From: Altererythrobacter xiamenensis | Lineage (GTDB): Bacteria; Pseudomonadota; Alphaproteobacteria; Sphingomonadales; Sphingomonadaceae | Reading direction: 5' to 3' | Length of the DNA stretch: 64,000 nt | NCBI RefSeq assembly: GCF_900177715.1 | Contig: NZ_FXWG01000002.1 | Location: forward strand, 434,001-498,000 | In this document: positions 1 to 64,000 of the stretch, piece after piece | How the letters are laid out: every line of letters starts with the position of its first letter | Numbering within the stretch: the stretch's first letter is position 1 | Notes under the pieces: generated by a model | Told to the model about the DNA's origin: nothing | Database searches by the model: none | What the model saw: only the letters and a program-made list of their open reading frames with translations | Program-made: the position numbers and the translations under genes

Positions 1-339
1 TTCGGCGATGTCGTTTTGGTGCGCAAGGAGGAGCCGGCGAGCTATCACCTCGCCGCGACGCTCGACGATGCTGCCGACGGCGTAACGCTCGTCACGCGCG
101 GAGCCGATCTGTTCTTCGCAACGCATATCCATCGCCTGTTGCAGGCACTGTATGACCTGCCGGTGCCGACATGGCATCACCATGCGCTGCTGCTTGACCA
201 TGAGGGCAAGAAGCTCGCCAAGCGGCGCGGCAGCCCGGCGCTGTCGGATTTGCGCGAACGCGGAGAGGATGGCCTGTTGCTCGCGCAGCAACTGCGCTTG
301 CAGCGATTGCCATCTGGAATTTCGCTCGGAAAGCCCTAG
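1..339 (+). CDS. gluQ: glutamyl-Q tRNA(Asp) synthetase, C-terminal part (5' end outside window)
   Basis: The open frame runs in from the left edge and stops at TAG 337-339, so only the last 112 codons are present. The visible protein contains VRKEEPASYHLAATLDD, then RGADLFFATHIHRLLQAL, then KKLAKRRG, the degenerate KMSKS-type loop of class I glutamyl-tRNA synthetases. GluQRS is a GluRS paralogue lacking the anticodon-binding domain; it transfers glutamate onto queuosine-34 of tRNA(Asp). The protein ends soon after the KLAKR loop, as expected for GluQRS and unlike full-length GluRS, which would continue for roughly 200 residues. The N-terminal HIGH motif lies outside the window, so full-length GluRS is excluded only by this early stop. 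It is followed 9 bp later by the HIG1-type gene on the same strand. Confidence 0.85.
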   Translation, partial: FGDVVLVRKEEPASYHLAATLDDAADGVTLVTRGADLFFATHIHRLLQALYDLPVPTWHHHALLLDHEGKKLAKRRGSPALSDLRERGEDGLLLAQQLRLQRLPSGISLGKP

Positions 340-348
340 ATAGCTGTC

Positions 349-579
349 ATGACAACGCTCCTCATCATCGTTCTCGCCATACTGGTCGCGCTGACCGTTT
401 TCTCGCTCGTGCGCGGGGTGGTGGCGTTCCTGAAAACGACCAAGATCGACCTCGAAACGGGTGAGGGTGAAACCGTCACCGAGATGCAGCTGATGCAGAA
501 CAAGGCGATGTTCGCCCGCATCAAGTATCAGGCGCTCGCTGTTGCCGTGGTCGCGATCATCCTCGCAATCTCGCAGTAA
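349..579 (+). CDS. HIG1-domain-type small twin-transmembrane protein
   Basis: A 76-aa protein with two predicted membrane helices (residues about 2-27 and 58-75) separated by a polar loop with the sequence KTTKIDLETGEGE and a NKAMFARIKYQ segment before helix 2. The NxxMxxRxxxQ pattern before the second helix is typical of HIG1 (hypoxia-induced gene 1) domain proteins, which associate with cytochrome c oxidase assembly or supercomplexes; many alphaproteobacteria carry such a protein. There is no clear Shine-Dalgarno before ATG 349. It sits between gluQ and the cobalamin adenosyltransferase and may be read with both. The role in respiration is family knowledge, not something shown here. Confidence 0.75.
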   Translation: MTTLLIIVLAILVALTVFSLVRGVVAFLKTTKIDLETGEGETVTEMQLMQNKAMFARIKYQALAVAVVAIILAISQ

Positions 580-615
580 ATCGCCTAGGTCCGCCGCGCG
601 CCAGCAGGAGGACCG

Positions 616-1191
616 ATGGTCAAGCTCAACAAGATCTACACTCGCACCGGAGACGATGGCTCGACCGGTCTCGTCGATGGCTCGCGCGTGGCGAAACAGT
701 CGCCCCGCATCGAGGCGATCGGCAAGGTGGACGAAGCCAATTCCGCGATAGGGCTGGCCGCCGCCGCGCTCGACGGAGGCGCGCAGGCGCAAGCGCTATT
801 TCGCGTCCAGAACGATCTGTTCGACCTTGGCGCCGACCTCGCGACACCGGCGGAGAATCGCGATTTCGCGCCTTCGGAAATGGTTTTGCGGATCGTGCCC
901 GGCCAGGTCGAATGGCTTGAACAATCCATCGATGCGCTCAACGAAAACCTTGAGCCGCTGACGAGTTTCGTTCTTCCGGGCGGATCGGAGGCTGCGGCGC
1001 GAACCCATGTTGCGCGCGCATCCGTCAGATCAGCGGAACGCGCCGTTACCGAACTGGCCGCAGGAGAGCCGGTCAATCCCAGTGCGCTTGCCTATATCAA
1101 TCGCCTCTCGGACTATCTTTTCGTGCTCGCCCGCGTTTTCAACGAGAATGGCGCGGGGGATGTTACCTGGGTTCCCGGACAAAATCGCTAA
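616..1191 (+). CDS. cob(I)alamin/cob(I)yrinic acid a,c-diamide adenosyltransferase, PduO type
   Basis: A 191-aa protein, the usual length for PduO-type ATP:corrinoid adenosyltransferases, which attach the 5'-deoxyadenosyl group of ATP to cob(I)alamin. The N-terminal phosphate-binding stretch YTRTGDDGSTGL (residues 8-19) and the VDEAN motif (38-42) are intact, as is the helix with RTHVARASVRSAER (about 125-138) that carries the conserved Arg residues. The start ATG 616 is backed by AGGAGG at 607-612. It follows the HIG1 gene by 36 bp and precedes a 3-hydroxyacyl-CoA dehydrogenase by 70 bp, a common neighbourhood in sphingomonads, consistent with supplying adenosylcobalamin to acyl-CoA (methylmalonyl-CoA) metabolism; that link is inference. 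Confidence 0.93.
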   Translation: MVKLNKIYTRTGDDGSTGLVDGSRVAKQSPRIEAIGKVDEANSAIGLAAAALDGGAQAQALFRVQNDLFDLGADLATPAENRDFAPSEMVLRIVPGQVEWLEQSIDALNENLEPLTSFVLPGGSEAAARTHVARASVRSAERAVTELAAGEPVNPSALAYINRLSDYLFVLARVFNENGAGDVTWVPGQNR

Positions 1192-1261
1192 AACCGCGCT
1201 AGCCAGTACCGCCAGCCTTCGCTAAGCCGCGCGCTTTGCTGCAAGTGCGAAGGGAATCGGA

Positions 1262-2131
1262 ATGCGGACAGTCGCGGTAATCGGTGCAGGACAGATGGGG
1301 ACGGGCATTGCCCAGACGATCGCGCAACATGGCACGAAGGTCTTGCTGGCCGATGTCGATCTCGAGCGCGCCGAAGCCGGCAAGGCAAACGTCGACAAGG
1401 CGCTGACCAAGCTGGTCGGGCGCGGCAAGCTCGAAGCCGATCAGGCCGAGACTGTCCTGTCGAAGATCGAGCCGGTTGCCGACTATTCTCCGATGACGGA
1501 AGCATCACTGATCATAGAAGCGGCGACCGAGCGCGAGGACATCAAGCAGAAGATCTTCGAAGCCGCGGGCAAGGTCCTTGCCGACGACGCGATCATGGCT
1601 TCGAATACGAGTTCGATCCCGATCACGCGCATGGCGAATTATTCGCCCGACCCGAAGCGTTTCATCGGCCTGCACTTCTTCAATCCGGTGCCGGTCATGG
1701 GACTGATCGAGGTCATTCCCGGTCTTGCGACCAGCCAGGAAACGACAGACCGGATCACGGCTTTTGCCGAAAGCCTGGGCAAACAGGTGGTCCTGAGCCA
1801 GGACGAGCCGGGCTTCGTGGTCAATCGCATCCTGCTCCCGATGATCAACGAGGCGATCTTCGTGCTCGGTCAGTCCACCGCCGGTATCGCCGATATCGAC
1901 AAAGGCTGCCGTCTCGGCCTCAACCATCCTATGGGGCCGCTCGAACTGGCCGATTTCGTCGGGCTCGATACTTGTCTCGACATCATCATGGTCCTCTACA
2001 AGACCACGCGCGACGCCAAATACCGTCCTGCGCCGCTGCTGGTGAAATATGTCGAAGCAGGCTGGCTGGGTCGCAAGACCGGGCGCGGTTTTTACGACTA
2101 TTCGGGCGAAGCGCCGGTTCCGACGCGGTGA
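1262..2131 (+). CDS. hbd: 3-hydroxybutyryl-CoA dehydrogenase
   Basis: A 289-aa NAD(P)-dependent dehydrogenase. The Rossmann dinucleotide motif GAGQMGTG is at residues 8-15, and an acidic residue at the end of the second beta-strand (DVDLERA) suggests NAD use. The catalytic segment [13 protein letters not shown] carries the conserved His and Asn of the 3-hydroxyacyl-CoA dehydrogenase family, and the C-terminal domain has [15 protein letters not shown] and [16 protein letters not shown]. The length matches short monofunctional PaaH/Hbd enzymes rather than FadB fusions. It oxidises (S)-3-hydroxybutyryl-CoA to acetoacetyl-CoA, or runs in reverse. Start ATG 1262 has an AAGGGA ribosome site about 10 bp upstream. 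Confidence 0.93.
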
Positions 2132-2173
2132 TTGTTCCGCACACCCATCCGGGTATGCGTCCTCCCTGCTGAT

Positions 2174-2218
2174 CCCTCCGCTTCGCTTCGGGGCAAGTCC
2201 GGGTGGAAGGGCGGAGGG
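2174..2218. terminator. inverted repeat after hbd, possible weak terminator
   Basis: CCCTCCGC (2174-2181) pairs with GCGGAGGG (2211-2218) across a 29-nt GC-rich loop. No T-run follows, so it would at most be a factor-dependent terminator or a processing stem between hbd and the next gene. Confidence 0.25.
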
Positions 2219-2279
2219 CGCGGGTGGCTACGGAACCCATAAGCATCGACGCCCGTTGGTCAGGCAAAGGAGATTATGC

Positions 2280-2624
2280 ATGACCGACAATAGCAAAGTG
2301 AAGAGTCAGGAAGAGCGTCAGAAGGGCCTCGCCCCCGAAACCCATAACGACGAACAGGACGACCACCGCAACCAGGCGCAGGAGGTTTCCGAACAGGCGC
2401 AAGAAGTCAGCGCGCATGCCTCCAGCCCGACCGAGAGCACGAAGCCTGCGGACAACACTCCGCTCGACAATTCGAAGCAGGATACGGTCGATCACATGCG
2501 GGACATGGAAAGCTCGGGCCGCGTCGATATGGACGCCTATGCGGGCGAACCCAATCACGACGATAATGTCGACAAATACGGCAAGGGGCACAAGCCTGAC
2601 GGATTGCGCGGTGACGGCACCTAA
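2280..2624 (+). CDS. hypothetical hydrophilic acidic protein
   Basis: A 114-aa protein with no hydrophobic segment, very rich in Asp, Glu, Gln, Asn and His, with an internal near-repeat QEVSEQAQEVSAH (about residues 36-48). The open frame extends upstream, but ATG 2280 is preferred because AAAGGAGA sits 8-15 bp before it and the upstream extension overlaps the hbd 3' end out of frame. The composition suggests an intrinsically disordered protein, perhaps stress-related; no domain is recognised. Its last four bases overlap the 3' end of the convergent DUF202-type gene. Confidence 0.7.
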   Translation: MTDNSKVKSQEERQKGLAPETHNDEQDDHRNQAQEVSEQAQEVSAHASSPTESTKPADNTPLDNSKQDTVDHMRDMESSGRVDMDAYAGEPNHDDNVDKYGKGHKPDGLRGDGT

Positions 2625-3052
2625 TTCGGAGCCAGGGTCCCGTCATTCAGGACCCAAAGCGCTACGATCAGAAGCAGCGCACCACCGGAAATCGAATAGG
2701 CGATCAGCTGGATATTGGGCAGCTTCGGAGAGTCGACCGCATGCGAGGAGAGCCTGTTGAACGCCTTGCATGCGCGGCGCTCCGCTCCAATCGCGAAGAC
2801 AATCGCCAGCGAGATGAAAAGAGTCGCGATGGCCTTGGCCAGCCAGGGCGGCTCGAACTCTCCGAACAACGCGCGGAAGCCGATGCCGATCGCAATTGCG
2901 GCGAACGCCGTGCGCATCCAGCCAGCGAAGGTCCGCTCGAGGGCCATGACCGTGCGGTCTTCGGCCCAATCGGTCCGATCTTCCGCCATCTGGGTGCTGC
3001 GATCGGCAGACTGATCGTCTGAATCGCTATTGTCTTCGGTATCTTGCGCCAT
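2621..3052 (-). CDS. DUF202 family inner-membrane protein
   Basis: A 143-aa protein starting MAQDTEDNSD with a charged N-terminal tail of about 30 residues. The segment DRTVMALERTFAGWMRTAFA (about 33-52) is the signature of the DUF202/YidH family, in which a conserved RT..AW.RT pattern precedes the first helix. Three hydrophobic helices follow (about 46-62, 70-89 and 118-137). The start at 3052 is chosen because the upstream in-frame extension is low-complexity and overlaps the neighbouring gene. The function of DUF202 proteins is not established. Convergent with the acidic protein gene, overlapping it by 4 bp. Confidence 0.8.
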   Translation of the reverse strand: MAQDTEDNSDSDDQSADRSTQMAEDRTDWAEDRTVMALERTFAGWMRTAFAAIAIGIGFRALFGEFEPPWLAKAIATLFISLAIVFAIGAERRACKAFNRLSSHAVDSPKLPNIQLIAYSISGGALLLIVALWVLNDGTLAPN

Positions 3053-3104
3053 GGAAAGCCACGCTAAGTGACTGGCGCAAAAGCGCAAGAGCGCACGAGG
3101 GCCG

Positions 3105-3485
3105 TCAGGTGCCCGGCCCGTCGATCCCCGGCGGTTGTTCGCGCAGGCTGGCTCGCGTGTTCGGTTCGCTATCGCCGACGGAAGGCGTGCTGTCGGTCGG
3201 CGCGGCGTCGATGCCATCGGCGTCATCGACAAGAGCGCCGTCGTTCTCCCAGCCGGAACCGTTATCGCTTTCATCCGCGCTACCGGCGGGGACATATTCA
3301 CGTATTCCGGCCTCCGCACCCGATGCGAAAGCGGGGGTGGGCGTGTGATTGGAAGCTGCGACCGTGACGAGCGCGCCTTCATCATTTTCTTCGCCAATGA
3401 GCACCACTGCGGCCAGCAGTATGCCACCGCCGAATATCAGCGCATTCTTGGGGTTCTCGAACAAGGTCGTACGCATAATGCGCAA
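3105..3485 (-). CDS. hypothetical membrane-anchored acidic protein
   Basis: A 126-aa protein with one N-terminal membrane anchor (about residues 14-30, NALIFGGGILLAAVVLIG) followed by an acidic, Pro/Ser/Asp-rich tail that looks disordered (DESDNGSGWENDGALVDD). The second ATG, nine bases in (MRTTLFENPKN), is an equally plausible start. It lies just downstream of mutS on the same strand, 17 bp from its stop, so it may be co-transcribed with it. No domain is recognised. Confidence 0.65.
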   Translation of the reverse strand: MRIMRTTLFENPKNALIFGGGILLAAVVLIGEENDEGALVTVAASNHTPTPAFASGAEAGIREYVPAGSADESDNGSGWENDGALVDDADGIDAAPTDSTPSVGDSEPNTRASLREQPPGIDGPGT

Positions 3486-3502
3486 GGTTAGCCGACCCGC
3501 TC

Positions 3503-6142
3503 TTAACTTTTCGTAGCCTTCGCCTCGGCTGACAATTCATAAAGCAAATCAAGTGCATCGCGCGGGCTGAGTGCATCGAGTTCGATTGCCGCGATGCGCT
3601 CTGCAAGGCTGTCCTTTTCTTCTTCGTCGGGAGCGAATGCGGCCGCGAACAGCGGCAATTCGCCCAATCCGGCAGCGATTCCGCCTGTTTCGGCACGGCC
3701 TTTCTCGAGCTTGTCGAGCACCTGCTTGGCGCGCTTGACCACCGGCTGCGGCACCCCCGCCAGGCGAGCGACCGCGAGACCGTAACTCTGGTCGGCTGCG
3801 CCCTCGGACAGCTCGTGCAGCAAGACGAGATCGCCTTTCCATTCGCGTGCGCGAACGTGGTGCAGCGACAGCGCCTCGCAACTGTCGGCCAACCGCGCGA
3901 GCTCGTGATAATGGGTCGCGAAGAGGCAGCGGCAGGCGATCTGCGAATGCACCGCTTCGACCACAGCCCATGCCAGCGCCAGCCCGTCATAGGTCGATGT
4001 GCCGCGCCCGACCTCGTCGAGGATCACAAAACTACGCTCGCTCGCCTGGCTGAGGATCGCTGCGGTTTCGACCATTTCGACCATGAAGGTCGAGCGGCCA
4101 CGGGCGAGATTGTCGGAGGCTCCGACGCGGCTGAACAAGCGGTCGACCAGCCCGATCCTTGCGCTGTCTGCCGGGACGAAGCCACCCGCCTGCGCCATCA
4201 GGACGATCAGTGCATTCTGCCTCAGGAATGTCGACTTGCCGCCCATGTTCGGGCCGCCGATCAGCCAGAGGCGGTCGTCGGGATCGAGCGAGCAATCATT
4301 GGCGACGAACCGGTCGTCGGTCTTGGCTAGGGCGGCTTCGACGACCGGATGCCGGCCGGCCCGAATGTCCAGCACCGCGCCCTCGTCGATTTCGGGGCGG
4401 CACCACCCCCCTTCCGCGGCGCGCTCGGCCTGTCCCGCGCTCACATCGATCCGGGCGAGGGCCGCGGCCGTCGCGGCGATGGCCGCTGCACTGTTGCAGA
4501 TTTCCCCGACGAGCTCTTCGAAATGCGCTTCCTCGGCGGCGAGGGCATGGCCGCCAGCTTCCGTGATACGGCTCGCTTCTTCATGCAGCGCGACCGAATT
4601 GAAGCGCACCGCGCCCGCCATCGTCTGGCGGTGGGTGAAGCCGCTGTCGGGCTCCATCAACCTGTCACCATGTTTCGCGGGAACCTCGATAAAATACCCG
4701 AGAACCCCGTTATGTTTGATCTTCAGCGAGGCAATTCCGGTCTCGTCGCGATAGCGCGCCTCCATTGCGGCGATCGCTTTGCGCGCATTGCCGGAGGTTT
4801 CGCGCAATTCGTCGAGCGAAGCGTCGTATCCCTGAGCGATAAATCCGCCACTGTGGCGCTCGGTCGGCGGGGAGGGGACCAGCGCCCGCTCGAGCAGGTC
4901 CACGAGTGCGCCATGTCCACCCATTTGCGGCAGCAGTTCGGCCAGCAGCGCGGGCGTATCGGGAAGGCTTTCGAGCTTCGCCCTTAGCTGCCTCGCATCG
5001 CGCAGCCCGTCTCGCACCTGGCCTAGGTCACGCGGGGTGCCGCGCCCCGCGACGAGCCTTCCGAGCGCGCGCCCGATATCGGGGATGGCGCGCAGGGCCT
5101 CGCGCAAGTCGGCGCGGCTCAGCGGATCTGCGTGTAGCCAGTGGACGAGCGCAAGCCGGGCCTCGATCGCGGACCGGTCAAGCAGTGGAGAGGAAAGGTC
5201 CTCTGCCAGCAGCCGCGCACCTGCGCCGGTTACACAGCGGTCGGTCGCCGCGATCAGGCTGCCGTCGCGTCCGCCGTTCTGTGCCGCGAGTATCTCGAGG
5301 CTGCTGCGCGTTGCCTCGTCCATCAGCATCGCCTGCCCGCTTTCGCGCAATGCGGGGGGAAGCAGCAGCGGCAGATTGCCGCGACCGACATGGTCGAGAT
5401 AGGCGATGAGCCCGCCAGCTGCCGCCAGCATGGCGCGGGTGAAGCTGCCGAAACCGTCGAGCGTTGCGACGCCGTGGATCGTCTTGAGCCGCGCTTCGCC
5501 TTCGTCGCTGGCGAAATGGCTGCGCGCCATCTCGCCTGCGTCTTCGGGACCGTGCTCCCACCCCTCGGGCACGACGACTTCGCTCGCGCCGATCCGGGCG
5601 AGCACCGCGCCGAGCATATCGGGGGTGCATTCTTCCAGCACCGTCGCGCCGGTCGAAATGTCGCAGCTGGCGATCCCGATCGTGCCGCGCACTTCGGCGA
5701 GGGCGGCCAGCATATTGGCGCGCCGCGGTTCGAGCAGTGCTTCCTCGGTCAGGGTTCCAGCAGTGACGAAGCGGACGATGTCGCGCTTCACGAGAGCCTT
5801 GGAAACCGGCGTCCCTTCGCGCTTCGCACGCGCCTTAGCCTCATCGGGCGTTTCGACTTGCTCGGCAATGGCGACACGGCGGCCCGCCTTGATCAGCCGT
5901 GCGAGATAGCCTTCCGCCGAATGGACCGGCACACCGCACATCGGCACTGGTTCGCCGCCATGCTCGCCGCGCGTCGTGAGCGCGATGTCGAGCACACCTG
6001 CGGCATCCTTCGCATCGTCGAAGAACAATTCGAAGAAGTCGCCCATGCGGTAGAACAGCAGGCAGCCTTCGGCCTCGCGCTTGAGCGCGAGGAACTGCTC
6101 CATCATCGGAGTGGGTTTTCCAGATTTGCCGCCGGCCATCAC
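3503..6142 (-). CDS. mutS: DNA mismatch repair protein MutS
   Basis: An 879-aa protein, the normal MutS length. The mismatch-reading Phe-x-Glu motif is F36-F37-E38 in GDFFELF. The core lever and clamp domains follow. The C-terminal ABC-type ATPase has Walker A GGPNMGGKSTF, the Walker B/D-loop region FVILDEVGRGTSTYDGLALA, and ATHYHELARL. MutS binds mispairs and, with MutL, starts methyl- or nick-directed mismatch repair. ATG 6142 is followed by a second in-frame ATG at codon 2. The gene is divergent from malic enzyme with a 114-bp shared promoter region. Confidence 0.98.
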   Translation of the reverse strand: MMAGGKSGKPTPMMEQFLALKREAEGCLLFYRMGDFFELFFDDAKDAAGVLDIALTTRGEHGGEPVPMCGVPVHSAEGYLARLIKAGRRVAIAEQVETPDEAKARAKREGTPVSKALVKRDIVRFVTAGTLTEEALLEPRRANMLAALAEVRGTIGIASCDISTGATVLEECTPDMLGAVLARIGASEVVVPEGWEHGPEDAGEMARSHFASDEGEARLKTIHGVATLDGFGSFTRAMLAAAGGLIAYLDHVGRGNLPLLLPPALRESGQAMLMDEATRSSLEILAAQNGGRDGSLIAATDRCVTGAGARLLAEDLSSPLLDRSAIEARLALVHWLHADPLSRADLREALRAIPDIGRALGRLVAGRGTPRDLGQVRDGLRDARQLRAKLESLPDTPALLAELLPQMGGHGALVDLLERALVPSPPTERHSGGFIAQGYDASLDELRETSGNARKAIAAMEARYRDETGIASLKIKHNGVLGYFIEVPAKHGDRLMEPDSGFTHRQTMAGAVRFNSVALHEEASRITEAGGHALAAEEAHFEELVGEICNSAAAIAATAAALARIDVSAGQAERAAEGGWCRPEIDEGAVLDIRAGRHPVVEAALAKTDDRFVANDCSLDPDDRLWLIGGPNMGGKSTFLRQNALIVLMAQAGGFVPADSARIGLVDRLFSRVGASDNLARGRSTFMVEMVETAAILSQASERSFVILDEVGRGTSTYDGLALAWAVVEAVHSQIACRCLFATHYHELARLADSCEALSLHHVRAREWKGDLVLLHELSEGAADQSYGLAVARLAGVPQPVVKRAKQVLDKLEKGRAETGGIAAGLGELPLFAAAFAPDEEEKDSLAERIAAIELDALSPRDALDLLYELSAEAKATKS

Positions 6143-6256
6143 GGCTGGTTAGCGCGCATGCAGCTGATTCGGAACGCGCACCCGCCAGCTTTCCCCTATC
6201 GCTTCGCCGAATCTCGCGGTAGGGCCAGCGAGATTACGTAAAGGAAGGTTCGAGAC

Positions 6257-8518
6257 TTGCCCGAGAAAAGCAAGACCACATTCACCACTCGCGAAGCGCT
6301 GTTTTACCACGAGACGATCCGTCCCGGTAAGATCGAGATCATCGCCTCCAAACCCATGGCGACCCAGCGCGACCTCAGCCTCGCCTATTCGCCGGGCGTT
6401 GCCGCCCCGGTCGAAGCGATCGCCGAAGATCCCTCGACCGCGGCGCGCTATACCGGGCGTTCCAACCTCGTCGCGGTGATCTCGAACGGGACGGCGATCC
6501 TTGGCCTCGGCAATCTGGGCGCGCTTGCCTCCAAGCCGGTGATGGAAGGCAAGGCGGTGCTGTTCAAACGCTTCGCCGACGTGGATTCGATCGACATTGA
6601 ACTCGCCACCGAAGATCCCGATGCCTTCATCGAGGCGGTCGCGCTGATGGAGCCGAGCTTCGGCGGCATCAATCTCGAAGACATCGCCGCGCCGGAATGC
6701 TTCGTCATCGAACAGGCGCTGCGTGAACGGATGAATATCCCGGTCATGCATGACGACCAGCACGGCACGGCGATCATCTCGGCGGCAGGCCTGATCAATG
6801 CCGCGCATCTGACGGGCCGCGACCTCAAGGATTGCAAGATGGTGGTGAACGGGGCTGGCGCATCGGCGCTTGCCTGCACCGCGCTCATCAAGGCGATCGG
6901 TATTCCGCACGAGAACGTGATCGTGTGCGACCGCAAGGGGCCGATCTATCCGGGTCGCGAAGGCGTGGACCAGTGGAAGAGCGCGCATGCGGTCGAGACC
7001 GAGGCGCGCAGCCTCGAGGAAGCCTTGGTCGGCGCAGACATATTCCTCGGCCTCTCGGCTGCCGGCGCGCTCAAGCCCGAGTGGGTCGACAAGATGGCGG
7101 ACAAGCCGATCATCTTCGCCATGGCCAACCCGACGCCCGAGATCATGCCGGATGAAGCGAAGGCAGTCCGACCAGACGCGATCATCGCCACCGGCCGGTC
7201 CGACTTTCCGAACCAGGTCAACAATGTCCTCGGCTTCCCCTTCATCTTCCGCGGCGCGCTCGACGTGCAGGCGACCGCAATCAACGAGGAAATGAAGATC
7301 GCCGCCGCCCGCGCGATTGCGGAGCTCGCGCGCGAACGCGTGCCGGAAGAGGTCGAGGCGGCCTATGGCGAGAACCACCAGTTCGGCGAGGATTACATCA
7401 TTCCCGCGCCGTTCGATCCGCGCCTGATGGAAGTGGTTTCATCGGCTGTGGCAAAGGCGGCGATGGATTCCGGGGTCGCGCTCGCGCCGATCGAGGATTT
7501 CGACGCCTATCGCCACCAACTCAAGGCTCGCCTCAACCCCACCACCGGTGCGCTGACTCGGGTCTACGAGGAGGCACGCGCCAATCCGAAACGCGTGGTT
7601 TTTGCCGAGGCGGAGGAGGACGTCGCGCTGCGCGCCGCGATCCAGTTCCGCGATTTCGGCTACGGCACGCCGATCCTGGTCGGACGAACCGAGAAGGTGC
7701 GGCAGAAACTGGTCGAACTGGCGGTGGACGATCCGGACAGCTTCATCATCGAGAACTCGAAAACATCCGAGCACGTGCCCGCGATGAACGAGTATCTCTA
7801 CGAACGCCTCCAGCGTCGTGGCTATACCGAGCGGGACGTTGCCCGCATGGTCAATCAGGAGCGGAACGTGTTCGCCGCCTCGCTTGTCGCACTGGGAATT
7901 GGCGATGCGATGATATCCGGCCTTACGCGCACATTCTCGCAGACCGCCAAGGAGGTGAACCTCGTCCTCGATCCGGCGCCGGGCGCCGTGCCGTTCGGCG
8001 TGCACATGATGATCGGCAAGAACCACACGACCTTCATGGCCGACACCACGATCAACGAGCGTCCGACGGCTGAGGAGCTGGCGCATATCGCCTGCGAGAC
8101 CGCCGCCGTTGCGCGCCGCATGGGTCACGAACCACGCGTTGCGTTTCTCTCCTTCTCGACCTTCGGGAATCCCATGGGGCGCTGGCTGGAGAACATTCGC
8201 GAAGCCGTGGCGATCCTCGACAAGAAAGAGCCGGGTTTCGAATATGAGGGCGAAATGGCACCCGATGCCGCGCTGAATCCGAAAGTCATGGAGCTGTACC
8301 CGTTCAGCCGCCTCTCCGGCCCCGCCAACGTGCTCATCATGCCCGGCCTGCAGTCGGCCAATCTCTCGGCCAAGCTGCTGCGCGAGCTCGCCGGCAATGC
8401 GACGGTCGGCCCGATGCTGATCGGCATGGAGAAGCCTGTGCAGATCGCCCCGATGACGGCGATCGCGCCCGATGTGCTGACGCTGGCTGTGCTCGCGGCG
8501 GCTGGCGTGGTGGGGTGA
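6257..8518 (+). CDS. maeB: NADP-dependent malic enzyme with C-terminal phosphotransacetylase-like domain
   Basis: A 753-aa MaeB-type fusion. Residues about 1-430 are the malic enzyme: LAYSPGVAAPVEAI, the catalytic and metal-binding region MHDDQHGTAIISAAGL, and the nucleotide-binding VVNGAGASALAC. Residues about 450-753 are a phosphate acetyltransferase-like domain (VVFAEAEEDVALRAA, NVLIMPGLQSANLSAKLL) that in this family regulates the enzyme by acetyl-CoA rather than catalysing transfer. It converts malate to pyruvate and CO2 with NADPH formation. The start is TTG 6257, supported by AAGGAAGG at 6241-6248 and homology beginning directly at PEKSKTTFT; no suitable ATG lies nearby. Confidence 0.96.
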   Translation: MPEKSKTTFTTREALFYHETIRPGKIEIIASKPMATQRDLSLAYSPGVAAPVEAIAEDPSTAARYTGRSNLVAVISNGTAILGLGNLGALASKPVMEGKAVLFKRFADVDSIDIELATEDPDAFIEAVALMEPSFGGINLEDIAAPECFVIEQALRERMNIPVMHDDQHGTAIISAAGLINAAHLTGRDLKDCKMVVNGAGASALACTALIKAIGIPHENVIVCDRKGPIYPGREGVDQWKSAHAVETEARSLEEALVGADIFLGLSAAGALKPEWVDKMADKPIIFAMANPTPEIMPDEAKAVRPDAIIATGRSDFPNQVNNVLGFPFIFRGALDVQATAINEEMKIAAARAIAELARERVPEEVEAAYGENHQFGEDYIIPAPFDPRLMEVVSSAVAKAAMDSGVALAPIEDFDAYRHQLKARLNPTTGALTRVYEEARANPKRVVFAEAEEDVALRAAIQFRDFGYGTPILVGRTEKVRQKLVELAVDDPDSFIIENSKTSEHVPAMNEYLYERLQRRGYTERDVARMVNQERNVFAASLVALGIGDAMISGLTRTFSQTAKEVNLVLDPAPGAVPFGVHMMIGKNHTTFMADTTINERPTAEELAHIACETAAVARRMGHEPRVAFLSFSTFGNPMGRWLENIREAVAILDKKEPGFEYEGEMAPDAALNPKVMELYPFSRLSGPANVLIMPGLQSANLSAKLLRELAGNATVGPMLIGMEKPVQIAPMTAIAPDVLTLAVLAAAGVVG

Positions 8519-8714
8519 AGGCTGACTAGTCTCGCCTGATTGCCAGGCCGGCTGAATTCCGCTCCTTCTGCGCGCCATATCACGGGCTGGAGGGGCTGCT
8601 CGCACGCGGGTCATCGTATTGCGGGCGCAATTCGCCTTTCGGTTCATCACCGGGCAAGCGGCGCGGCGAAAAAGCGCTTTCGGGGGCAAGAATACGCAAC
8701 CGAAAGGACGCATA

Positions 8715-9323
8715 ATGAAAAAGAAAATCACACTGGTCGCCCTCGCTTTCGCCGGACTGGCCACCCCTGCCATGGCGCAAGACGCAAACACCGCTCCCGG
8801 CGGTTTCTATGTCGGAGCCATCGGAGGATACGAAGGTCTCAACGTCGAATCCGGAGATGGCAGCGTTTCTGCCGACGCGGACTCGGCTGTCTACGGCGTC
8901 AACGCCGGTTACGATCTTTCGCTCGGCAGCGCGTTTGTCGGTGTCGAAGGTGAAATCTCGACGAGCACCGGCTCGACCGAGTTTCCCGGCAGCTTTACCG
9001 GTGCGCGCGAGGGGCTGGAGGCCAATGGTCAGTATTACGTCGGCGCACGCGCTGGCGTGGCGCTGACCCCAGGCATCGCTGCCTATGGCAAGGTCGGCTA
9101 CACCGCGCTCGATACGAAGGCTTTCACGTCTTCCGGTTCGCTGAGCGATCTGGAGGAAAACACCGACGGTCTGCGTTTCGGCGGCGGGCTGCAGGTCCAG
9201 CTTCCCGGCCCGCTCGAAGGTCGCCTCGAATACCGCAGGTCGAAGTACAACGATGTCGCCGATGCCGATTTCGGCGATGCGACGACCGATCAGGTGGTCG
9301 CGGGTATCGGCCTGCGCTTCTGA
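8715..9323 (+). CDS. outer-membrane beta-barrel protein (opacity/OmpA-barrel type)
   Basis: A 202-aa exported protein. MKKKITLVALAFAGLATPAMAQ is a clear Sec signal peptide with an AMA-Q cleavage site near residue 21. The mature part alternates polar and hydrophobic residues with repeated aromatic-Gly patterns (GGFYVGAIGGYEG, AVYGVNAGYDLSLG, YYVGARAGVAL) and ends in VAGIGLRF, the C-terminal Phe expected for BAM-inserted barrels. ATG 8715 is preferred over the longer frame because of GAAAGGA about 8 bp upstream and the signal peptide. It could form an 8-strand barrel; the ligand is unknown. Confidence 0.88.
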   Translation: MKKKITLVALAFAGLATPAMAQDANTAPGGFYVGAIGGYEGLNVESGDGSVSADADSAVYGVNAGYDLSLGSAFVGVEGEISTSTGSTEFPGSFTGAREGLEANGQYYVGARAGVALTPGIAAYGKVGYTALDTKAFTSSGSLSDLEENTDGLRFGGGLQVQLPGPLEGRLEYRRSKYNDVADADFGDATTDQVVAGIGLRF

Positions 9324-9343
9324 CGCAAGGTCATAATGTGCAG

Positions 9344-9369
9344 AGGGCCGCTCCTGCCGGGGCGGCCCT
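9344..9369. terminator. convergent terminator between the barrel protein and trmB
   Basis: AGGGCCGC (9344-9351) pairs with GCGGCCCT (9362-9369) across a 10-nt loop in the 48-bp convergent gap. The T-run on the plus strand is weak (CTTGCTATTTG). Confidence 0.6.
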
Positions 9370-9371
9370 TG

Positions 9372-10073
9372 CTATTTGCGGCGATATCGGAAGTACCAGA
9401 CCTCGTGGTCGTAGACCGTGCGCGCCTTGTGCTCGTAGCGCGTTTCGGGCCAGCCGGAAGGTCGCTCCTCCCAGCTTGATCGGTCCTTCACTTGCCAGTC
9501 GAAAGAGTCTGTGTGGCGCTGCATCACCATCAGCGCATGACGCAGGTAAACCGGATGATCGGTGCCGAAACGGAACTCGCCGCCGGGTTTCAGCTTGTCG
9601 GCAAACATCTGCACCGGGCCGTCGTTCATCATCCGGCGCTTGGCGTGCTTGTTTTTCGGCCAGGGGTCGGGATGGAGCAGGTAAAGCATCGTCAGCGAGC
9701 CATCGGGAATGCGGCTCAGCACCTCGAGCGCATCGCCCATGTAGAGCCGCACATTGGCGAGCTTCTGGTCTTCGACATGGGTCAGCGCCTGCGCGACGCC
9801 GTTGACGAAGGGTTCGGCCCCGATGAAGCCGTGGTCGGGCAGCAGATCGGCGCGATAGGCGAGATGCTCGCCGCCGCCAAAGCCGATCTCGAAATGAAGC
9901 GGGCGATCGTGCCCGAACAAGCGCTCTGCCGTCACCGGGCCTTCGGCCGGCACCGCGATCTGCGGCAAAAGATTGTCGACCAACCCCTGCTGGCGCGCGC
10001 GCAACGGCTTGCCCTGGCTACGCCCATACAGCCGGTTGAGGGTGGTCGGATCGCCTTCCTTGAATGCTGACAT
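9372..10073 (-). CDS. trmB: tRNA (guanine(46)-N7)-methyltransferase
   Basis: A 233-aa TrmB. The SAM-binding region has EIGFGGGEHLA, followed by the conserved FIGAEPFVNGVAQAL. The family motif DPWPKNKHAKRRM is intact, and the C-terminal part has FRFGTDHPVY. It methylates N7 of G46 in the tRNA variable loop. Start MSAFKEGDPTT at 10073; the conserved N-terminal LYGRSQGKPLR follows directly. It lies 19 bp downstream of the TauE/SafE gene on the same strand. Confidence 0.96.
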   Translation of the reverse strand: MSAFKEGDPTTLNRLYGRSQGKPLRARQQGLVDNLLPQIAVPAEGPVTAERLFGHDRPLHFEIGFGGGEHLAYRADLLPDHGFIGAEPFVNGVAQALTHVEDQKLANVRLYMGDALEVLSRIPDGSLTMLYLLHPDPWPKNKHAKRRMMNDGPVQMFADKLKPGGEFRFGTDHPVYLRHALMVMQRHTDSFDWQVKDRSSWEERPSGWPETRYEHKARTVYDHEVWYFRYRRK

Positions 10074-10092
10074 GTCGGCGCTCGTAGCGCCA

Positions 10093-10857
10093 TCATCCCC
10101 AGGTCGTCCAGATGCCGTAAGCGCTGGTGAGCGTAATCGTCGTGCCGACGAGTATCAGCATCAGCTTGGGCGAAAAATGCTTGGCCGCAAAAGCGCCAAG
10201 CGGGGCGGCCGCAACCCCGCCAATCAGGAAGCCCAGCGTCGCGCCGGCAAGATCTGCCCAGCCAAGATGATAGATGAAGCTGGCAGAGATGGTGAGCGTG
10301 AGGAAGAACTCCACTGCGCTGACGGTTCCCACGACCTTTCTTGGCTCGGCCCCTTGAATAAGCAGGTTTGACGTGACGACCGGCCCCCAGCCGCCACCGC
10401 CTGCTGCGTCGAGAAAGCCGCCGACTAGTCCCAGCACTCTGACGTGCTTCGCCTGCTGGAGCTTGGGGGGATAGAGCAATCCGCGAACCAGCAGCAAAAT
10501 CCCGATGCCGGCAAGATATGCCAGCACGAACGGCTTGACGATCTCTCCGTCAAAATTGGCGAGCAGCGTCGATCCGGCAACCCCGCCGATCACGCCTGGA
10601 ACGAGAAGCGCGAAAAACAATCGCTTTTCGATATTGCGCTGGATGAGATGGCTGATGCCCGAAACCGCGGTGGTGAAGCATTCGACCACGTGCACCCGCT
10701 GCGATGCAGCGGCTGGCGGCACACCCAGCAGGCTCACCATGAGAGTGTTCGAAATGACGCCGAATGCCATTCCGAGAGCGCCGTCGATCAACTGGGCGGC
10801 GAATCCCACCATGATGAAAGGCAGCAGCTCGGCGAACTCGATACCCAACCATTCCAT
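10093..10857 (-). CDS. sulfite exporter TauE/SafE family membrane protein
   Basis: A 254-aa protein with about seven to eight hydrophobic segments. It carries the TauE/SafE hallmarks: an N-terminal IDGALGMAFGVISNTL stretch and a second-half glycine-rich segment GGFLDAAGGGGWGPV that mirrors it. The family comprises putative anion exporters (sulfite, sulfoacetate and related organosulfur compounds). Its substrate cannot be read here, and no sulfur-metabolism gene adjoins it. It precedes trmB by 19 bp on the same strand. ATG 10857 is the first methionine of the conserved frame. Confidence 0.88.
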   Translation of the reverse strand: MEWLGIEFAELLPFIMVGFAAQLIDGALGMAFGVISNTLMVSLLGVPPAAASQRVHVVECFTTAVSGISHLIQRNIEKRLFFALLVPGVIGGVAGSTLLANFDGEIVKPFVLAYLAGIGILLLVRGLLYPPKLQQAKHVRVLGLVGGFLDAAGGGGWGPVVTSNLLIQGAEPRKVVGTVSAVEFFLTLTISASFIYHLGWADLAGATLGFLIGGVAAAPLGAFAAKHFSPKLMLILVGTTITLTSAYGIWTTWG

Positions 10858-10949
10858 CGGGCATGTGCCTTTTTCCGGTTATGTTGCGCTCCGATTAGGC
10901 GCGCGAAGGGAAGGCGACGAGAAAAAACTGCTTGGTTCGCCCAAAGAAA

Positions 10950-10978
10950 AACGCCCGAGGCGCAAAGCCTCGGGCGTT
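10950..10978 (-). terminator. rho-independent terminator of ctrA
   Basis: On the minus strand AACGCCCGAGGC and GCCTCGGGCGTT form a 12-bp perfect stem with a 5-nt loop, followed by a T-rich run (GTTTTTCTTTG). It lies 29 bp past the ctrA stop. Confidence 0.9.
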
Positions 10979-11007
10979 CAATCCCGTCCAAGAGATTCGG
11001 TCTGGTG

Positions 11008-11703
11008 TCAGGCAGCTTCCGCCTGCTCGTCAGGATCACGCAGCACGTAGCCACGGCCCCAGACGGTTTCGATATAGTTCTCGCCGCCGCATGCATGGCT
11101 CAATTTCTTGCGCAACTTGCAGATGAAGACGTCGATGATCTTGAGTTCCGGCTCGTCCATCCCGCCATAGAGGTGGTTGAGGAACATTTCCTTGGTCAGC
11201 GTCGTGCCCTTGCGCAGCGAAAGCAGCTCGAGCATCGCGTATTCCTTGCCGGTGAGATGGACACGGGCGCTGTCGACTTCGACGGTCTTCGCATCGAGGT
11301 TCACCGCCAGCTTGCCGGTGCGGATGATCGACTGGCTGTGGCCCTTCGAACGACGCACCACGGCGTGGATGCGGGCGACCAGTTCTTCACGGTGGAACGG
11401 CTTGGTCACGTAATCGTCGGCACCGAAGCCGAACGAGCGGATCTTGCTGTCCATTTCGGCAATGCCCGAAAGGATCAGAACCGGCGTCTGCACCTTGGCG
11501 ACGCGCAGCTTCTTGAGCACGTCATAGCCGTGCATGTCCGGCAGGTTCAGGTCGAGCAGGATGATGTCGTAATCATACAGCTTGCCCAGATCGAGGCCTT
11601 CCTCGCCCAGGTCGGTCGAATAGACGTTGAAGCCTTCGGTCGTGAGCATCAGCTCGATGGCCTTGGCGGTTGTCGGTTCGTCCTCAATCAAAAGCACGCG
11701 CAT
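11008..11703 (-). CDS. ctrA: cell-cycle response regulator CtrA
   Basis: A 231-aa OmpR-family response regulator. The receiver has the acidic pair E7/D8, the phospho-acceptor D51 in [12 protein letters not shown], and the conserved Lys in DDYVTKPF. The DNA-binding winged helix contains [13 protein letters not shown] and [13 protein letters not shown]. The C-terminus ends in Ala-Ala (EQAEAA), matching the ClpXP-degradable end known for Caulobacter CtrA. CtrA controls replication silencing, motility and division genes. The frame is open upstream, but ATG 11703 with a GGGGGGA ribosome site is the true start. The upstream gap carries a CtrA box, a GANTC site and a DnaA box. Confidence 0.98.
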
Positions 11704-11763
11704 GGGTGGTCCCCCCTTTGCCCCAGTAATCGCGGTAACCGCTCGATAAGAGAGGTTGCCCTG

Positions 11764-11769
11764 TATTAA
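11764..11769 (-). promoter_or_regulatory. candidate -10 element of a CtrA-activated ctrA promoter
   Basis: TTAATA on the minus strand, with the CtrA-type site at 11793-11809 abutting where a -35 box would lie (17-18 bp upstream). This arrangement resembles the CtrA-activated P2 promoter of Caulobacter ctrA. Position inferred only from spacing. Confidence 0.4.
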
Positions 11770-11792
11770 CCACACAAGGTCTGAACGGAAAA

Positions 11793-11809
11793 GGTTAACG
11801 TCACGTAAA
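11793..11809 (-). promoter_or_regulatory. CtrA binding site upstream of ctrA
   Basis: Read on the minus strand the sequence is TTTA-N7-TTAACC, one mismatch from the published CtrA consensus TTAA-N7-TTAA(C). It lies 90-106 bp upstream of the ctrA start codon, fitting autoregulation. Confidence 0.65.
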
Positions 11810-11830
11810 TGGACCGAGCAGAGATTGTGC

Positions 11831-11835
11831 GAGTC
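11831..11835. promoter_or_regulatory. GANTC (CcrM methylation) site in the ctrA promoter region
   Basis: GAGTC lies about 130 bp upstream of the ctrA start. In Caulobacter a GANTC site in ctrA P1 ties transcription to the methylation state of the newly replicated strand. A five-base match is weak alone, but its place beside a CtrA box supports a role. Confidence 0.45.
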
Positions 11836-11848
11836 TTTTGGGCAACAG

Positions 11849-11857
11849 TTATCCACA
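11849..11857 (+). promoter_or_regulatory. perfect DnaA-box sequence between rpoN and ctrA
   Basis: TTATCCACA matches the strongest E. coli DnaA box (R1 type) exactly, 30 bp past the rpoN stop and about 150 bp upstream of the ctrA start. Only one box is seen, so this is not an origin; it could be a DnaA regulatory site for ctrA. Confidence 0.5.
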
Positions 11858-11885
11858 GGGCGCCGAAACGCCCGGGCGGGCGGAA

Positions 11886-13343
11886 TCAAAGACCTTGCAG
11901 CTTCTTCTGCCGCCGCCTTTGCGCGCTCGAGCCAATCCCGATCGCCTCGCGATATTTGGCGACCGTCCGGCGGGCGAGATCGAAGCCTTCGGCCTTGAGC
12001 AGATCGACCAGCTTCTGATCCGAGAGGATCTTTTTCGCATCCTCACCATCGATCAGCGCCTTGATGCGGGCCTTGATCGCTTCGGCGGAGGCTCCTTCGC
12101 CGTCTGACGAACCCACGCCGCTCGAGAAGAAATACTTGAGCTCGAAACACCCGCGATCGCAGTGGAGGTACTTGTTGCTGGTGACCCGGCTGACCGTGCT
12201 TTCGTGCATGTCTATCTCTTCGGCAACCTCGCGCAAGGTGAGCGGGCGCAGTTCCGACACGCCCTTGCGGAAGAAGCCTTCCTGCTTTTTCACGATTTCC
12301 GCCGCGGTCTTGAGAATGGTCTTCTGCCGCTGGTCGAGCGCCTTGATCAGCCAGTTTGCGTCGGCGAGCTTTTCCTTGAGCCAACTGTCGGTCTGCTTGT
12401 CGGTCCCGCCGCCGCGCAACTCCATGTAATAGCCGCGGTTGACGATGAGCCGCGGCAAAGTCGCCTCGTTAAGAGAAATGTCCCAGCCGCCCTTGCGCCC
12501 GGTCGTTACCAGGACGTCGGGCACCACCGTGCCTGCGTCCGACGCGCCATAGGCGAGGCCCGGCTTGGGGTCGTAGCCGCGCAGTTCGGCCAGCATGTCG
12601 GCGAAATCCTCGTCATCGACATCGCACATCCGCTTGAGCCGCGAGATTTCGCCGCGCGCGACAAGATCGAGATTGTCGATCAGCCGGGCCATGCAGGGAT
12701 CGTAACGATCCACTTCTTTCGCCTGCAGCGCCAGGCATTCGCTCAACGAGCGAGCGCCTACCCCGGTCGGTTCGAGCGATTGGACGACGGCAAGGGCGCG
12801 ATGCACCTCTGCCATGCCTACGCCGAGGTCGTTCGCAATTTCCGCCAGATCGGAGGTAAGATATCCCGCTTCGTCGAGCAGGCCGATGATATGCCGCCCG
12901 ATAAAGGCTTCGCGTGCGTCGCCTGCCGCCGGCCCGAGCTGTTCCTCGAGATGTTCGGCCAGCGTGGTGTCCGCCGTGCTGCGATCTTCGATGCTCGGCA
13001 GTTCGTCGGAAACGGCGGCGTGGGCACCTGATGCGCCCCAGTCTCCGTCGCCGGTGTCGCGATCGCGGTCGAGGCTGCCGACATCGATGTCGAGCGCCTG
13101 TTCGCCGGCGTCGCTGTCAGGCGTGGCATCGTGTATCTCGCTCGCCGCCGCCTCGTCGGGCGCGTCGCGGTCTTCGACCCGCATCTCGCCTGCTTCGAGC
13201 AGCGGATTTGCTTCGAGCGCTTCGCCGATGAATGTCTCGATCTCGAGGTTGGAAAGCGCCAGCAGCTTGATCGCCTGCTGCAATTGCGGCGTCATCACCA
13301 GCGATTGCGATTGCCTGAGGTCTAACCTCGGACCCAGAGCCAT
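11886..13343 (-). CDS. rpoN: RNA polymerase sigma-54 factor RpoN
   Basis: A 485-aa sigma-54. The N-terminal activator-interacting region is Gln/Leu-rich ([20 protein letters not shown]). Then comes an acidic linker (about 55-115), the core-binding domain, the helix-turn-helix [20 protein letters not shown], and near the C-terminus the diagnostic RpoN box [10 protein letters not shown]. Sigma-54 recognises -24/-12 promoters and needs AAA activators. The lptB-rpoN order on one strand with 20 bp between them is widely conserved in Proteobacteria; here ctrA rather than hpf follows. Confidence 0.97.
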
Positions 13344-13363
13344 GGTTCAGATCCCGCCGGCTT

Positions 13364-14155
13364 TCAAAGCGTGAAGTGTTCGCCGAGATAGAGCCGCTTG
13401 ACGTTCTCGTCGGCGACGAGGTCCTGCGGTGTCCCTGCGAACAACACCTGGCCCCCATATATGATGCAGGCGCGATCGACGATATCGAGCGTCTCGCGAA
13501 CATTGTGATCGGTGATCAGCACGCCGATGCCGCGCTTCTTCAAGTCTTTAACCAGATCGCGAATATCGCTGATCGAGAGCGGATCGATCCCGGCAAAGGG
13601 CTCGTCGAGCAGCATGATCGAGGGCTTGGCCGCCAGCGCGCGGGCGATTTCACAGCGTCGCCGCTCACCGCCCGAAAGCGCCATGGCGGGCGAGGTTCGC
13701 AGCCGCTCTATATGGAATTCCTCGAGCAGGCGTTCGAGCTCGGCAGCGCGAGTCTCCGCGTCGGGCTCGACCATCTCGAGCACGCAATTGATATTCTGTT
13801 CGACCGTCATTCCGCGGAAGATCGAGGTTTCCTGCGGGAGATAGCCCAGTCCGAGGATTGCGCGGCGATACATCGGCAGATGCGTCACATCCTCCCCGTC
13901 CATCAGGATGCGTCCGGCGTCCGGCCGCACGAGACCCATGATCGAATAGAAACAGGTCGTCTTGCCCGCGCCATTGGGACCGAGCAGGCCGAGGACTTCT
14001 CCCTTACCCACGGTCAGCGAGATATCGGTCAGCACCGCGCGCTTGTCATAGCTCTTGGCGATGGAAATGACTTCCAGGCCGCCGTCGGGCAGAGGTGCCG
14101 AGGCGCTGGCGGGGCTGTGGCCGGAGGTTTCGCTGATCGCTTCCATCTCGTTCAT
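13364..14155 (-). CDS. lptB: LPS export ABC transporter ATP-binding protein LptB
   Basis: A 263-aa ABC ATPase. Walker A is GPNGAGKTT (59-67), the signature is LSGGERRRCEIARAL, and Walker B is IMLLDEPFAGIDP followed by the switch His in ITDHNVRETLDIVDRA. These match LptB, which powers lipopolysaccharide extraction from the inner membrane with LptFG. Proteins of this group usually start near GLEVISIAKSY; here about 25 extra N-terminal residues (Ser/Ala/Pro-rich) are present if MNEMEAIS is used. A further upstream start is possible but less likely. It lies 20 bp upstream of rpoN. Confidence 0.95.
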   Translation of the reverse strand: MNEMEAISETSGHSPASASAPLPDGGLEVISIAKSYDKRAVLTDISLTVGKGEVLGLLGPNGAGKTTCFYSIMGLVRPDAGRILMDGEDVTHLPMYRRAILGLGYLPQETSIFRGMTVEQNINCVLEMVEPDAETRAAELERLLEEFHIERLRTSPAMALSGGERRRCEIARALAAKPSIMLLDEPFAGIDPLSISDIRDLVKDLKKRGIGVLITDHNVRETLDIVDRACIIYGGQVLFAGTPQDLVADENVKRLYLGEHFTL

Positions 14156-14340
14156 TCGCCTAGCCTTAGCATCGCCATCGCGGCAGGAAACCCCCATTGC
14201 TTTCGATTTGGCAGGATTCGTGCATCCCCGGATCGACTACTTTGGATACTGCGCATTTGCGCAAGATAGTTACCACCCTTGCTACGGCTCGTTTCCTTTG
14301 GAATAATGCTGAGTCGGAGAGATGCCGAGGGGAAGAGGCA

Positions 14341-14718
14341 ATGAACAAACTCGTGTCGCACGAAAGCGTGTCCAAGAGGCATGGTGAAAACACCCGCGAT
14401 TGGCGCAAGGCCATGAGCGACCATGTTGCCTATGCCCTGCTGGTTTACACCGGCCTTCAAATTTTCGTGACCGTTCATGCGATGAAAGAAGGGTCTCATT
14501 CGATCCTCCCCTATTTCGCACTCGTAGTCCTCGTGGCCGGTATCATTCCGGCCTGTCGCTGGTTCGAACGACGCTGGATCACGCTTTCCGATGACGAAGG
14601 CACCGACCCTGCTCTGGCAGGAGCCTTCCGTAGTGATGCACTCAAACTTTGGGTCATGGCGATCGGCCTGCCGTTTCTGCTCACCGGCCTGTTTACGCTC
14701 GCATCGTCATTGTTCTGA
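14341..14718 (+). CDS. hypothetical membrane protein
   Basis: A 125-aa protein with a charged N-terminal tail of about 27 residues and three hydrophobic stretches (about 28-46, 56-75 and 103-123). ATG 14341 is chosen because GAGGGGAAGAGG lies 3-14 bp upstream; the frame opens further upstream in the promoter region. No domain is recognised. It is divergent from lptB-rpoN, separated by 185 bp containing two GANTC-type pentamers (near 14214 and 14312). Confidence 0.7.
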   Translation: MNKLVSHESVSKRHGENTRDWRKAMSDHVAYALLVYTGLQIFVTVHAMKEGSHSILPYFALVVLVAGIIPACRWFERRWITLSDDEGTDPALAGAFRSDALKLWVMAIGLPFLLTGLFTLASSLF

Positions 14719-14825
14719 TCGCTCGTTCGGGCGCGGGAACCGATTTCGCGTCTTGCTCGCTTTGTCATCGAGACAACCGGTGAAATCCGGCAATTGTGGG
14801 TCCGGTAACTGGGGCGGCGGGACGA

Positions 14826-16226
14826 ATGCGTAACATCGTAGTGCATCTCTTGCTGGCGCTTTGCGCGGCCCTATCCTTCGCCGTACCAGCGCAAGCGCTC
14901 ATCCCGGCCACGCCCGAAGCGCCGGAAACACCCGCCCCCGTCGAACAAGCCATAAATGCCAACCCCGAGGCAGGGGAAGACGCCCGCATAGCCGGGCGTA
15001 TCGAAGGTATCTTCGCCGAATTGCCTGCGTTCCAATCGGTAGGCGTCGAGGTGAGCGAGGGCGTCGTCACCCTGTCCGGCAGGGTTCCCAGTGCCGAAGC
15101 GATTACCCGGGCGGAAAACATCGCAGGGCGCGTTTCCGGCGTAGTGACGGTCGAGAATACGCTCGAACGCGATTTGTCGGTTGAGGAGAATCTCTCGGTC
15201 CTCGGCAAGTTTTCCGAGATCGCCGATGGATTTCTCGAGATCCTTCCGCTCTTGCTCGTTGCACTGGTCACTGCGGCCGCCATCGGTGTGATCGGTTATC
15301 TCATCGCGGGCCTTGGCGGGCTGTGGAGCCGTATCGCTCCCAACGCCTTTCTCGCCGAACTCATTCGCAGCGCCATCCGTTTCGTCTTCGTCGTCGGCGG
15401 TATCGTCATCGCGCTCGACATGCTCGGCGCCGGCGCGCTGATGGGCGCGGTGCTCGGCGGGGCAGGCGTGATCGGGATCGCTCTTGGCTTTGCCATGCGC
15501 GACACGATCGAGAACTACGTGGCGTCCCTGATGCTCAGCCTGCGCCAACCGTTTCGCGCCAACGACTGGGTGCTGATCGATAGCTACGAAGGGCGCATCA
15601 TCCGCCTGACCAGTCGCGCGACGATCCTGATGACGCTCGACGGAAATCACCTGCGGATACCGAACAGCCAGGTCTTCAAGGCGGTTATCCTCAACTACAC
15701 GCGCAACCCGCAGCGGCGCTTCGAGTTCGAACTGGGCATCGATGCGGACGACGATCCGCGCAGTGCCATGCAGCTGGGCACCGAAGTTCTTGCGGGCCTG
15801 CCCTTCGTTCTCGACGACCCCGAGCCTTCCGCCCGCATCCAGAAAGTGGGCGATTCGAACATTGCCATCCTGTTCCTCGGCTGGGTCGATCAGCGCGAGG
15901 CCGACTGGTACAAGTCACGCAGCCTCGCCATCGCTGCCGTCAAGGAAGCGCTCGAAGACGCTGGCTTCGCCTTGCCCGAGCCGATCTATCGCCTGCGCTT
16001 CGATGCGCGCACAGGGCCTCTGCCTATCGGTCGCACGGCGACGGTCAGCGAGTCGAGCGAGGCGCCGAAACCCGCTCCTGCGTCCGCAACGCCAAGGCCA
16101 ACGCCCTCGGCGATGCGTGAGGACGTCCGCCCTGAAAGCGAAATCGCGGATATGGTCGAGAAAGAGCGGCGCGAGGACGGTGATCAGGCCAAGGACCTGC
16201 TCGACCCCGCGCGCCCGGTTGAATAG
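14826..16226 (+). CDS. mechanosensitive ion channel (MscS family) with N-terminal BON domain
   Basis: A 466-aa exported membrane protein. MRNIVVHLLLALCAALSFAVPAQA is a signal peptide. A BON-like domain follows at about 60-110 (GVEVSEGVVTLSGRVPSAEAITRAENIAGRV), then three or more membrane helices. The MscS pore region and beta domain are recognisable in GGAGVIGIALGFAMRDTIEN and LRQPFRANDWVLI, with the later LRIPNSQVFKAVILNYTRNP. The C-terminal 60 residues are Pro/Ala/Glu-rich and probably disordered. The BON fusion suggests contact with the periplasmic envelope. Start at MRNIV rather than an upstream GTG because of the signal peptide. Confidence 0.9.
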   Translation: MRNIVVHLLLALCAALSFAVPAQALIPATPEAPETPAPVEQAINANPEAGEDARIAGRIEGIFAELPAFQSVGVEVSEGVVTLSGRVPSAEAITRAENIAGRVSGVVTVENTLERDLSVEENLSVLGKFSEIADGFLEILPLLLVALVTAAAIGVIGYLIAGLGGLWSRIAPNAFLAELIRSAIRFVFVVGGIVIALDMLGAGALMGAVLGGAGVIGIALGFAMRDTIENYVASLMLSLRQPFRANDWVLIDSYEGRIIRLTSRATILMTLDGNHLRIPNSQVFKAVILNYTRNPQRRFEFELGIDADDDPRSAMQLGTEVLAGLPFVLDDPEPSARIQKVGDSNIAILFLGWVDQREADWYKSRSLAIAAVKEALEDAGFALPEPIYRLRFDARTGPLPIGRTATVSESSEAPKPAPASATPRPTPSAMREDVRPESEIADMVEKERREDGDQAKDLLDPARPVE

Positions 16227-16754
16227 CTACTTCGCGTAGCGCTCGATCGACTCGCGAACGATCTGGCGCGCTTCCTCGCGATCGCCCCAGTTGCCGATCC
16301 GCACCCACTTCTCGTCCTCGAGATCCTTGTAATGGGTGAAGAAGTGCTCGATCTGCTGGAAGATGATCGAGGGCAGGTCCTTCGTCTCGCCGATATCCGA
16401 ATAATACGGGAAGGTCGTGTCGACCGGCACGCAGATCAGTTTCTCGTCGCCGCCGTGCTCGTCTTCGAGGTTCAGCACGCCGATCGGGCGGGCGCGAACC
16501 ACGCAGCCGGGAATGAAGGGACTGCGCGCGATCACCAGCGCATCGAGCGGGTCGCCGTCGGGCGACAGCGTATGCGGAACGAAGCCGTAATTCGCCGGAT
16601 AGCGCATCGGCGTATGCAGGATGCGGTCGACGAAGAGCGCGCCCGATGCCTTGTCGAACTCGTATTTGACCGGTTCGCCGCCGGTCGGCACTTCGATGAT
16701 CACATTGAGGTCGTCGGGCGGGTTGTTGCCGACGGGAATCTTGCTGATGTCCAT
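16227..16754 (-). CDS. ppa: inorganic pyrophosphatase (family I)
   Basis: A 175-aa soluble pyrophosphatase, the standard bacterial length. Active-site residues are visible: E21, K30, and the metal ligands D66, D68 and D71 in SPDGDPLDALV, plus YYSDIGETKDLP. It hydrolyses PPi to drive biosynthetic reactions. ATG 16754 is the start; the much longer open frame upstream is an antisense shadow of hisS. The stop codon abuts the convergent BON-MscS stop with no gap, the two stops forming the palindrome TAGCTA. Confidence 0.97.
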   Translation of the reverse strand: MDISKIPVGNNPPDDLNVIIEVPTGGEPVKYEFDKASGALFVDRILHTPMRYPANYGFVPHTLSPDGDPLDALVIARSPFIPGCVVRARPIGVLNLEDEHGGDEKLICVPVDTTFPYYSDIGETKDLPSIIFQQIEHFFTHYKDLEDEKWVRIGNWGDREEARQIVRESIERYAK

Positions 16755-16901
16755 TAAAGGGCTCTCTGTTTTGGTGAACGACACCAGCCGCGAGGCTGGA
16801 CTGGTAACGGCCCCTCTCCATTTTTCGCGCGACATAGCCTCGCTCTCGCCATTGCGAAACCCCTTCCTTGGCCCTAATCGCGCAGCCGGAAGAAGGAACA
16901 C

Positions 16902-18140
16902 ATGGCAAAGAACACCCCTCAGGCCATTCGCGGCACACAGGATATTTTCGGCGAGGATGCCGAGGCTTTCGCCTTCGTGGTCGAAACCTTCGAGCGCGTC
17001 CGCAAGCTCTATCGGTTCCGCCGGGTCGAAATGCCCGTGTTCGAAAAGACCGAAGTCTTCGCCCGCTCGATCGGCGAGACAACCGATATCGTGTCGAAGG
17101 AAATGTATTCCTTCGAGGATCGCGGCGGTGAGAGCCTGACATTGCGGCCGGAGTTCACCGCAGGCATCGCGCGCGCGTTTCTGACCAATGGCTGGCAGCA
17201 GCACGCTCCGCTGAAGGTCGCGACACACGGGCCGCTGTTCCGTTACGAGCGCCCGCAGAAGGGTCGCTATCGCCAGTTCCACCAGATCGATGCCGAGATC
17301 ATCGGCGTGGCGGAACCACAGGCCGATGTCGAGCTGCTCGCCATGGCCGACCAGATCATCCGTGAACTGGGTATCGAGGACGTAACGCTGCACCTCAACA
17401 CGCTGGGCGATGCGGACAGCCGCGATGCCTGGCGCGGGGCGCTGGTCGAGCACTTCCGAGCGGTGAAGGACGAGCTTTCGGAGGATTCGCAGGAGCGGCT
17501 GGAGAAGAACCCGCTGCGCATCCTCGACAGCAAGGATCGCCGCGATCAGGCTTTCGTAGCCGATGCGCCCAAGATCGACGACTTCCTGACCGACGAAGCA
17601 AAGGCGTTCTTCGAAGCGGTGACGTCCGGCCTCGATGCGGCGGGCGTGAAATGGCAGCGCGCGGAAAGCCTTGTGCGAGGCCTCGACTATTACCGCCACA
17701 CGGCATTCGAGTTCATTCCCGATGAGGGCAGCGAGGCAGCCTCACGGCTTGGCTCGCAAAGCACCATCCTCGGCGGCGGACGCTATGACGGGCTGATGGA
17801 AAGCCTCGGCGGCGCGCCGACGCCAGCGGTCGGCTGGGCGGCCGGGATCGAGCGGCTGGCGATGCTGGTGGGGGAAAAGGGCGAGCCGAAGGCCGACGTG
17901 ATCGTCGTGGTCGAGAACGATGATCTCCTGAACCAAGGTATTGCGACACTCGGAAAGCTTCGCTCGGCGGGCCATTCCGCTGAACTCATGGCTTCTGGCA
18001 GCCCGCGCAAACGCTGGGACAAGGCCGTTAAGGCAGGCGCCGAGACCATCGTTGCGCTCGATATGCGCGACGGCGCCGCGCATGTCCGGATCAAGGCGGA
18101 AGACAGCCACCGGGAGACGCTTGAGGGACTTCTCGGCTGA
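16902..18140 (+). CDS. hisS: histidyl-tRNA synthetase
   Basis: A 412-aa class II synthetase. Motif 2 lies in [21 protein letters not shown], the histidine-binding signature is [15 protein letters not shown], and motif 3 is in [14 protein letters not shown] with [11 protein letters not shown]. The C-terminal anticodon-binding domain follows from about 320. AAGAAGGA precedes ATG 16902. It is read with prfA, which starts 3 bp after the hisS stop, and is divergent from ppa. Confidence 0.98.
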
Positions 18141-18142
18141 CA

Positions 18143-19210
18143 ATGAAAATCCCCGCCGAACGCCTTGACCAGATCGCCAATCGTTTCGCCGAACTTGAAG
18201 CGCGCATGGCGAGCGGAACGCTAGAGGGCGAGGAGTTCGTCAAGGCGAGCCGTGACTATGCCGAGCTTGAGCCGGTCGCGAAGATTGCCAACGACGTGAA
18301 AGCCATGCGCGAGGAGATCGCAGGCCTCGAAGAGATGCTTGCCGATCCCGAGATGAAGGCGATGGCCGAGGACGAGCTCGACGAAATCCGGGAAAAGCTG
18401 CCCGAAGCCGAGCGCAAGCTCGCCGTTGCCATGCTCCCCAAGGACAGTGCGGACAGCAAGCCCGCCATGCTCGAAATCCGCGCTGGCACGGGCGGGGACG
18501 AGGCAGCGCTGTTCGCAGGCGATCTTTATCGCATGTACGAACGCTATGCGGCGGAGCAGGGCTGGAAGGTCGAGCCGGTCAGCATGAATGCCAGCGAAGT
18601 CGGCGGCTTCAAGGAAATCGTTGCCAACGTTACCGGGACCGGCGTGTTCGCAAAGCTCAAGTTCGAAAGCGGCGTGCACCGCGTACAGCGCGTGCCGGTG
18701 ACCGAAAGCGGCGGCCGCATCCATACCTCTGCTGCGACCGTCGCGGTCCTGCCCGAGCCGGACGAGGTCGATGTCCAGATCGAGGACAAGGATCTCAAGA
18801 TCGATATCTACCGCGCTTCCGGTGCGGGCGGTCAGCACGTCAACACCACCGACAGTGCGGTGCGCATCACGCACCTTCCCACTGGCATCGTCGTGCAGCA
18901 GCAGGACGAGCGCAGCCAGCACAAGAACAAGGCCAAGGCGATGCAGGTCCTGCGCACGCGGATCTACGATCACTTGCGCGAACAGTCGCAGGGCGAGGAA
19001 GCGGCGGCGCGCAAGGCGATGGTCGGATCGGGCGACCGCTCCGAACGCATCCGCACATATAATTTCCCGCAAGGCCGCGTGACTGATCACCGCATCGGGC
19101 TGACGCTGCACAAGCTGGAGGAAGTGCTCGCAGGACCGGGTCTGGGTGAACTGGTCGGCGCGCTGATTGCCGAGGACGAGGCCAAGCGGCTCGCCGCGCT
19201 CAATGAGTGA
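18143..19210 (+). CDS. prfA: peptide chain release factor 1
   Basis: A 355-aa class I release factor. The catalytic GGQ is at 229-231 in [10 protein letters not shown]. The codon-recognition region is upstream, and the sequence [18 protein letters not shown] matches RF1. It terminates at UAA and UAG. The gene overlaps prmC by 8 bp, so the modifying enzyme for its GGQ glutamine is translated from the same message. Start ATG 18143 lies 2 bp past the hisS stop. Confidence 0.98.
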
Positions 19211-20033
19211 GACTGTCGCTGCGGCAATCCGCGATGCGGCGCAGCGCCTCGAAGCGACTAGCGACACTGCCCGTCTCGATGCCGAACTGCTGATGGCGCA
19301 CGTGCTCGGCACCGATCGCTCCTCGATGTTACTGAGGAGCATGGCAGATCCGGCACCGGGCGGTTACACTGAGCTTGTAGAGCGGCGCGCCGCGCATGAG
19401 CCGATTGCCTATCTCACAGGAGTGCAGGAGTTTTACGGGCGCGACTTCCGCGTTTCGCCCGATGTCCTGATCCCGCGCGGGGATAGCGAAACGCTGATCG
19501 AAGCCGCACTTGAATTCGCGCCGAAGGCCCGGCGCGTGCTCGACCTGGGAACGGGATCGGGTGCCCTGCTGATTACGACCCTGCTTGAAATCGAGGGGGC
19601 TACCGGCATCGGTATCGATGCGTCAGTTGGCGCGCTCGAAGTGGCGCGTGCCAATGCGCAGACGCTCGGCCTGATCGGGGCGCAGGCCCGTTTTCGCGAA
19701 CGCGATTGGCACAAGGAAGGCTGGGCCGACGATCTCGGCCAGTTCGAGCTGATCATCTGCAATCCGCCCTATGTCGAGTCCGGTGCGAAGCTTGATCCCG
19801 ACGTGCAAGAGCATGAGCCGCACGCCGCACTTTTCGCTGGTGAGGAAGGGCTTGACGACTATCGGGTGATCATCCCGCAGCTTGGCAAGCTCTTGTCGCC
19901 AGACGGTGTGGCTATCTTCGAAATCGGTGCCTCGCAGGGCGAAGCGGTCACCAGTATCGCGCGGGAAGCGGGGTTCGAGACCCAATTGCGCCGCGACCTC
20001 GCGAATCGGGCCCGTGCATTGATCTTGACATAG
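19203..20033 (+). CDS. prmC: peptide chain release factor N5-glutamine methyltransferase
   Basis: A 276-aa SAM methyltransferase. Motif I is [15 protein letters not shown], and the catalytic NPPY is at 187-190 in [11 protein letters not shown]. An N-terminal helical domain precedes. PrmC methylates the GGQ glutamine of RF1 and RF2. The ATG at 19203 lies inside the prfA stop region (8-bp overlap ATGAGTGA), indicating translational coupling; the longer upstream frame is rejected. Confidence 0.97.
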
Positions 20034-20265
20034 GGCTTGGCAAACGGTGCAGGGCGCGCTACCTCCGAATCAGGCCTCTGGTTTGTCATGGACGGCGACC
20101 ACTTGGCCAAGCTCCGCATTACTGGTTCGATTCGCAGCGCGAAAACGCTCGCCGGATCATGCGGATAGGAGTGTGACGCACTGAATGCGCACACGCAACG
20201 AGGGGCCCGGCAAAGCCGATACGATCAGGTTTCATGCGCGGGCTACCAATGAGGAAGATTACTCC

Positions 20266-20937
20266 TTGAACAGCAATCGTAGCAATCGTCGCCGCGGCCG
20301 CGGCAATCGCAACCAGAGCGGTGGCGGCAATAACGCCAACCGGATCGACAGCCGCGCACGCGGCAATGCACCCCAGCTGCTCGACAAGTACAAGAAGCTT
20401 GCCCATGACGCACAGCACAATGGTGACCGGGTACAGGCCGAATACTACCTCCAGTTCGCCGATCACTATTTTCGCGTGATTTCCGACAACAAGGCTCGCC
20501 AGGATGAACAGCGCGCCAAGCGGCAGGAAGAACGTGGCCAGGCCAATGACGACAGCGATGACGAGGACGACGACGATCGCGATGATCGCCGCAAGCCCCG
20601 TCGCGGCCGTAATCAGCGCAACAATCGCCGCGATGACAATCGCGATGATGACGGCGCAAGCGAAGGCGAGCGCGGTTTCGAGGGCGAAGCGGCTGACGAG
20701 AACTCGGAAGAGCGCAAGCCTCGCCGCGCCAAGAGCGAAGGCAAGCCTGCTCGCCGCAAACGCAAGAACGACGATGATAATCAGTCGGGCGAAATCGACG
20801 CGGGCGTGCTTCCGCCGGCAATCGGTTCCGACAGCGGCGAAGCAGAAGCCAAGCCACGTCGACGCACACGCGCACCCAAGTCCGACGATAGCCAGTCAAA
20901 CGATAGCAGCGGTGACGATCTGAAAGCCGTCGGCTGA
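20266..20937 (+). CDS. DUF4167 domain-containing protein
   Basis: About 223 aa. The N-terminal 100 residues are the DUF4167 domain: NRSNRRRGRGNRN, then IDSRARGNAPQLLDKYKKLA and DRVQAEYYLQFADHYFRV. The rest is low-complexity, alternating acidic (DDEDDDDRDD) and basic (KPRRGRNQRNNRR) blocks. The TTG at 20266, with GAGGAAG at 20251-20257, places the start right before the conserved N-terminus; an ATG at 20185 would add 27 residues and has no good ribosome site. DUF4167 genes recur next to prmC in alphaproteobacteria; a nucleic-acid or ribosome-associated role is only a guess from that and the basic N-terminus. Confidence 0.85.
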   Translation: MNSNRSNRRRGRGNRNQSGGGNNANRIDSRARGNAPQLLDKYKKLAHDAQHNGDRVQAEYYLQFADHYFRVISDNKARQDEQRAKRQEERGQANDDSDDEDDDDRDDRRKPRRGRNQRNNRRDDNRDDDGASEGERGFEGEAADENSEERKPRRAKSEGKPARRKRKNDDDNQSGEIDAGVLPPAIGSDSGEAEAKPRRRTRAPKSDDSQSNDSSGDDLKAVG

Positions 20938-20982
20938 GCGCGATAGCGACCTGTCATTTACTGGCGGTAGAAGCAGGACTGC

Positions 20983-22569
20983 ATGACCGACCGTCTTGGC
21001 TCTATCTGGGAAGCTGTCGCAGCTAGACCACGTTGGGCGGCACTGTTTCTGGGTGCGCTCGGCGCGACGGCTTACCCTCCGCTGGGGCTTTGGCCGATCG
21101 GCTTGCTTGCACTGGCGGCGCTTGTCGCGCTGTTGCACGGCGCTTCGAGCTGGAAGCAGGCAGCCCTGATCGGCTGGCTGTTTGGCTGGACGCATCTTAC
21201 TCTCGCCAACAATTGGATCGCGACTGCGTTTACGTATCAGGCGGAAATGCCCGCTGCGCTCGGCTGGGTCGCGGTGCCACTCCTGTGCATCTATCTCGCG
21301 GTCTATCCCGCGCTTGCCGCGATCATCGCCTGGCTTGCGGCACGCAAAACCAACCTCATCATCTTCGGCGCCCTCTTTGCTGCCTGCTGGATCGTGACCG
21401 AATGGCTTAGAAGCTGGGTTTTCACCGGCTATCCCTGGCCGCCGCTGGGGCTGATGCTACTCGGCGGATGGGAAGCGCCAGGCATTGCGCGTCTCCTCCC
21501 ATGGATCGGTACCTATGCTCTATCGGGCCTTGCGCTTGTGATTGCAGGCGGGCTGGCGTGGCTCGCTTCCGACAGGCGTTGGGGCGCCTTTCTTGCGACC
21601 GGTGTAATCCTCGTCGTCCTGATGGTCTGGCCGGCGCCCAAGCAGGAAGAGGGCAAGGTCCGGTTTTCGCTCATCCAGCCGCTGCTCAAGCAGGAAGAGC
21701 TCAACGATCCGCGCAAGTTCGAAGAACAGTTCGTCCGGCTTGCCCGCCTTACGATGCCCTCGCGCGATGAGCCCCGGCTGGTTCTCTGGCCAGAGAGCGC
21801 GGTGCCAGACTATCTCGAGGAAGGCTATCCGCAGCGCTATTATGACCGGATGACGGCCGCTGCCGATCCGGCGTTTGCGCGGCAACGCATCGGCGCGCTT
21901 CTGGGCGAGGAATCGATCCTGCTTACAGGGCTCGTGCATCTCGATATCGGTGAGCAGGACGGTGTGCGCCGGGCCTTGAGCGCGCGCAACGCGGTTAGCG
22001 CAATCACGCCCGAAGGCGATATCACCGCAACCTACGCCAAGGCGCATCTCGTGCCCTACGGCGAGTACCTGCCAATGCGGGGTCTGCTCGAACCTATAGG
22101 CCTCTCGCGGCTGGTGGCGGGCACGATCGACTACTTGCCGGGGCCGGGACCGCGTTCGTTCGATCTCGGGCGGCACGGCAAGGCGGGCATTCAGATCTGC
22201 TACGAGATCGTGTTTTCAGGCCAGGTCGTCGATCGCGGCGATCGGCCCGATTACATTTTCAACCCCTCCAACGACGGCTGGTTCGGCAGCTGGGGGCCGC
22301 CGCAGCATCTTGCGCAGGCACGGATGCGGGCCATCGAAGAGGGGCTCCCCGTGCTGCGCGCCACCACCACCGGGATCAGCGCCGTGGTCGATGCAGATGG
22401 CGTAGTGCGTTCATCGATCGGCATGGGCCGCGCCGACCGGATCGATGGCTATGTGCCGCCTGCCAAACCGCCCACGCTCTTTGCCCGTCTGGGTAATCTT
22501 CTGCCGCTCGGCTGGGCATTGGTGTTAGCCGCAGCATCGCTGGTTGCAATGCGTCGATGGCCTGTCTAA
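20983..22569 (+). CDS. lnt: apolipoprotein N-acyltransferase
   Basis: A 528-aa membrane enzyme. Six to seven hydrophobic segments in the first 215 residues, including FTGYPWPPLGLML, precede the periplasmic nitrilase domain. The catalytic triad is visible as E271 (VLWPESAVPDY), K353 (YAKAHLVPYGEY) and C406 (QICYEIVFSG). A final helix lies near the C-terminus. Lnt adds the third acyl chain to the N-terminal cysteine of lipoproteins. metK follows after 60 bp on the same strand. Confidence 0.97.
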   Translation: MTDRLGSIWEAVAARPRWAALFLGALGATAYPPLGLWPIGLLALAALVALLHGASSWKQAALIGWLFGWTHLTLANNWIATAFTYQAEMPAALGWVAVPLLCIYLAVYPALAAIIAWLAARKTNLIIFGALFAACWIVTEWLRSWVFTGYPWPPLGLMLLGGWEAPGIARLLPWIGTYALSGLALVIAGGLAWLASDRRWGAFLATGVILVVLMVWPAPKQEEGKVRFSLIQPLLKQEELNDPRKFEEQFVRLARLTMPSRDEPRLVLWPESAVPDYLEEGYPQRYYDRMTAAADPAFARQRIGALLGEESILLTGLVHLDIGEQDGVRRALSARNAVSAITPEGDITATYAKAHLVPYGEYLPMRGLLEPIGLSRLVAGTIDYLPGPGPRSFDLGRHGKAGIQICYEIVFSGQVVDRGDRPDYIFNPSNDGWFGSWGPPQHLAQARMRAIEEGLPVLRATTTGISAVVDADGVVRSSIGMGRADRIDGYVPPAKPPTLFARLGNLLPLGWALVLAAASLVAMRRWPV

Positions 22570-22589
22570 CAGTCGGCTCGACACATAAA

Positions 22590-22612
22590 GGAAGCCTTAT
22601 ATCTTCGCTTCC
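22590..22612 (+). promoter_or_regulatory. hairpin in the short metK leader
   Basis: GGAAGC (22590-22595) pairs with GCTTCC (22607-22612) across an 11-nt AU-rich loop, ending 17 bases before metK ATG. It does not match the SAM-I, SAM-II or SAM/SAH riboswitch patterns that I can recall. Function unknown. Confidence 0.3.
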
Positions 22613-22629
22613 GCCAATTCAGAGGATTT

Positions 22630-23871
22630 ATGCGCAGCGAATTTCTTTTCACTTCGGAGAGCGTTTCCGAAGGCCATCCCGACAAGGTTTCCGACCAGAT
22701 CTCCGACGCCATCGTCGACCTGATGCTTGCCAAGGATCCGGAGGCGCGCGTCGCCTGCGAAACCATGACCACGACCCAGCGCGTCATCCTGTCGGGCGAG
22801 ATCCGCTGCGCCCCGATGTACGACCAGAACAACGAGGAGTGGGCGGTCAACGGCGGCTGGGCACCCGGCGCCAAGGAAGAGATCGAGCAGGCCGTGCGCA
22901 GTACCGTGCGCGACATCGGCTACGAGCAGGACGGCTTTCACTGGAAGACGCTGACCTTCGAAAACCACCTCCACGGCCAGTCGACCGAAATCGCCATGGG
23001 CGTCGATGCGGGGCAGGACGGATCGAACAAGGACGAAGGCGCTGGCGACCAGGGCATCATGTTCGGCTTTGCCTGCGACGAAACGCCCGACCTGATGCCG
23101 GCGACGCTCGACTTCAGTCACAAGATCCTCGAACGCCTCGCCGCCGACCGTCATTCGGGTGCGGCACCCTTCCTCGAACCCGATGCAAAGAGCCAGGTCA
23201 CTTTGCGCTACAAGGACGGCAAGCCGGTCGCCTGTACCGCCGTGGTCGTCTCGACCCAGCATGCCAAGGGCTATGACAAGGGCGAGAAGGAAGCCGAACT
23301 AAAGGCCTATGTGAAACAGGCCGTGGCCGATGTTCTGCCCGAAGGTCTGCTGTCGGACGAGACCGTGTGGCACATCAACCCGACCGGCGCTTTCGAGATC
23401 GGCGGTCCCGATGGTGACGCGGGCCTGACCGGCCGCAAGATCATCGTCGACACCTACGGCGGCGCGGCTCCGCACGGCGGCGGCGCATTCAGCGGCAAGG
23501 ATCCGACCAAGGTCGACCGTTCGGCCGCCTACATCACCCGCTATCTCGCGAAAAACGTGGTGGCGGCAGGCTTCGCCCGGCGCTGCACCATTCAGATCGC
23601 TTATGCCATCGGCGTGAGCGAGCCGCTTTCGCTCTATGTCGATACGCATGGCACCGGGACGGTTGCCGACGACAAGATCGAGGACGCAATCCGCTCGATC
23701 GCCAAGCTCGGCGGGCTGACCCCGCGCGGCATCCGCACGCATCTGGGCCTCAACAAGCCGATCTATCGCAAGAGCGCGGCATACGGCCACTTCGGTCGCA
23801 AGCCCGAGGGCGATTTCTTCCCGTGGGAGCGCACAGACCTCGTCGATGATCTGAAGGCTGCGCTTGGCTGA
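22630..23871 (+). CDS. metK: S-adenosylmethionine synthetase
   Basis: A 413-aa protein. The ATP-binding start [20 protein letters not shown], the signature [16 protein letters not shown] (about 138-153) and the second signature [16 protein letters not shown] (about 280-295) are all intact. The enzyme makes SAM from methionine and ATP. The length is slightly above the E. coli enzyme because of alphaproteobacterial insertions. AGAGG precedes ATG 22630 by 5 bp. Confidence 0.98.
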
Positions 23872-23934
23872 ATTCGGCTGGGGCGCTGCGCAAAGCACGC
23901 CCCGACCAAGCCCCGCAGGAATATTTCCAACAAA

Positions 23935-23960
23935 CTTGACACAATTGACACTGTGTCAAG
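23935..23960. repeat. inverted repeat CTTGACAC-N10-GTGTCAAG
   Basis: Perfect 8-bp arms (23935-23942 and 23953-23960). The spacer contains a second direct TTGACAC (23945-23951), and another CTTGACAC is at 24016-24023. The repeated heptamer looks like a multi-site operator; no -10 sequence at 17 bp spacing follows the TTGACA cores. Confidence 0.5.
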
Positions 23961-24088
23961 CGGGCCTCGGCGCGTTTTCGCGTAGAAAATCATGCGTTTG
24001 CGCGTGTTGGACTCACTTGACACTTTCCCTACAGAATGCGCGCGCATGGAACCGACGATATGAAAGAACCGCGCGATGCATGGCAGGC

Positions 24089-24106
24089 TTTTCCTAAGTA
24101 GGAAAA
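24089..24106. promoter_or_regulatory. 18-bp perfect palindrome, operator-like
   Basis: TTTTCCTA-AG-TAGGAAAA has perfect 8-bp arms with a 2-bp centre, the architecture of a dimeric regulator site. The binding factor is unknown. Confidence 0.45.
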
Positions 24107-24300
24107 CGGCGCGCGCCTCTTGCTCGAAACCCCGAGGCACTCCGCCCGCAATGGCCACCCTAACCGGGATCACCCGTATTCAAAGGATGCTTCCGAATGA
24201 CGGCAATGAAGTTTGATGCTGCGAAAGCTGCCTGTCCGCTAACGACCCGATTGCAGACGTTTGGCGCTCCGTCCGCTTTCCGCCCCCAGAGTATGAGCGA

Positions 24301-25722
24301 TCATTCTGTTCCTGCGATCAGACGCACGGGCGATGGCCGCCAGATTCCTTCGCGCATTTCCCGACTGGGTCCTTGCGCGCGCAGCGCGAGATAGAAAGGC
24401 CCTGCTGGAATAGAAATGGCGTTCGGGCCGCTGCCATCGCGCGAAAAGGTTATCGTGACTGACCCATCTTCGGAAACGACCAATCCACGAGTATTCGAAC
24501 TCACCAGATACTTGTCCTCTGTGTTGGGGTGCAGCTCTTGGGTAGTGCGATCGTAGACCGTCACTGACCAGAAGAACTCGCTTGGCGGCACGCTATCAAG
24601 CTTTAGCGAGTAAGCCCCCTCGGACCCGTCGAGCATATTGCCATCGGCATCGATGAAAGTCGTGTAGGCATAGTTTTCGAGCCGGACATTAGCGCCAAGC
24701 CCTAAGCTGTGAACGCCGGCACGATAGTTGTAGTTGTAGCCATAGCGACCAATATCGAACGGCTCTCGCCAGCCGCCTATCATTGCGCCGTTCTGGGTCT
24801 TGATCGTTTCGGCAAAACGATTGGCGCGTTCAAATCCCCGACTGGCCGCTTGAGCGATGACGGGATCTTCCAGCGCCTGCTCGACCGACATCGGTCCGCC
24901 AACGCCCAGCCCGCGGAAACCATGGACAAGCGCGGCTTCGCCGATCCGCACGCCCGCTTCTTCAACGATCCAGTCGAGCACCCGAAGAAATGCCGCCGGA
25001 TCGTCCATTTCTGCAGGCTGAGGGAACGGCCGGCTCGAAGCAGAGTTGAGGCGCGGGCTGATTGTGAAGCTATCCTGCAGCGCTCTGACGGCCGGCAATT
25101 CCTCCCGATCTTCGACCTCCACCCGCATCAAAATCCACATGTATTGCTGTGTGACCCTGAACAGTTCGGCACCGTCCGGTACTTCTCCGCCCCAATCGGT
25201 CGTGGCGATGAGATAGGTCCCGCCATCCGTGCCGTGAGTGCGTGCGCTGATGTTCGTCGCATTGCCGAACAGGTCGAGAAAATTGAGGGTGTAGTACCGC
25301 CCGTTCGTCGGCGGAACGGTGATCAGTACCGGCCCGCTCGACAGATCGAGATACGCATTGGAATAGAGCGTGTCTGCGTTCGGTGTCTTGAATGGTTTGT
25401 ATCCTGGGCCAGCCAGATCGCGGCCATGCGAGAATCTGTTGAAACCGACATAGAGAGCCGAGGTCTCGTCCACCGCCTGAGCGTGCATTTGCGTATAGGT
25501 CAGTACGGCGGGCCGTCCGAATAGCGCGGCATTATAGGCGCTGTTTTCAGCCCAGATACCTCGCATCGCAGGATCTTCTGGGACGGTGTCCTCGGCCAGT
25601 GGCTCGAGAAACTGATCGGCACGGCTGGCATCATACAGCCGCGGCTCGCCACTCGCCGGTGAGACAATGGCGCCCCCAAATAACAAGATCGCGGCGGCGC
25701 AGTATCGAGTGAAGCTGCCCAT
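24301..25722 (-). CDS. exported DUF1254/DUF1214 domain protein
   Basis: A 473-aa protein with signal peptide MGSFTRYCAAAILLFGGAIVSPASG. The DUF1254 part (about 60-190) has GFNRFSHGRDL, FKTPNADTLYSNAYLDLS and the RYYTLNFLDLFGNATNI motif. The DUF1214 part at the C-terminus has GLGANVRLENYAYTTFIDA, LKLDSVPPSEFFWSVTVYDR and a final GPFYLALRAQ. These paired domains occur in periplasmic proteins of unknown function in Proteobacteria. It follows the TonB-dependent receptor on the same strand, but a terminator lies between, so it may have its own promoter or depend on read-through. Confidence 0.9.
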   Translation of the reverse strand: MGSFTRYCAAAILLFGGAIVSPASGEPRLYDASRADQFLEPLAEDTVPEDPAMRGIWAENSAYNAALFGRPAVLTYTQMHAQAVDETSALYVGFNRFSHGRDLAGPGYKPFKTPNADTLYSNAYLDLSSGPVLITVPPTNGRYYTLNFLDLFGNATNISARTHGTDGGTYLIATTDWGGEVPDGAELFRVTQQYMWILMRVEVEDREELPAVRALQDSFTISPRLNSASSRPFPQPAEMDDPAAFLRVLDWIVEEAGVRIGEAALVHGFRGLGVGGPMSVEQALEDPVIAQAASRGFERANRFAETIKTQNGAMIGGWREPFDIGRYGYNYNYRAGVHSLGLGANVRLENYAYTTFIDADGNMLDGSEGAYSLKLDSVPPSEFFWSVTVYDRTTQELHPNTEDKYLVSSNTRGLVVSEDGSVTITFSRDGSGPNAISIPAGPFYLALRAQGPSREMREGIWRPSPVRLIAGTE

Positions 25723-25771
25723 GAGTTATCTCCGATAGGAATATGAGCCAGCTGATCGGCTCGGTAAAAAA

Positions 25772-25794
25772 GGGGCCGCGCAGTGCACGGCCCC
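25772..25794 (-). terminator. rho-independent terminator of the TonB-dependent receptor gene
   Basis: On the minus strand GGGGCCG (25794-25788) and CGGCCCC (25778-25772) form a 7-bp stem with a 9-nt loop, followed by a six-T run. It lies 57 bp past the receptor stop. Confidence 0.85.
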
Positions 25795-25850
25795 GGAAGT
25801 GAACCTCGACCGAGAGCTCAGGTCGAAGCGCTTGGGAAATCGAATGGGCG

Positions 25851-28073
25851 CTAGAACTCGAAGCCCAGTGTCACACCGTACTGGCGGGGCGGGATCGCCG
25901 AGCCGAACGCAAAGAGGCCTGCTACTGGCAGTGCCGATCCGAGCCCCTCCTGATCGAGCAGGTTGCGACCGAATACCCGGGCGTAGATGTTGGAATCGTC
26001 GCCTGTGTAAAGCGTGTAGGTAATCGCTGCCGAGAGATCCTCGGTTGCCGGGTGCAAGCCACGCGGATCGTTGAGACCGAAATCGAACGGCGCCGGTACG
26101 ATGGTCGTCTGGTACGAGCTGGTCGTGCTCAGCCGGACATTGAACTGGAGCTCACTGTTCGCGGAAACTTCCGTTTCGTAGTTGGCAGCCAGCGAGAAGG
26201 TGAAGTCCGGCGTGCGGCGCAGCTGCTGCGTCGAGGCATCCTCGCCCGGATCGAACTGTCCGTTTACGTTGCGGTCGACGAAGAAGCTGTCGTAATCCGC
26301 GTCGAGTATGCCGATCGCGCCAGTCAGGGTGAACCCGTCGAACAGGTTCGCTCTCATGTCCATTTCGAGGCCCTTGATCGTGGCGCTCGCCGCGTTGAGC
26401 GTGACGGTTTCCTGCGGGTTGGCCGAGCCGGGAGGCGTCGCCTGCACGACGTCTTCCTGCTTGTCGTCATACTTCGAATAGAAACCGGCGAAATTGAGGA
26501 TGATATCGCCGCCAAGGAACGAGGTCTTGAGACCAAGCTCATAAGAGTCGACCGTTTCCGGATCGAACGAAGTGGCGACCGCCGTCGGGCTGTTGGCACG
26601 GCCGTTGAAGCCGCCCGCACGATAACCGCGAGCGTAGGATGCGTAGGCAAGGATATCGTCGGTGACATCGTAATCGACGCTCACGCGCGGAGTGAACTCG
26701 CTCCAGCTGTCCTCATTGCTGAAGACCGCGCCTGGCGCGAGAGTGCGCGTGAACTCCTTGTCATCCCACGAGTAGCGCGCACCAAGGCTCAGACGCAGCC
26801 GGTCGGTCAGCGACACGTCGAAGTCCCCGAAGATCGCGAAGCTTTCGGTCTGGTGATCCGTCATCGGATTGACCTGTGCACCGCCAGGGAGCGTCGTGGT
26901 TTGATCGAGCTGGTATTCGTTCTCCCAATAGAAGAGGCCAAGCACGCCTGACACGCCTTCGAAGAACTCTCCGCCGACGCGCAGTTCCTGGCTGAACTGG
27001 CGATAGTCCTGCGCGCGATCGGTCTGGAAGAAGGGGATCGAGGTGCCATCGAAGTCCTGAATTACGCGCTCGTCCGAGTCCCTGAGCGCGGTGATCGATG
27101 TCAGCGTCAGATCGCCGATTTCCCAATTGACCTGTCCCGACAGCGCCACTTCGTCGAAATCGATCGAGCCGAGCTCGTTCGAGAAGACAGTGTAGAGATC
27201 TTCCTTCGTATTGCGGTTGCACTGCTCCGGAATGACCGCGCCGAGCGCAATGCAAAGCACGTCGTTATCGTTCGAAAGCGAAGACACGGCCGGATCGCCG
27301 CCGATCTCCGAATATTCCGCCGTCAGCAGGATTTCGAGGGACGGGCTCGGCTCAACCAGCAAGGTCGCACCGACATTTGTGTTCGAGTTCGCGCCCGTGT
27401 CGCGATCGAGAGTTACATTTTCGTAGAAGCCATCGAATTCGCGGTCATAGCCGAACAGCTTGAGGCCGAAGATGTCTCCGTCGCCCACATTGAGCACGGC
27501 GTTGAATTCCTGGCGTCCGAAGTTTCCGAACGTCGCTTCGCCGCGCACGCCGAACTCCTTCGTCGGTCGCGAACGCTTGATATTGATGACGCCGCCGATG
27601 GTGTTGCGACCGAACAGGGTGCCTTGCGGCCCGCGCAGCACCTCCACCGTTTCGAAGTCGAACGCGTTGCCTAGCTGGCCCGTGTTAGTTCCGCTGAAGA
27701 CTCCATCGATGACCACGCCGACGGTGGGTTCGAAGGACTTCTCGATATCCTCGAAGCTAACGCCGCGCAGCGAGATCGCGCCGCCACCCGGACCGGCACC
27801 CACGGGGTCGATGACTAGGTTCGGAGCAAGACCTTCGACGTCCTCGACCGTCAGCGCTCCCTGCGTTGCCAACTGTTCGGTGCTGACGACCGTTACGGCC
27901 AGCGGCACGTCCTGAACCGACTCATCGCCGCGCAGGCGGCCGGTGACGACGATCTCGCCTTCCATTTCGGCAGCGTTCTCATCCGAATCTTGTGCGATGG
28001 CAGGCGTTGCCCATGCCATGCTCGCCAGCATTGTGGAGCCCAGCAGTCCAAACCCATATCTCTTGGTCATCAT
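25851..28073 (-). CDS. TonB-dependent outer-membrane receptor
   Basis: A 740-aa receptor. Signal peptide to about residue 28 (ATPAIAQ), a TonB box within GEIVVTGRL, a plug domain (about 50-170) with LAPNLVIDP, GVVIDGVF, and VEVLRGPQGTLFGRNTIGG, and a beta-barrel ending in ARVFGRNLLDQ and the C-terminal strand YGVTLGFEF. The plug resembles the sphingomonad IroN/CirA-type receptors often found with aromatic or steroid catabolic genes. The second ATG (28070) is better spaced from GGAGG than the first. It is divergent from the DUF3604 lipoprotein; together they suggest an uptake and processing unit whose substrate is unknown. Confidence 0.93.
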   Translation of the reverse strand: MMTKRYGFGLLGSTMLASMAWATPAIAQDSDENAAEMEGEIVVTGRLRGDESVQDVPLAVTVVSTEQLATQGALTVEDVEGLAPNLVIDPVGAGPGGGAISLRGVSFEDIEKSFEPTVGVVIDGVFSGTNTGQLGNAFDFETVEVLRGPQGTLFGRNTIGGVINIKRSRPTKEFGVRGEATFGNFGRQEFNAVLNVGDGDIFGLKLFGYDREFDGFYENVTLDRDTGANSNTNVGATLLVEPSPSLEILLTAEYSEIGGDPAVSSLSNDNDVLCIALGAVIPEQCNRNTKEDLYTVFSNELGSIDFDEVALSGQVNWEIGDLTLTSITALRDSDERVIQDFDGTSIPFFQTDRAQDYRQFSQELRVGGEFFEGVSGVLGLFYWENEYQLDQTTTLPGGAQVNPMTDHQTESFAIFGDFDVSLTDRLRLSLGARYSWDDKEFTRTLAPGAVFSNEDSWSEFTPRVSVDYDVTDDILAYASYARGYRAGGFNGRANSPTAVATSFDPETVDSYELGLKTSFLGGDIILNFAGFYSKYDDKQEDVVQATPPGSANPQETVTLNAASATIKGLEMDMRANLFDGFTLTGAIGILDADYDSFFVDRNVNGQFDPGEDASTQQLRRTPDFTFSLAANYETEVSANSELQFNVRLSTTSSYQTTIVPAPFDFGLNDPRGLHPATEDLSAAITYTLYTGDDSNIYARVFGRNLLDQEGLGSALPVAGLFAFGSAIPPRQYGVTLGFEF

Positions 28074-28091
28074 TTCCTCCCCGTGTCGTTC

Positions 28092-28142
28092 CTGCCAAAT
28101 TTGCGCATTGGCAGTTCAAGACCTATTCGATTTTATTAATCG
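28092..28142. promoter_or_regulatory. operator-like inverted repeats in the receptor/DUF3604 divergon
   Basis: Two inverted repeats lie in the 141-bp divergent gap: CTGCCAA-N9-TTGGCAG (28092-28114) and CGATT-N5-AATCG (28128-28142). Either could bind the TetR-family protein encoded at 30072-30737. No direct evidence decides between them. Confidence 0.4.
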
Positions 28143-28214
28143 CGATTTATATCTTGGGAGCGGTGCCTTGCTATCATCAAATGTGTCAGTGCGATTTAGC
28201 CGGCGCTGGCTCGC

Positions 28215-30068
28215 ATGAGCATCTCGCGCCAAACGGCGAAAAGGGCGATGATCGGTCGTTCCACATGGGCCGTACTGGCCGTGGCGACGTGCGCTTTGGC
28301 CGGTTGCGCCGAGCAGACGAGCCTACCTGCTCAGACCGATCTCGAGGCGAGCACCGGAGTCGCGCTCGCGCCCTATCCGCAAGAGGTCTACTGGGGGGAC
28401 CTTCACGTTCACACCAATCTCTCGTTCGACAGCAACACTTTCGGTAACGAGCGGCTCGGACCCGACGATGCCTACCGCTTTGCGGCAGGCGAAACTGTCG
28501 TCGCGTCGAGCGGCCGATCGGCGAAACTAGCAAAACCACTCGATTTTCTGATGGTTGCCGACCATGCGGAGTTTCTGGGGGTGCTGAGCGCCGTAAGAGA
28601 TGATGAGCGCGGCATCGTCGAGACGACCCTGGGCAGTCGATGGTCGGGCTATATGCGGGGCGAAAACGGCCTCCGCGATGTGATGGACGATTACGTCGCC
28701 ATGGTGACCCGGGCAAAGCCGATGGACTTGCCCGGAAAAGCCTTCGAAAAGACATCGTGGAACAAGCTGATCGAAGCGGCCGAGCAGCACAATCGCCCGG
28801 GTCAGTTCACCGCCTTTGCTGGATACGAATGGACGTCGATGCCGGGCGGGCGAAATCTTCACCGCGTGGTGATGTTCCGCGACGGTCCTGACAAGACCAG
28901 GCAAACCCTGCCTTTCTCCGCGCTTGAGAGCGATGATCCCGAAAGACTTTGGGACTATCTGGCCAGCTACGAGCAGTCGACGGGTGGCGAGGTGATGGCG
29001 ATCGCTCACAATGGCAATTTGTCCGGCGGCCTGATGTTCGATGACACGGGCATGGACGGCAAGCCACTGACGGCCGACTATGCCAAGCGCCGGTCACGCT
29101 GGGAGCCGGTCTACGAAGTCACCCAGGTCAAGGGGGATGGCGAAGCGCACCCCTTGCTCTCTCCTGACGACCGGTATGCCGATTTCGAGACATTCTACGA
29201 AACCGACATCACGATGCGGCCTCGAAGCGAGGACCCCGAGGCATTGCGCAAGGGTTTGCAAGGCGATTACGCCCGCGCCGGGCTCAAAAAGGGGCTGCGC
29301 TATACTGAGGAACTCGGCTTCAACCCGTTCCAGTTCGGGCTGATGGGTTCGACCGACAGCCACACCGCGCTTGCTACGGCGGACGACGACAACTTCTGGG
29401 GCAAATTTCTCGATTCAGAGCCCGGGCCGGAACGGCTTCAGAGCAAGATGGGCGGAAACCTGTGGGGCAACGCCGGACTGTCGGCTTCGGGGTACACCGG
29501 CGTCTGGGCACGGGCGAACACGCGCGAAGAGATTTTCGCGGCTTTCAAACGCCGCGAGGTCTATGCGACAACGGGGCCGCGTATGCGGCTGAGAGTGTTC
29601 GCGGGCTGGAACTTCGCGCAGTCCGATTTCCAGCGCCGTGATGCTGACGCATTCGGGTATGACGCAGGGGTTCCAATGGGGGGAATCCTTCGCAAAGCAT
29701 CCGGCGCTGAGCGCCCGACCCTGCTGATCCGGGCGCTGAAAGATCCGGACGGAGCTCCTCTAGAGCGCGTTCAGGTCGTGAAAGGATGGCTGGATAGTGA
29801 CGGTGAAGCTCAGGAGCGCGTCTTTGATGTCGCGGTAGCGAAGCGCGGGACTGCGCTTTTCGATATCGCATGGACCGATCCGCAATTCGAAGCCGACCAG
29901 CAGGCCTTCTACTATGTGCGCCTGCTTCAAGTCCCAACCAAGCGCTGGACGACATACGATGCGGAGCGTTACGGCATCGACATCCCCGAAGGCATACCGC
30001 GCATGATCCGCGAGCGTGCCTACAGCTCACCGATCTGGTATCGGCCCGATCTGAGCAAAAGCCGATAA
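28215..30068 (+). CDS. DUF3604 domain lipoprotein (PHP-like fold)
   Basis: A 617-aa lipoprotein. The N-terminus ends in a lipobox LAGC (Cys about 31). The DUF3604 domain starts with YWGDLHVHTNLSFDSNTFG, a PHP-type metal-binding His-x-His, then DFLMVADHAEFLG, and later MGSTDSHTA and REEIFAAFKRREVYATTGPR, all conserved in this family. The pattern resembles PHP-family metal-dependent hydrolases, so a phosphoesterase or other hydrolase is possible, but no activity is established. An internal start at 28248 (MIGRSTWAV) is an alternative. The TetR gene follows 3 bp after the stop. Confidence 0.92.
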   Translation: MSISRQTAKRAMIGRSTWAVLAVATCALAGCAEQTSLPAQTDLEASTGVALAPYPQEVYWGDLHVHTNLSFDSNTFGNERLGPDDAYRFAAGETVVASSGRSAKLAKPLDFLMVADHAEFLGVLSAVRDDERGIVETTLGSRWSGYMRGENGLRDVMDDYVAMVTRAKPMDLPGKAFEKTSWNKLIEAAEQHNRPGQFTAFAGYEWTSMPGGRNLHRVVMFRDGPDKTRQTLPFSALESDDPERLWDYLASYEQSTGGEVMAIAHNGNLSGGLMFDDTGMDGKPLTADYAKRRSRWEPVYEVTQVKGDGEAHPLLSPDDRYADFETFYETDITMRPRSEDPEALRKGLQGDYARAGLKKGLRYTEELGFNPFQFGLMGSTDSHTALATADDDNFWGKFLDSEPGPERLQSKMGGNLWGNAGLSASGYTGVWARANTREEIFAAFKRREVYATTGPRMRLRVFAGWNFAQSDFQRRDADAFGYDAGVPMGGILRKASGAERPTLLIRALKDPDGAPLERVQVVKGWLDSDGEAQERVFDVAVAKRGTALFDIAWTDPQFEADQQAFYYVRLLQVPTKRWTTYDAERYGIDIPEGIPRMIRERAYSSPIWYRPDLSKSR

Positions 30069-30071
30069 TCC

Positions 30072-30737
30072 ATGTCCGCGAGTGTCCCAGCCGTGAAAGA
30101 CCGAAAAAAGGTCAAGCGAGGCCGCCCCGCCAACTCATCTGGAAAGAAGACCCGCGAGCGCCTAATGCGCGCGGCTGCGAGCCATTTCTCGAAGGCAGAG
30201 TTTTCGGACGTGAGCATGGATGCGATTGCCGCCGAAGCAGGACTGACAGGCGCCGCGATCTACAACCACTTCGCGTCAAAGGATGCCCTGTTCATCGCCA
30301 CCGCGGTGCACATGACCCGAACCAACCTTCAAACCATCGAGCAGGCAATCGCGGAGCAAGAAGGGTGGCGAGACCAGCTCAGAGCGGTACTCATGCTGTA
30401 TGTCGACGACCAGACAGGCTGGTTTCAGTATCCGATGCTGACACCTGCAGTGCAGCTCAAGATGCTGCGAAACCGTGATGACTATAGCGAAATGCTGTCC
30501 TTGCGGCGCGATTACGCCGCACAGTTCGAGAAGATCATTGCCGGCGCTATCGCGGAAGGCGACCTGCCGGACCATTTGCCGATCGCCTTGGCCGGACAAC
30601 TGATGGTCGCCTTCATCTACAACGGCATGGGAACTGTCCTAAGCCACCGAGGCGATGACGTCGATGTCCAGAGGATAGTAGATGCGACGGCAGTCATGCT
30701 GGGTGGGACTGTCAGCGCAAATCGGTCGGGAAGCTGA
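30072..30737 (+). CDS. TetR/AcrR family transcriptional regulator
   Basis: A 221-aa regulator. A basic N-terminal tail (KDRKKVKRGRPANSSGKK) precedes the helix-turn-helix (about 46-68: MDAIAAEAGLTGAAIYNHFASKDALF). The C-terminal ligand domain is divergent, as usual. It lies 3 bp downstream of the DUF3604 gene with no obvious Shine-Dalgarno, so it is probably translationally coupled. It likely regulates the divergent receptor/DUF3604 pair in response to a small hydrophobic ligand; that is inference from position. Confidence 0.9.
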   Translation: MSASVPAVKDRKKVKRGRPANSSGKKTRERLMRAAASHFSKAEFSDVSMDAIAAEAGLTGAAIYNHFASKDALFIATAVHMTRTNLQTIEQAIAEQEGWRDQLRAVLMLYVDDQTGWFQYPMLTPAVQLKMLRNRDDYSEMLSLRRDYAAQFEKIIAGAIAEGDLPDHLPIALAGQLMVAFIYNGMGTVLSHRGDDVDVQRIVDATAVMLGGTVSANRSGS

Positions 30738-30838
30738 CTATACTTGTTGATACCCAAGAGCGCTATTGTGATCCTGGAATTCGAAAGCTGACGTTCCGCA
30801 ATCGGCCCAATCATGGTCAAAGGACTGATTCATCTGAA

Positions 30839-30856
30839 TGTCCGCTTTCCACCCAT
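30839..30856 (+). repeat. TGTCCGCTTTCC repeat, copy 1
   Basis: An 18-bp element, TGTCCGCTTTCCACCCAT, matches copy 2 at 31426-31444 except for one inserted C. The two copies flank the lipoprotein gene at 30953-31402. Confidence 0.6.
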
Positions 30857-30952
30857 GTCGTGACGGTTTGACCGAGCTAACCAGCTGCCAGGAGCGGACG
30901 GTCAGCTTACGACCCGATTGTGGACACCAGCTCGATCTGCCATCACCGTCAG

Positions 30953-31402
30953 GTGATAGCGAAAAAACCTGCAGCTCTATTTATTTGTCTCGCTGTCGCG
31001 GGATGTGATCCGTTCGACGCCGATAGCGGCAGCAAGAAAACGTCAAACGAAGTCGAAGACGCCTCGGCGGCGCCGCAGTATGGCGACGTAACCCGTATTT
31101 CTGGCGTCTTTCGGTTTTACTTCGAAATCAGTTCAATCGCTTTTTGTCCTGAACCGCGAGCGTGCCATGAGAGACTTCGATCATCCCATGCAACTGGCTG
31201 TTGGGTTGACTTCGATGATGATGCTAACATCGATTTGAATCGAATTATTGGGAAAGAGGGCCGGTTCGAACACGAGGGCGACTACTGGCTCGAGGGCAAG
31301 GGGCAAATCGCGGTTCAGCCCGGGTATTTCGGCCACCTTGGCAACTATGGCTGCCAAGTCAGAATTACTAGTGTCAGCGCTTTCGCACAGTTTCCCGACT
31401 AA
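30953..31402 (+). CDS. hypothetical lipoprotein
   Basis: About 149 aa from GTG 30953. The start is chosen because VIAKKPAALFICLAVAGC then reads as a compact lipoprotein signal with an AGC lipobox; an upstream GTG at 30920 would add 11 residues. The mature part is hydrophilic with five cysteines (near SSIAFCPEPRACHERL, TGCWVDFDDD and YGCQVRITS), suggesting disulfides in the periplasm. No domain is recognised. It is flanked by copies of a short repeat, and its AT content is higher than that of neighbouring genes, so recent acquisition is possible. Confidence 0.6.
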   Translation: MIAKKPAALFICLAVAGCDPFDADSGSKKTSNEVEDASAAPQYGDVTRISGVFRFYFEISSIAFCPEPRACHERLRSSHATGCWVDFDDDANIDLNRIIGKEGRFEHEGDYWLEGKGQIAVQPGYFGHLGNYGCQVRITSVSAFAQFPD

Positions 31403-31425
31403 CCTAATCTGGCGAAGTGTACGAG

Positions 31426-31453
31426 TGTCCGCTTTCCCACCCATTGGCGGACA
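31426..31453 (+). repeat. TGTCCGCTTTCC repeat, copy 2, with hairpin
   Basis: TGTCCGC (31426-31432) pairs with GCGGACA (31447-31453) across a 14-nt loop, resembling a REP/BIME-like palindromic unit. It lies just past the lipoprotein gene. Confidence 0.6.
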
Positions 31454-31476
31454 TTCCGCCTTATCGTCGTCTCGCC

Positions 31477-31487
31477 GGAAAGCGGAC
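31477..31487 (-). repeat. TGTCCGCTTTCC repeat, inverted partial copy
   Basis: GGAAAGCGGAC is the exact reverse complement of bases 31427-31437 of copy 2, giving a larger 11-bp inverted repeat spanning about 60 bp. Confidence 0.55.
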
Positions 31488-31580
31488 TCGAGATCGTACA
31501 GCTGGAAGGCGCACGCAAGAGTGGCGGAAAGAGGACCGGCGTTTTGCCCCTCGCCGTCTCTCCGGGGACTCGCTCAGCCC

Positions 31581-31640
31581 CTACTCATCATCCTCGCCCA
31601 GCATGGGCGAGGGGCGGTCGAGCGCCAGTTCGGCCTTAGA
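31581..31640 (-). pseudogene. orphan duplicate of a CaiB-type CoA-transferase 3' end
   Basis: Read on the minus strand this stretch encodes AELALDRPSPMLGEDDE followed by a stop, identical in protein to the last 17 residues of the intact CoA-transferase at 32067-33221, with several synonymous differences and a different stop codon (TAG instead of TAA). Upstream of it the similarity ends after about two further codons. It therefore looks like a remnant 3' end of a diverged copy of that gene, left behind when the 31650-32060 segment was inserted or exchanged. Confidence 0.75.
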
Positions 31641-31649
31641 TTCGCAAGT

Positions 31650-32060
31650 TTATCGAGCCTCGCGGTGTTCTGGAGCGATCCACGTGGTGTGAGGCGTTGC
31701 TACACACCATTCCAGCAGGTCAAGTTCCTGAGTTGACGGCGGAAAGGAAGAGGTCAGGGTCACCTCTGCGTGTTCACCGCTCCGTTCAATTCGGAGTCGC
31801 GAACCATTCTCATGGAGATAGGTGAAAGCGGTCGGATCTTGGCCTTTACGCGTGCCGAGCTCCTCGTAATCTTCGAAAATGTGTGAACCGTTTCCGGACA
31901 TCAAACACTCTTGGACATCGTGCACCGAGTATTCGCTGGATCGTTGAAATTGCGGTTGAACATGCATCGCAAACGAACCGTCATTATTCGCCCGAGTGGC
32001 GAGGAAGCCCAGTCCGAGGGCGGCTGCAATCAGCACTATCGTCCCGGTAAGCTTGTTCAT
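31650..32060 (-). CDS. hypothetical exported or membrane-anchored protein
   Basis: A 136-aa protein with an N-terminal hydrophobic segment MNKLTGTIVLIAAALGLGFLA, either a signal peptide or an anchor, and two cysteines in the mature part (CLMSGNGS and LEWCVATP). No domain is recognised. ATG 32060 lies 6 bp past the stop of the CoA-transferase on the same strand, so it reads as the last gene of that operon. It is bracketed by the intact and the remnant CoA-transferase 3' ends, which marks it as an inserted segment. Confidence 0.65.
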   Translation of the reverse strand: MNKLTGTIVLIAAALGLGFLATRANNDGSFAMHVQPQFQRSSEYSVHDVQECLMSGNGSHIFEDYEELGTRKGQDPTAFTYLHENGSRLRIERSGEHAEVTLTSSFPPSTQELDLLEWCVATPHTTWIAPEHREAR

Positions 32061-32066
32061 CCCAAC

Positions 32067-33221
32067 TTACTCGTCATCCTCGCCGAGCATGGGCGAGGGG
32101 CGGTCGAGTGCTAGTTCGGCCTCGGAAAAGGTGAAGGGGCTGCGCACGCCGGGCAACCCGCCCAATTCGATCGCCATGCCGCGCGCCTTCACCTGACGGT
32201 CGGCGAAGACCTGGTCGATCGCGTGGATCGGTCCGGCGGGTACGCCCGCTTCCGCACAGGCAGTTAGCAGCTCTTCAAGCGCGAAACCGCTCGTCGCCTC
32301 GGCGATGATCGCGTCGATCTCTGCGCGGTTTGCGATCCGCGCTTCATTGGTGGCAAAGCGCTCCTCGCCGAGCAGATCGTCGCGCCCAAGCACGTGCAGC
32401 AGCTTGCGGAACAGTCCGTCATTGGCGGGAGCCAGCACGACCTGACCATCGCTCACCGGAAAGACGCCATAGGCGCTGACCTGCGCGTGCTCGTTCCCCA
32501 TGCGCGGCGGGTTCTCGCCGGTGACCTGATAATGCAGCGCCTGACTCGCGAGCAGGCCGACCGAGCAATCGAGCAGCGCCATGTCGACATGCTGGCCGCG
32601 TCCCGTCCGCTCTCGCATCGCGAGCGCCGCCTGCGTCCCGATCATCGAATAGAGCCCGCAGGTCAGGTCGGAGATGGAAATGCCCATCTTCATCGGTTGC
32701 CCCTGCGGTTCGCCGGTCAGCGCCATGAAGCCGCTCATCGCCTGGATGACGAAATCATAGCCCGCCTCATGCGCGCGCGGCCCCGTCTGGCCGAAGCCTG
32801 TCACCGAACAATAGACGAGACGCGGATTAAGCTGGGCGAGGCTCTCGTAATCGAGCCCGAACTTCGCCAGCGTGCCGGTCTTGAAGTTTTCGACCAGCAC
32901 ATCGGCATCGGCGATGAGTGCCTTGACCCGGTCGAGATCTTCGGCGCGCTTGAAGTCGGCCACGATGCTGCGCTTGCCGCGATTGACCGCATGGTAATAG
33001 GCCGCCTCGCGCCGCGTCTCGCCATCCGGCCCCTCGCGCTCGACCCAGGGCGGGCCCCATTTGCGGGTGCCATCGCCATCGGGGCTTTCGACCTTGATCA
33101 CGTCGGCACCGAGATCGGCGAAGATTTGCCCGACCCACGGGCCCGCGAGCACACGCGCGAGCTCCACCACCTTGAGCCCGGCGTGCGGAGCATTGGGATT
33201 GCGCGGTTTATCGAGCCACAT
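32067..33221 (-). CDS. CaiB/BaiF family (class III) CoA-transferase
   Basis: A 384-aa protein, the typical family length. Landmarks: GLKVVELARVLAGPWVGQIFADLGADVIKVE at the N-terminus, GKRSIVADFK, DVLVENFKTGTLAKFGLDYESL with the catalytic Asp region downstream (DMALLDCSVGLLASQ), and GFGQTGPRAHEAGYDFVIQAMSGFM. Class III transferases move CoA between organic acids through a mixed anhydride on Asp. It follows scoB by 14 bp; the three-gene CoA-transferase operon suggests acid activation or ketone-body-type metabolism. The substrate cannot be read from sequence. Confidence 0.95.
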   Translation of the reverse strand: MWLDKPRNPNAPHAGLKVVELARVLAGPWVGQIFADLGADVIKVESPDGDGTRKWGPPWVEREGPDGETRREAAYYHAVNRGKRSIVADFKRAEDLDRVKALIADADVLVENFKTGTLAKFGLDYESLAQLNPRLVYCSVTGFGQTGPRAHEAGYDFVIQAMSGFMALTGEPQGQPMKMGISISDLTCGLYSMIGTQAALAMRERTGRGQHVDMALLDCSVGLLASQALHYQVTGENPPRMGNEHAQVSAYGVFPVSDGQVVLAPANDGLFRKLLHVLGRDDLLGEERFATNEARIANRAEIDAIIAEATSGFALEELLTACAEAGVPAGPIHAIDQVFADRQVKARGMAIELGGLPGVRSPFTFSEAELALDRPSPMLGEDDE

Positions 33222-33235
33222 GAGAATTGCCCCGG

Positions 33236-33901
33236 TCAGGCGTTAGCCAGCGCGACCTCGTATTTCGCGGTGGTGCTGGCGGCGATATCTTCCTCGCTAA
33301 CGCCGGGCGCAAGCTCGATCAGGCGGAACGGGCTGTCGTGGTCGGGGCGCTGGAACACGCCGAGATTGGTGATGACCATGTCGACCACATTCGTGCCGGT
33401 CAGCGGCAAGGTGCATTCGGGGATGAACTTGGGATCGCCGCCCTTGCTGGTGTGGTCCATGACCACGATGATCTTCTTCACGCCCGCGACGAGATCCATC
33501 GCGCCGCCCATGCCCTTGATCATCTTGCCCGGGATCATCCAGTTGGCAATGTCGCCGTTCTCGGCCACTTCCATCGCGCCGAGCACGGTCAGGTCGATGT
33601 GCCCGCCGCGGATCATGGCAAAGCTGGTCGCGCTGTCGAAATAGGCGCTGTGCGGCAGTTCGCTGATGGTCTGCTTGCCAGCATTGATAAGGTCGGGATC
33701 GACCTCGTCATCATAGGGGAAGGGACCGATGCCGAGCATGCCGTTTTCGCTCTGCAGCGTCACATGCATCCCGTCGGGGATGTGGTTGGCGACCAGCGTC
33801 GGGATGCCGATGCCGAGGTTGACGTAATAGCCGTCCTCCAGCTCCTGCGCAGCGCGGGCGGCCATTTCGTCTCGGGTCCAGCCAGTTTTCTCTTCCGACA
33901 T
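33236..33901 (-). CDS. scoB: 3-oxoacid CoA-transferase subunit B
   Basis: A 221-aa beta subunit. The catalytic-Glu region is [18 protein letters not shown], the N-terminal [18 protein letters not shown] is conserved, and [18 protein letters not shown] is followed by a C-terminal TNLGVFQ. Paired with subunit A it transfers CoA from succinyl-CoA to acetoacetate or related 3-oxoacids. Start [14 protein letters not shown] at 33901; the longer upstream frame overlaps the preceding lipoprotein gene. It is separated from scoA by the HAD lipoprotein gene. Confidence 0.95.
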
Positions 33902-33909
33902 GATCGGTC

Positions 33910-34830
33910 CTATTCCTGTGTCATTGGCGCTGTCGCCAGCGGTGTTGACGTGATGGGTGGGGGGGTGATGAACCAGCCCGCATTGCGCAGGGCGAACAGG
34001 CGCGTCGCCATGTCCGGGTTCTTGAGGTAATCGTATAGTTCGTCGAAATCCGACATCGTGTCGCCGGCAATGGCGATCAGGCAATAGTCGCTTGCGAAGG
34101 CGGCGCGGCGCGTCTGCTTGCGCTCGTCGAAGCTGTTCATGAGCAGCAAGGTATCTTCGCCCAGCGGGTCGAGACCGCTCGCAGAAAGCCTATCGCGAAT
34201 GCGCTCCGCATCGATCATGAGACGGCTGGATATCCAGCCGATGGTCACGTCCTGGCGGCGCAACTGATCGAGCTTGGCTACAATGCCAGGATCGCTGGGG
34301 ATGGCTCCGTCGAGGGCAAACATCCTGCCATCGGGGTCGAGATCGATCAGGACGGCGCGTGGCTGGGATCGGCACTCCACCCGCTTTCCGTCGAGAGAAC
34401 CGGGATTGGCGAGCACCGCCGACTTGGCCTCTTTCGGTGCCAGCGCAGCCTGAGCGAGAGCGTAGGAGGCAAAGGCGTTGTAGGTGCCGGGTGCGCTGCC
34501 GCTCGCCGCAACACCTGCGCCTGTCGGGGCGGGGAGTTCGGTCAATTCGGAGACGCGCCAGTCCTGCGCGCTGGCGGTTGTCGCACTGCTCTGCGGGGTT
34601 GCTGCTGACGGGGGCGGTGTCGCTGCGGAAGCGGTGCCTGCGACGCGCACCTCACCTGTCGGCTCGCTCGTTTGTGCCTTGGGTGCCGTGCTTCGTCCTG
34701 CTTCGCGTGCAACGTCGCGTGTTGCCAGCGCTCCGCCCGCGACCACTGGCAGGGCCGCAATCAGGCAGCCCTGCAGCATCAGCGCCGCTCCCGCGAGCAA
34801 AGTCAGGCGGATGGCGGGTTTCGGGTTCAC
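33910..34830 (-). CDS. HAD-like acid phosphatase lipoprotein between scoA and scoB
   Basis: About 306 aa from GTG 34830. The N-terminus has a lipobox LQGC (Cys about 21). After a Ser/Ala/Pro/Thr-rich spacer, the C-terminal half (about 160-290) shows HAD-type signatures: motif [11 protein letters not shown], a motif II-like IGWISSR, and [21 protein letters not shown] resembling motif III/IV. This resembles periplasmic acid phosphatases of the lipoprotein e(P4) type, though motif I is atypical (D-L-D-P-D). The GTG overlaps the scoA stop by 4 bp (GTGA), indicating translational coupling, and 8 bp separate it from scoB. Confidence 0.75.
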
Positions 34831-35549
34831 GCGGTTTCGCGTTCTCTCACGGTGCGGAACTCGATCTTCTTGTCGTAAGGCGCGCCTACGATCATCCGGT
34901 TCACGAAAACGCCGGGCAGGTGGATGCAATCGGGATCGAGCGAGCCAGTGGGCACGATTTCCTCGACCTCCACCACGCAGACCTTCCCGCAGGTCGCGGC
35001 GGGCATGTTGAAATTGCGCGCGGTCTTGCGGAACATGAGGTTGCCGGTCTCGTCGGCTTTCCATCCCTTGACGATGGAGAGGTCGGCAAAGATGCCCTGT
35101 TCGAGGATGTAATCCTCCATCTGGCCATCGCGGTTGGCGAACTGCTTCACTTCCTTGCCCTCGGCCACTTGCGTGCCGACGCCGGTCTTCGTGTAGAACC
35201 CGGGTATGCCTGCGCCGCCAGCGCGCATGCGTTCTGCCAGCGTCCCTTGAGGGCAGAACTCGACTTCGAGCTCGCCGGAAAGAAACTGCCGTTCGAACTC
35301 CTTGTTCTCGCCGACATAGGAGCTGATCATTTTCCTGACCTGCTTGGTGCGCAGCAGCTTGCCGATACCTTCGTTATCGATGCCTGCATTGTTCGAGGCA
35401 AAGGTCAGGCCGGTCACCCCGCTGTCGCGGATTGCATCGAGAAGTCGCTCCGGAATACCGCAAAGGCCGAAGCCCCCGGCGGCGATCAGCATGTCGTCGG
35501 TCAGCAGCCCTTCGAGGGCTGCGGCGGCATTGGGGTAGAGCTTGTCCAT
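34827..35549 (-). CDS. scoA: 3-oxoacid CoA-transferase subunit A
   Basis: A 240-aa alpha subunit with LIAAGGFGLCGIPERLLDAI, TFASNNAGIDNEGIG, and GFYTKTGVGTQVAEGKE in the expected order. Start ATG 35549 (MDKLYPNAAAALEGLL). Its stop overlaps the GTG start of the HAD lipoprotein gene by 4 bp. It is divergent from the exported methyltransferase gene. Confidence 0.95.
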   Translation of the reverse strand: MDKLYPNAAAALEGLLTDDMLIAAGGFGLCGIPERLLDAIRDSGVTGLTFASNNAGIDNEGIGKLLRTKQVRKMISSYVGENKEFERQFLSGELEVEFCPQGTLAERMRAGGAGIPGFYTKTGVGTQVAEGKEVKQFANRDGQMEDYILEQGIFADLSIVKGWKADETGNLMFRKTARNFNMPAATCGKVCVVEVEEIVPTGSLDPDCIHLPGVFVNRMIVGAPYDKKIEFRTVRERETA

Positions 35550-35715
35550 GACGAGGGCGTTTAGCCATGTGCATGCCCTGTGTCACGGTTCGAAATCTCC
35601 AGTAGCCCTCCGCGGTGGTGCTGTTCGGCGAACGCGCCCGCACTTGGTCGATTGGCGCTTTCCGGCAGGTCTGTTGCCGCTATCCCGACCCAATCCAGAC
35701 AGCAGGGGGACCAAG

Positions 35716-36462
35716 ATGTTCAGAAGACCGCTTTCATTCACTGTAGCCGTTGCCGCCTTGGCCGCGAGTTTTCCGCTGAGCGCCGCGCCCGAAGATTACG
35801 CCGGGATCATTGCGGATGAGGCGCGGCTGGATGCCAACCGGCAGCTCGACGAGAATCGCCGTCCTGCCGAAGTCCTCGACTTCGCCGGGTTCAACGAAGG
35901 GCAGGTCGTCGCCGACTATCTCGCAGGCGCAGGTTATTTCAGCGAGATGATCGCTACGATCGTCGGACCCGAAGGTCGGGTCTATCCGATGAATCCGGTC
36001 GGCTTCCACAATGCCGAGGCCTGGAATGCAATCGGCGCGATGCACGAGAACATTTCTCCCCTGATCGCGGCCAACACCCATTTGCAACTTGCGCCGGGCA
36101 GTGTCGATGCGATCCTGACCCACCTGACTTTTCATGACCTCTATTGGGAATCGGAGCGCTTCGAATACGCGCGGCTCGATGTGCCTAGCGTCCTGCAGAA
36201 CTGGCATATGGCCCTGAAGCCCGGCGGGACCGTCGTCGTGGTCGATCATTACGGCCCGGAAGGGGATACGCGCGAGGTAGTCGAGCGCATCCACCGGATC
36301 GATCCGGCGACCGTGATTGGCGCAATGCAGCGGGCCGGCTTCGAGCTGGTTGACCGCAGTGACGCCCTCGCCAATCCGGAAGACGATCTGGACACCTCGG
36401 TCTTTGATGAAAGCGTGCGTGGCAAGACCAGCCGATTCATGCTGAAATTCAGGAAGATGTGA
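35716..36462 (+). CDS. exported methyltransferase-like protein (COG4798 type)
   Basis: A 248-aa protein with signal peptide MFRRPLSFTVAVAALAASFPLSAA. The mature part has a class I SAM-methyltransferase-like fold: VLDFAGFNEGQVVADYLAGAGYFSEMIA in place of motif I, GRVYPMNPVGF, DAILTHLTFHDLYW, and LKPGGTVVVVDHYG. Motif I lacks the usual GxGxG, and a periplasmic location has no SAM supply, so it may be a non-methylating relative. Start ATG 35716 with CAGGGGGA upstream. It is monocistronic, with a terminator at 36579-36609. Confidence 0.8.
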   Translation: MFRRPLSFTVAVAALAASFPLSAAPEDYAGIIADEARLDANRQLDENRRPAEVLDFAGFNEGQVVADYLAGAGYFSEMIATIVGPEGRVYPMNPVGFHNAEAWNAIGAMHENISPLIAANTHLQLAPGSVDAILTHLTFHDLYWESERFEYARLDVPSVLQNWHMALKPGGTVVVVDHYGPEGDTREVVERIHRIDPATVIGAMQRAGFELVDRSDALANPEDDLDTSVFDESVRGKTSRFMLKFRKM

Positions 36463-36474
36463 GCGGCTGCCTAG

Positions 36475-36551
36475 GTTGCAAAAGGTGCAACATTCGATGT
36501 TCTTTTCGCACTTGCGAAATAAATTGCTGCAATGCACATAAGGCATGCCTT
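36475..36551. repeat. cluster of four short palindromes
   Basis: GTTGCA-N5-TGCAAC (36475-36491), TTCGCA-CT-TGCGAA (36505-36518), ATTGC-T-GCAAT (around 36524) and AAGGCATGCCTT (36540-36551). Four perfect inverted repeats in 77 bp is denser than chance and suggests a regulatory or nucleoid-protein site. Confidence 0.5.
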
Positions 36552-36578
36552 TAAGGCATCCTCTCCCAAAGACTTTCC

Positions 36579-36609
36579 AGCCCGGTCGATATTTCGGCCG
36601 GGCTTTTTC
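36579..36609 (+). terminator. rho-independent terminator of the methyltransferase gene
   Basis: AGCCCGG and CCGGGCT form the stem, followed by TTTTTCTT on the plus strand. Confidence 0.9.
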
Positions 36610-36780
36610 TTGTCCGCAGCGCTCTTCCGCAAGGGTTGGTCCGCGTCCTGATACAACGATCCGGCACGGTATTCTCCCGAGGCGTGGGCACACTTCGTCT
36701 ATTCGCACATTTGCAAGAGGTGGACGCGCTTCCTAGCTTGGGAGCACGCGCCCTAGCGAATCGCAACAAGAGAGAATTCC

Positions 36781-39126
36781 ATGGCCGATGCCGACGCCCC
36801 GACCAAACCCGAAAAGAGCAAGGCGAAATCCGTCCGGCTGCAGGTTGCAGCCGCAAGGCAGGAGGAATCGGGTCAGGGCATCGCGCGCATGCCGCGCTCC
36901 GCTTTCCAGGAACTGGGCATCACCGAAGGCGATATTGTCGAGGTCATCGGCAAGCGCAGCACAGCCGCAGTCGCCATGGCGGCCTATCAGGAAGACGAGA
37001 CGCTCGACGTCGTGCGGCTCGACGGTCTCCAGCGCGGCAATGCCGAAGTCGGCTCGGGCGAGCATGTCGAGATCGCGAAGGCTGAATCGCGCCCCGCAAC
37101 GCGCGTCGTTTTCGCCCCTGCCCAGCGCGAAATGCGGCTGCAGGGTCCGACGCAGGCGCTGAAGCGCAACTTCTTCCGCAAACCGATCGTGGCGGGCGAT
37201 CTCGTCGCCACCACCGGCCAGCAGCCGGTCCAGAACATGCCGCCCGATGTGCGCCAGCTGCTTCGAACGCCGGCCTATGCCCTCACACAGATCCGTCTCT
37301 CCGTCGTGTCGACCGCGCCCAAGGGTATCGTCCATATCGACGAGAACACCGAGGTCGAGCTGCGCGCCGAGTTCGAGGAACCGCGCGATGCACGCGCTGC
37401 GGTCAATTATGACGATGTCGGCGGCATGGGCGATACCATCCAGCAATTGCGCGAGATGGTCGAACTGCCGCTGCGTTACCCCGAGCTGTTCACCCGCCTC
37501 GGCGTCGATCCGCCCAAGGGCGTACTGCTCCACGGCCCGCCCGGGACCGGCAAGACCCGACTCGCCCAGGCGGTCGCCAATGAAAGCGATGCCGAGTTCT
37601 TCACCATCAATGGCCCGGAGATCATGGGCTCGGGCTATGGCGAGAGCGAGAAGCGGCTGCGCGAAGTGTTCGAGGAAGCTTCTCGCGTCGCGCCCGCCAT
37701 CGTGTTCATCGACGAGATCGATTCTATCGCGCCCAAGCGCCAGCAGGTGCCGGGGGAAGCCGAAAAGCGCCTCGTCGCCCAGTTGCTGACGCTGATGGAC
37801 GGGCTTGAAGCGCGCTCCAACCTCGTCGTCATCGCCGCGACCAACCGGCCCGATGCCATCGACGAGGCGCTGCGCCGTCCCGGCCGCTTCGACCGTGAGA
37901 TCGTGATCGGCGTGCCCGATGAAAGCGGCCGCCGCGAAATCCTCGCCATCCACACGCGCGGCATGCCGCTGGGCGACAAGGTGGATCTGAAGGAGCTTTC
38001 GCGCATCACGCATGGCTTCGTCGGGGCCGATATCGCGGCGCTTGCACGCGAAGCCGCGATCGACGCGGTGCGCCGCATCATGCCGCGGATCGATCTCGAC
38101 GAGCGGACCATCCCGCCCGAAGTGCTCGAGGACCTGTGCGTCACCCGCGAGGATTTTCTCTCCGCGCTCAAGCGCGTCCAGCCCTCGGCCATGCGCGAAG
38201 TGATGGTGCAGATGCCCAATGTCGGCTGGGACGACATCGGCGGCGTTGGCGATGCCATCGACAAGCTGCGCGAGGGGATCGAGCTGCCGCTCAAGAACCC
38301 TGACGCCTTCATGCGGCTGGGCATCCGCCCGGCCAAGGGCTTCCTTCTCTACGGCCCGCCCGGAACCGGCAAGACCTTGCTGGCAAAGGCGGTCGCGAAA
38401 GAGGCCGAAGCCAACTTCATATCGATGAAGAGCTCGGACCTCCTGTCGAAATGGTATGGCGAGAGCGAACAGCAGATCGCCAAGATGTTCCAGCGCGCCC
38501 GCGCCGTCGCGCCCTGCGTCGTCTTCATCGACGAGATCGACAGTCTCGTGCCCGCACGCGGGTCAGGCCAGGGCGAGCCGCAGGTGACGGGCCGCGTGGT
38601 CAACACGATCCTGGCCGAGATGGACGGGCTGGAGGATCTGCAGTCGGTCGTCGTGATCGGCGCCACCAACCGTCCGACACTGGTCGATCCGGCGCTGTTG
38701 CGTCCCGGCCGCTTCGATGAACTGGTCTATGTCGGCACGCCCGACACCGCAGGCCGCAAGCACATCCTCGAAATCCATACCGGCGGCATGCCGCTCGGCG
38801 AGGATGTCGATCTGTCCGACGTCGCGGCGAAGACCGAGCGCTTTACCGGTGCCGATCTCGAAGACGTGGTCCGCCGCGCCGGTCTCAACGCGCTGCGCCG
38901 CGTGGGCGGGGAGGTCGAGAAGGTCGAGGCGATCGACTTTACCGAAGCGCTCAAGGATTCGCGTGCCACGGTCACTTCCAAGATGGAGGCCGAGTACAAG
39001 AAGATGCGGGGCGAGTTGAAGAAGCGCGCTGCCGAGGTTCAGCCGATCGGCTTCATCCATGAAGGGATGGTCGAACCGATCCGCGACCGCAAGCACGGTG
39101 GGCCGGAAGAAAGCGGGATCGAATAG
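36781..39126 (+). CDS. CDC48/VCP-type double AAA ATPase
   Basis: A 781-aa protein with an N-terminal CDC48_N-like domain (about 15-200) and two AAA modules. D1 has Walker A GPPGTGKT (252-259) and Walker B IVFIDEIDSIAPKR; D2 has Walker A GPPGTGKT (525-532) and VVFIDEIDSLVPARG, with the D2 pore-1 segment KWYGESE. This layout matches archaeal VAT and eukaryotic Cdc48/p97 unfoldases, which are uncommon in bacteria though known in some alphaproteobacteria. The C-terminal tail has no HbYX motif for docking to a 20S proteasome, so its protease partner, if any, is unknown. Confidence 0.95.
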   Translation: MADADAPTKPEKSKAKSVRLQVAAARQEESGQGIARMPRSAFQELGITEGDIVEVIGKRSTAAVAMAAYQEDETLDVVRLDGLQRGNAEVGSGEHVEIAKAESRPATRVVFAPAQREMRLQGPTQALKRNFFRKPIVAGDLVATTGQQPVQNMPPDVRQLLRTPAYALTQIRLSVVSTAPKGIVHIDENTEVELRAEFEEPRDARAAVNYDDVGGMGDTIQQLREMVELPLRYPELFTRLGVDPPKGVLLHGPPGTGKTRLAQAVANESDAEFFTINGPEIMGSGYGESEKRLREVFEEASRVAPAIVFIDEIDSIAPKRQQVPGEAEKRLVAQLLTLMDGLEARSNLVVIAATNRPDAIDEALRRPGRFDREIVIGVPDESGRREILAIHTRGMPLGDKVDLKELSRITHGFVGADIAALAREAAIDAVRRIMPRIDLDERTIPPEVLEDLCVTREDFLSALKRVQPSAMREVMVQMPNVGWDDIGGVGDAIDKLREGIELPLKNPDAFMRLGIRPAKGFLLYGPPGTGKTLLAKAVAKEAEANFISMKSSDLLSKWYGESEQQIAKMFQRARAVAPCVVFIDEIDSLVPARGSGQGEPQVTGRVVNTILAEMDGLEDLQSVVVIGATNRPTLVDPALLRPGRFDELVYVGTPDTAGRKHILEIHTGGMPLGEDVDLSDVAAKTERFTGADLEDVVRRAGLNALRRVGGEVEKVEAIDFTEALKDSRATVTSKMEAEYKKMRGELKKRAAEVQPIGFIHEGMVEPIRDRKHGGPEESGIE

Positions 39127-39135
39127 AGCGGGCGA

Positions 39136-40215
39136 TCAGCCCTGTTTGACGCGCTCGTTGGCGGATTCAACTTCGAGGCGGTGCCGGATCAGTGCATCCG
39201 GCATCTCCCGGCGGAGCCAGTCGACCATGTGTTCGCGCACGTCGCAGCGGAGTTGCCACAGATCTCCGATCGTCGCTGCGCTCATCGCGAGGCGTAGCTC
39301 GATGCTCTCGGGATAGGCCTCGGTCATCAGCAGCGCCTTGTTGCGCCCGTCGAACAATTCCTGCGTCTCGACGAAGCGCTCGAACTCCGCACGGATCGGA
39401 GCAATGTCGGTTGCAGGGTCGAGGTGGAGATAGACCGGGCCGGTCAGCTTCTCGCTGATGCGTGACCAGTTTTCGAAGCTGTCGTCGAGGAAGCGGCTGG
39501 TGGGGACGACGATCACGCGTTCATCCCAGGTGCGGACGGTAACAAAGCTCATCCGCACTTCTTCGACCCGGCCGACGTCGCCATCGACCTTGACCAGATC
39601 GCCTATGCGAAACGGTTCGGTCAGCGCGACCTGCAGGCCTGCGATCAGCGACTTGAGCGCGGGCTGCGCGGCAGCGCCCACCGCCAGGGCGGCCAAACCG
39701 GCGGAGGCAAGCAGCGTGGCGCCGATATTCTTCACCGCCGGTATGGTGAACAGCATAAGGCCGACGGTGATGAATATGATGGCGAAGGTCGCGGTGCGTG
39801 ACAGCACGGCGATGCGCGTGCGGCGGCTGCGCATGGCAACCGGGTCTTCAGACAGTTCCAGCTTGAACTCGAGCGCGGCAGTGAATGCGCGCACGAGCGT
39901 GTAGGCGATCCAGCCGAGCAGGGCTGGGCGCACGAATTGCGCCAGCGGTTCCCATATCGACTGAAGCTCTTCATGCGCCTGCGCGGCTAGCGTGACGCCG
40001 ATCGCGATGAAAGACCATTTCACGGGTTTGCGGACCCGCTCGATCACCATTTCGTCGATTTCGGTTTCCGACATTCTGGTGAGGCGGCTCACCGCGGCAA
40101 ACACCACGCGATACAGCAGATAGGCGAGGACAACCGCAATCGTTAGCGCGATCGCGCCGGAGACCACTTCGTCCCAGGCGATCTGCCAGTTGGCGGGATT
40201 GTATCGTTCAAGCAT
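39136..40215 (-). CDS. mechanosensitive ion channel family protein (MscS)
   Basis: About 359 aa with four N-terminal helices. The MscS pore-helix and beta-domain region reads LASAGLAALAVGAAAQPALKSL and LTEPFRIGDLVKVDGDVGRVEEV, followed by VIVVPTSRFLDDSFENWSR. ATG 40215 (MLERYNPANW) is preferred; 12 residues more would come from 40251. Convergent with the CDC48 gene, 9 bp apart. The C-terminal domain ends in ANERVKQG. Confidence 0.9.
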   Translation of the reverse strand: MLERYNPANWQIAWDEVVSGAIALTIAVVLAYLLYRVVFAAVSRLTRMSETEIDEMVIERVRKPVKWSFIAIGVTLAAQAHEELQSIWEPLAQFVRPALLGWIAYTLVRAFTAALEFKLELSEDPVAMRSRRTRIAVLSRTATFAIIFITVGLMLFTIPAVKNIGATLLASAGLAALAVGAAAQPALKSLIAGLQVALTEPFRIGDLVKVDGDVGRVEEVRMSFVTVRTWDERVIVVPTSRFLDDSFENWSRISEKLTGPVYLHLDPATDIAPIRAEFERFVETQELFDGRNKALLMTEAYPESIELRLAMSAATIGDLWQLRCDVREHMVDWLRREMPDALIRHRLEVESANERVKQG

Positions 40216-40275
40216 GACGCGCCAATTATGCCCCCGGCAATACAGTTTCAAGAAACACGGTTACTGCCGGCATGG

Positions 40276-43122
40276 TCAATGTGCCGCATCCCAGCTCGCT
40301 CCGGTGCCGATCTCCACGCCAAGGGGAACCGCGAGTTCCACCGCAGGCCGCGCCGCTTCTGCCATCACTCGCTCGATGATCGGAGAAGCTTTCTCCACAT
40401 CGCCTTCGGGCAGTTCGAATACGAGTTCATCATGCACCTGCAGCAACATGCGGACGTTATCGAGCCCTTCTTCGCGCAGGGCGGGCAGCATGCGGACCAT
40501 GGCGCGCTTGATGATATCGGCACTGGTGCCCTGGATCGGCGCGTTGATCGCCGCGCGCTCCGAACCCTGCCGCTCGGCCTGGTTCTTCGAATTGATCCGC
40601 GGGAACCACGTCTTGCGCCCGAACAGCGTTTGCGAATAGCCGCGCTCGCGCACCGTCTCGAGCGTTTCCATGATGTAGCGCTGGATGCCGGGGAAACGCT
40701 TGAAATAGGTGTCGATCATTTCCTGCGCTTCGTCCGGCTCGACCTCAAGCCGGCCGGCGAGTCCCCAGCGCGAAATGCCGTAAAGAATCGCGAAGTTGAT
40801 CGTCTTCGCGCGGGCGCGGGTGTCGCGGGTAACTTCGCCGAACATCTCGGTCGCTGTGCGCGCGTGGATGTCCTCGCCATTGGCAAATGCCTCTTTCAGC
40901 GTTTCGACATCGGCCATGTGCGCCGCGAGACGCAGCTCGATCTGGCTGTAGTCGGCGGCAAGAAGGACATTGCCGCTTTCGGGTACGAAGGCTTCGCGGA
41001 TCTGCCGCCCGATGGCGGTGCGGATCGGGATGTTCTGCAGGTTCGGGTCCGTCGAGGAGAGCCGTCCGGTCTGCGCGCCGACGAGGCTGTAGCTGGTGTG
41101 CACGCGGCCGGTGTCGGGATTGATCGCCTGCTGCAACGCGTCGGTATAGGTCGACTTGAGCTTGGTCAGCTGGCGCCATTCGAGCACCAGTTTCGCGATA
41201 TCCGCCCCTTCGCCCGCGAGCCGTTCGAGCACGCTCTGGTCGGTCGAATATTGCCCGCTCTTGCCCTTCTTGCCGCCCTTGTAGCCGAGCTTTTCGAACA
41301 GGATATCGCCCAGCTGCTTGGGGCTGCCGACGGTGAATTCCTGCCCGGCCGCCTCGTGGATTTCGTCTTCGAGCCGAGCGGTCTCCTGCGCGAATTCCTC
41401 GGACAGCTTGGCCAGCCGTGCGCGATCGACCTTGATGCCTTCGCGCTCCATCCCGGCGACGACCGGGATCAGCGGGCGGTCGACGCGCTCGTAGATGCGC
41501 GTACCGCCTTCGACCGAGAGGCGCGGCTTCAGATGCTGGTATAGCCGCCATGTGACGTCCGCATCCTCGGCGGCATATTCGGTCGCCTTGTCGAGCGGGA
41601 CTTCGCCGAAGGGGATCTGCTTCTTGCCGGTGCCGCAGACTTCCTTGAACGCGATTGGCGTGTGACCGAGATGGCGTTCGCTGAGCTCGTCCATTCCGTG
41701 GCCGCCGCCGATCCCGTCCTGTCCGCGCCCGGCGTCGAGCGCGAAACTGACGATCATCGTGTCCTCGATCGGCGAGACCTCGATGCCATAGCGCGCCAGC
41801 ACGTTGAGATCGTATTTGCCGTTCTGGAAAATCTTGGTGACCGCATCGCTCTCTAGCAACGGCTTGAGCGCGGCCAGCGCTGCTTCGCGATCCACCTGCT
41901 CAGGCCTTTCGGCGAACATGTCGCTGCCGCCATGGCCGAGCGGGATATAGCAGGCCTCGTTCGGCCCCAGCGCGAGGCTGACCCCGACCAGCTCCGCCCG
42001 CATCGCATCGAGCGAGGATGTCTCGGTGTCGACTGCCACTTCGTGCGCGGCCTCGGCCCGCTCGATCCAGGACAGGAGCCGGTCCATCGTCTGCACCGTT
42101 TCGTAAGCGCTGCGATCGACCGCGGGCATTTCGGGCAGGGGCTGGCTGTTGCCCTCTTCCGTACCCGCGTCCCCCTTGGTCTGCGCCTTTTCCGGGTTGA
42201 GATTGTTAGGCCTGTCGGGGCTGCCGCTGCCCGCGTCGAGGCGGCGCAGCAGCGAGGTGAAACCGTGCTTTTCGAGGAAGGCGGCGAGCGGTTCGGGCGG
42301 CACGCCGTCGAGCTTGAAGTCGTCGAGCGGTTCGGGAAGGTCGCAATCCTCCTTGAGCGTGACCAGCACGCGGCTCATCTCCGCATCGGCGCGATTTTCG
42401 AGCAGGCGCTCCTTGAGCTTCGACTTCTTCATGTACTCGGCCGCGTCGAGCGCGGCGGTCAGGCTGCCATGTTCGGCGATCAGCTTCGACGCTGTCTTGG
42501 GGCCGATGCCATAGATGCCGGGGATATTGTCGACGCTGTCGCCCATCAGCGCGAGGACGTCACCCACCAGCTCGGGCTTCACCCCGAACTTGTCCTCGAC
42601 CTCTTCGATATAAATGCGCTGGCTCTTCATCGTGTCGAGCATGTCGATCCGTGCCGGTCCGTTCGGGCCATCGACCTCTCCGACCAGCTGCATCAGATCC
42701 TTGTCGGACGAGACGATTGTGACGTTCCAGCCTTCTCGCTGCGCGGCGCGAGCATAGGTCGCGATAAGATCGTCCGCTTCCAGCCCCTGTTCCTCGATAC
42801 AGGGCAGGCTGAAAGCACGAGTCGCATCGCGAATCAGCGGGAACTGGGGCACCAGGTCTTCGGGCGGATCGGGCCGGTTGGCCTTGTACTCGGGGTAGAT
42901 CTCGTTGCGGAAACTCTGCGAATCCTTGTCGAGGATGACTGCGAGGTGCGTCGGGCCATCGGCCTTGTCGAGATCCTCGGCCAGCTTCCACAGCATGGTC
43001 GTGTATCCATAAACCGCGCCGACCGGCGTCCCTTCCGGGTCGGTCAACGGTGGCAGACGGTGATAGGCCCGGAAAATATAGGAAGAACCGTCGACGAGGT
43101 AGAGGTGCTGCTGGTCTGGCAT
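40276..43122 (-). CDS. polA: DNA polymerase I
   Basis: A 948-aa polymerase with all three domains. The 5' nuclease runs from the N-terminus (GYTTMLWKLAEDL, DALMGDSVDNIPGI), a 3'-5' exonuclease has the intact DTETSSLD with the later Asp-rich motifs, and the family A polymerase has motif A DYSQIELRLAAH, motif B RAKTINFAILYG and motif C QVHDELVFE. It fills gaps in repair and removes RNA primers. Start ATG 43122. Confidence 0.98.
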   Translation of the reverse strand: MPDQQHLYLVDGSSYIFRAYHRLPPLTDPEGTPVGAVYGYTTMLWKLAEDLDKADGPTHLAVILDKDSQSFRNEIYPEYKANRPDPPEDLVPQFPLIRDATRAFSLPCIEEQGLEADDLIATYARAAQREGWNVTIVSSDKDLMQLVGEVDGPNGPARIDMLDTMKSQRIYIEEVEDKFGVKPELVGDVLALMGDSVDNIPGIYGIGPKTASKLIAEHGSLTAALDAAEYMKKSKLKERLLENRADAEMSRVLVTLKEDCDLPEPLDDFKLDGVPPEPLAAFLEKHGFTSLLRRLDAGSGSPDRPNNLNPEKAQTKGDAGTEEGNSQPLPEMPAVDRSAYETVQTMDRLLSWIERAEAAHEVAVDTETSSLDAMRAELVGVSLALGPNEACYIPLGHGGSDMFAERPEQVDREAALAALKPLLESDAVTKIFQNGKYDLNVLARYGIEVSPIEDTMIVSFALDAGRGQDGIGGGHGMDELSERHLGHTPIAFKEVCGTGKKQIPFGEVPLDKATEYAAEDADVTWRLYQHLKPRLSVEGGTRIYERVDRPLIPVVAGMEREGIKVDRARLAKLSEEFAQETARLEDEIHEAAGQEFTVGSPKQLGDILFEKLGYKGGKKGKSGQYSTDQSVLERLAGEGADIAKLVLEWRQLTKLKSTYTDALQQAINPDTGRVHTSYSLVGAQTGRLSSTDPNLQNIPIRTAIGRQIREAFVPESGNVLLAADYSQIELRLAAHMADVETLKEAFANGEDIHARTATEMFGEVTRDTRARAKTINFAILYGISRWGLAGRLEVEPDEAQEMIDTYFKRFPGIQRYIMETLETVRERGYSQTLFGRKTWFPRINSKNQAERQGSERAAINAPIQGTSADIIKRAMVRMLPALREEGLDNVRMLLQVHDELVFELPEGDVEKASPIIERVMAEAARPAVELAVPLGVEIGTGASWDAAH

Positions 43123-43386
43123 GAACGGGTGCTAGCAGCGTGCAGGGCGCGTGGTAAGCCGCTTTCGCGTGCTTGTTCACCGGCGGTTTTACGGAGGAGA
43201 GGCCCCGATGAAATGTGGCAAGACAAAGGTAAAATGAGGCAAAAAAGTGTCCATTTTGCCCAAATTCGCTTGCGCGGTCACAATCTCGCCATTATTTAGA
43301 CGCCGGAGCCAGCCAGTTCGGATGGCTTTGCGCAAACCCCGGAAGGGGGAATGCGAATATCACTCGCTGATCAAGGAATTATACCT
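43123..43386. other. 264-bp gap between polA and the acidic lipoprotein gene
   Basis: Divergent promoter region. It contains a GGCAAAA/TTTTGCC inverted repeat (43238-43260) and several AT-rich patches that could be promoters. No gene is seen. Confidence 0.4.
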
Positions 43387-43659
43387 ATGCGTAAGATCGT
43401 TCTCGCAGCAGCAATCGCTACTTCGGCTCTCGGCCTCGCCGCTTGCTCGGAAGGCACCGAAGACGCTGCTGAAGCAACCGCCGATTCGATGGCTGCTGAC
43501 ACCGAAGCCAACATGGAAGCTGCTGGTGACGCCGTTGACGCCGCTGGCGAAGAAGTTGCTGAAGCTGGCGCAGAAGTCGAAGCTGCTGCTGAAGACGCTG
43601 CAGTCGACGCCGAAGCTGCTATGGAAGGCGAAACCGAAGCAGAAGCTGCTGCCGATTAA
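43387..43659 (+). CDS. small acidic alanine-rich lipoprotein
   Basis: A 90-aa lipoprotein: MRKIVLAAAIATSALGLAAC signal with lipobox, then a tail made almost entirely of Ala, Glu, Asp, Met and Thr in short repeats such as AEAGAEVEAAAED. It is similar in size and composition to the lipoprotein at 54693-54935. ATG 43387 with AAGGA upstream is preferred to the earlier ATG at 43351. The helical heptad-like tail could form a coiled coil; its role is unknown. A strong terminator follows. Confidence 0.75.
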   Translation: MRKIVLAAAIATSALGLAACSEGTEDAAEATADSMAADTEANMEAAGDAVDAAGEEVAEAGAEVEAAAEDAAVDAEAAMEGETEAEAAAD

Positions 43660-43693
43660 TTAGTCGCAAGCAGCGCTTCGGCGCTAACAGAAG

Positions 43694-43726
43694 AGGGCGG
43701 TGCCTTGCGGCGCCGCCCTTTTTCTT
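43694..43726 (+). terminator. rho-independent terminator of the acidic lipoprotein gene
   Basis: AGGGCGG (43694-43700) pairs with CCGCCCT (43713-43719), then TTTTTCTTTG. The stem-loop differs at only a few bases from the rplL terminator at 52525-52550. Confidence 0.9.
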
Positions 43727-43796
43727 TGTTTGAATCAGATTGATGCGAACGGGATCGAAGGGGGTGAGTCCTGACCCGCCCTCGAAGTGCGGAGCG

Positions 43797-44837
43797 TTAC
43801 TCGCCGCCGTATCCCGAACTGGTCCAGACCCGGCCGTCCGAATTGCGACCGCCGAAACCTTCATAAAGAGCGCCGGCGATGGTCGCGATGCGCATGTCGC
43901 GCTGGCTGCGCGCATCAAGCTTCGCCGCGCGGCTGCCATTCTCCACTGCCATCGAGGGGCTCTGCCCGGTGACGTAGATCGCCACGGCAATCGGCCGGCC
44001 ATCGGGCGTGTGGAAGATGCCGATGTCGCTCGCCGTACGGCTGAGAGTGCCGGTCTTGTGGGCCAGCTTGGCGCTGAGTGGCACGGCGGAGCGCATGCGG
44101 CGCTTGCCCGTCGTCGTCTGCTCCATGGAATCGAGAATGACCTGACGCGAGGAACTGCTCAGCCAGCGCCCCTGGTAGATCCCGGCAAGGAGCTGCCCCA
44201 TCGCGCGTGGCGTCGCGGCATCGCGCGTGTCGACGACCGAAGCGGGATCGACCTCGCCATCGTCGCGGATCAGCGCACGGATATTGCGGTTGAGGTTGAA
44301 GCCTGAGATTCCGGCCTTCTTCACCCACGCGTTCACTGCGGCGGGACCGCCGACGGCATCGAGCAGGGCGTCGGTGCAGTCGTTGCAGCTCTTGCTGATC
44401 ATCAGTTCGATCAAGCGATAAGCGGGGACATGGGCGCCGCCCCGTCGCGGCAACTGCCACTCGCTGGTGAGGCCCCAGCGGCCTTCGTCGACACCGGCGA
44501 GATACGTCGCTGCGACTGCCACCTTGCTGGTGCTGGCCATCGGGAAGAACTGGTCGCCCAGGACGCTAACTTCATCGCCGGAGCTGAGATCTATGGCGTA
44601 GACGCCGATCCGCCCGCGGGTTCCATCGGCAAGCTGCGCTATGCGACGTTCGAAACCGGACTCGTAGACGGCCTCGAAAGTTCGCGGCTCTCGCAGTTCG
44701 GTCCCGAGCGCATTGTCGAAAGCGGCTTCGAGATTTGTGCCCTGCGCCTGCGCAGGCGACATTGTCGCGCCGGCGGCGACCAGAGCGATGAGCGCGATAC
44801 CCTTGAGTCTAGTCAACATTTTTCCCGTATACATCAT
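43797..44837 (-). CDS. class A beta-lactamase-like serine hydrolase
   Basis: A 346-aa exported protein (signal peptide ending SPAQA). The catalytic S102-x-x-K105 is in MASTSK, an S-x-N equivalent is S150-C151-N152, and K261-T262-G263 precedes TLSRTASD. The omega-loop region lacks the usual E-x-x-L-N; an Asp falls where Glu166 sits in TEM-type enzymes when the following RD..TP segment is aligned. It may thus be a poor or different hydrolase (for example a penicillin-binding or peptidase-like relative). The start may instead be MLTRLKG at 44819. Confidence 0.85.
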   Translation of the reverse strand: MMYTGKMLTRLKGIALIALVAAGATMSPAQAQGTNLEAAFDNALGTELREPRTFEAVYESGFERRIAQLADGTRGRIGVYAIDLSSGDEVSVLGDQFFPMASTSKVAVAATYLAGVDEGRWGLTSEWQLPRRGGAHVPAYRLIELMISKSCNDCTDALLDAVGGPAAVNAWVKKAGISGFNLNRNIRALIRDDGEVDPASVVDTRDAATPRAMGQLLAGIYQGRWLSSSSRQVILDSMEQTTTGKRRMRSAVPLSAKLAHKTGTLSRTASDIGIFHTPDGRPIAVAIYVTGQSPSMAVENGSRAAKLDARSQRDMRIATIAGALYEGFGGRNSDGRVWTSSGYGGE

Positions 44838-44892
44838 TCATGGTTTTCAGGAAATTAACAGACTAAGGCAGGGCGTGCCACATTCCAGCGCG

Positions 44893-44912
44893 CACGGCTG
44901 CGGCCAGCCGTG
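44893..44912 (-). terminator. stem-loop after the host-attachment family gene
   Basis: CACGGCT/AGCCGTG 7-bp stem with a 6-nt loop. No T-run follows, so terminator function is uncertain. Confidence 0.35.
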
Positions 44913-44959
44913 TGAAACTATCGGCAAATCAACTGCAGGATCGCGTCGCTGCGCTGAAA

Positions 44960-45367
44960 CTATGCGTCGGCGATGGCTTTTTCGAGTTCCTTGGTCGAGA
45001 GGCCGGTCAGGGTCTTGTCGATCTCACCCACCAGCCTTTTCTCCAGTTCGCTGTGATAATGCTGGCGCATTTCACCAAGCGTCTTGGGGTCTGCGATGAT
45101 GAGAGTCTGGTCGAGATCGCCCGAAATCGCCTTGCTGTTGAGCCATTCGGCCACCGCGGCGCCATGCGCGAGTTCTTCCAACTGGGTGCGGCCCAGTTCC
45201 TGTCCGATATGGTCCTGATGACGCACGCCCGCGCTGTAATTCGTGACGTCGAGGTCAGGCGAGTTCTCCTTGGTCAGCGTGGGTTCGAAAATCTGTCCGT
45301 CATTGCGGAACAGGGTGAAGCTCTCTCCATCGACGAGCGCGACATGGGCCTTGTGCGGCAGTTTCAT
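44960..45367 (-). CDS. host attachment family protein
   Basis: A 135-aa soluble protein with the family's layout: a small beta-strand start (HVALVDGESFTLFRNDG), the central HGAAVAEWLNSKAISGDLDQTLIIADPKTLGEMR, and a helical C-terminus HYHSELEKRLVGEIDKTLTGLSTKELEKA. The family is named from an Agrobacterium locus linked to plant attachment, but many members have unclear roles, and it resembles release-factor-like domains. Start ATG 45367. Confidence 0.88.
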   Translation of the reverse strand: MKLPHKAHVALVDGESFTLFRNDGQIFEPTLTKENSPDLDVTNYSAGVRHQDHIGQELGRTQLEELAHGAAVAEWLNSKAISGDLDQTLIIADPKTLGEMRQHYHSELEKRLVGEIDKTLTGLSTKELEKAIADA

Positions 45368-45548
45368 CTTTCAGGTCTCCCGTTATGTTGGTGTCATGGG
45401 ACCAATGCTTCGGAGCGATCTTGGTGCCTGCACAGCCTGAAGATCGCTATCCGATCCTCAACTCTTTTCGCTGGCATTTCCATGCGGGACATTCCTATGC
45501 GGCGCGCGAAGGGCCGGAGCGGCCTGAACACATACGAGGGGCAAGCAA

Positions 45549-46589
45549 ATGACATCATCCGGAAACCGGCATTGGCCGAGCGCGATATTGCTGGCCCTCG
45601 CGCTGATACAGTTGCTCGCCACATTCGTTTCGCTGGTCCAGACAAATCGCGGTCTTGTGCGCATTCTGGATTTCGTGCGCGAGCCGTCGATCTATCTTTC
45701 GGCGTTGTTCGTCATACTGGCTCTGCTGCTTGCAAAGCGGCATCGCTGGCTGATCGTGGGCCTCGCGGTGCTCAGCGCGGCGATCAACCTCTACCGCATC
45801 TGGCCCTATTCGATGCTGGCCGAGAGCGAGCTTCCGCTGCCCGATGACGTCGATGGCATGTCCTGCATGCGCGTGCTGTCGTTCAACGTCCTCCAGCCCA
45901 ACGACAAGTATGATGCGGTCGCCGCGATGATCGATCGGGAGGATCCCGATGTGCTGCTGTTGATGGAGACGAACCAGGCATGGGTCGATGCGCTTCGGCC
46001 GCAATTGGCGCGCTATCCCTTCCAGTTGATCGAGCCGCTCGAGAACACTTACGGCATGACCTTCGCTACCCGCATGCGGGTCGAACGGGCGAACATGGTC
46101 GCCAACACCAGTTCGAACACGCCGACCTTGTATGCGACGCTGAATACCGGGGATGGTGCGCGGTTCGAACTGATCGGCCTGCACCCACGTCCTCCACTGC
46201 CGGGGGAGAGCACCGAGACGCGCGATGCGAATATAGCGCGCGCCGGCTCCAAGACCCCCGAGGAGCTCGACAATGTGCTTGCGATCGGCGACTTCAACGA
46301 TGTGCCGTGGTCACGCACCACCCAGAACTTCGTGGCCGAGGGGGGCTATCTCGATCCGCGCGTGGGCCGCGGCAGCTTCGCCACTTTCCCTGCCCGCTAT
46401 GCGCTACTCGGCTGGCCGCTCGACCAGTTGTTCGTGAAGAACGGCGTGAAGGTGGAATCGTTCAGGCTGCTCGATGACGATACAGGCTCCGACCACCTCG
46501 CGCTGCGTGCAGATGTCTGCGCCGGGCCCGAGTTCGACACCACTCCGACCACCACCCCGGACGCCGCGCCGATCATGGATCGCGAGTAA
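45549..46589 (+). CDS. membrane-anchored endonuclease/exonuclease/phosphatase family protein
   Basis: A 346-aa protein with three N-terminal helices (about 10-90), then an EEP domain: RVLSFNVLQPNDKYD, a catalytic Glu in VLLLMETNQAW, GLHPRPPLPGE, AIGDFNDVPWSRT, and a C-terminal SDHLALRADV. The core DNase-I-like residues are present. Membrane-bound members in Proteobacteria are of unknown substrate. GAGGGG lies 8-13 bp before ATG 45549. Confidence 0.9.
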   Translation: MTSSGNRHWPSAILLALALIQLLATFVSLVQTNRGLVRILDFVREPSIYLSALFVILALLLAKRHRWLIVGLAVLSAAINLYRIWPYSMLAESELPLPDDVDGMSCMRVLSFNVLQPNDKYDAVAAMIDREDPDVLLLMETNQAWVDALRPQLARYPFQLIEPLENTYGMTFATRMRVERANMVANTSSNTPTLYATLNTGDGARFELIGLHPRPPLPGESTETRDANIARAGSKTPEELDNVLAIGDFNDVPWSRTTQNFVAEGGYLDPRVGRGSFATFPARYALLGWPLDQLFVKNGVKVESFRLLDDDTGSDHLALRADVCAGPEFDTTPTTTPDAAPIMDRE

Positions 46590-46614
46590 GGTGTCGCTGA
46601 CCATCCGACCATGG

Positions 46615-46650
46615 AAAAAGCCCCGGCGGATCGCTCCACCGGGGCTTTTT
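46615..46650. terminator. strong bidirectional terminator between the EEP gene and groEL
   Basis: AAAAAGCCCCGG pairs with CCGGGGCTTTTT (12 bp), with further pairing toward the loop. The A-run and T-run on either side make it work for both convergent genes. Confidence 0.95.
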
Positions 46651-46675
46651 GGTAAGCGTCGGATGACGGGAGGGC

Positions 46676-48358
<1,683 letters not shown>

Positions 48359-48381
48359 TTAGAAAGCGTGGGCTCGGCAGA

Positions 48382-48669
48382 TCAGCCGATGATCCCCATG
48401 ATGTCGCTTTCCTTCATGATCAGCAGGTCTTCGCCGTCGAGCTTGACCTCGGTGCCGGACCACTTGCCGAACAGGACGCGGTCGCCAGCCTTGACGTCGA
48501 GCGGCGTGACGGTGCCGTCTTCGGCCTTGGAACCGTTGCCGACGGCGACGACTTCGCCTTCGCTCGGCTTTTCCTGTGCGCTGTCGGGGATGATGATGCC
48601 GCCAGCGGTCTTCTGGTCGGCTTCGATGCGACGGACCAGAACGCGGTCGTGCAGCGGACGAAATGCCAT
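48382..48669 (-). CDS. groES: 10-kDa chaperonin GroES
   Basis: A 95-aa co-chaperonin. [19 protein letters not shown], the mobile loop with [12 protein letters not shown], and [14 protein letters not shown] are all present. First gene of the groESL operon. Confidence 0.98.
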
Positions 48670-48705
48670 GTTATATGACCTTTCTACTTAGGTTGATGAT
48701 CTCAA

Positions 48706-48732
48706 TTGGCACTCTCCCCATGAGAGTGCCAG
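48706..48732 (-). promoter_or_regulatory. CIRCE element (HrcA operator) of groESL
   Basis: TTGGCACTC-N9-GAGTGCCAG matches the CIRCE consensus TTAGCACTC-N9-GAGTGCTAA with one or two changes per arm. It lies 37 bp upstream of groES. Confidence 0.93.
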
Positions 48733-48740
48733 CGTGGCGC

Positions 48741-48768
48741 AAATGGGGATGCCCGCAGATCGAGTCAA
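48741..48768 (-). promoter_or_regulatory. heat-shock (RpoH-type) promoter of groESL
   Basis: On the minus strand TTGACT (48768-48763), 14 bp, then CCCCATTT (48748-48741), close to the RpoH -10 consensus CCCCATnT. The CIRCE lies at the expected start of transcription, so groESL would be under double control by RpoH and HrcA. Confidence 0.65.
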
Positions 48769-48890
48769 CTGGCGTTCAGGAAAAAATTTTGCGGCGCCAG
48801 CGGCAGACAGGGCCAAGGGTGGCCAGACCGGACTCGACGCCCTATCGAGCCCCCAAATCCGACATTCCCGAAATTGAACGGAGCTTAATC

Positions 48891-49724
48891 TTGCAGACCG
48901 ATCAGGCCGTCTCGGCCCTCACTATTCCCGAACAGGCTCTATTGTGGCTGCGGCTCAACATGATGGATATCGCGGGCGCCTTTGCCGTCCTGATCTTCGG
49001 CCTGCTGGCCGCAAAGCTCATTTCAAATTGGGTCGAGCGCGGCCTTGCCCGCTCCGACCGGTTCGATGCGACGGTGGCGAACTTCCTTTCGAACCTCGTC
49101 AAATATGCGCTCTGGGCGCTGGTGCTCGTCACCGTGCTTTCGCAGTTCGGGGTCGAGACGACCAGCATCCTCGCGGCATTGGGCGGCATGGCTCTGGCGG
49201 TCGGCCTCGCGCTGCAGGGCACGCTCAGCAATGTCGCGTCGGGGGTGATGATCCTCGTCCAGCGTCCTTTCAAGATCGGTGAGGCGATCTCGGCCGGTTC
49301 GGTCACCGGCACGGTCCAGCAAATCGGTCTCTTCACCACCGAACTGAAGCAATTCGACGGATTGTTCGTGATGGTGCCCAATTCGGAACTGTGGAACCAG
49401 GCGATCGTCAACTTCCACCGCCACCCGATCCGCCGTTTCGAACTGATCGTCGGCATCGCCTATTCGGACAGCATGCAGCAGGCGCGCGAAGAACTGCTGG
49501 CGCTTGCTGCAGAAGACGAGCGCGTGCTTGACGATCCCGAACCGGTCGCCTTCGTCGCCTCGCTCGACGACAGTTCGGTGGGTATCGGCGTAAGGGTATG
49601 GTGCACCACGGGCGACTTCGTCGCAGTAAGCTGGGACTTGACCGAGAAGGCCAAAGCGCGCTTCGACGATGTCGGTATCTCGATCCCGTTCCCGCAGCGC
49701 GAGGTCAGGCAGCGCGCGGCCTGA
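48891..49724 (+). CDS. small-conductance mechanosensitive channel (MscS)
   Basis: A 277-aa protein of classic MscS size. Three helices lead into LAALGGMALAVGLALQGTLSNVASG (TM3 pore) and LVQRPFKIGEAISAG, then VMVPNSELWNQAIVNFHRHP. TTG 48891 with GGAG 8-11 bp upstream is the start; the longer frame would overlap the CIRCE and heat-shock promoter. It is divergent from groES and overlaps the MATE gene by 20 bp at the 3' ends. Confidence 0.9.
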   Translation: MQTDQAVSALTIPEQALLWLRLNMMDIAGAFAVLIFGLLAAKLISNWVERGLARSDRFDATVANFLSNLVKYALWALVLVTVLSQFGVETTSILAALGGMALAVGLALQGTLSNVASGVMILVQRPFKIGEAISAGSVTGTVQQIGLFTTELKQFDGLFVMVPNSELWNQAIVNFHRHPIRRFELIVGIAYSDSMQQAREELLALAAEDERVLDDPEPVAFVASLDDSSVGIGVRVWCTTGDFVAVSWDLTEKAKARFDDVGISIPFPQREVRQRAA

Positions 49725-51102
49725 GGGTCAGCTGCAGCTTCTCGCGCAGCATCCATCGCCACGTAAGCAGCACCGCTGCAAAGGCGAGGCCCGCCGCAAG
49801 CCCGATCCAGACGCCGACACCTTCGAGCGGGGTGAAAAAGCCGAGCCCGATGGCGAGGCCGAAGCCCGGCACCCAGTAGCTGAAGATCGCGATCCACATC
49901 GGGATGCGCGTATCCTGCAGGCCGCGTAGCGCTCCGGCGGCGACGGCCTGCACCCCGTCGACCAGTTGGAAGGCGGCAGCGAGGCCGAGATATTGCAGCG
50001 CAAATCCGACCAGTGCGGCGTTCTTCGCGGCATAGGGATCGACGTAAATCGACAGCAGTGTGTAGGGCGCGAGGACCATAGTGCTGGCGGTCATCGCCAT
50101 GAAGCCGGTCGCGATCGCGATCCCGACCCAGCCGGCGCGCTTGATACCGACTGGATCGCGCGCGCCATAGAAATAGCCGACGCGGATCGTTGCCGCCTGT
50201 CCGATTCCGAAGGGGATCTGGAAAGCGAGCGCGGCGAGTTGCAGCGCGACCGTGTGGCCGGCCAGTTCCGCCGCGCCGAAGCGTCCCATAAGGAAGGCCG
50301 CGGCGCCGAAGATGCCTGCCTCTGCGGTGACGGTCAGCGCGATCGGCGTGCCGATGCGGATGATCTGCCAGAAGCGGTGCCAGTCGGGCCTCCAGAAGCG
50401 GTAGAATATGCGGAAGCGCGCCAGCGCCGGATCGGCGAGGATCGCGACGATGTAGACCAGCACGGTGAAGATCGAGGTGATGATCGTCGCCACCGCCGCA
50501 CCCGTCAGGCCAAGCTCGGGCGCGCCGAAATTGCCGAAGATGAAGGCGTAGTTCGCCGCTGCGTTCACGAATATGCCGAGCCCGGTGATCGCGGTCGCGA
50601 AGATCGGGCGACCCAGCGCCGAGACGTAATTGCGCAGCACGCCGGCGATCAGCATCGGCACCAGCGAATAGATGATGACGACGTTGTATTCGACCGCGAG
50701 CTCGATGATCGCAGGTTGCTGGCCGGTCAACCGCATGATCGGTTCGAGCAACAGGCAGAGCCCCATGCCGATCACGCCGGTGATGACGGCGAGCCAGAGC
50801 GCCATGCGCGTGGCGCGGCGGACGGGGCGGAAGGAGGGAGAGCGCGAACCGATGGCTTCGGCGATCAGCGGCGCCACTGCTCCCGTCAACGAGGTCATCG
50901 CCCACAGCACGAGGCCGAACAAGGCAACCGCGAGAGCCGAGGCGGCAAGCGGCTCATCCCCCAGCCGCGCGATGAAGATCACGTCGACCGCATAGGTCAG
51001 CATCTGCAGCAGATTGGCAGCAGCAAGCGGCGCGGCGAGCAAGGTCGTCGCGCGCAATTCCTGCCGCCAGCTGGGCGTTTCGAGATCCAGTGCGTCACGC
51101 AT
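49705..51102 (-). CDS. MATE family multidrug/toxin exporter
   Basis: About 465 aa with 12 hydrophobic helices. MATE hallmarks include ANLLQMLTYAVDVIFIARLG, ALFGLVLWAMTSLTGAVAPL, and in the second half GRFGAAELAGHTVALQLAALAFQIPFGIGQAATIRVG. It extrudes cationic or other compounds with Na+ or H+. Start at 51102 (MRDALDLETPSW) is preferred; MRTRFAQS at 51153 is an alternative. Tail-to-tail overlap with the MscS gene. Confidence 0.92.
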   Translation of the reverse strand: MRDALDLETPSWRQELRATTLLAAPLAAANLLQMLTYAVDVIFIARLGDEPLAASALAVALFGLVLWAMTSLTGAVAPLIAEAIGSRSPSFRPVRRATRMALWLAVITGVIGMGLCLLLEPIMRLTGQQPAIIELAVEYNVVIIYSLVPMLIAGVLRNYVSALGRPIFATAITGLGIFVNAAANYAFIFGNFGAPELGLTGAAVATIITSIFTVLVYIVAILADPALARFRIFYRFWRPDWHRFWQIIRIGTPIALTVTAEAGIFGAAAFLMGRFGAAELAGHTVALQLAALAFQIPFGIGQAATIRVGYFYGARDPVGIKRAGWVGIAIATGFMAMTASTMVLAPYTLLSIYVDPYAAKNAALVGFALQYLGLAAAFQLVDGVQAVAAGALRGLQDTRIPMWIAIFSYWVPGFGLAIGLGFFTPLEGVGVWIGLAAGLAFAAVLLTWRWMLREKLQLTLRPRAA

Positions 51103-51336
51103 AAAGCCGGCCCGGATACGCGTGCTGGCGGACTGCGCAAAGCGCGTTCTCATCCGCAGGCGAACTTCGCGGTGACGCTGCGACTTCGCCGACACACATC
51201 GCAGCAGGAGCAATTTCGGGTCGGACCATTTTCCCGCGCTTCTATGCCGATGAAAAAGGGGCCTTTCGCGCGAACTGGCAATCTGCAAGACTTGAACTTC
51301 GGTGCGGTGGCTATGCACCGGAAGAGTGGGGGCCGA

Positions 51337-52515
51337 ATGCAGAGTGCCATGTCGTTCTTGCGCGAAGCGCACTGGCTCGATGCGACGCGCGTGCGGGGCT
51401 ACAGCCGGATCGTCCTCCTCGGATATGTCGCGGGCCTCGTGTGGTTCTACCACCTCGCGCTGACCACTTCGGGAAGCGACTTCCAAGCGTTCTGGGGCGG
51501 TGCGAGGGCGGTCCTGGAGTTTGGTCCGACGGCTGCCTATGACCTCGATGCGCAGCGGCAGATCCAGTCCGGTCTCGGTCCGGGCGAGGTGTTTCCCTTC
51601 ATCAATCCCCCGCCGTTCCTGTTCGTTGTCTTGCCATTCGGCTTTTTAGGTTACCCGCTGGCATGGATCGTCTGGGTCGTCCTGGGGTTCGCCATCTGGG
51701 CGACAATCGCGATCCGCGCCTTCCCACGCCTCTGGCCCCTCGCCATAGCCTTTCCCGGAACGTTCCTGGCGGCGATCCACGCTCAGAACGGCTTCGTCAC
51801 CGGCGCCCTGCTGATTGCTGGGACTGCGCTTGTGACACGGCGACCGTGGCTCGCGGGCCTCGCCATCGGAGCGCTGGTGATCAAGCCGCACCTTGCCCTG
51901 CTCGCACCCTTCTGGCTCGCAGCGGGCCAAAAATGGGATGCCTTCGTGGCAGCGGCGATTTCGGCCATTGCTCTCACAGGGATGTCGTTGCTGGTGTTTG
52001 GCGTGGAGAGTCTCGAGGCCATGCGCGAAAGCCTGACGGTGACGGGAGAACTGCTGCAGGACACGCCTGACGAGTTCTACCTGCGAATGGTGACCGTCTA
52101 TGGCCAGGTCAGGCTCTATTTCGGAGAGGGCGCCGCACTGGCGGTGAGCGGGGTGGTCACGTTGGCGATGATCGGTTTGGTCATGTTGTCATGGCGACGC
52201 TTCGACGGAGACGATCAGGCGAGCGGCGCGCTCTTCCTCGCGGCCATTCCGCTCGCGACGCCCTACCTGTTCAGCTACGACCTCGCCTTCCTCGTCATAC
52301 CGCTGATGTGGCTGACCTGGGACAATTTGAAGCGCGGATTCGGCCCTTGGGACAAGCTCATCCTGCTGGCGCTTTTCTTCTCGCCTCTTGCGGTCCGAGC
52401 ACTCGCCCTGCCGCTCCAGCTCAATCTCATGCCGCTGGTCAGCATCGCCATGGTCTGGCTGATCTGGCAGCGCGGCCCCCTCGCAAACCGGCAGAGCGAA
52501 CCGCAGCCCGCATAG
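51337..52515 (+). CDS. GT87/DUF2029-type polytopic membrane glycosyltransferase-like protein
   Basis: About 392 aa with around ten hydrophobic helices. The N-terminal pattern SDFQAFWGGARAVLEFGPTAAYD and later GLAIGALVIKPHLALLAP, TPYLFSYDLAFLVIPLMWL resemble the GT87 (DUF2029) family, relatives of polyprenol-phosphate mannosyltransferases. The luminal/periplasmic catalytic Asp would be in the SDFQAFW loop. The acceptor is unknown. The upstream open frame is an antisense shadow of MATE. Confidence 0.85.
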   Translation: MQSAMSFLREAHWLDATRVRGYSRIVLLGYVAGLVWFYHLALTTSGSDFQAFWGGARAVLEFGPTAAYDLDAQRQIQSGLGPGEVFPFINPPPFLFVVLPFGFLGYPLAWIVWVVLGFAIWATIAIRAFPRLWPLAIAFPGTFLAAIHAQNGFVTGALLIAGTALVTRRPWLAGLAIGALVIKPHLALLAPFWLAAGQKWDAFVAAAISAIALTGMSLLVFGVESLEAMRESLTVTGELLQDTPDEFYLRMVTVYGQVRLYFGEGAALAVSGVVTLAMIGLVMLSWRRFDGDDQASGALFLAAIPLATPYLFSYDLAFLVIPLMWLTWDNLKRGFGPWDKLILLALFFSPLAVRALALPLQLNLMPLVSIAMVWLIWQRGPLANRQSEPQPA

Positions 52516-52524
52516 CAACGAAAA

Positions 52525-52550
52525 AGGGCGGCACCTTGCGGCACCGCCCT
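52525..52550 (-). terminator. rho-independent terminator of rplL
   Basis: AGGGCGG/CCGCCCT stem; on the minus strand it is followed by CTTTTTCGTT. Close sequence match to the terminator at 43694-43726. Confidence 0.9.
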
Positions 52551-52592
52551 TCGTCTGATCGGTCGGAACCGACCGAAGCGTAAGCGAATAGC

Positions 52593-52973
52593 TTACTTGA
52601 GCTCGACGGTACCGCCGGCTGCTTCGATCTTGCCCTTGATCTCTTCGGCTTCTGCCTTGTTGACGCCTTCCTTGAGCGGCTTCGGCGCGCCTTCGACGAG
52701 ACCCTTGGCTTCGGTGAGGCCCAGGCCCGTGATGGCACGGACTTCCTTGATCACCTGGATCTTCTTGCCACCGTCGCCGGTGAGAATGACGTCGAACTCG
52801 TCCTTCTCTTCGGCAGCGGCGCCACCGTCTGCACCACCGGCAGCCGGGCCAGCAACTGCAACAGCAGCAGCGGCGGAAACGCCCCACTCTTCTTCGAGTG
52901 CGGTTGCGAGTTCAGCTGCCTCGAGGACAGTCAGCTTCGACAGTTCTTCAACAAGCTTGGCAATATCGGCCAT
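52593..52973 (-). CDS. rplL: 50S ribosomal protein L7/L12
   Basis: A 126-aa L7/L12 with the N-terminal dimerisation part ([22 protein letters not shown]), the Ala/Gly-rich hinge, and the C-terminal domain [20 protein letters not shown] with [20 protein letters not shown]. It follows rplJ by 88 bp. Confidence 0.98.
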
Positions 52974-53061
52974 GATTACTTACTCCAAAATTCGGCTGGG
53001 AGCCCAACGCGGGGTCATCCCGGAAAAATCGCTATTGCGAAAACGTCTCGTAATGCTGCTC

Positions 53062-53577
53062 TTACGCAGCGTCCTTGGCACCGTAGGCACCGAAGACGCG
53101 GGCAAGCTTGTTCGCGGGCGCGTTGACGACCTGGGCAACCTTGGTTGCCGGGGCGTTGACGAGACCAACAAGCTTGGCGCGCAGTTCGTCGAGGCTCGGC
53201 ATCGAGGCGAGTGCCTTGACCCCGGCTTCGTCGAGAACCTGCGTACCCATCGAACCGCCGACGATTTCCAGCTGCTCATTCGCCTTGGCGAATTCGACAG
53301 CAGCCTTGGCTGCTGCGACCGGGTCTTCCGACCAGGCCAGCGCGGTCGGGCCGGAGAGAAACTCTTCGATCCCGACGTAATCGGTGTCCTTCAGGGCGAG
53401 CTTGGCGAGACGGTTCTTCGCAACCTTGTAGGAAGCTCCTGCTTCACGCATCTTTCCGCGCAGTTCGGTCGACTGAGCAACCGACAGGCCGAGGTTGCGG
53501 GTGACAACCACCACGCCGACCTCTTGGAAAGCTTCGTTGAGCTGGGCAACCGCTTCGGCTTTTTGCGAACGATCCAT
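53062..53577 (-). CDS. rplJ: 50S ribosomal protein L10
   Basis: A 171-aa L10, the stalk base protein binding L7/L12 dimers by its C-terminal helix. [17 protein letters not shown] starts at 53577 behind GAAGGAG; the upstream frame is leader. [20 protein letters not shown] is conserved. L10 with L7/L12 represses its own translation through the leader. Confidence 0.97.
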
Positions 53578-53832
53578 GCCATACTCCTTCACTATGGCCG
53601 CACACGAATGGCTCCGCATACGACCGGCTCACATTTGTCCGCGCGCAGCCTTGAGGCTCCGTGCGGGCTAGGTCCGTTTTGACAAGGGAAGGAGGTGCGT
53701 GCGGTCACGCGTGTCGGAGATGCGGTAGGCATCGCCGGAAAATCTCTGTCCCCGTCTAGGCTGGAAATTAAGAAGGCCCGATTGCCTTCACCAACTGTCT
53801 CGGACGGATGACCGGCGAACCGGTCGGGGGCG
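53578..53832 (-). ncRNA. ribosomal protein L10 leader (autoregulatory)
   Basis: About 250 nt of non-coding transcript precedes rplJ. The segment around 53650-53700, with CACGGAGCCTCAAGGCTGCG on the minus strand, resembles the L10-binding structure of alphaproteobacterial L10 leaders. The exact ends are inferred from the putative promoter at 53833-53860. Confidence 0.6.
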
Positions 53833-53860
53833 CAACTAGCCGCTGCGGGCCGAAAGTCAA
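53833..53860 (-). promoter_or_regulatory. putative rplJL promoter
   Basis: TTGACT (53860-53855), 16-bp spacer, TAGTTG (53838-53833) on the minus strand, overlapping the 3' end of the upstream membrane-protein gene. The -10 is poor. Confidence 0.35.
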
Positions 53861-54576
53861 GCCCTCGCAGCGTCTTCCAGCGGGCCCGGGCGCAGCGCGA
53901 TGACATACATTATGGCAGTAAGCACCGCCGCCAGCCAGGCGACCACCAGACTGTCTGCGACATGCATCACCCATTTAACGCTATCGGGCTCGACGAACAT
54001 GGCGCCGAACCCCAGCGCATAATGCACGACCATCAGCGGCAACATGGCGATGATGCTGAAACCGACGGCAAAGAAAAAATGCGGCAGCAATTGCCGGATC
54101 GATTTCAGCGGGCTGATCCAGATGCCTAGCGGAGCGCCTGCAGTGAACCGCGCGAGCAGCGGGCCGATTAAAAAGCCGAAGACCATGAAGCCGACACCGA
54201 CCGGGTTGTCCGGGACGAATACGAAGAGGCCGAGTATGGCGAGAAGCATTTGCAGGCCGAGCACGACAGCGAACAGCTTCATCGGACGGGCAGGAAAGCG
54301 ACTCGCTGCCCCGGCATCGCGTCCACCGTGATAGAAGCGGATCATCCAGAAGATCGAGACCTGCAATGCCAGTGTCTTCAACACGCCGAGGCCCATCCGC
54401 AGCGGGTGGTTCTCCGCGGCCTGAGCCGCCTCGACACTGTCATACATGCCGATATGCATCTCGCCGACATGCTGGGCGAACTCGGCGAGGGCGGGGATGA
54501 GCGCCAGCAGCGGACAGGCGATCAGAAAGGCCAGCGATTCACGGTAAGCGAATTTGAAGCTCTGCCAGAATGTCAT
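53857..54576 (-). CDS. hypothetical polytopic membrane protein
   Basis: A 239-aa protein with about six hydrophobic segments, no recognised domain. N-terminus MTFWQSFKFAYRESLAFLIACPLLALIPAL. A short periplasmic stretch with MHIGMYDSVEAAQAAENHPLRMG separates helices 1 and 2. It lies upstream of rplJ on the same strand, in the position where rplA or rplK would be expected. Confidence 0.75.
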   Translation of the reverse strand: MTFWQSFKFAYRESLAFLIACPLLALIPALAEFAQHVGEMHIGMYDSVEAAQAAENHPLRMGLGVLKTLALQVSIFWMIRFYHGGRDAGAASRFPARPMKLFAVVLGLQMLLAILGLFVFVPDNPVGVGFMVFGFLIGPLLARFTAGAPLGIWISPLKSIRQLLPHFFFAVGFSIIAMLPLMVVHYALGFGAMFVEPDSVKWVMHVADSLVVAWLAAVLTAIMYVIALRPGPLEDAARA

Positions 54577-54628
54577 GCGATCCCCCCGCTATTGCCGTGA
54601 GTTAGCGGCGATTGAAGCGCAAAAACAA

Positions 54629-54665
54629 GTCGCCCCGCGATCCGGTCTGGGGATCGCGGGGCGAC
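54629..54665 (-). terminator. rho-independent terminator of the acidic lipoprotein gene
   Basis: A perfect 15-bp stem (54629-54643 with 54651-54665) with a 7-nt loop, followed on the minus strand by TTGTTTTTG. Confidence 0.93.
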
Positions 54666-54692
54666 GTATCTGTTCAAGCTGTGAAAGAGCGA

Positions 54693-54935
54693 TCAGATTT
54701 CGTCTGCGGTTTCTTCCAGCTCTTCAGCTTCTTCTTCCAAAGTGGCTTCGGCGGCATCATCGCCCACTTCTTCAGCAACTTCAGCCTGCGCTTCGGCAAC
54801 GCCGGCTTCGGCGTCGATCACTTCGGCCTGAGCTTCGGCAATGTCGTCAGCCTGTTCGCCAGCTTCTTCGGCAGGGCCGTCACACGCGGTGAGGGCGAAT
54901 GCGAGGGGAGCGGCGACGAGAATGAGCTTCTTCAT
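54693..54935 (-). CDS. small acidic lipoprotein
   Basis: An 80-aa lipoprotein: MKKLILVAAPLAFALTAC signal and lipobox, then a Glu/Ala/Asp-rich tail (AEAQAEVIDAEAGVAEAQAE, then EELEETADEI) with direct repeats AEAQAEV. It resembles the 43387-43659 lipoprotein in size, order and composition and is probably a paralogue. Function unknown. Confidence 0.75.
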   Translation of the reverse strand: MKKLILVAAPLAFALTACDGPAEEAGEQADDIAEAQAEVIDAEAGVAEAQAEVAEEVGDDAAEATLEEEAEELEETADEI

Positions 54936-55008
54936 AATGATGTCCTGTCCTTGAACCCTGAAATCCGGGCCAGGCGCAGTTGCCATACTGTCGCCACAAT
55001 TCCAAGAA

Positions 55009-55206
55009 TTAGTTTGTCGCATATTCGAGCAGATCACCGGGCTGGCAGTCGAGCTCGCGGCAGATCGCCTCCAGGGTGGAAAAGCGGATCGCCTTGGCCT
55101 TGCCAGTCTTGAGGATCGAGAGGTTGGCGAGGGTGAGGCCGACGCGATCGGCCAGCTCGGTCAGCGTCATGCGGCGGTCGTGCAGCAGGTCGTCGAGCTT
55201 GACCAT
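55009..55206 (-). CDS. small Cro/CI-type HTH regulator (YozG-like)
   Basis: A 65-aa single helix-turn-helix protein: MVKLDDLLHDRRMTLTELADRVGLTLANLSILKTGKAKAIRFSTLEAICRELDCQPGDLLEY. GAAGGAGG is 8 bp before ATG 55206; an in-frame ATG at 55242 overlapping the DUF2975 stop is a second possibility. Such regulators pair with DUF2975 membrane proteins in many bacteria. Probably autoregulates this operon. Confidence 0.9.
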   Translation of the reverse strand: MVKLDDLLHDRRMTLTELADRVGLTLANLSILKTGKAKAIRFSTLEAICRELDCQPGDLLEYATN

Positions 55207-55241
55207 GATCGCGCCTCCTTCGGTTGATGTTGCAGGCGCCA

Positions 55242-55787
55242 TCACACGGTTCCTTCCAGGTCATCGCGCATGGCGGCGCCGTGGCGGAACACGCGGGCGA
55301 GGATGAAGAGGACGATTGTCATCAATATCGCCGAGAGGTCGAAGCCACCGTCGACGGTGAAGTTCACATCCTCCAGCTCGTCGGCGAACTGTGCCAACTG
55401 GATGCCCATTGCGGTCGCGGGCAGGATGAGCAGCTGAACTCCGAGAACCAGCCAGCCCATCATGCTGAGCCTGTCGGCATTGGCGGGCTGGAAGGGGTCG
55501 CCTTCGCCCACGGTTCCGATGATTGCGCGTAACTTGCCGAAGAAGACGAACATCGCGGCAACGATAGCGAGGCCGATCAGCATCACACCGATCAGGAGGA
55601 AGACGGGAAAGACGACATTCGGGTCGCCGACTTCCTGGGCATACTCGGCGACCATTTTCCCGCGAAAGATAAGCGCGGCGCCGATTGCGACAACCAGCGC
55701 GGTCGCGCCGATTGCCATGCCGACCTGGGCGATGATCGTGGCGACCTTGCCGGCCAGCAGCAGCGGATCATTGGTACGAGTAGTCAT
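55242..55787 (-). CDS. DUF2975 family membrane protein
   Basis: A 181-aa protein with four hydrophobic helices (about 16-38, 58-83, 107-130, and 148-166). The last helices and AILMTIVLFILARVFRHGAAMRDDLEGTV match DUF2975. CGGAGA lies 7 bp before ATG 55787. Middle gene of the peptide/DUF2975/HTH operon; function unknown. Confidence 0.88.
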   Translation of the reverse strand: MTTRTNDPLLLAGKVATIIAQVGMAIGATALVVAIGAALIFRGKMVAEYAQEVGDPNVVFPVFLLIGVMLIGLAIVAAMFVFFGKLRAIIGTVGEGDPFQPANADRLSMMGWLVLGVQLLILPATAMGIQLAQFADELEDVNFTVDGGFDLSAILMTIVLFILARVFRHGAAMRDDLEGTV

Positions 55788-55809
55788 GAGATGTCTCCGC
55801 TGAGGTTGT

Positions 55810-55938
55810 TCAGGCCAGGACCGGTGCGGTGACCGGATGTGCCTGAACCGGGGGAACGGTGACGATGGCATGCATCGATACCGCCATCATGAGCACAGCG
55901 GCGAAGGCAGCGAGCGATTGGGAAGCAAAACGGGTCAT
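55810..55938 (-). CDS. 42-aa hydrophobic peptide, first gene of the DUF2975 operon
   Basis: Reads MTRFASQSLAAFAAVLMMAV and then a short Pro/Val-rich tail ending in PVLA, with a stop at 55810-55812. AAGGAG lies 8 bp before ATG 55938, a strong ribosome site, so it is likely translated. The hydrophobic core could be a signal peptide or a single anchor. It begins 22 bp upstream of the DUF2975 gene. No homology is known to me. Confidence 0.65.
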   Translation of the reverse strand: MTRFASQSLAAFAAVLMMAVSMHAIVTVPPVQAHPVTAPVLA

Positions 55939-55952
55939 TTATCGATCTCCTT

Positions 55953-56012
55953 GATATTCAATATCGATAATCAATAAGGACGATTCGATTTATTGTCAAT
56001 TAGTAATATCGA
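55953..56012 (-). promoter_or_regulatory. AT-rich operator region of the DUF2975/HTH operon
   Basis: Contains the perfect repeat GATATT-C-AATATC (55953-55965), TATCGATA (55962-55969), and a further ATATCGA at 56006-56012. The AT-rich stretch stands out against the GC-rich surroundings. Suited to a Cro-like repressor such as the one encoded at 55009-55206. Confidence 0.55.
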
Positions 56013-56129
56013 AAAACAATATGGAGCGTATCGTTTTGCTTGAAATGGCGGATTTCCGCGGTTCACGCGCCAAAACGCCCGCCGCGGACGGACCGGGCGG
56101 GCGCTTCGTGTTTCGCGATGGGGTGGGAA

Positions 56130-57587
56130 TTAGACGGAGGATGCGACCCAGTTGCCATGAAATCCGGGCGGTATGCGATGGGGGATGTGGATCACTGCCT
56201 GGGGCTCGCCGGTAAAGTCATCGGCGCGCAGGATCAGCAACTCGGTGGTTTCCTCCGCCGAGTCGATCACCAGTCCCATCAGCCAGCCATCATCCTCTTC
56301 GGCATCTTCTCCAGAGCCGGGGTTGCGCGGTACGAAGACGAACTCGCCCGGGTGGCGGCCGGCGCCGAGTTCGCGGACCTCGGTCGTACCGGCTTCCAGG
56401 TCGTGCTTGAAGATCTGCGTGCCGCCCATGTCGAGCCCTTCGCGCTCGGCCAGGCCTATGCAATAGGCGTAGCGATAGGGTCGGCAGGTCCGGCGCTCGT
56501 CGTAGCGCGGGAACTCCTGCGGCCGGTCGTGAACGATTGTCCGCTCGACTGTGCGCGTCGCGGGATCGGCGATCCAGCGTTCGAACCGTACCCACTTGCC
56601 GCCCGGGCCGCCGGGCGAGCTGTCGTAAGTGCTCTCGTGGACTACCACATCGACGACGACCGACCCGTCTTCGCGCTCAAACGCGTTGGCGGGGTGATAG
56701 ACGTAGCAGGGCTCCTCGATCTCGCACCAGATCACGTCGTCGCTCGTGCCGTTGCGCGGCATGAGCCCGAGCCGCGTGCCGTGATCAGGATTCCAGTGGA
56801 AGGGGAAGGAATAGCCAGCGATCAGGCGCTTCATCGAGAATACCGCCGGCATGTCGAACACCAGCACGTAGTTTTCAGTAATCTGGCAATCATGGATAGA
56901 GGGGCCATCGGCGACTTCTATCGGTTCCTCGCGCACGACCTTGCCATCGGCATCGACCACGGTGTGCCAGACCGTAGTCGGTATCTGCGTGTCGTAACAG
57001 ATCGCATGCATCTCTCCTGTTCTGGGATCGAGATGCGGGTGCGCGGAAAAGGAGTTCTGCAGCGTCCCGTCGAACGGGTTGTGCGCAATCGTGTCGAGCG
57101 TGTCGTCCAGCTCGACCGGCTTGCCGCCTGCCTCGACGATGGCGAAGGTCCGCCCGTTTATGCCGACGATATTGGTGTTCGCGTTGTCCGTGCGCGGGTG
57201 GCGAGTGCCCGGCTTGCGCGGCTCTCCCAGCGCATCGCTGACCGCGTTGGAGCGGACCCAGCGGTTGCGATACCACTCGGCCTTGCCATCCTTGATCCGC
57301 ACGCCATGCGCCATGCCGTCGCCCACGAACCAGTGATAGCTGGCGGGATCGGGCGGGGTGACAGGGTTGGGGCCGATCCTCAGATACCGCCCGTCAAGCT
57401 GGGCCGGAATTTCGCCATCGACCTTGAGCGTATCAAGCGTGACCTCCTCCCTCATCGGCGTGTGCAGACCGGTGAGATAGGGATGGCCGCCTGCGGGTTC
57501 AGGTAGGCGTTTGCGGTTGTAATCCGCGACTTTCATGATGCCGCCGGTAACCGCCTTGCGAATGCTCTTCTCGATAACGCTGGCCAT
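56130..57587 (-). CDS. carotenoid oxygenase family protein (lignostilbene dioxygenase-like)
   Basis: A 485-aa protein of the carotenoid cleavage oxygenase family, with GDGMAHGVRIKDGKAEWYRN, the Fe-binding His residues spread in SAHPHLDPRTGEMH, IHDCQITENY, VVVHESTYD, and a C-terminal PPGFHGNW. Members cleave a double bond in carotenoids, stilbenes or other conjugated substrates; which one is unknown here. Start ATG 57587 with GGGAGCC upstream. Divergent from a TetR gene. Confidence 0.93.
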   Translation of the reverse strand: MASVIEKSIRKAVTGGIMKVADYNRKRLPEPAGGHPYLTGLHTPMREEVTLDTLKVDGEIPAQLDGRYLRIGPNPVTPPDPASYHWFVGDGMAHGVRIKDGKAEWYRNRWVRSNAVSDALGEPRKPGTRHPRTDNANTNIVGINGRTFAIVEAGGKPVELDDTLDTIAHNPFDGTLQNSFSAHPHLDPRTGEMHAICYDTQIPTTVWHTVVDADGKVVREEPIEVADGPSIHDCQITENYVLVFDMPAVFSMKRLIAGYSFPFHWNPDHGTRLGLMPRNGTSDDVIWCEIEEPCYVYHPANAFEREDGSVVVDVVVHESTYDSSPGGPGGKWVRFERWIADPATRTVERTIVHDRPQEFPRYDERRTCRPYRYAYCIGLAEREGLDMGGTQIFKHDLEAGTTEVRELGAGRHPGEFVFVPRNPGSGEDAEEDDGWLMGLVIDSAEETTELLILRADDFTGEPQAVIHIPHRIPPGFHGNWVASSV

Positions 57588-57599
57588 GATGAGGCTCCC

Positions 57600-57636
57600 T
57601 TGCATGGACGACTCGGAATGTTTATGATGTTAACAT
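57600..57636 (+). promoter_or_regulatory. TetR promoter with overlapping ATGTTAACAT operator, leaderless
   Basis: TTGCAT (57600-57605), 17 bp, TATGAT (57623-57628), with the tetR ATG at 57635, so the transcript would begin at or next to the start codon. The 10-bp palindrome ATGTTAACAT (57627-57636) covers the start; a related ATGCTAACAC lies at 57645-57654. Confidence 0.55.
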
Positions 57637-58255
57637 GACTGCTAATGCTAACACTGTCAACATCAAATCCGACGAGAGCTATCACCACGGCGACTTGCGC
57701 GCTGCGGCGATCGCGCTGGGGTTGGAGAAACTGGCCTCGCAAGAGGTGCCGGACCTGGGTTTGCGAGCGATCGCGCGCGAGCTCGGTGTCAGTGCGACAG
57801 CTCTGTATCGCCACTTCGCCAACAAGGATGCCTTGCTCGATGCGCTCGCTGTCGAAGGCATACGGCAATTGGGCCTATGCCAGAAGAAAGCGGCCGGGAG
57901 CGCGGAAAGCAAGAACGCGCAGTTCCGCGCGACAGGAGAGGCCTATGTGAACTGGGCGGTGGCCAATCCCGCCCTGTTCGCCATTACGTTCTCGCGCCGG
58001 ACCAGTGGGGATCTGGCCGATCCCGAGGGTGGCGAGAATGAAGCCTTCCGCCAACTCCAGGCCGGTATTTCCAGCGTTCTTCCGCAACTGGGCCCGCGGT
58101 CCGACAGGGCCAGCGCTGCGATGCACGCCTGGTCGCTCGTCCACGGGCTCGCCAACCTCATCCTCCTGGGCCAAATCCGCAACGACCCCGAAGTCATTCG
58201 CTCCGTCGTGGCGCATACTTTCGGACTCGAACGCACAGACCCCGACTGCGCTTGA
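57635..58255 (+). CDS. TetR/AcrR family regulator
   Basis: A 206-aa regulator. The HTH reads LGLRAIARELGVSATALYRHFANKDALLDALA, with the YHHGDLRAAAI start typical of a subgroup. Divergent from the carotenoid oxygenase gene and so likely its regulator. No Shine-Dalgarno is seen, consistent with a leaderless message. Confidence 0.9.
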   Translation: MTANANTVNIKSDESYHHGDLRAAAIALGLEKLASQEVPDLGLRAIARELGVSATALYRHFANKDALLDALAVEGIRQLGLCQKKAAGSAESKNAQFRATGEAYVNWAVANPALFAITFSRRTSGDLADPEGGENEAFRQLQAGISSVLPQLGPRSDRASAAMHAWSLVHGLANLILLGQIRNDPEVIRSVVAHTFGLERTDPDCA

Positions 58256-58284
58256 CCCACAGGCGCTGCATTCCTATATGCAGC
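58252..58284 (+). promoter_or_regulatory. rpoB promoter with an inverted repeat over the -10 box
   Basis: TTGACC (58252-58257), 17 bp, TATATG (58275-58280). GCTGCAT-N6-ATGCAGC (58265-58284) is centred on the -10. A leader of about 235 nt would precede rpoB. The -35 overlaps the TetR stop codon. Confidence 0.65.
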
Positions 58285-58520
58285 CGCGACCGCACGCTTC
58301 GAGCAAAACCGATTCATGCGCGGGGATCGGATTTAAGGATGGAAGCGGCGGGCTCCATAATCGCGACGCTTGATTGAGCTGCAGCAGTACCGCCGGGACA
58401 GGTGGGCCTATCGCTGCGGCCTTTTCGCGTCCGATATGCGAGCCGTTTCGCGTGACATTACTGTTCACGACACCGGGCTGCCCCTCAGGACCCGGCATAA
58501 TAAAGAGGCATACCTCCTCC

Positions 58521-62711
<4,191 letters not shown>

Positions 62712-62763
62712 CGGCGGAGGGCTTCTCGCCCCCGCCAACTCCGCCTGCAAGATTCACCCGTAA

Positions 62764-64000
<1,237 letters not shown>

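Follow-up and report, generated by a model that had tools for sequence, protein, structure and literature searches.

In the 64,000-nucleotide stretch of Altererythrobacter xiamenensis DNA analyzed here (the window), the genes for a TonB-dependent receptor (TBDR), a DUF3604 lipoprotein and a TetR-family regulator form, judging from gene order in related genomes, a recurrent unit, a small cassette of Erythrobacter-like bacteria. A fourth gene beside them, encoding an exported DUF1254/DUF1214 protein, is probably a passenger of the same insert and not a member of the cassette. All four genes lie where the first-pass annotation had placed them, the coordinates of the open reading frames and the Pfam families being in agreement. 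The minus strand carries the DUF1254/DUF1214 gene (24301-25722; DUF1254 139.5 bits, DUF1214 77.4 bits, both above cut-off) and the TBDR gene (25851-28073; barrel PF00593 141.9 and plug PF07715 59.6, both above cut-off). On the plus strand follow the gene for the DUF3604 lipoprotein (28215-30068; PF12228 703.8 bits versus a cut-off of 20.4) and, 3 bases after its stop codon, the gene of the TetR-family regulator (30072-30737; PF00440 (TetR_N) 45.8, above cut-off), a likely local repressor. The genes are located in an insert (23872-32066) bordered by two core genes, metK (22630-23871) and a CoA-transferase gene (32067-33221). Calculated from the match coordinates, the gap between these two genes comprises 8201 bases (about 8.2 kb) and holds all four genes; across 28 further genomes from the genus, the corresponding distance is 5-181 bp (10 genomes), 1.2-1.5 kb (17 genomes) or 2980 bp (one genome).

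A TBDR gene divergent from a DUF3604-TetR gene pair was found at 12 loci (the window, L005 and L034-L043), and in all 11 loci other than the window a TetR relative with 31-46% identity is located 3' of the DUF3604 gene. All 12 loci belong to one family-level group or to Erythrobacter contigs, and the distribution of the cassette is patchy, with at least 11 of 397 genomes carrying it. L006 and L007 correspond to the contigs on which L038 and L040 lie; both were excluded from the trees. The flanks of the cassettes hardly overlap: among 102 gene clusters within six genes, 3 were common to two loci and none to three, and no further gene common to the cassettes was found in the six-gene flanks of the 12 loci, whose genes are only partly annotated. 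Receptors with at least 68% identity to the TBDR of the window were present in 6 of the 397 genomes, in each case beside DUF3604, and the next best receptor showed 50% identity. Within a DUF3604 clade of 19 rows (SH-aLRT 98), 17 rows have a TBDR within two genes. Two Halieaceae loci (L008, L020) likewise pair DUF3604 with a divergent TBDR. Among the papers listed in literature searches, none dealt with this gene set. The first-pass annotation had proposed a four-gene system, to be abandoned if the genes were not linked in other genomes. A neighborhood search upheld this proposal for the receptor, DUF3604 and TetR genes, which are linked at 12 loci, and contradicted it for one gene of the four, DUF1254, which is linked in 1 of the 12 loci.

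The DUF3604 protein of the window contains the motifs HxH...DH...DxH, and metal ligands of the PHP superfamily occur in the order H-x-H, D, H, E, H, H, D-x-H. Nine candidate metal ligands, assigned by motif order and not from coordinates (H64, H66, D72, H117, E205, H216, H265, D381, H383), were invariant in all 28 rows of alignment A1, which covers 25 of the 28 loci of the first set, lacks L015, L027, L030 and the G loci, and represents L025 and L026 by a single copy apiece. The same residues were unchanged in a 52-row cluster, the exceptions being gaps in the truncated L027 and L030. Searches by sequence gave no PHP family in Pfam at E 0.001 and, with the 28-row profile, no PDB chain at E 10. 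Because a sequence match is absent, the assignment of a PHP fold draws on the predicted model and its alignment with VIA. The AF2 model (pLDDT 87.2) aligned with 3e38 (BVU_3505; Z 15.5, rmsd 3.9, 234 aligned residues) and 2anu (TM0559; Z 15.0, rmsd 3.6, 210 aligned), followed by the PHP matches 7k30 (Z 11.9) and 2yb1 (Z 8.7); the first non-PHP row had Z 4.6. 3e38, which is also a two-domain protein, and 2anu share the PHP-domain fold with the model, although their identity to DUF3604 is 13-16%, and to our knowledge neither has a tested function. With Foldseek, the first PHP chain appeared at rank 28 below channel and sandwich domains; these top rows (KirBac, UNC119, adhesin repeats) were disregarded for their low TM-scores. 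The model thus presents DUF3604 as a PHP-type metallophosphoesterase domain with a C-terminal beta-sandwich. The PHP-type metal site read from the letters in the first-pass annotation was borne out at the level of both ligands and predicted fold, the latter by the structure prediction suggested there. In the literature searched, no tested activity was found for any DUF3604 enzyme.

Outer-membrane lipoproteins have a lipobox without Asp at position +2. The DUF3604 protein of the window has the lipobox LAGC with A at +2, so that Cys31 is expected to be lipidated and the protein to be located in the outer membrane. A lipobox was present in all 12 cassette copies, with A, Q, S or G at +2. It is not specific to them, since the pattern also occurred in 10 of 34 other DUF3604 copies and in 6 of the 10 non-cassette loci L044-L053, including the paralogue of the own genome.

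The 141-bp gap between the divergent genes contains an AT-rich palindrome, TATTAATCGCGATTTATA (28134-28151), with 8 of 9 pairs matching, which is a likely candidate for the TetR operator. In the alignment of the 12 gaps its column was the best of 133, with a mean of 6.17 of 9 pairs compared to 3.41 (sd 0.76) for all columns. At the common centre single loci scored 4 to 8, four of the 12 having just 4 or 5 of 9 pairs. In the window, 15 of 500 shuffles gave an equally good palindrome, and in 9 of the 12 loci at least 98 of 500 did; within its own genome the sequence is unique with up to 3 mismatches allowed. A second repeat, CTGCCAA/TTGGCAG (28092-28114, minus strand), probably corresponds to a hairpin in the leader of the receptor mRNA, with the stem CUGCCAA/UUGGCAG. 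A hairpin occurs at the matching place in 12 of 12 gaps, formed by several different stems and weak in L035. For the window hairpin, 28 of 200 shuffles were equal; when a shorter stretch was shuffled, the figure was 8 of 300. We regard the hairpin as probable only, because its stability against local windows is moderate (a median of 9% of the local windows with no higher GC content were as stable) and the hairpins of L035 (14 of 28 windows) and L040 (103 of 203) are not special. Each of the two elements is modest alone, and it is the repetition of their position across the 12 loci that makes them credible. Since the stems vary by lineage and the repeat lies between the palindrome and the ribosome-binding site (Shine-Dalgarno GGGGAGG, 28076-28082, minus strand; CCTCCC-like in the other gaps), an RNA leader fits 28092-28114 better than a TetR site. 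The earlier suggestion that two inverted repeats within 28092-28142 bind the regulator thus survives in part: both repeats exist, but only the palindrome, with its constant place, suits TetR, and it overlaps that interval only partly.

The 12-gap alignment also revealed conservation at 28173-28191, where the window has ATCATCAAATGTGTCAGTG and several relatives have TCAAAACTGACAGG; as a guess, this block might be the -35 region of a minus-strand promoter of the receptor gene. The TATCATCAAAACTGACAG block was also inspected by eye as a possible PhoB box, an idea that was dropped because in the B lineage its first half lacks conservation. Rfam gave no match in 27950-28350 at E 1. In sigma-70 scans the gap contained one hit (0.3 on average in shuffles) and the wider region two (2.8 on average); these were not used.

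The enzymes of the cassettes go with receptors from two separate lineages; at two loci, one enzyme lineage is joined to the receptor of the other. Forcing L038/L039 into the A lineage of the DUF3604 tree gave p 0.0115. A quick receptor tree of 34 rows, which has long branches and in which L074 is mislabelled (its anchor, with 26% identity, was wrong), gave p 5.5e-06 against a single clade of both receptor types. An AU test with the 12 receptors alone gave p 0.376 and is uninformative on receptor exchange because the tree had no outgroup. A tentative reading, which we consider doubtful rather than likely, is that an outer-membrane-anchored trinuclear PHP enzyme and its TetR gene form the constant part, with which unrelated TBDRs were paired at least twice; the enzyme would act at the cell surface, freeing products from one class of esters, e.g., organophosphates, with the receptor suited to the local product.

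For the cassette as a whole, we lean towards a locally repressed scavenging module of three genes, in which a PHP hydrolase anchored in the outer membrane, probably a phosphoesterase, acts beside a TBDR. Such a cassette would be self-contained and move between genomes. In the absence of the ligand, TetR bound to 28134-28151 would silence both divergent transcripts, that of the receptor and that of DUF3604-TetR, and the ligand, imported or processed, would free TetR from the palindrome. The TBDR would then carry the compound across the outer membrane and the DUF3604 lipoprotein would hydrolyze it by means of a three-metal PHP site, a phosphate ester bond being the most likely target, with DUF1254 being a neighbor through co-insertion. 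Sequence shows how the genes are linked, where the cassette ends and where the insert lies, as well as the conserved ligands, the lipobox, the recurring palindrome and the mixed pairings, and the fold was read from the predicted model; we infer the metal content, chemistry and substrate of the enzyme, the side of the membrane, repression and induction, and the direction of the receptor exchange. One point against a scavenging module is the variation of the partner receptor by lineage, which would be odd if receptor and enzyme shared one exact substrate.

The solved receptors closest in sequence are mostly of the siderophore type (E 1.2e-22 for the pesticin and 2.4e-14 for the alcaligin receptor), which would suit an acquisition of metals or metallophores in which the receptor imports a metal chelate, the three-metal DUF3604 protein releases or uses the metal, and TetR senses the chelate. 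The gene of the commoner DUF3604 type moreover lies in one operon with those for PpiC and for a HupE/UreJ protein, and HupE/UreJ proteins are metal-transporter-like. We nevertheless consider this explanation unlikely: the similarity to the PDB receptors is remote, the regulator is of the TetR and not of a Fur-like type, and the neighborhoods of related receptors point to organic catabolism. Twelve of 22 non-cassette receptor places were opened, L069 and L070 having no receptor anchor. Among these 12 loci, with receptors of 42-50% identity, the right receptor was among the gene calls in nine, and a gene for a Rieske oxygenase alpha subunit lies near five of the nine; SDR, AMP-ligase, alcohol dehydrogenase and SnoaL-like genes are also among the neighbors.

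It is quite unlikely that the DUF1254/DUF1214 protein is a periplasmic partner acting on the substrate together with DUF3604. By tblastn, DUF1254 was found in none of the 11 other cassette loci (within the locus stretches examined), and a profile search was positive only for L016 and L084 among 51 DUF3604 loci. The best relatives (41-50% identity) occupy eight places in seven genomes, none of which figures among the 129 genomes in which DUF3604 was matched at E 1e-50. Between the receptor and DUF1254 genes, 3' of the former, lies a terminator-like hairpin (GGGGCCGTGCACTGCGCGGCCCC followed by TTTTTT; 25772-25794, minus strand) with 10 pairs, 9 of them G-C, and the GC3 value of the DUF1254 gene is 0.654 compared to 0.765 for the receptor gene. 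This hairpin was the strongest of eight hits of a scan that as a whole was no better than chance (shuffle mean 8.1), which weakens the separation of the two genes. A partnership would also agree with the presence of all four genes in one 8.2-kb insert, with a TBDR within two genes at four of the eight loci of DUF1254 relatives and five genes off at a fifth, and with L016 and L084, two rhizobial loci that have DUF1254 less than 10 kb from another DUF3604 type.

Very unlikely, in our view, is a role in detoxification or defense, in which DUF3604 would destroy a toxin entering via the receptor and TetR would be the sensor. The patchy distribution of the cassette and the position of the TetR gene next to the DUF3604 gene would fit, a TetR gene beside the enzyme under its control being typical of resistance loci, but such a locus would hardly co-induce an importer of the toxin, and the three-gene cassette has no efflux gene. 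That the linkage is functionally meaningless hitch-hiking inside one group is hardly credible: gene order is easily inherited among loci that all come from one family-level group or Erythrobacter contigs, yet the flanks scarcely overlap, the layout was kept while receptor and enzyme lineages were re-paired, and the Halieaceae loci have DUF3604 with a divergent TBDR too.

Among known systems, the DUF3604-PpiC-HupE/UreJ operon, found with the paralogue of the own genome (L053) and on rhizobial plasmids, encodes an exported protein of the same Pfam family with 40-50% identity and the same nine ligands, in some cases, including L053, with a lipobox. In most of these operons PpiC and HupE genes replace the divergent TBDR and downstream TetR genes of the cassette; L046, L049 and L051 are intermediate between the two arrangements. 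PpiC (Rotamase_2) and HupE_UreJ_2, present at L053, were absent among the genes listed beside DUF3604 of the window. Three other systems serve as precedents for the proposed scavenging module. Sb-PDE of Sphingobium sp. TCM1, a phosphodiesterase for haloalkyl phosphate diesters, is by its description an exported PHP-superfamily enzyme of a sphingomonad, as proposed for DUF3604, and its nine coordinating residues are said to be conserved (PMC5460133). It differs in its size of 441 amino acids, its family (PF02811), its homodimeric state and its cleaved signal peptide, and the main text of that report mentions neither TonB nor TetR (PMC5460133). The sux locus of Xanthomonas, a CUT locus, is described as combining a TBDR, an enzyme and a local repressor, an arrangement that the cassette shares in so far as its TetR protein is a likely repressor; the sux repressor is of the LacI/GalR type, and sux also has an inner-membrane transporter and an amylosucrase, all three of which the cassette lacks (PMC1790865). 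Of the CUT-type traits, the cassette has the TBDR; its TetR gene and recurrent palindrome are candidates for the local regulation of such loci, and an inner-membrane transporter is absent from its three genes, no flanking cluster being common to three loci. No carbohydrate enzyme is among the three genes, and the label of a CUT locus was not applied. EdcT of Novosphingobium tardaugens is described as a TBDR for estradiol; the edc cluster resembles the cassette in a sphingomonad TBDR, which in edc is one for a hydrophobic organic compound, in a putative TetR gene and in divergent operons, there 137 bp apart, but encodes a whole catabolic pathway (PMC7793797).

If DUF3604 is indeed a surface hydrolase, this would be the first function for the family. 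If receptors are interchangeable, the cassette would represent a new layout for nutrient capture at the outer membrane beyond the SusCD type of Bacteroidota. The pairing of mixed receptors with a single enzyme clade is also relevant to the assembly of TonB-dependent uptake loci. The minimal cassette also offers a handle on DUF3604: what TetR binds, what the receptor imports and what the enzyme cleaves can be expected to be related compounds, and therefore one screen could reveal all three.

Four genes occupy the 8201 bp between metK and a convergent CoA-transferase gene in the window, and the first-pass annotation was right about their existence and coordinates, as each is an ORF with a Pfam match above cut-off. 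The DUF1254/DUF1214 gene (24301-25722) and a TonB-dependent receptor (TBDR) gene (25851-28073) lie on the minus strand, a DUF3604 gene (28215-30068) and a TetR gene (30072-30737) on the plus strand. Third-position GC is lowest for the DUF1254 gene (0.654), followed by TetR (0.698), DUF3604 (0.717), and the receptor (0.765); the mean of 34 other genes of the window is 0.775 (sd 0.041). The genome (3.08 Mb, five contigs) contains two DUF3604 genes and one DUF1254 gene, and the nearest named relatives of the window DUF3604 gene are carried by uncultured Erythrobacter contigs.

We inspected the surroundings of DUF3604 genes at 28 loci from a contig search and at 19 loci from the family genomes that matched DUF3604 at E 1e-50 (129 of 397). 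Gene calls and clustering revealed a TBDR gene divergent from a DUF3604-TetR pair at 12 distinct loci (the window, L005, and L034-L043), corresponding to at least 11 of the 397 family genomes plus L005. In all 12 cassettes the receptor gene adjoins DUF3604 in divergent orientation and TetR follows DUF3604, which bears out the proposed linkage of these genes; the TetR genes of L005 and L041, overlooked by the first gene calling, were recovered by BLAST or a second calling. Among 102 other gene clusters within six genes of the cassettes, three were common to two cassette loci and none to three, so the unit comprises three genes. Receptors at least 68% identical to that of the window occurred in six of the 397 genomes, each time adjoining DUF3604, and the next best reached 50%. 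Two Halieaceae loci (L008, L020) showed DUF3604 and a divergent TBDR gene, followed by enoyl-CoA hydratase and SDR genes; a relative of the window TetR was not found there.

The DUF1254 gene is probably a passenger beside the cassette, and its earlier inclusion as a system member is probably wrong: a profile scan of 51 DUF3604 loci (two contigs counted twice) detected a DUF1254 gene only in the rhizobial loci L016 and L084, both of which carry other DUF3604 types than the window. The best relatives of the window DUF1254 protein (41-50% identity) were found at eight places in seven genomes, none of which belongs to the family genomes matching DUF3604 at E 1e-50. A terminator-like hairpin of 10 pairs followed by six T (25794-25772, minus strand) separates the receptor and DUF1254 genes; it was the strongest of eight matches in a terminator scan whose total was no higher than in shuffles, and transcription may read through it. 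At four of the eight places (L056, L057, L058, L060) a second DUF1254 gene is present in tandem, and a gene whose cluster is represented by a sulfatase lies nearby in L056, L057, and L063. In rhizobial DUF3604 regions, L083 contains an arylsulfatase gene, and the DUF1254 genes of L084 and L016 lie within about 5 kb.

In 28 other genomes of the genus with metK and the CoA-transferase gene on one contig (two of 31 genomes lacked a CoA-transferase match), the two genes were 5-181 bp apart in 10 genomes and 2980 bp apart in one; the remaining 17 had gaps of 1.2-1.5 kb. Seven gaps were opened, including two of the 17 in the 1.2-1.5 kb class, and four were empty. The others contained a 360-aa ORF (L088, from G407), a 397-aa ORF (L090, from G404), and a 400-aa ORF with a start similar to the latter (L091, from G397). 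Because other genes sit there in some genomes, the gap may be a recurrent site of gene gain and loss. Three genomes of the same genus (G180, G292, G323) possess the cassette, but in other surroundings. The CoA-transferase gene ends in 55 bp (32068-32122) that recur 486 bp away at 31582-31636 (51/55 identical), with a small ORF (31650-32060, minus strand) in between; this duplication is perhaps the scar of an insertion here. Short repeats of the GTCCGCTTTCC type flank the four genes on both sides (24226-24286, 30786-30925, 31427-31536), with four matches in the window, a number reached by none of 100 shuffles. The companion motif ACGACCCGATTG is weaker (two matches; as many in 11 of 100 shuffles). 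Contig C5 has three partial copies of the stretch 30750-31000.

An AlphaFold2 model of the window DUF3604 protein (28-row alignment; pLDDT 87.2, pTM 0.88) was compared with solved structures. VIA-align retrieved the PHP proteins 3e38 (Z 15.5, rmsd 3.9, 234 aligned), 2anu (Z 15.0), 7k30 (Z 11.9), and 2yb1 (Z 8.7), the first non-PHP row having Z 4.6; Foldseek alone ranked weak sandwich matches first and the earliest PHP chain at 28. The candidate PHP ligands H64, H66, D72, H117, E205, H216, H265, D381, and H383 are invariant in all 28 rows, and across 52 cluster rows they are missing only where two truncated sequences have gaps. They occur in the order expected of a PHP site. Alignment and model thus agree with the PHP-type metal motif suggested previously. 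The C-terminal part (about 457-614) is predicted to form a beta-sandwich domain. In all 12 cassette copies a lipobox is present, and the residue that follows its cysteine (A, Q, S, or G) predicts sorting to the outer membrane. The lipobox is not special to the cassettes, as 10 of 34 other copies have the pattern; so do six of the ten non-cassette loci L044-L053, the own-genome paralogue among them. Sb-PDE, an exported PHP enzyme from a sphingomonad, cleaves haloalkyl phosphate diesters (PMC5460133); phosphoester chemistry is therefore our first guess for DUF3604. In the full-text literature, with most subscription papers and preprints outside the search, DUF3604 occurred in one paper, in a passage on a Chlamydia trachomatis protein in a table of mutants, and PF12228 gave no match.

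In each of the 12 divergent gaps, an AT-rich palindrome is flanked by a hairpin on the receptor side and by a conserved block on the other, which reads TCAAAACTGACAGG at several loci. The palindrome column was the best of 133 alignment columns, averaging 6.17 pairs out of 9; the average over all columns was 3.41 (sd 0.76). Individual loci had 4 to 8 pairs, four of the 12 only 4 or 5, and in nine of the 12 at least 98 of 500 shuffles contained an equally good palindrome somewhere, so that the case for it rests on its constant place. In the window's genome, 28134-28151 is the sole site at ≤ 3 mismatches; inspection by eye did not reveal the motif at the Halieaceae loci. At other loci, hairpins of different sequence take the place of the repeat at 28092-28114; their stems include CGCCGG/CCGGCG, GATAGG/CCTATC, CGGCC/GGCCG, and GCGATC/GGTCGC. 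A site bound by protein would be expected to stay the same in sequence, so a hairpin in the leader of the receptor mRNA is the better explanation. This hairpin is only moderately stable; in L035, where 144 of 300 shuffles reach the same stability, it is weak. Rfam gave no match. The earlier operator proposal is thus half right, the palindrome being a candidate TetR site by its constant place in 12 gaps and 28092-28114 being better explained as RNA.

In a DUF3604 tree of 49 rows, a TBDR gene lay within two genes in 17 rows of a 19-row clade (SH-aLRT 98); among the 30 rows outside it, PpiC or HupE/UreJ did so in 17 and a TBDR in one. The PpiC-HupE kind includes the own-genome paralogue (L053) and three opened plasmid loci (L083-L085). 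DUF3604-PpiC-HupE/UreJ is a recurring Proteobacteria operon of unknown function (L053, L083, L085, and others), located on a Ruegeria plasmid after ExbB, ExbD, and TonB genes. At L046, L049, and L051 a TetR gene accompanies PpiC and HupE genes, and the first two of these loci have a TBDR gene nearby as well; this arrangement looks transitional. The receptors of the 12 cassettes belong to more than one lineage, judging from their sequences: window-type and B-type receptors share 33-36% identity, the former group with nine receptors without DUF3604 among the genes listed beside them, and a single clade for both was rejected (p 5.5e-06; quick tree of 34 rows, some with long branches). In L038 and L039, a B-type enzyme (69-75% identity to B, 51-55% to the window type, A) is paired with a window-type receptor (66-69%). 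These two receptor lineages and mixed pairs indicate that receptor and enzyme lineages were re-paired while the gene layout stayed constant. TetR identities between the lineages were low and did not place the regulators of L038 and L039.

Twelve loci with receptors 42-50% identical to that of the window were opened, and the correct receptor was among the gene calls of nine; a Rieske oxygenase alpha subunit was encoded near five of these, and SDR, AMP-ligase, alcohol dehydrogenase, or SnoaL-like genes near several such receptors. These neighbors hint at an organic, perhaps hydrophobic cargo. The three-gene locus is best read as a cassette that would join uptake to hydrolysis under local repression; linkage of the genes and conservation of the ligands are seen in the sequences, and repression, chemistry, and substrate are inferred. 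Lacking an inner-membrane transporter, which a CUT locus has, it is not classed as CUT. The cassette would work like the small TBDR loci sux (PMC1790865) and edc (PMC7793797), which have regulators of their own.
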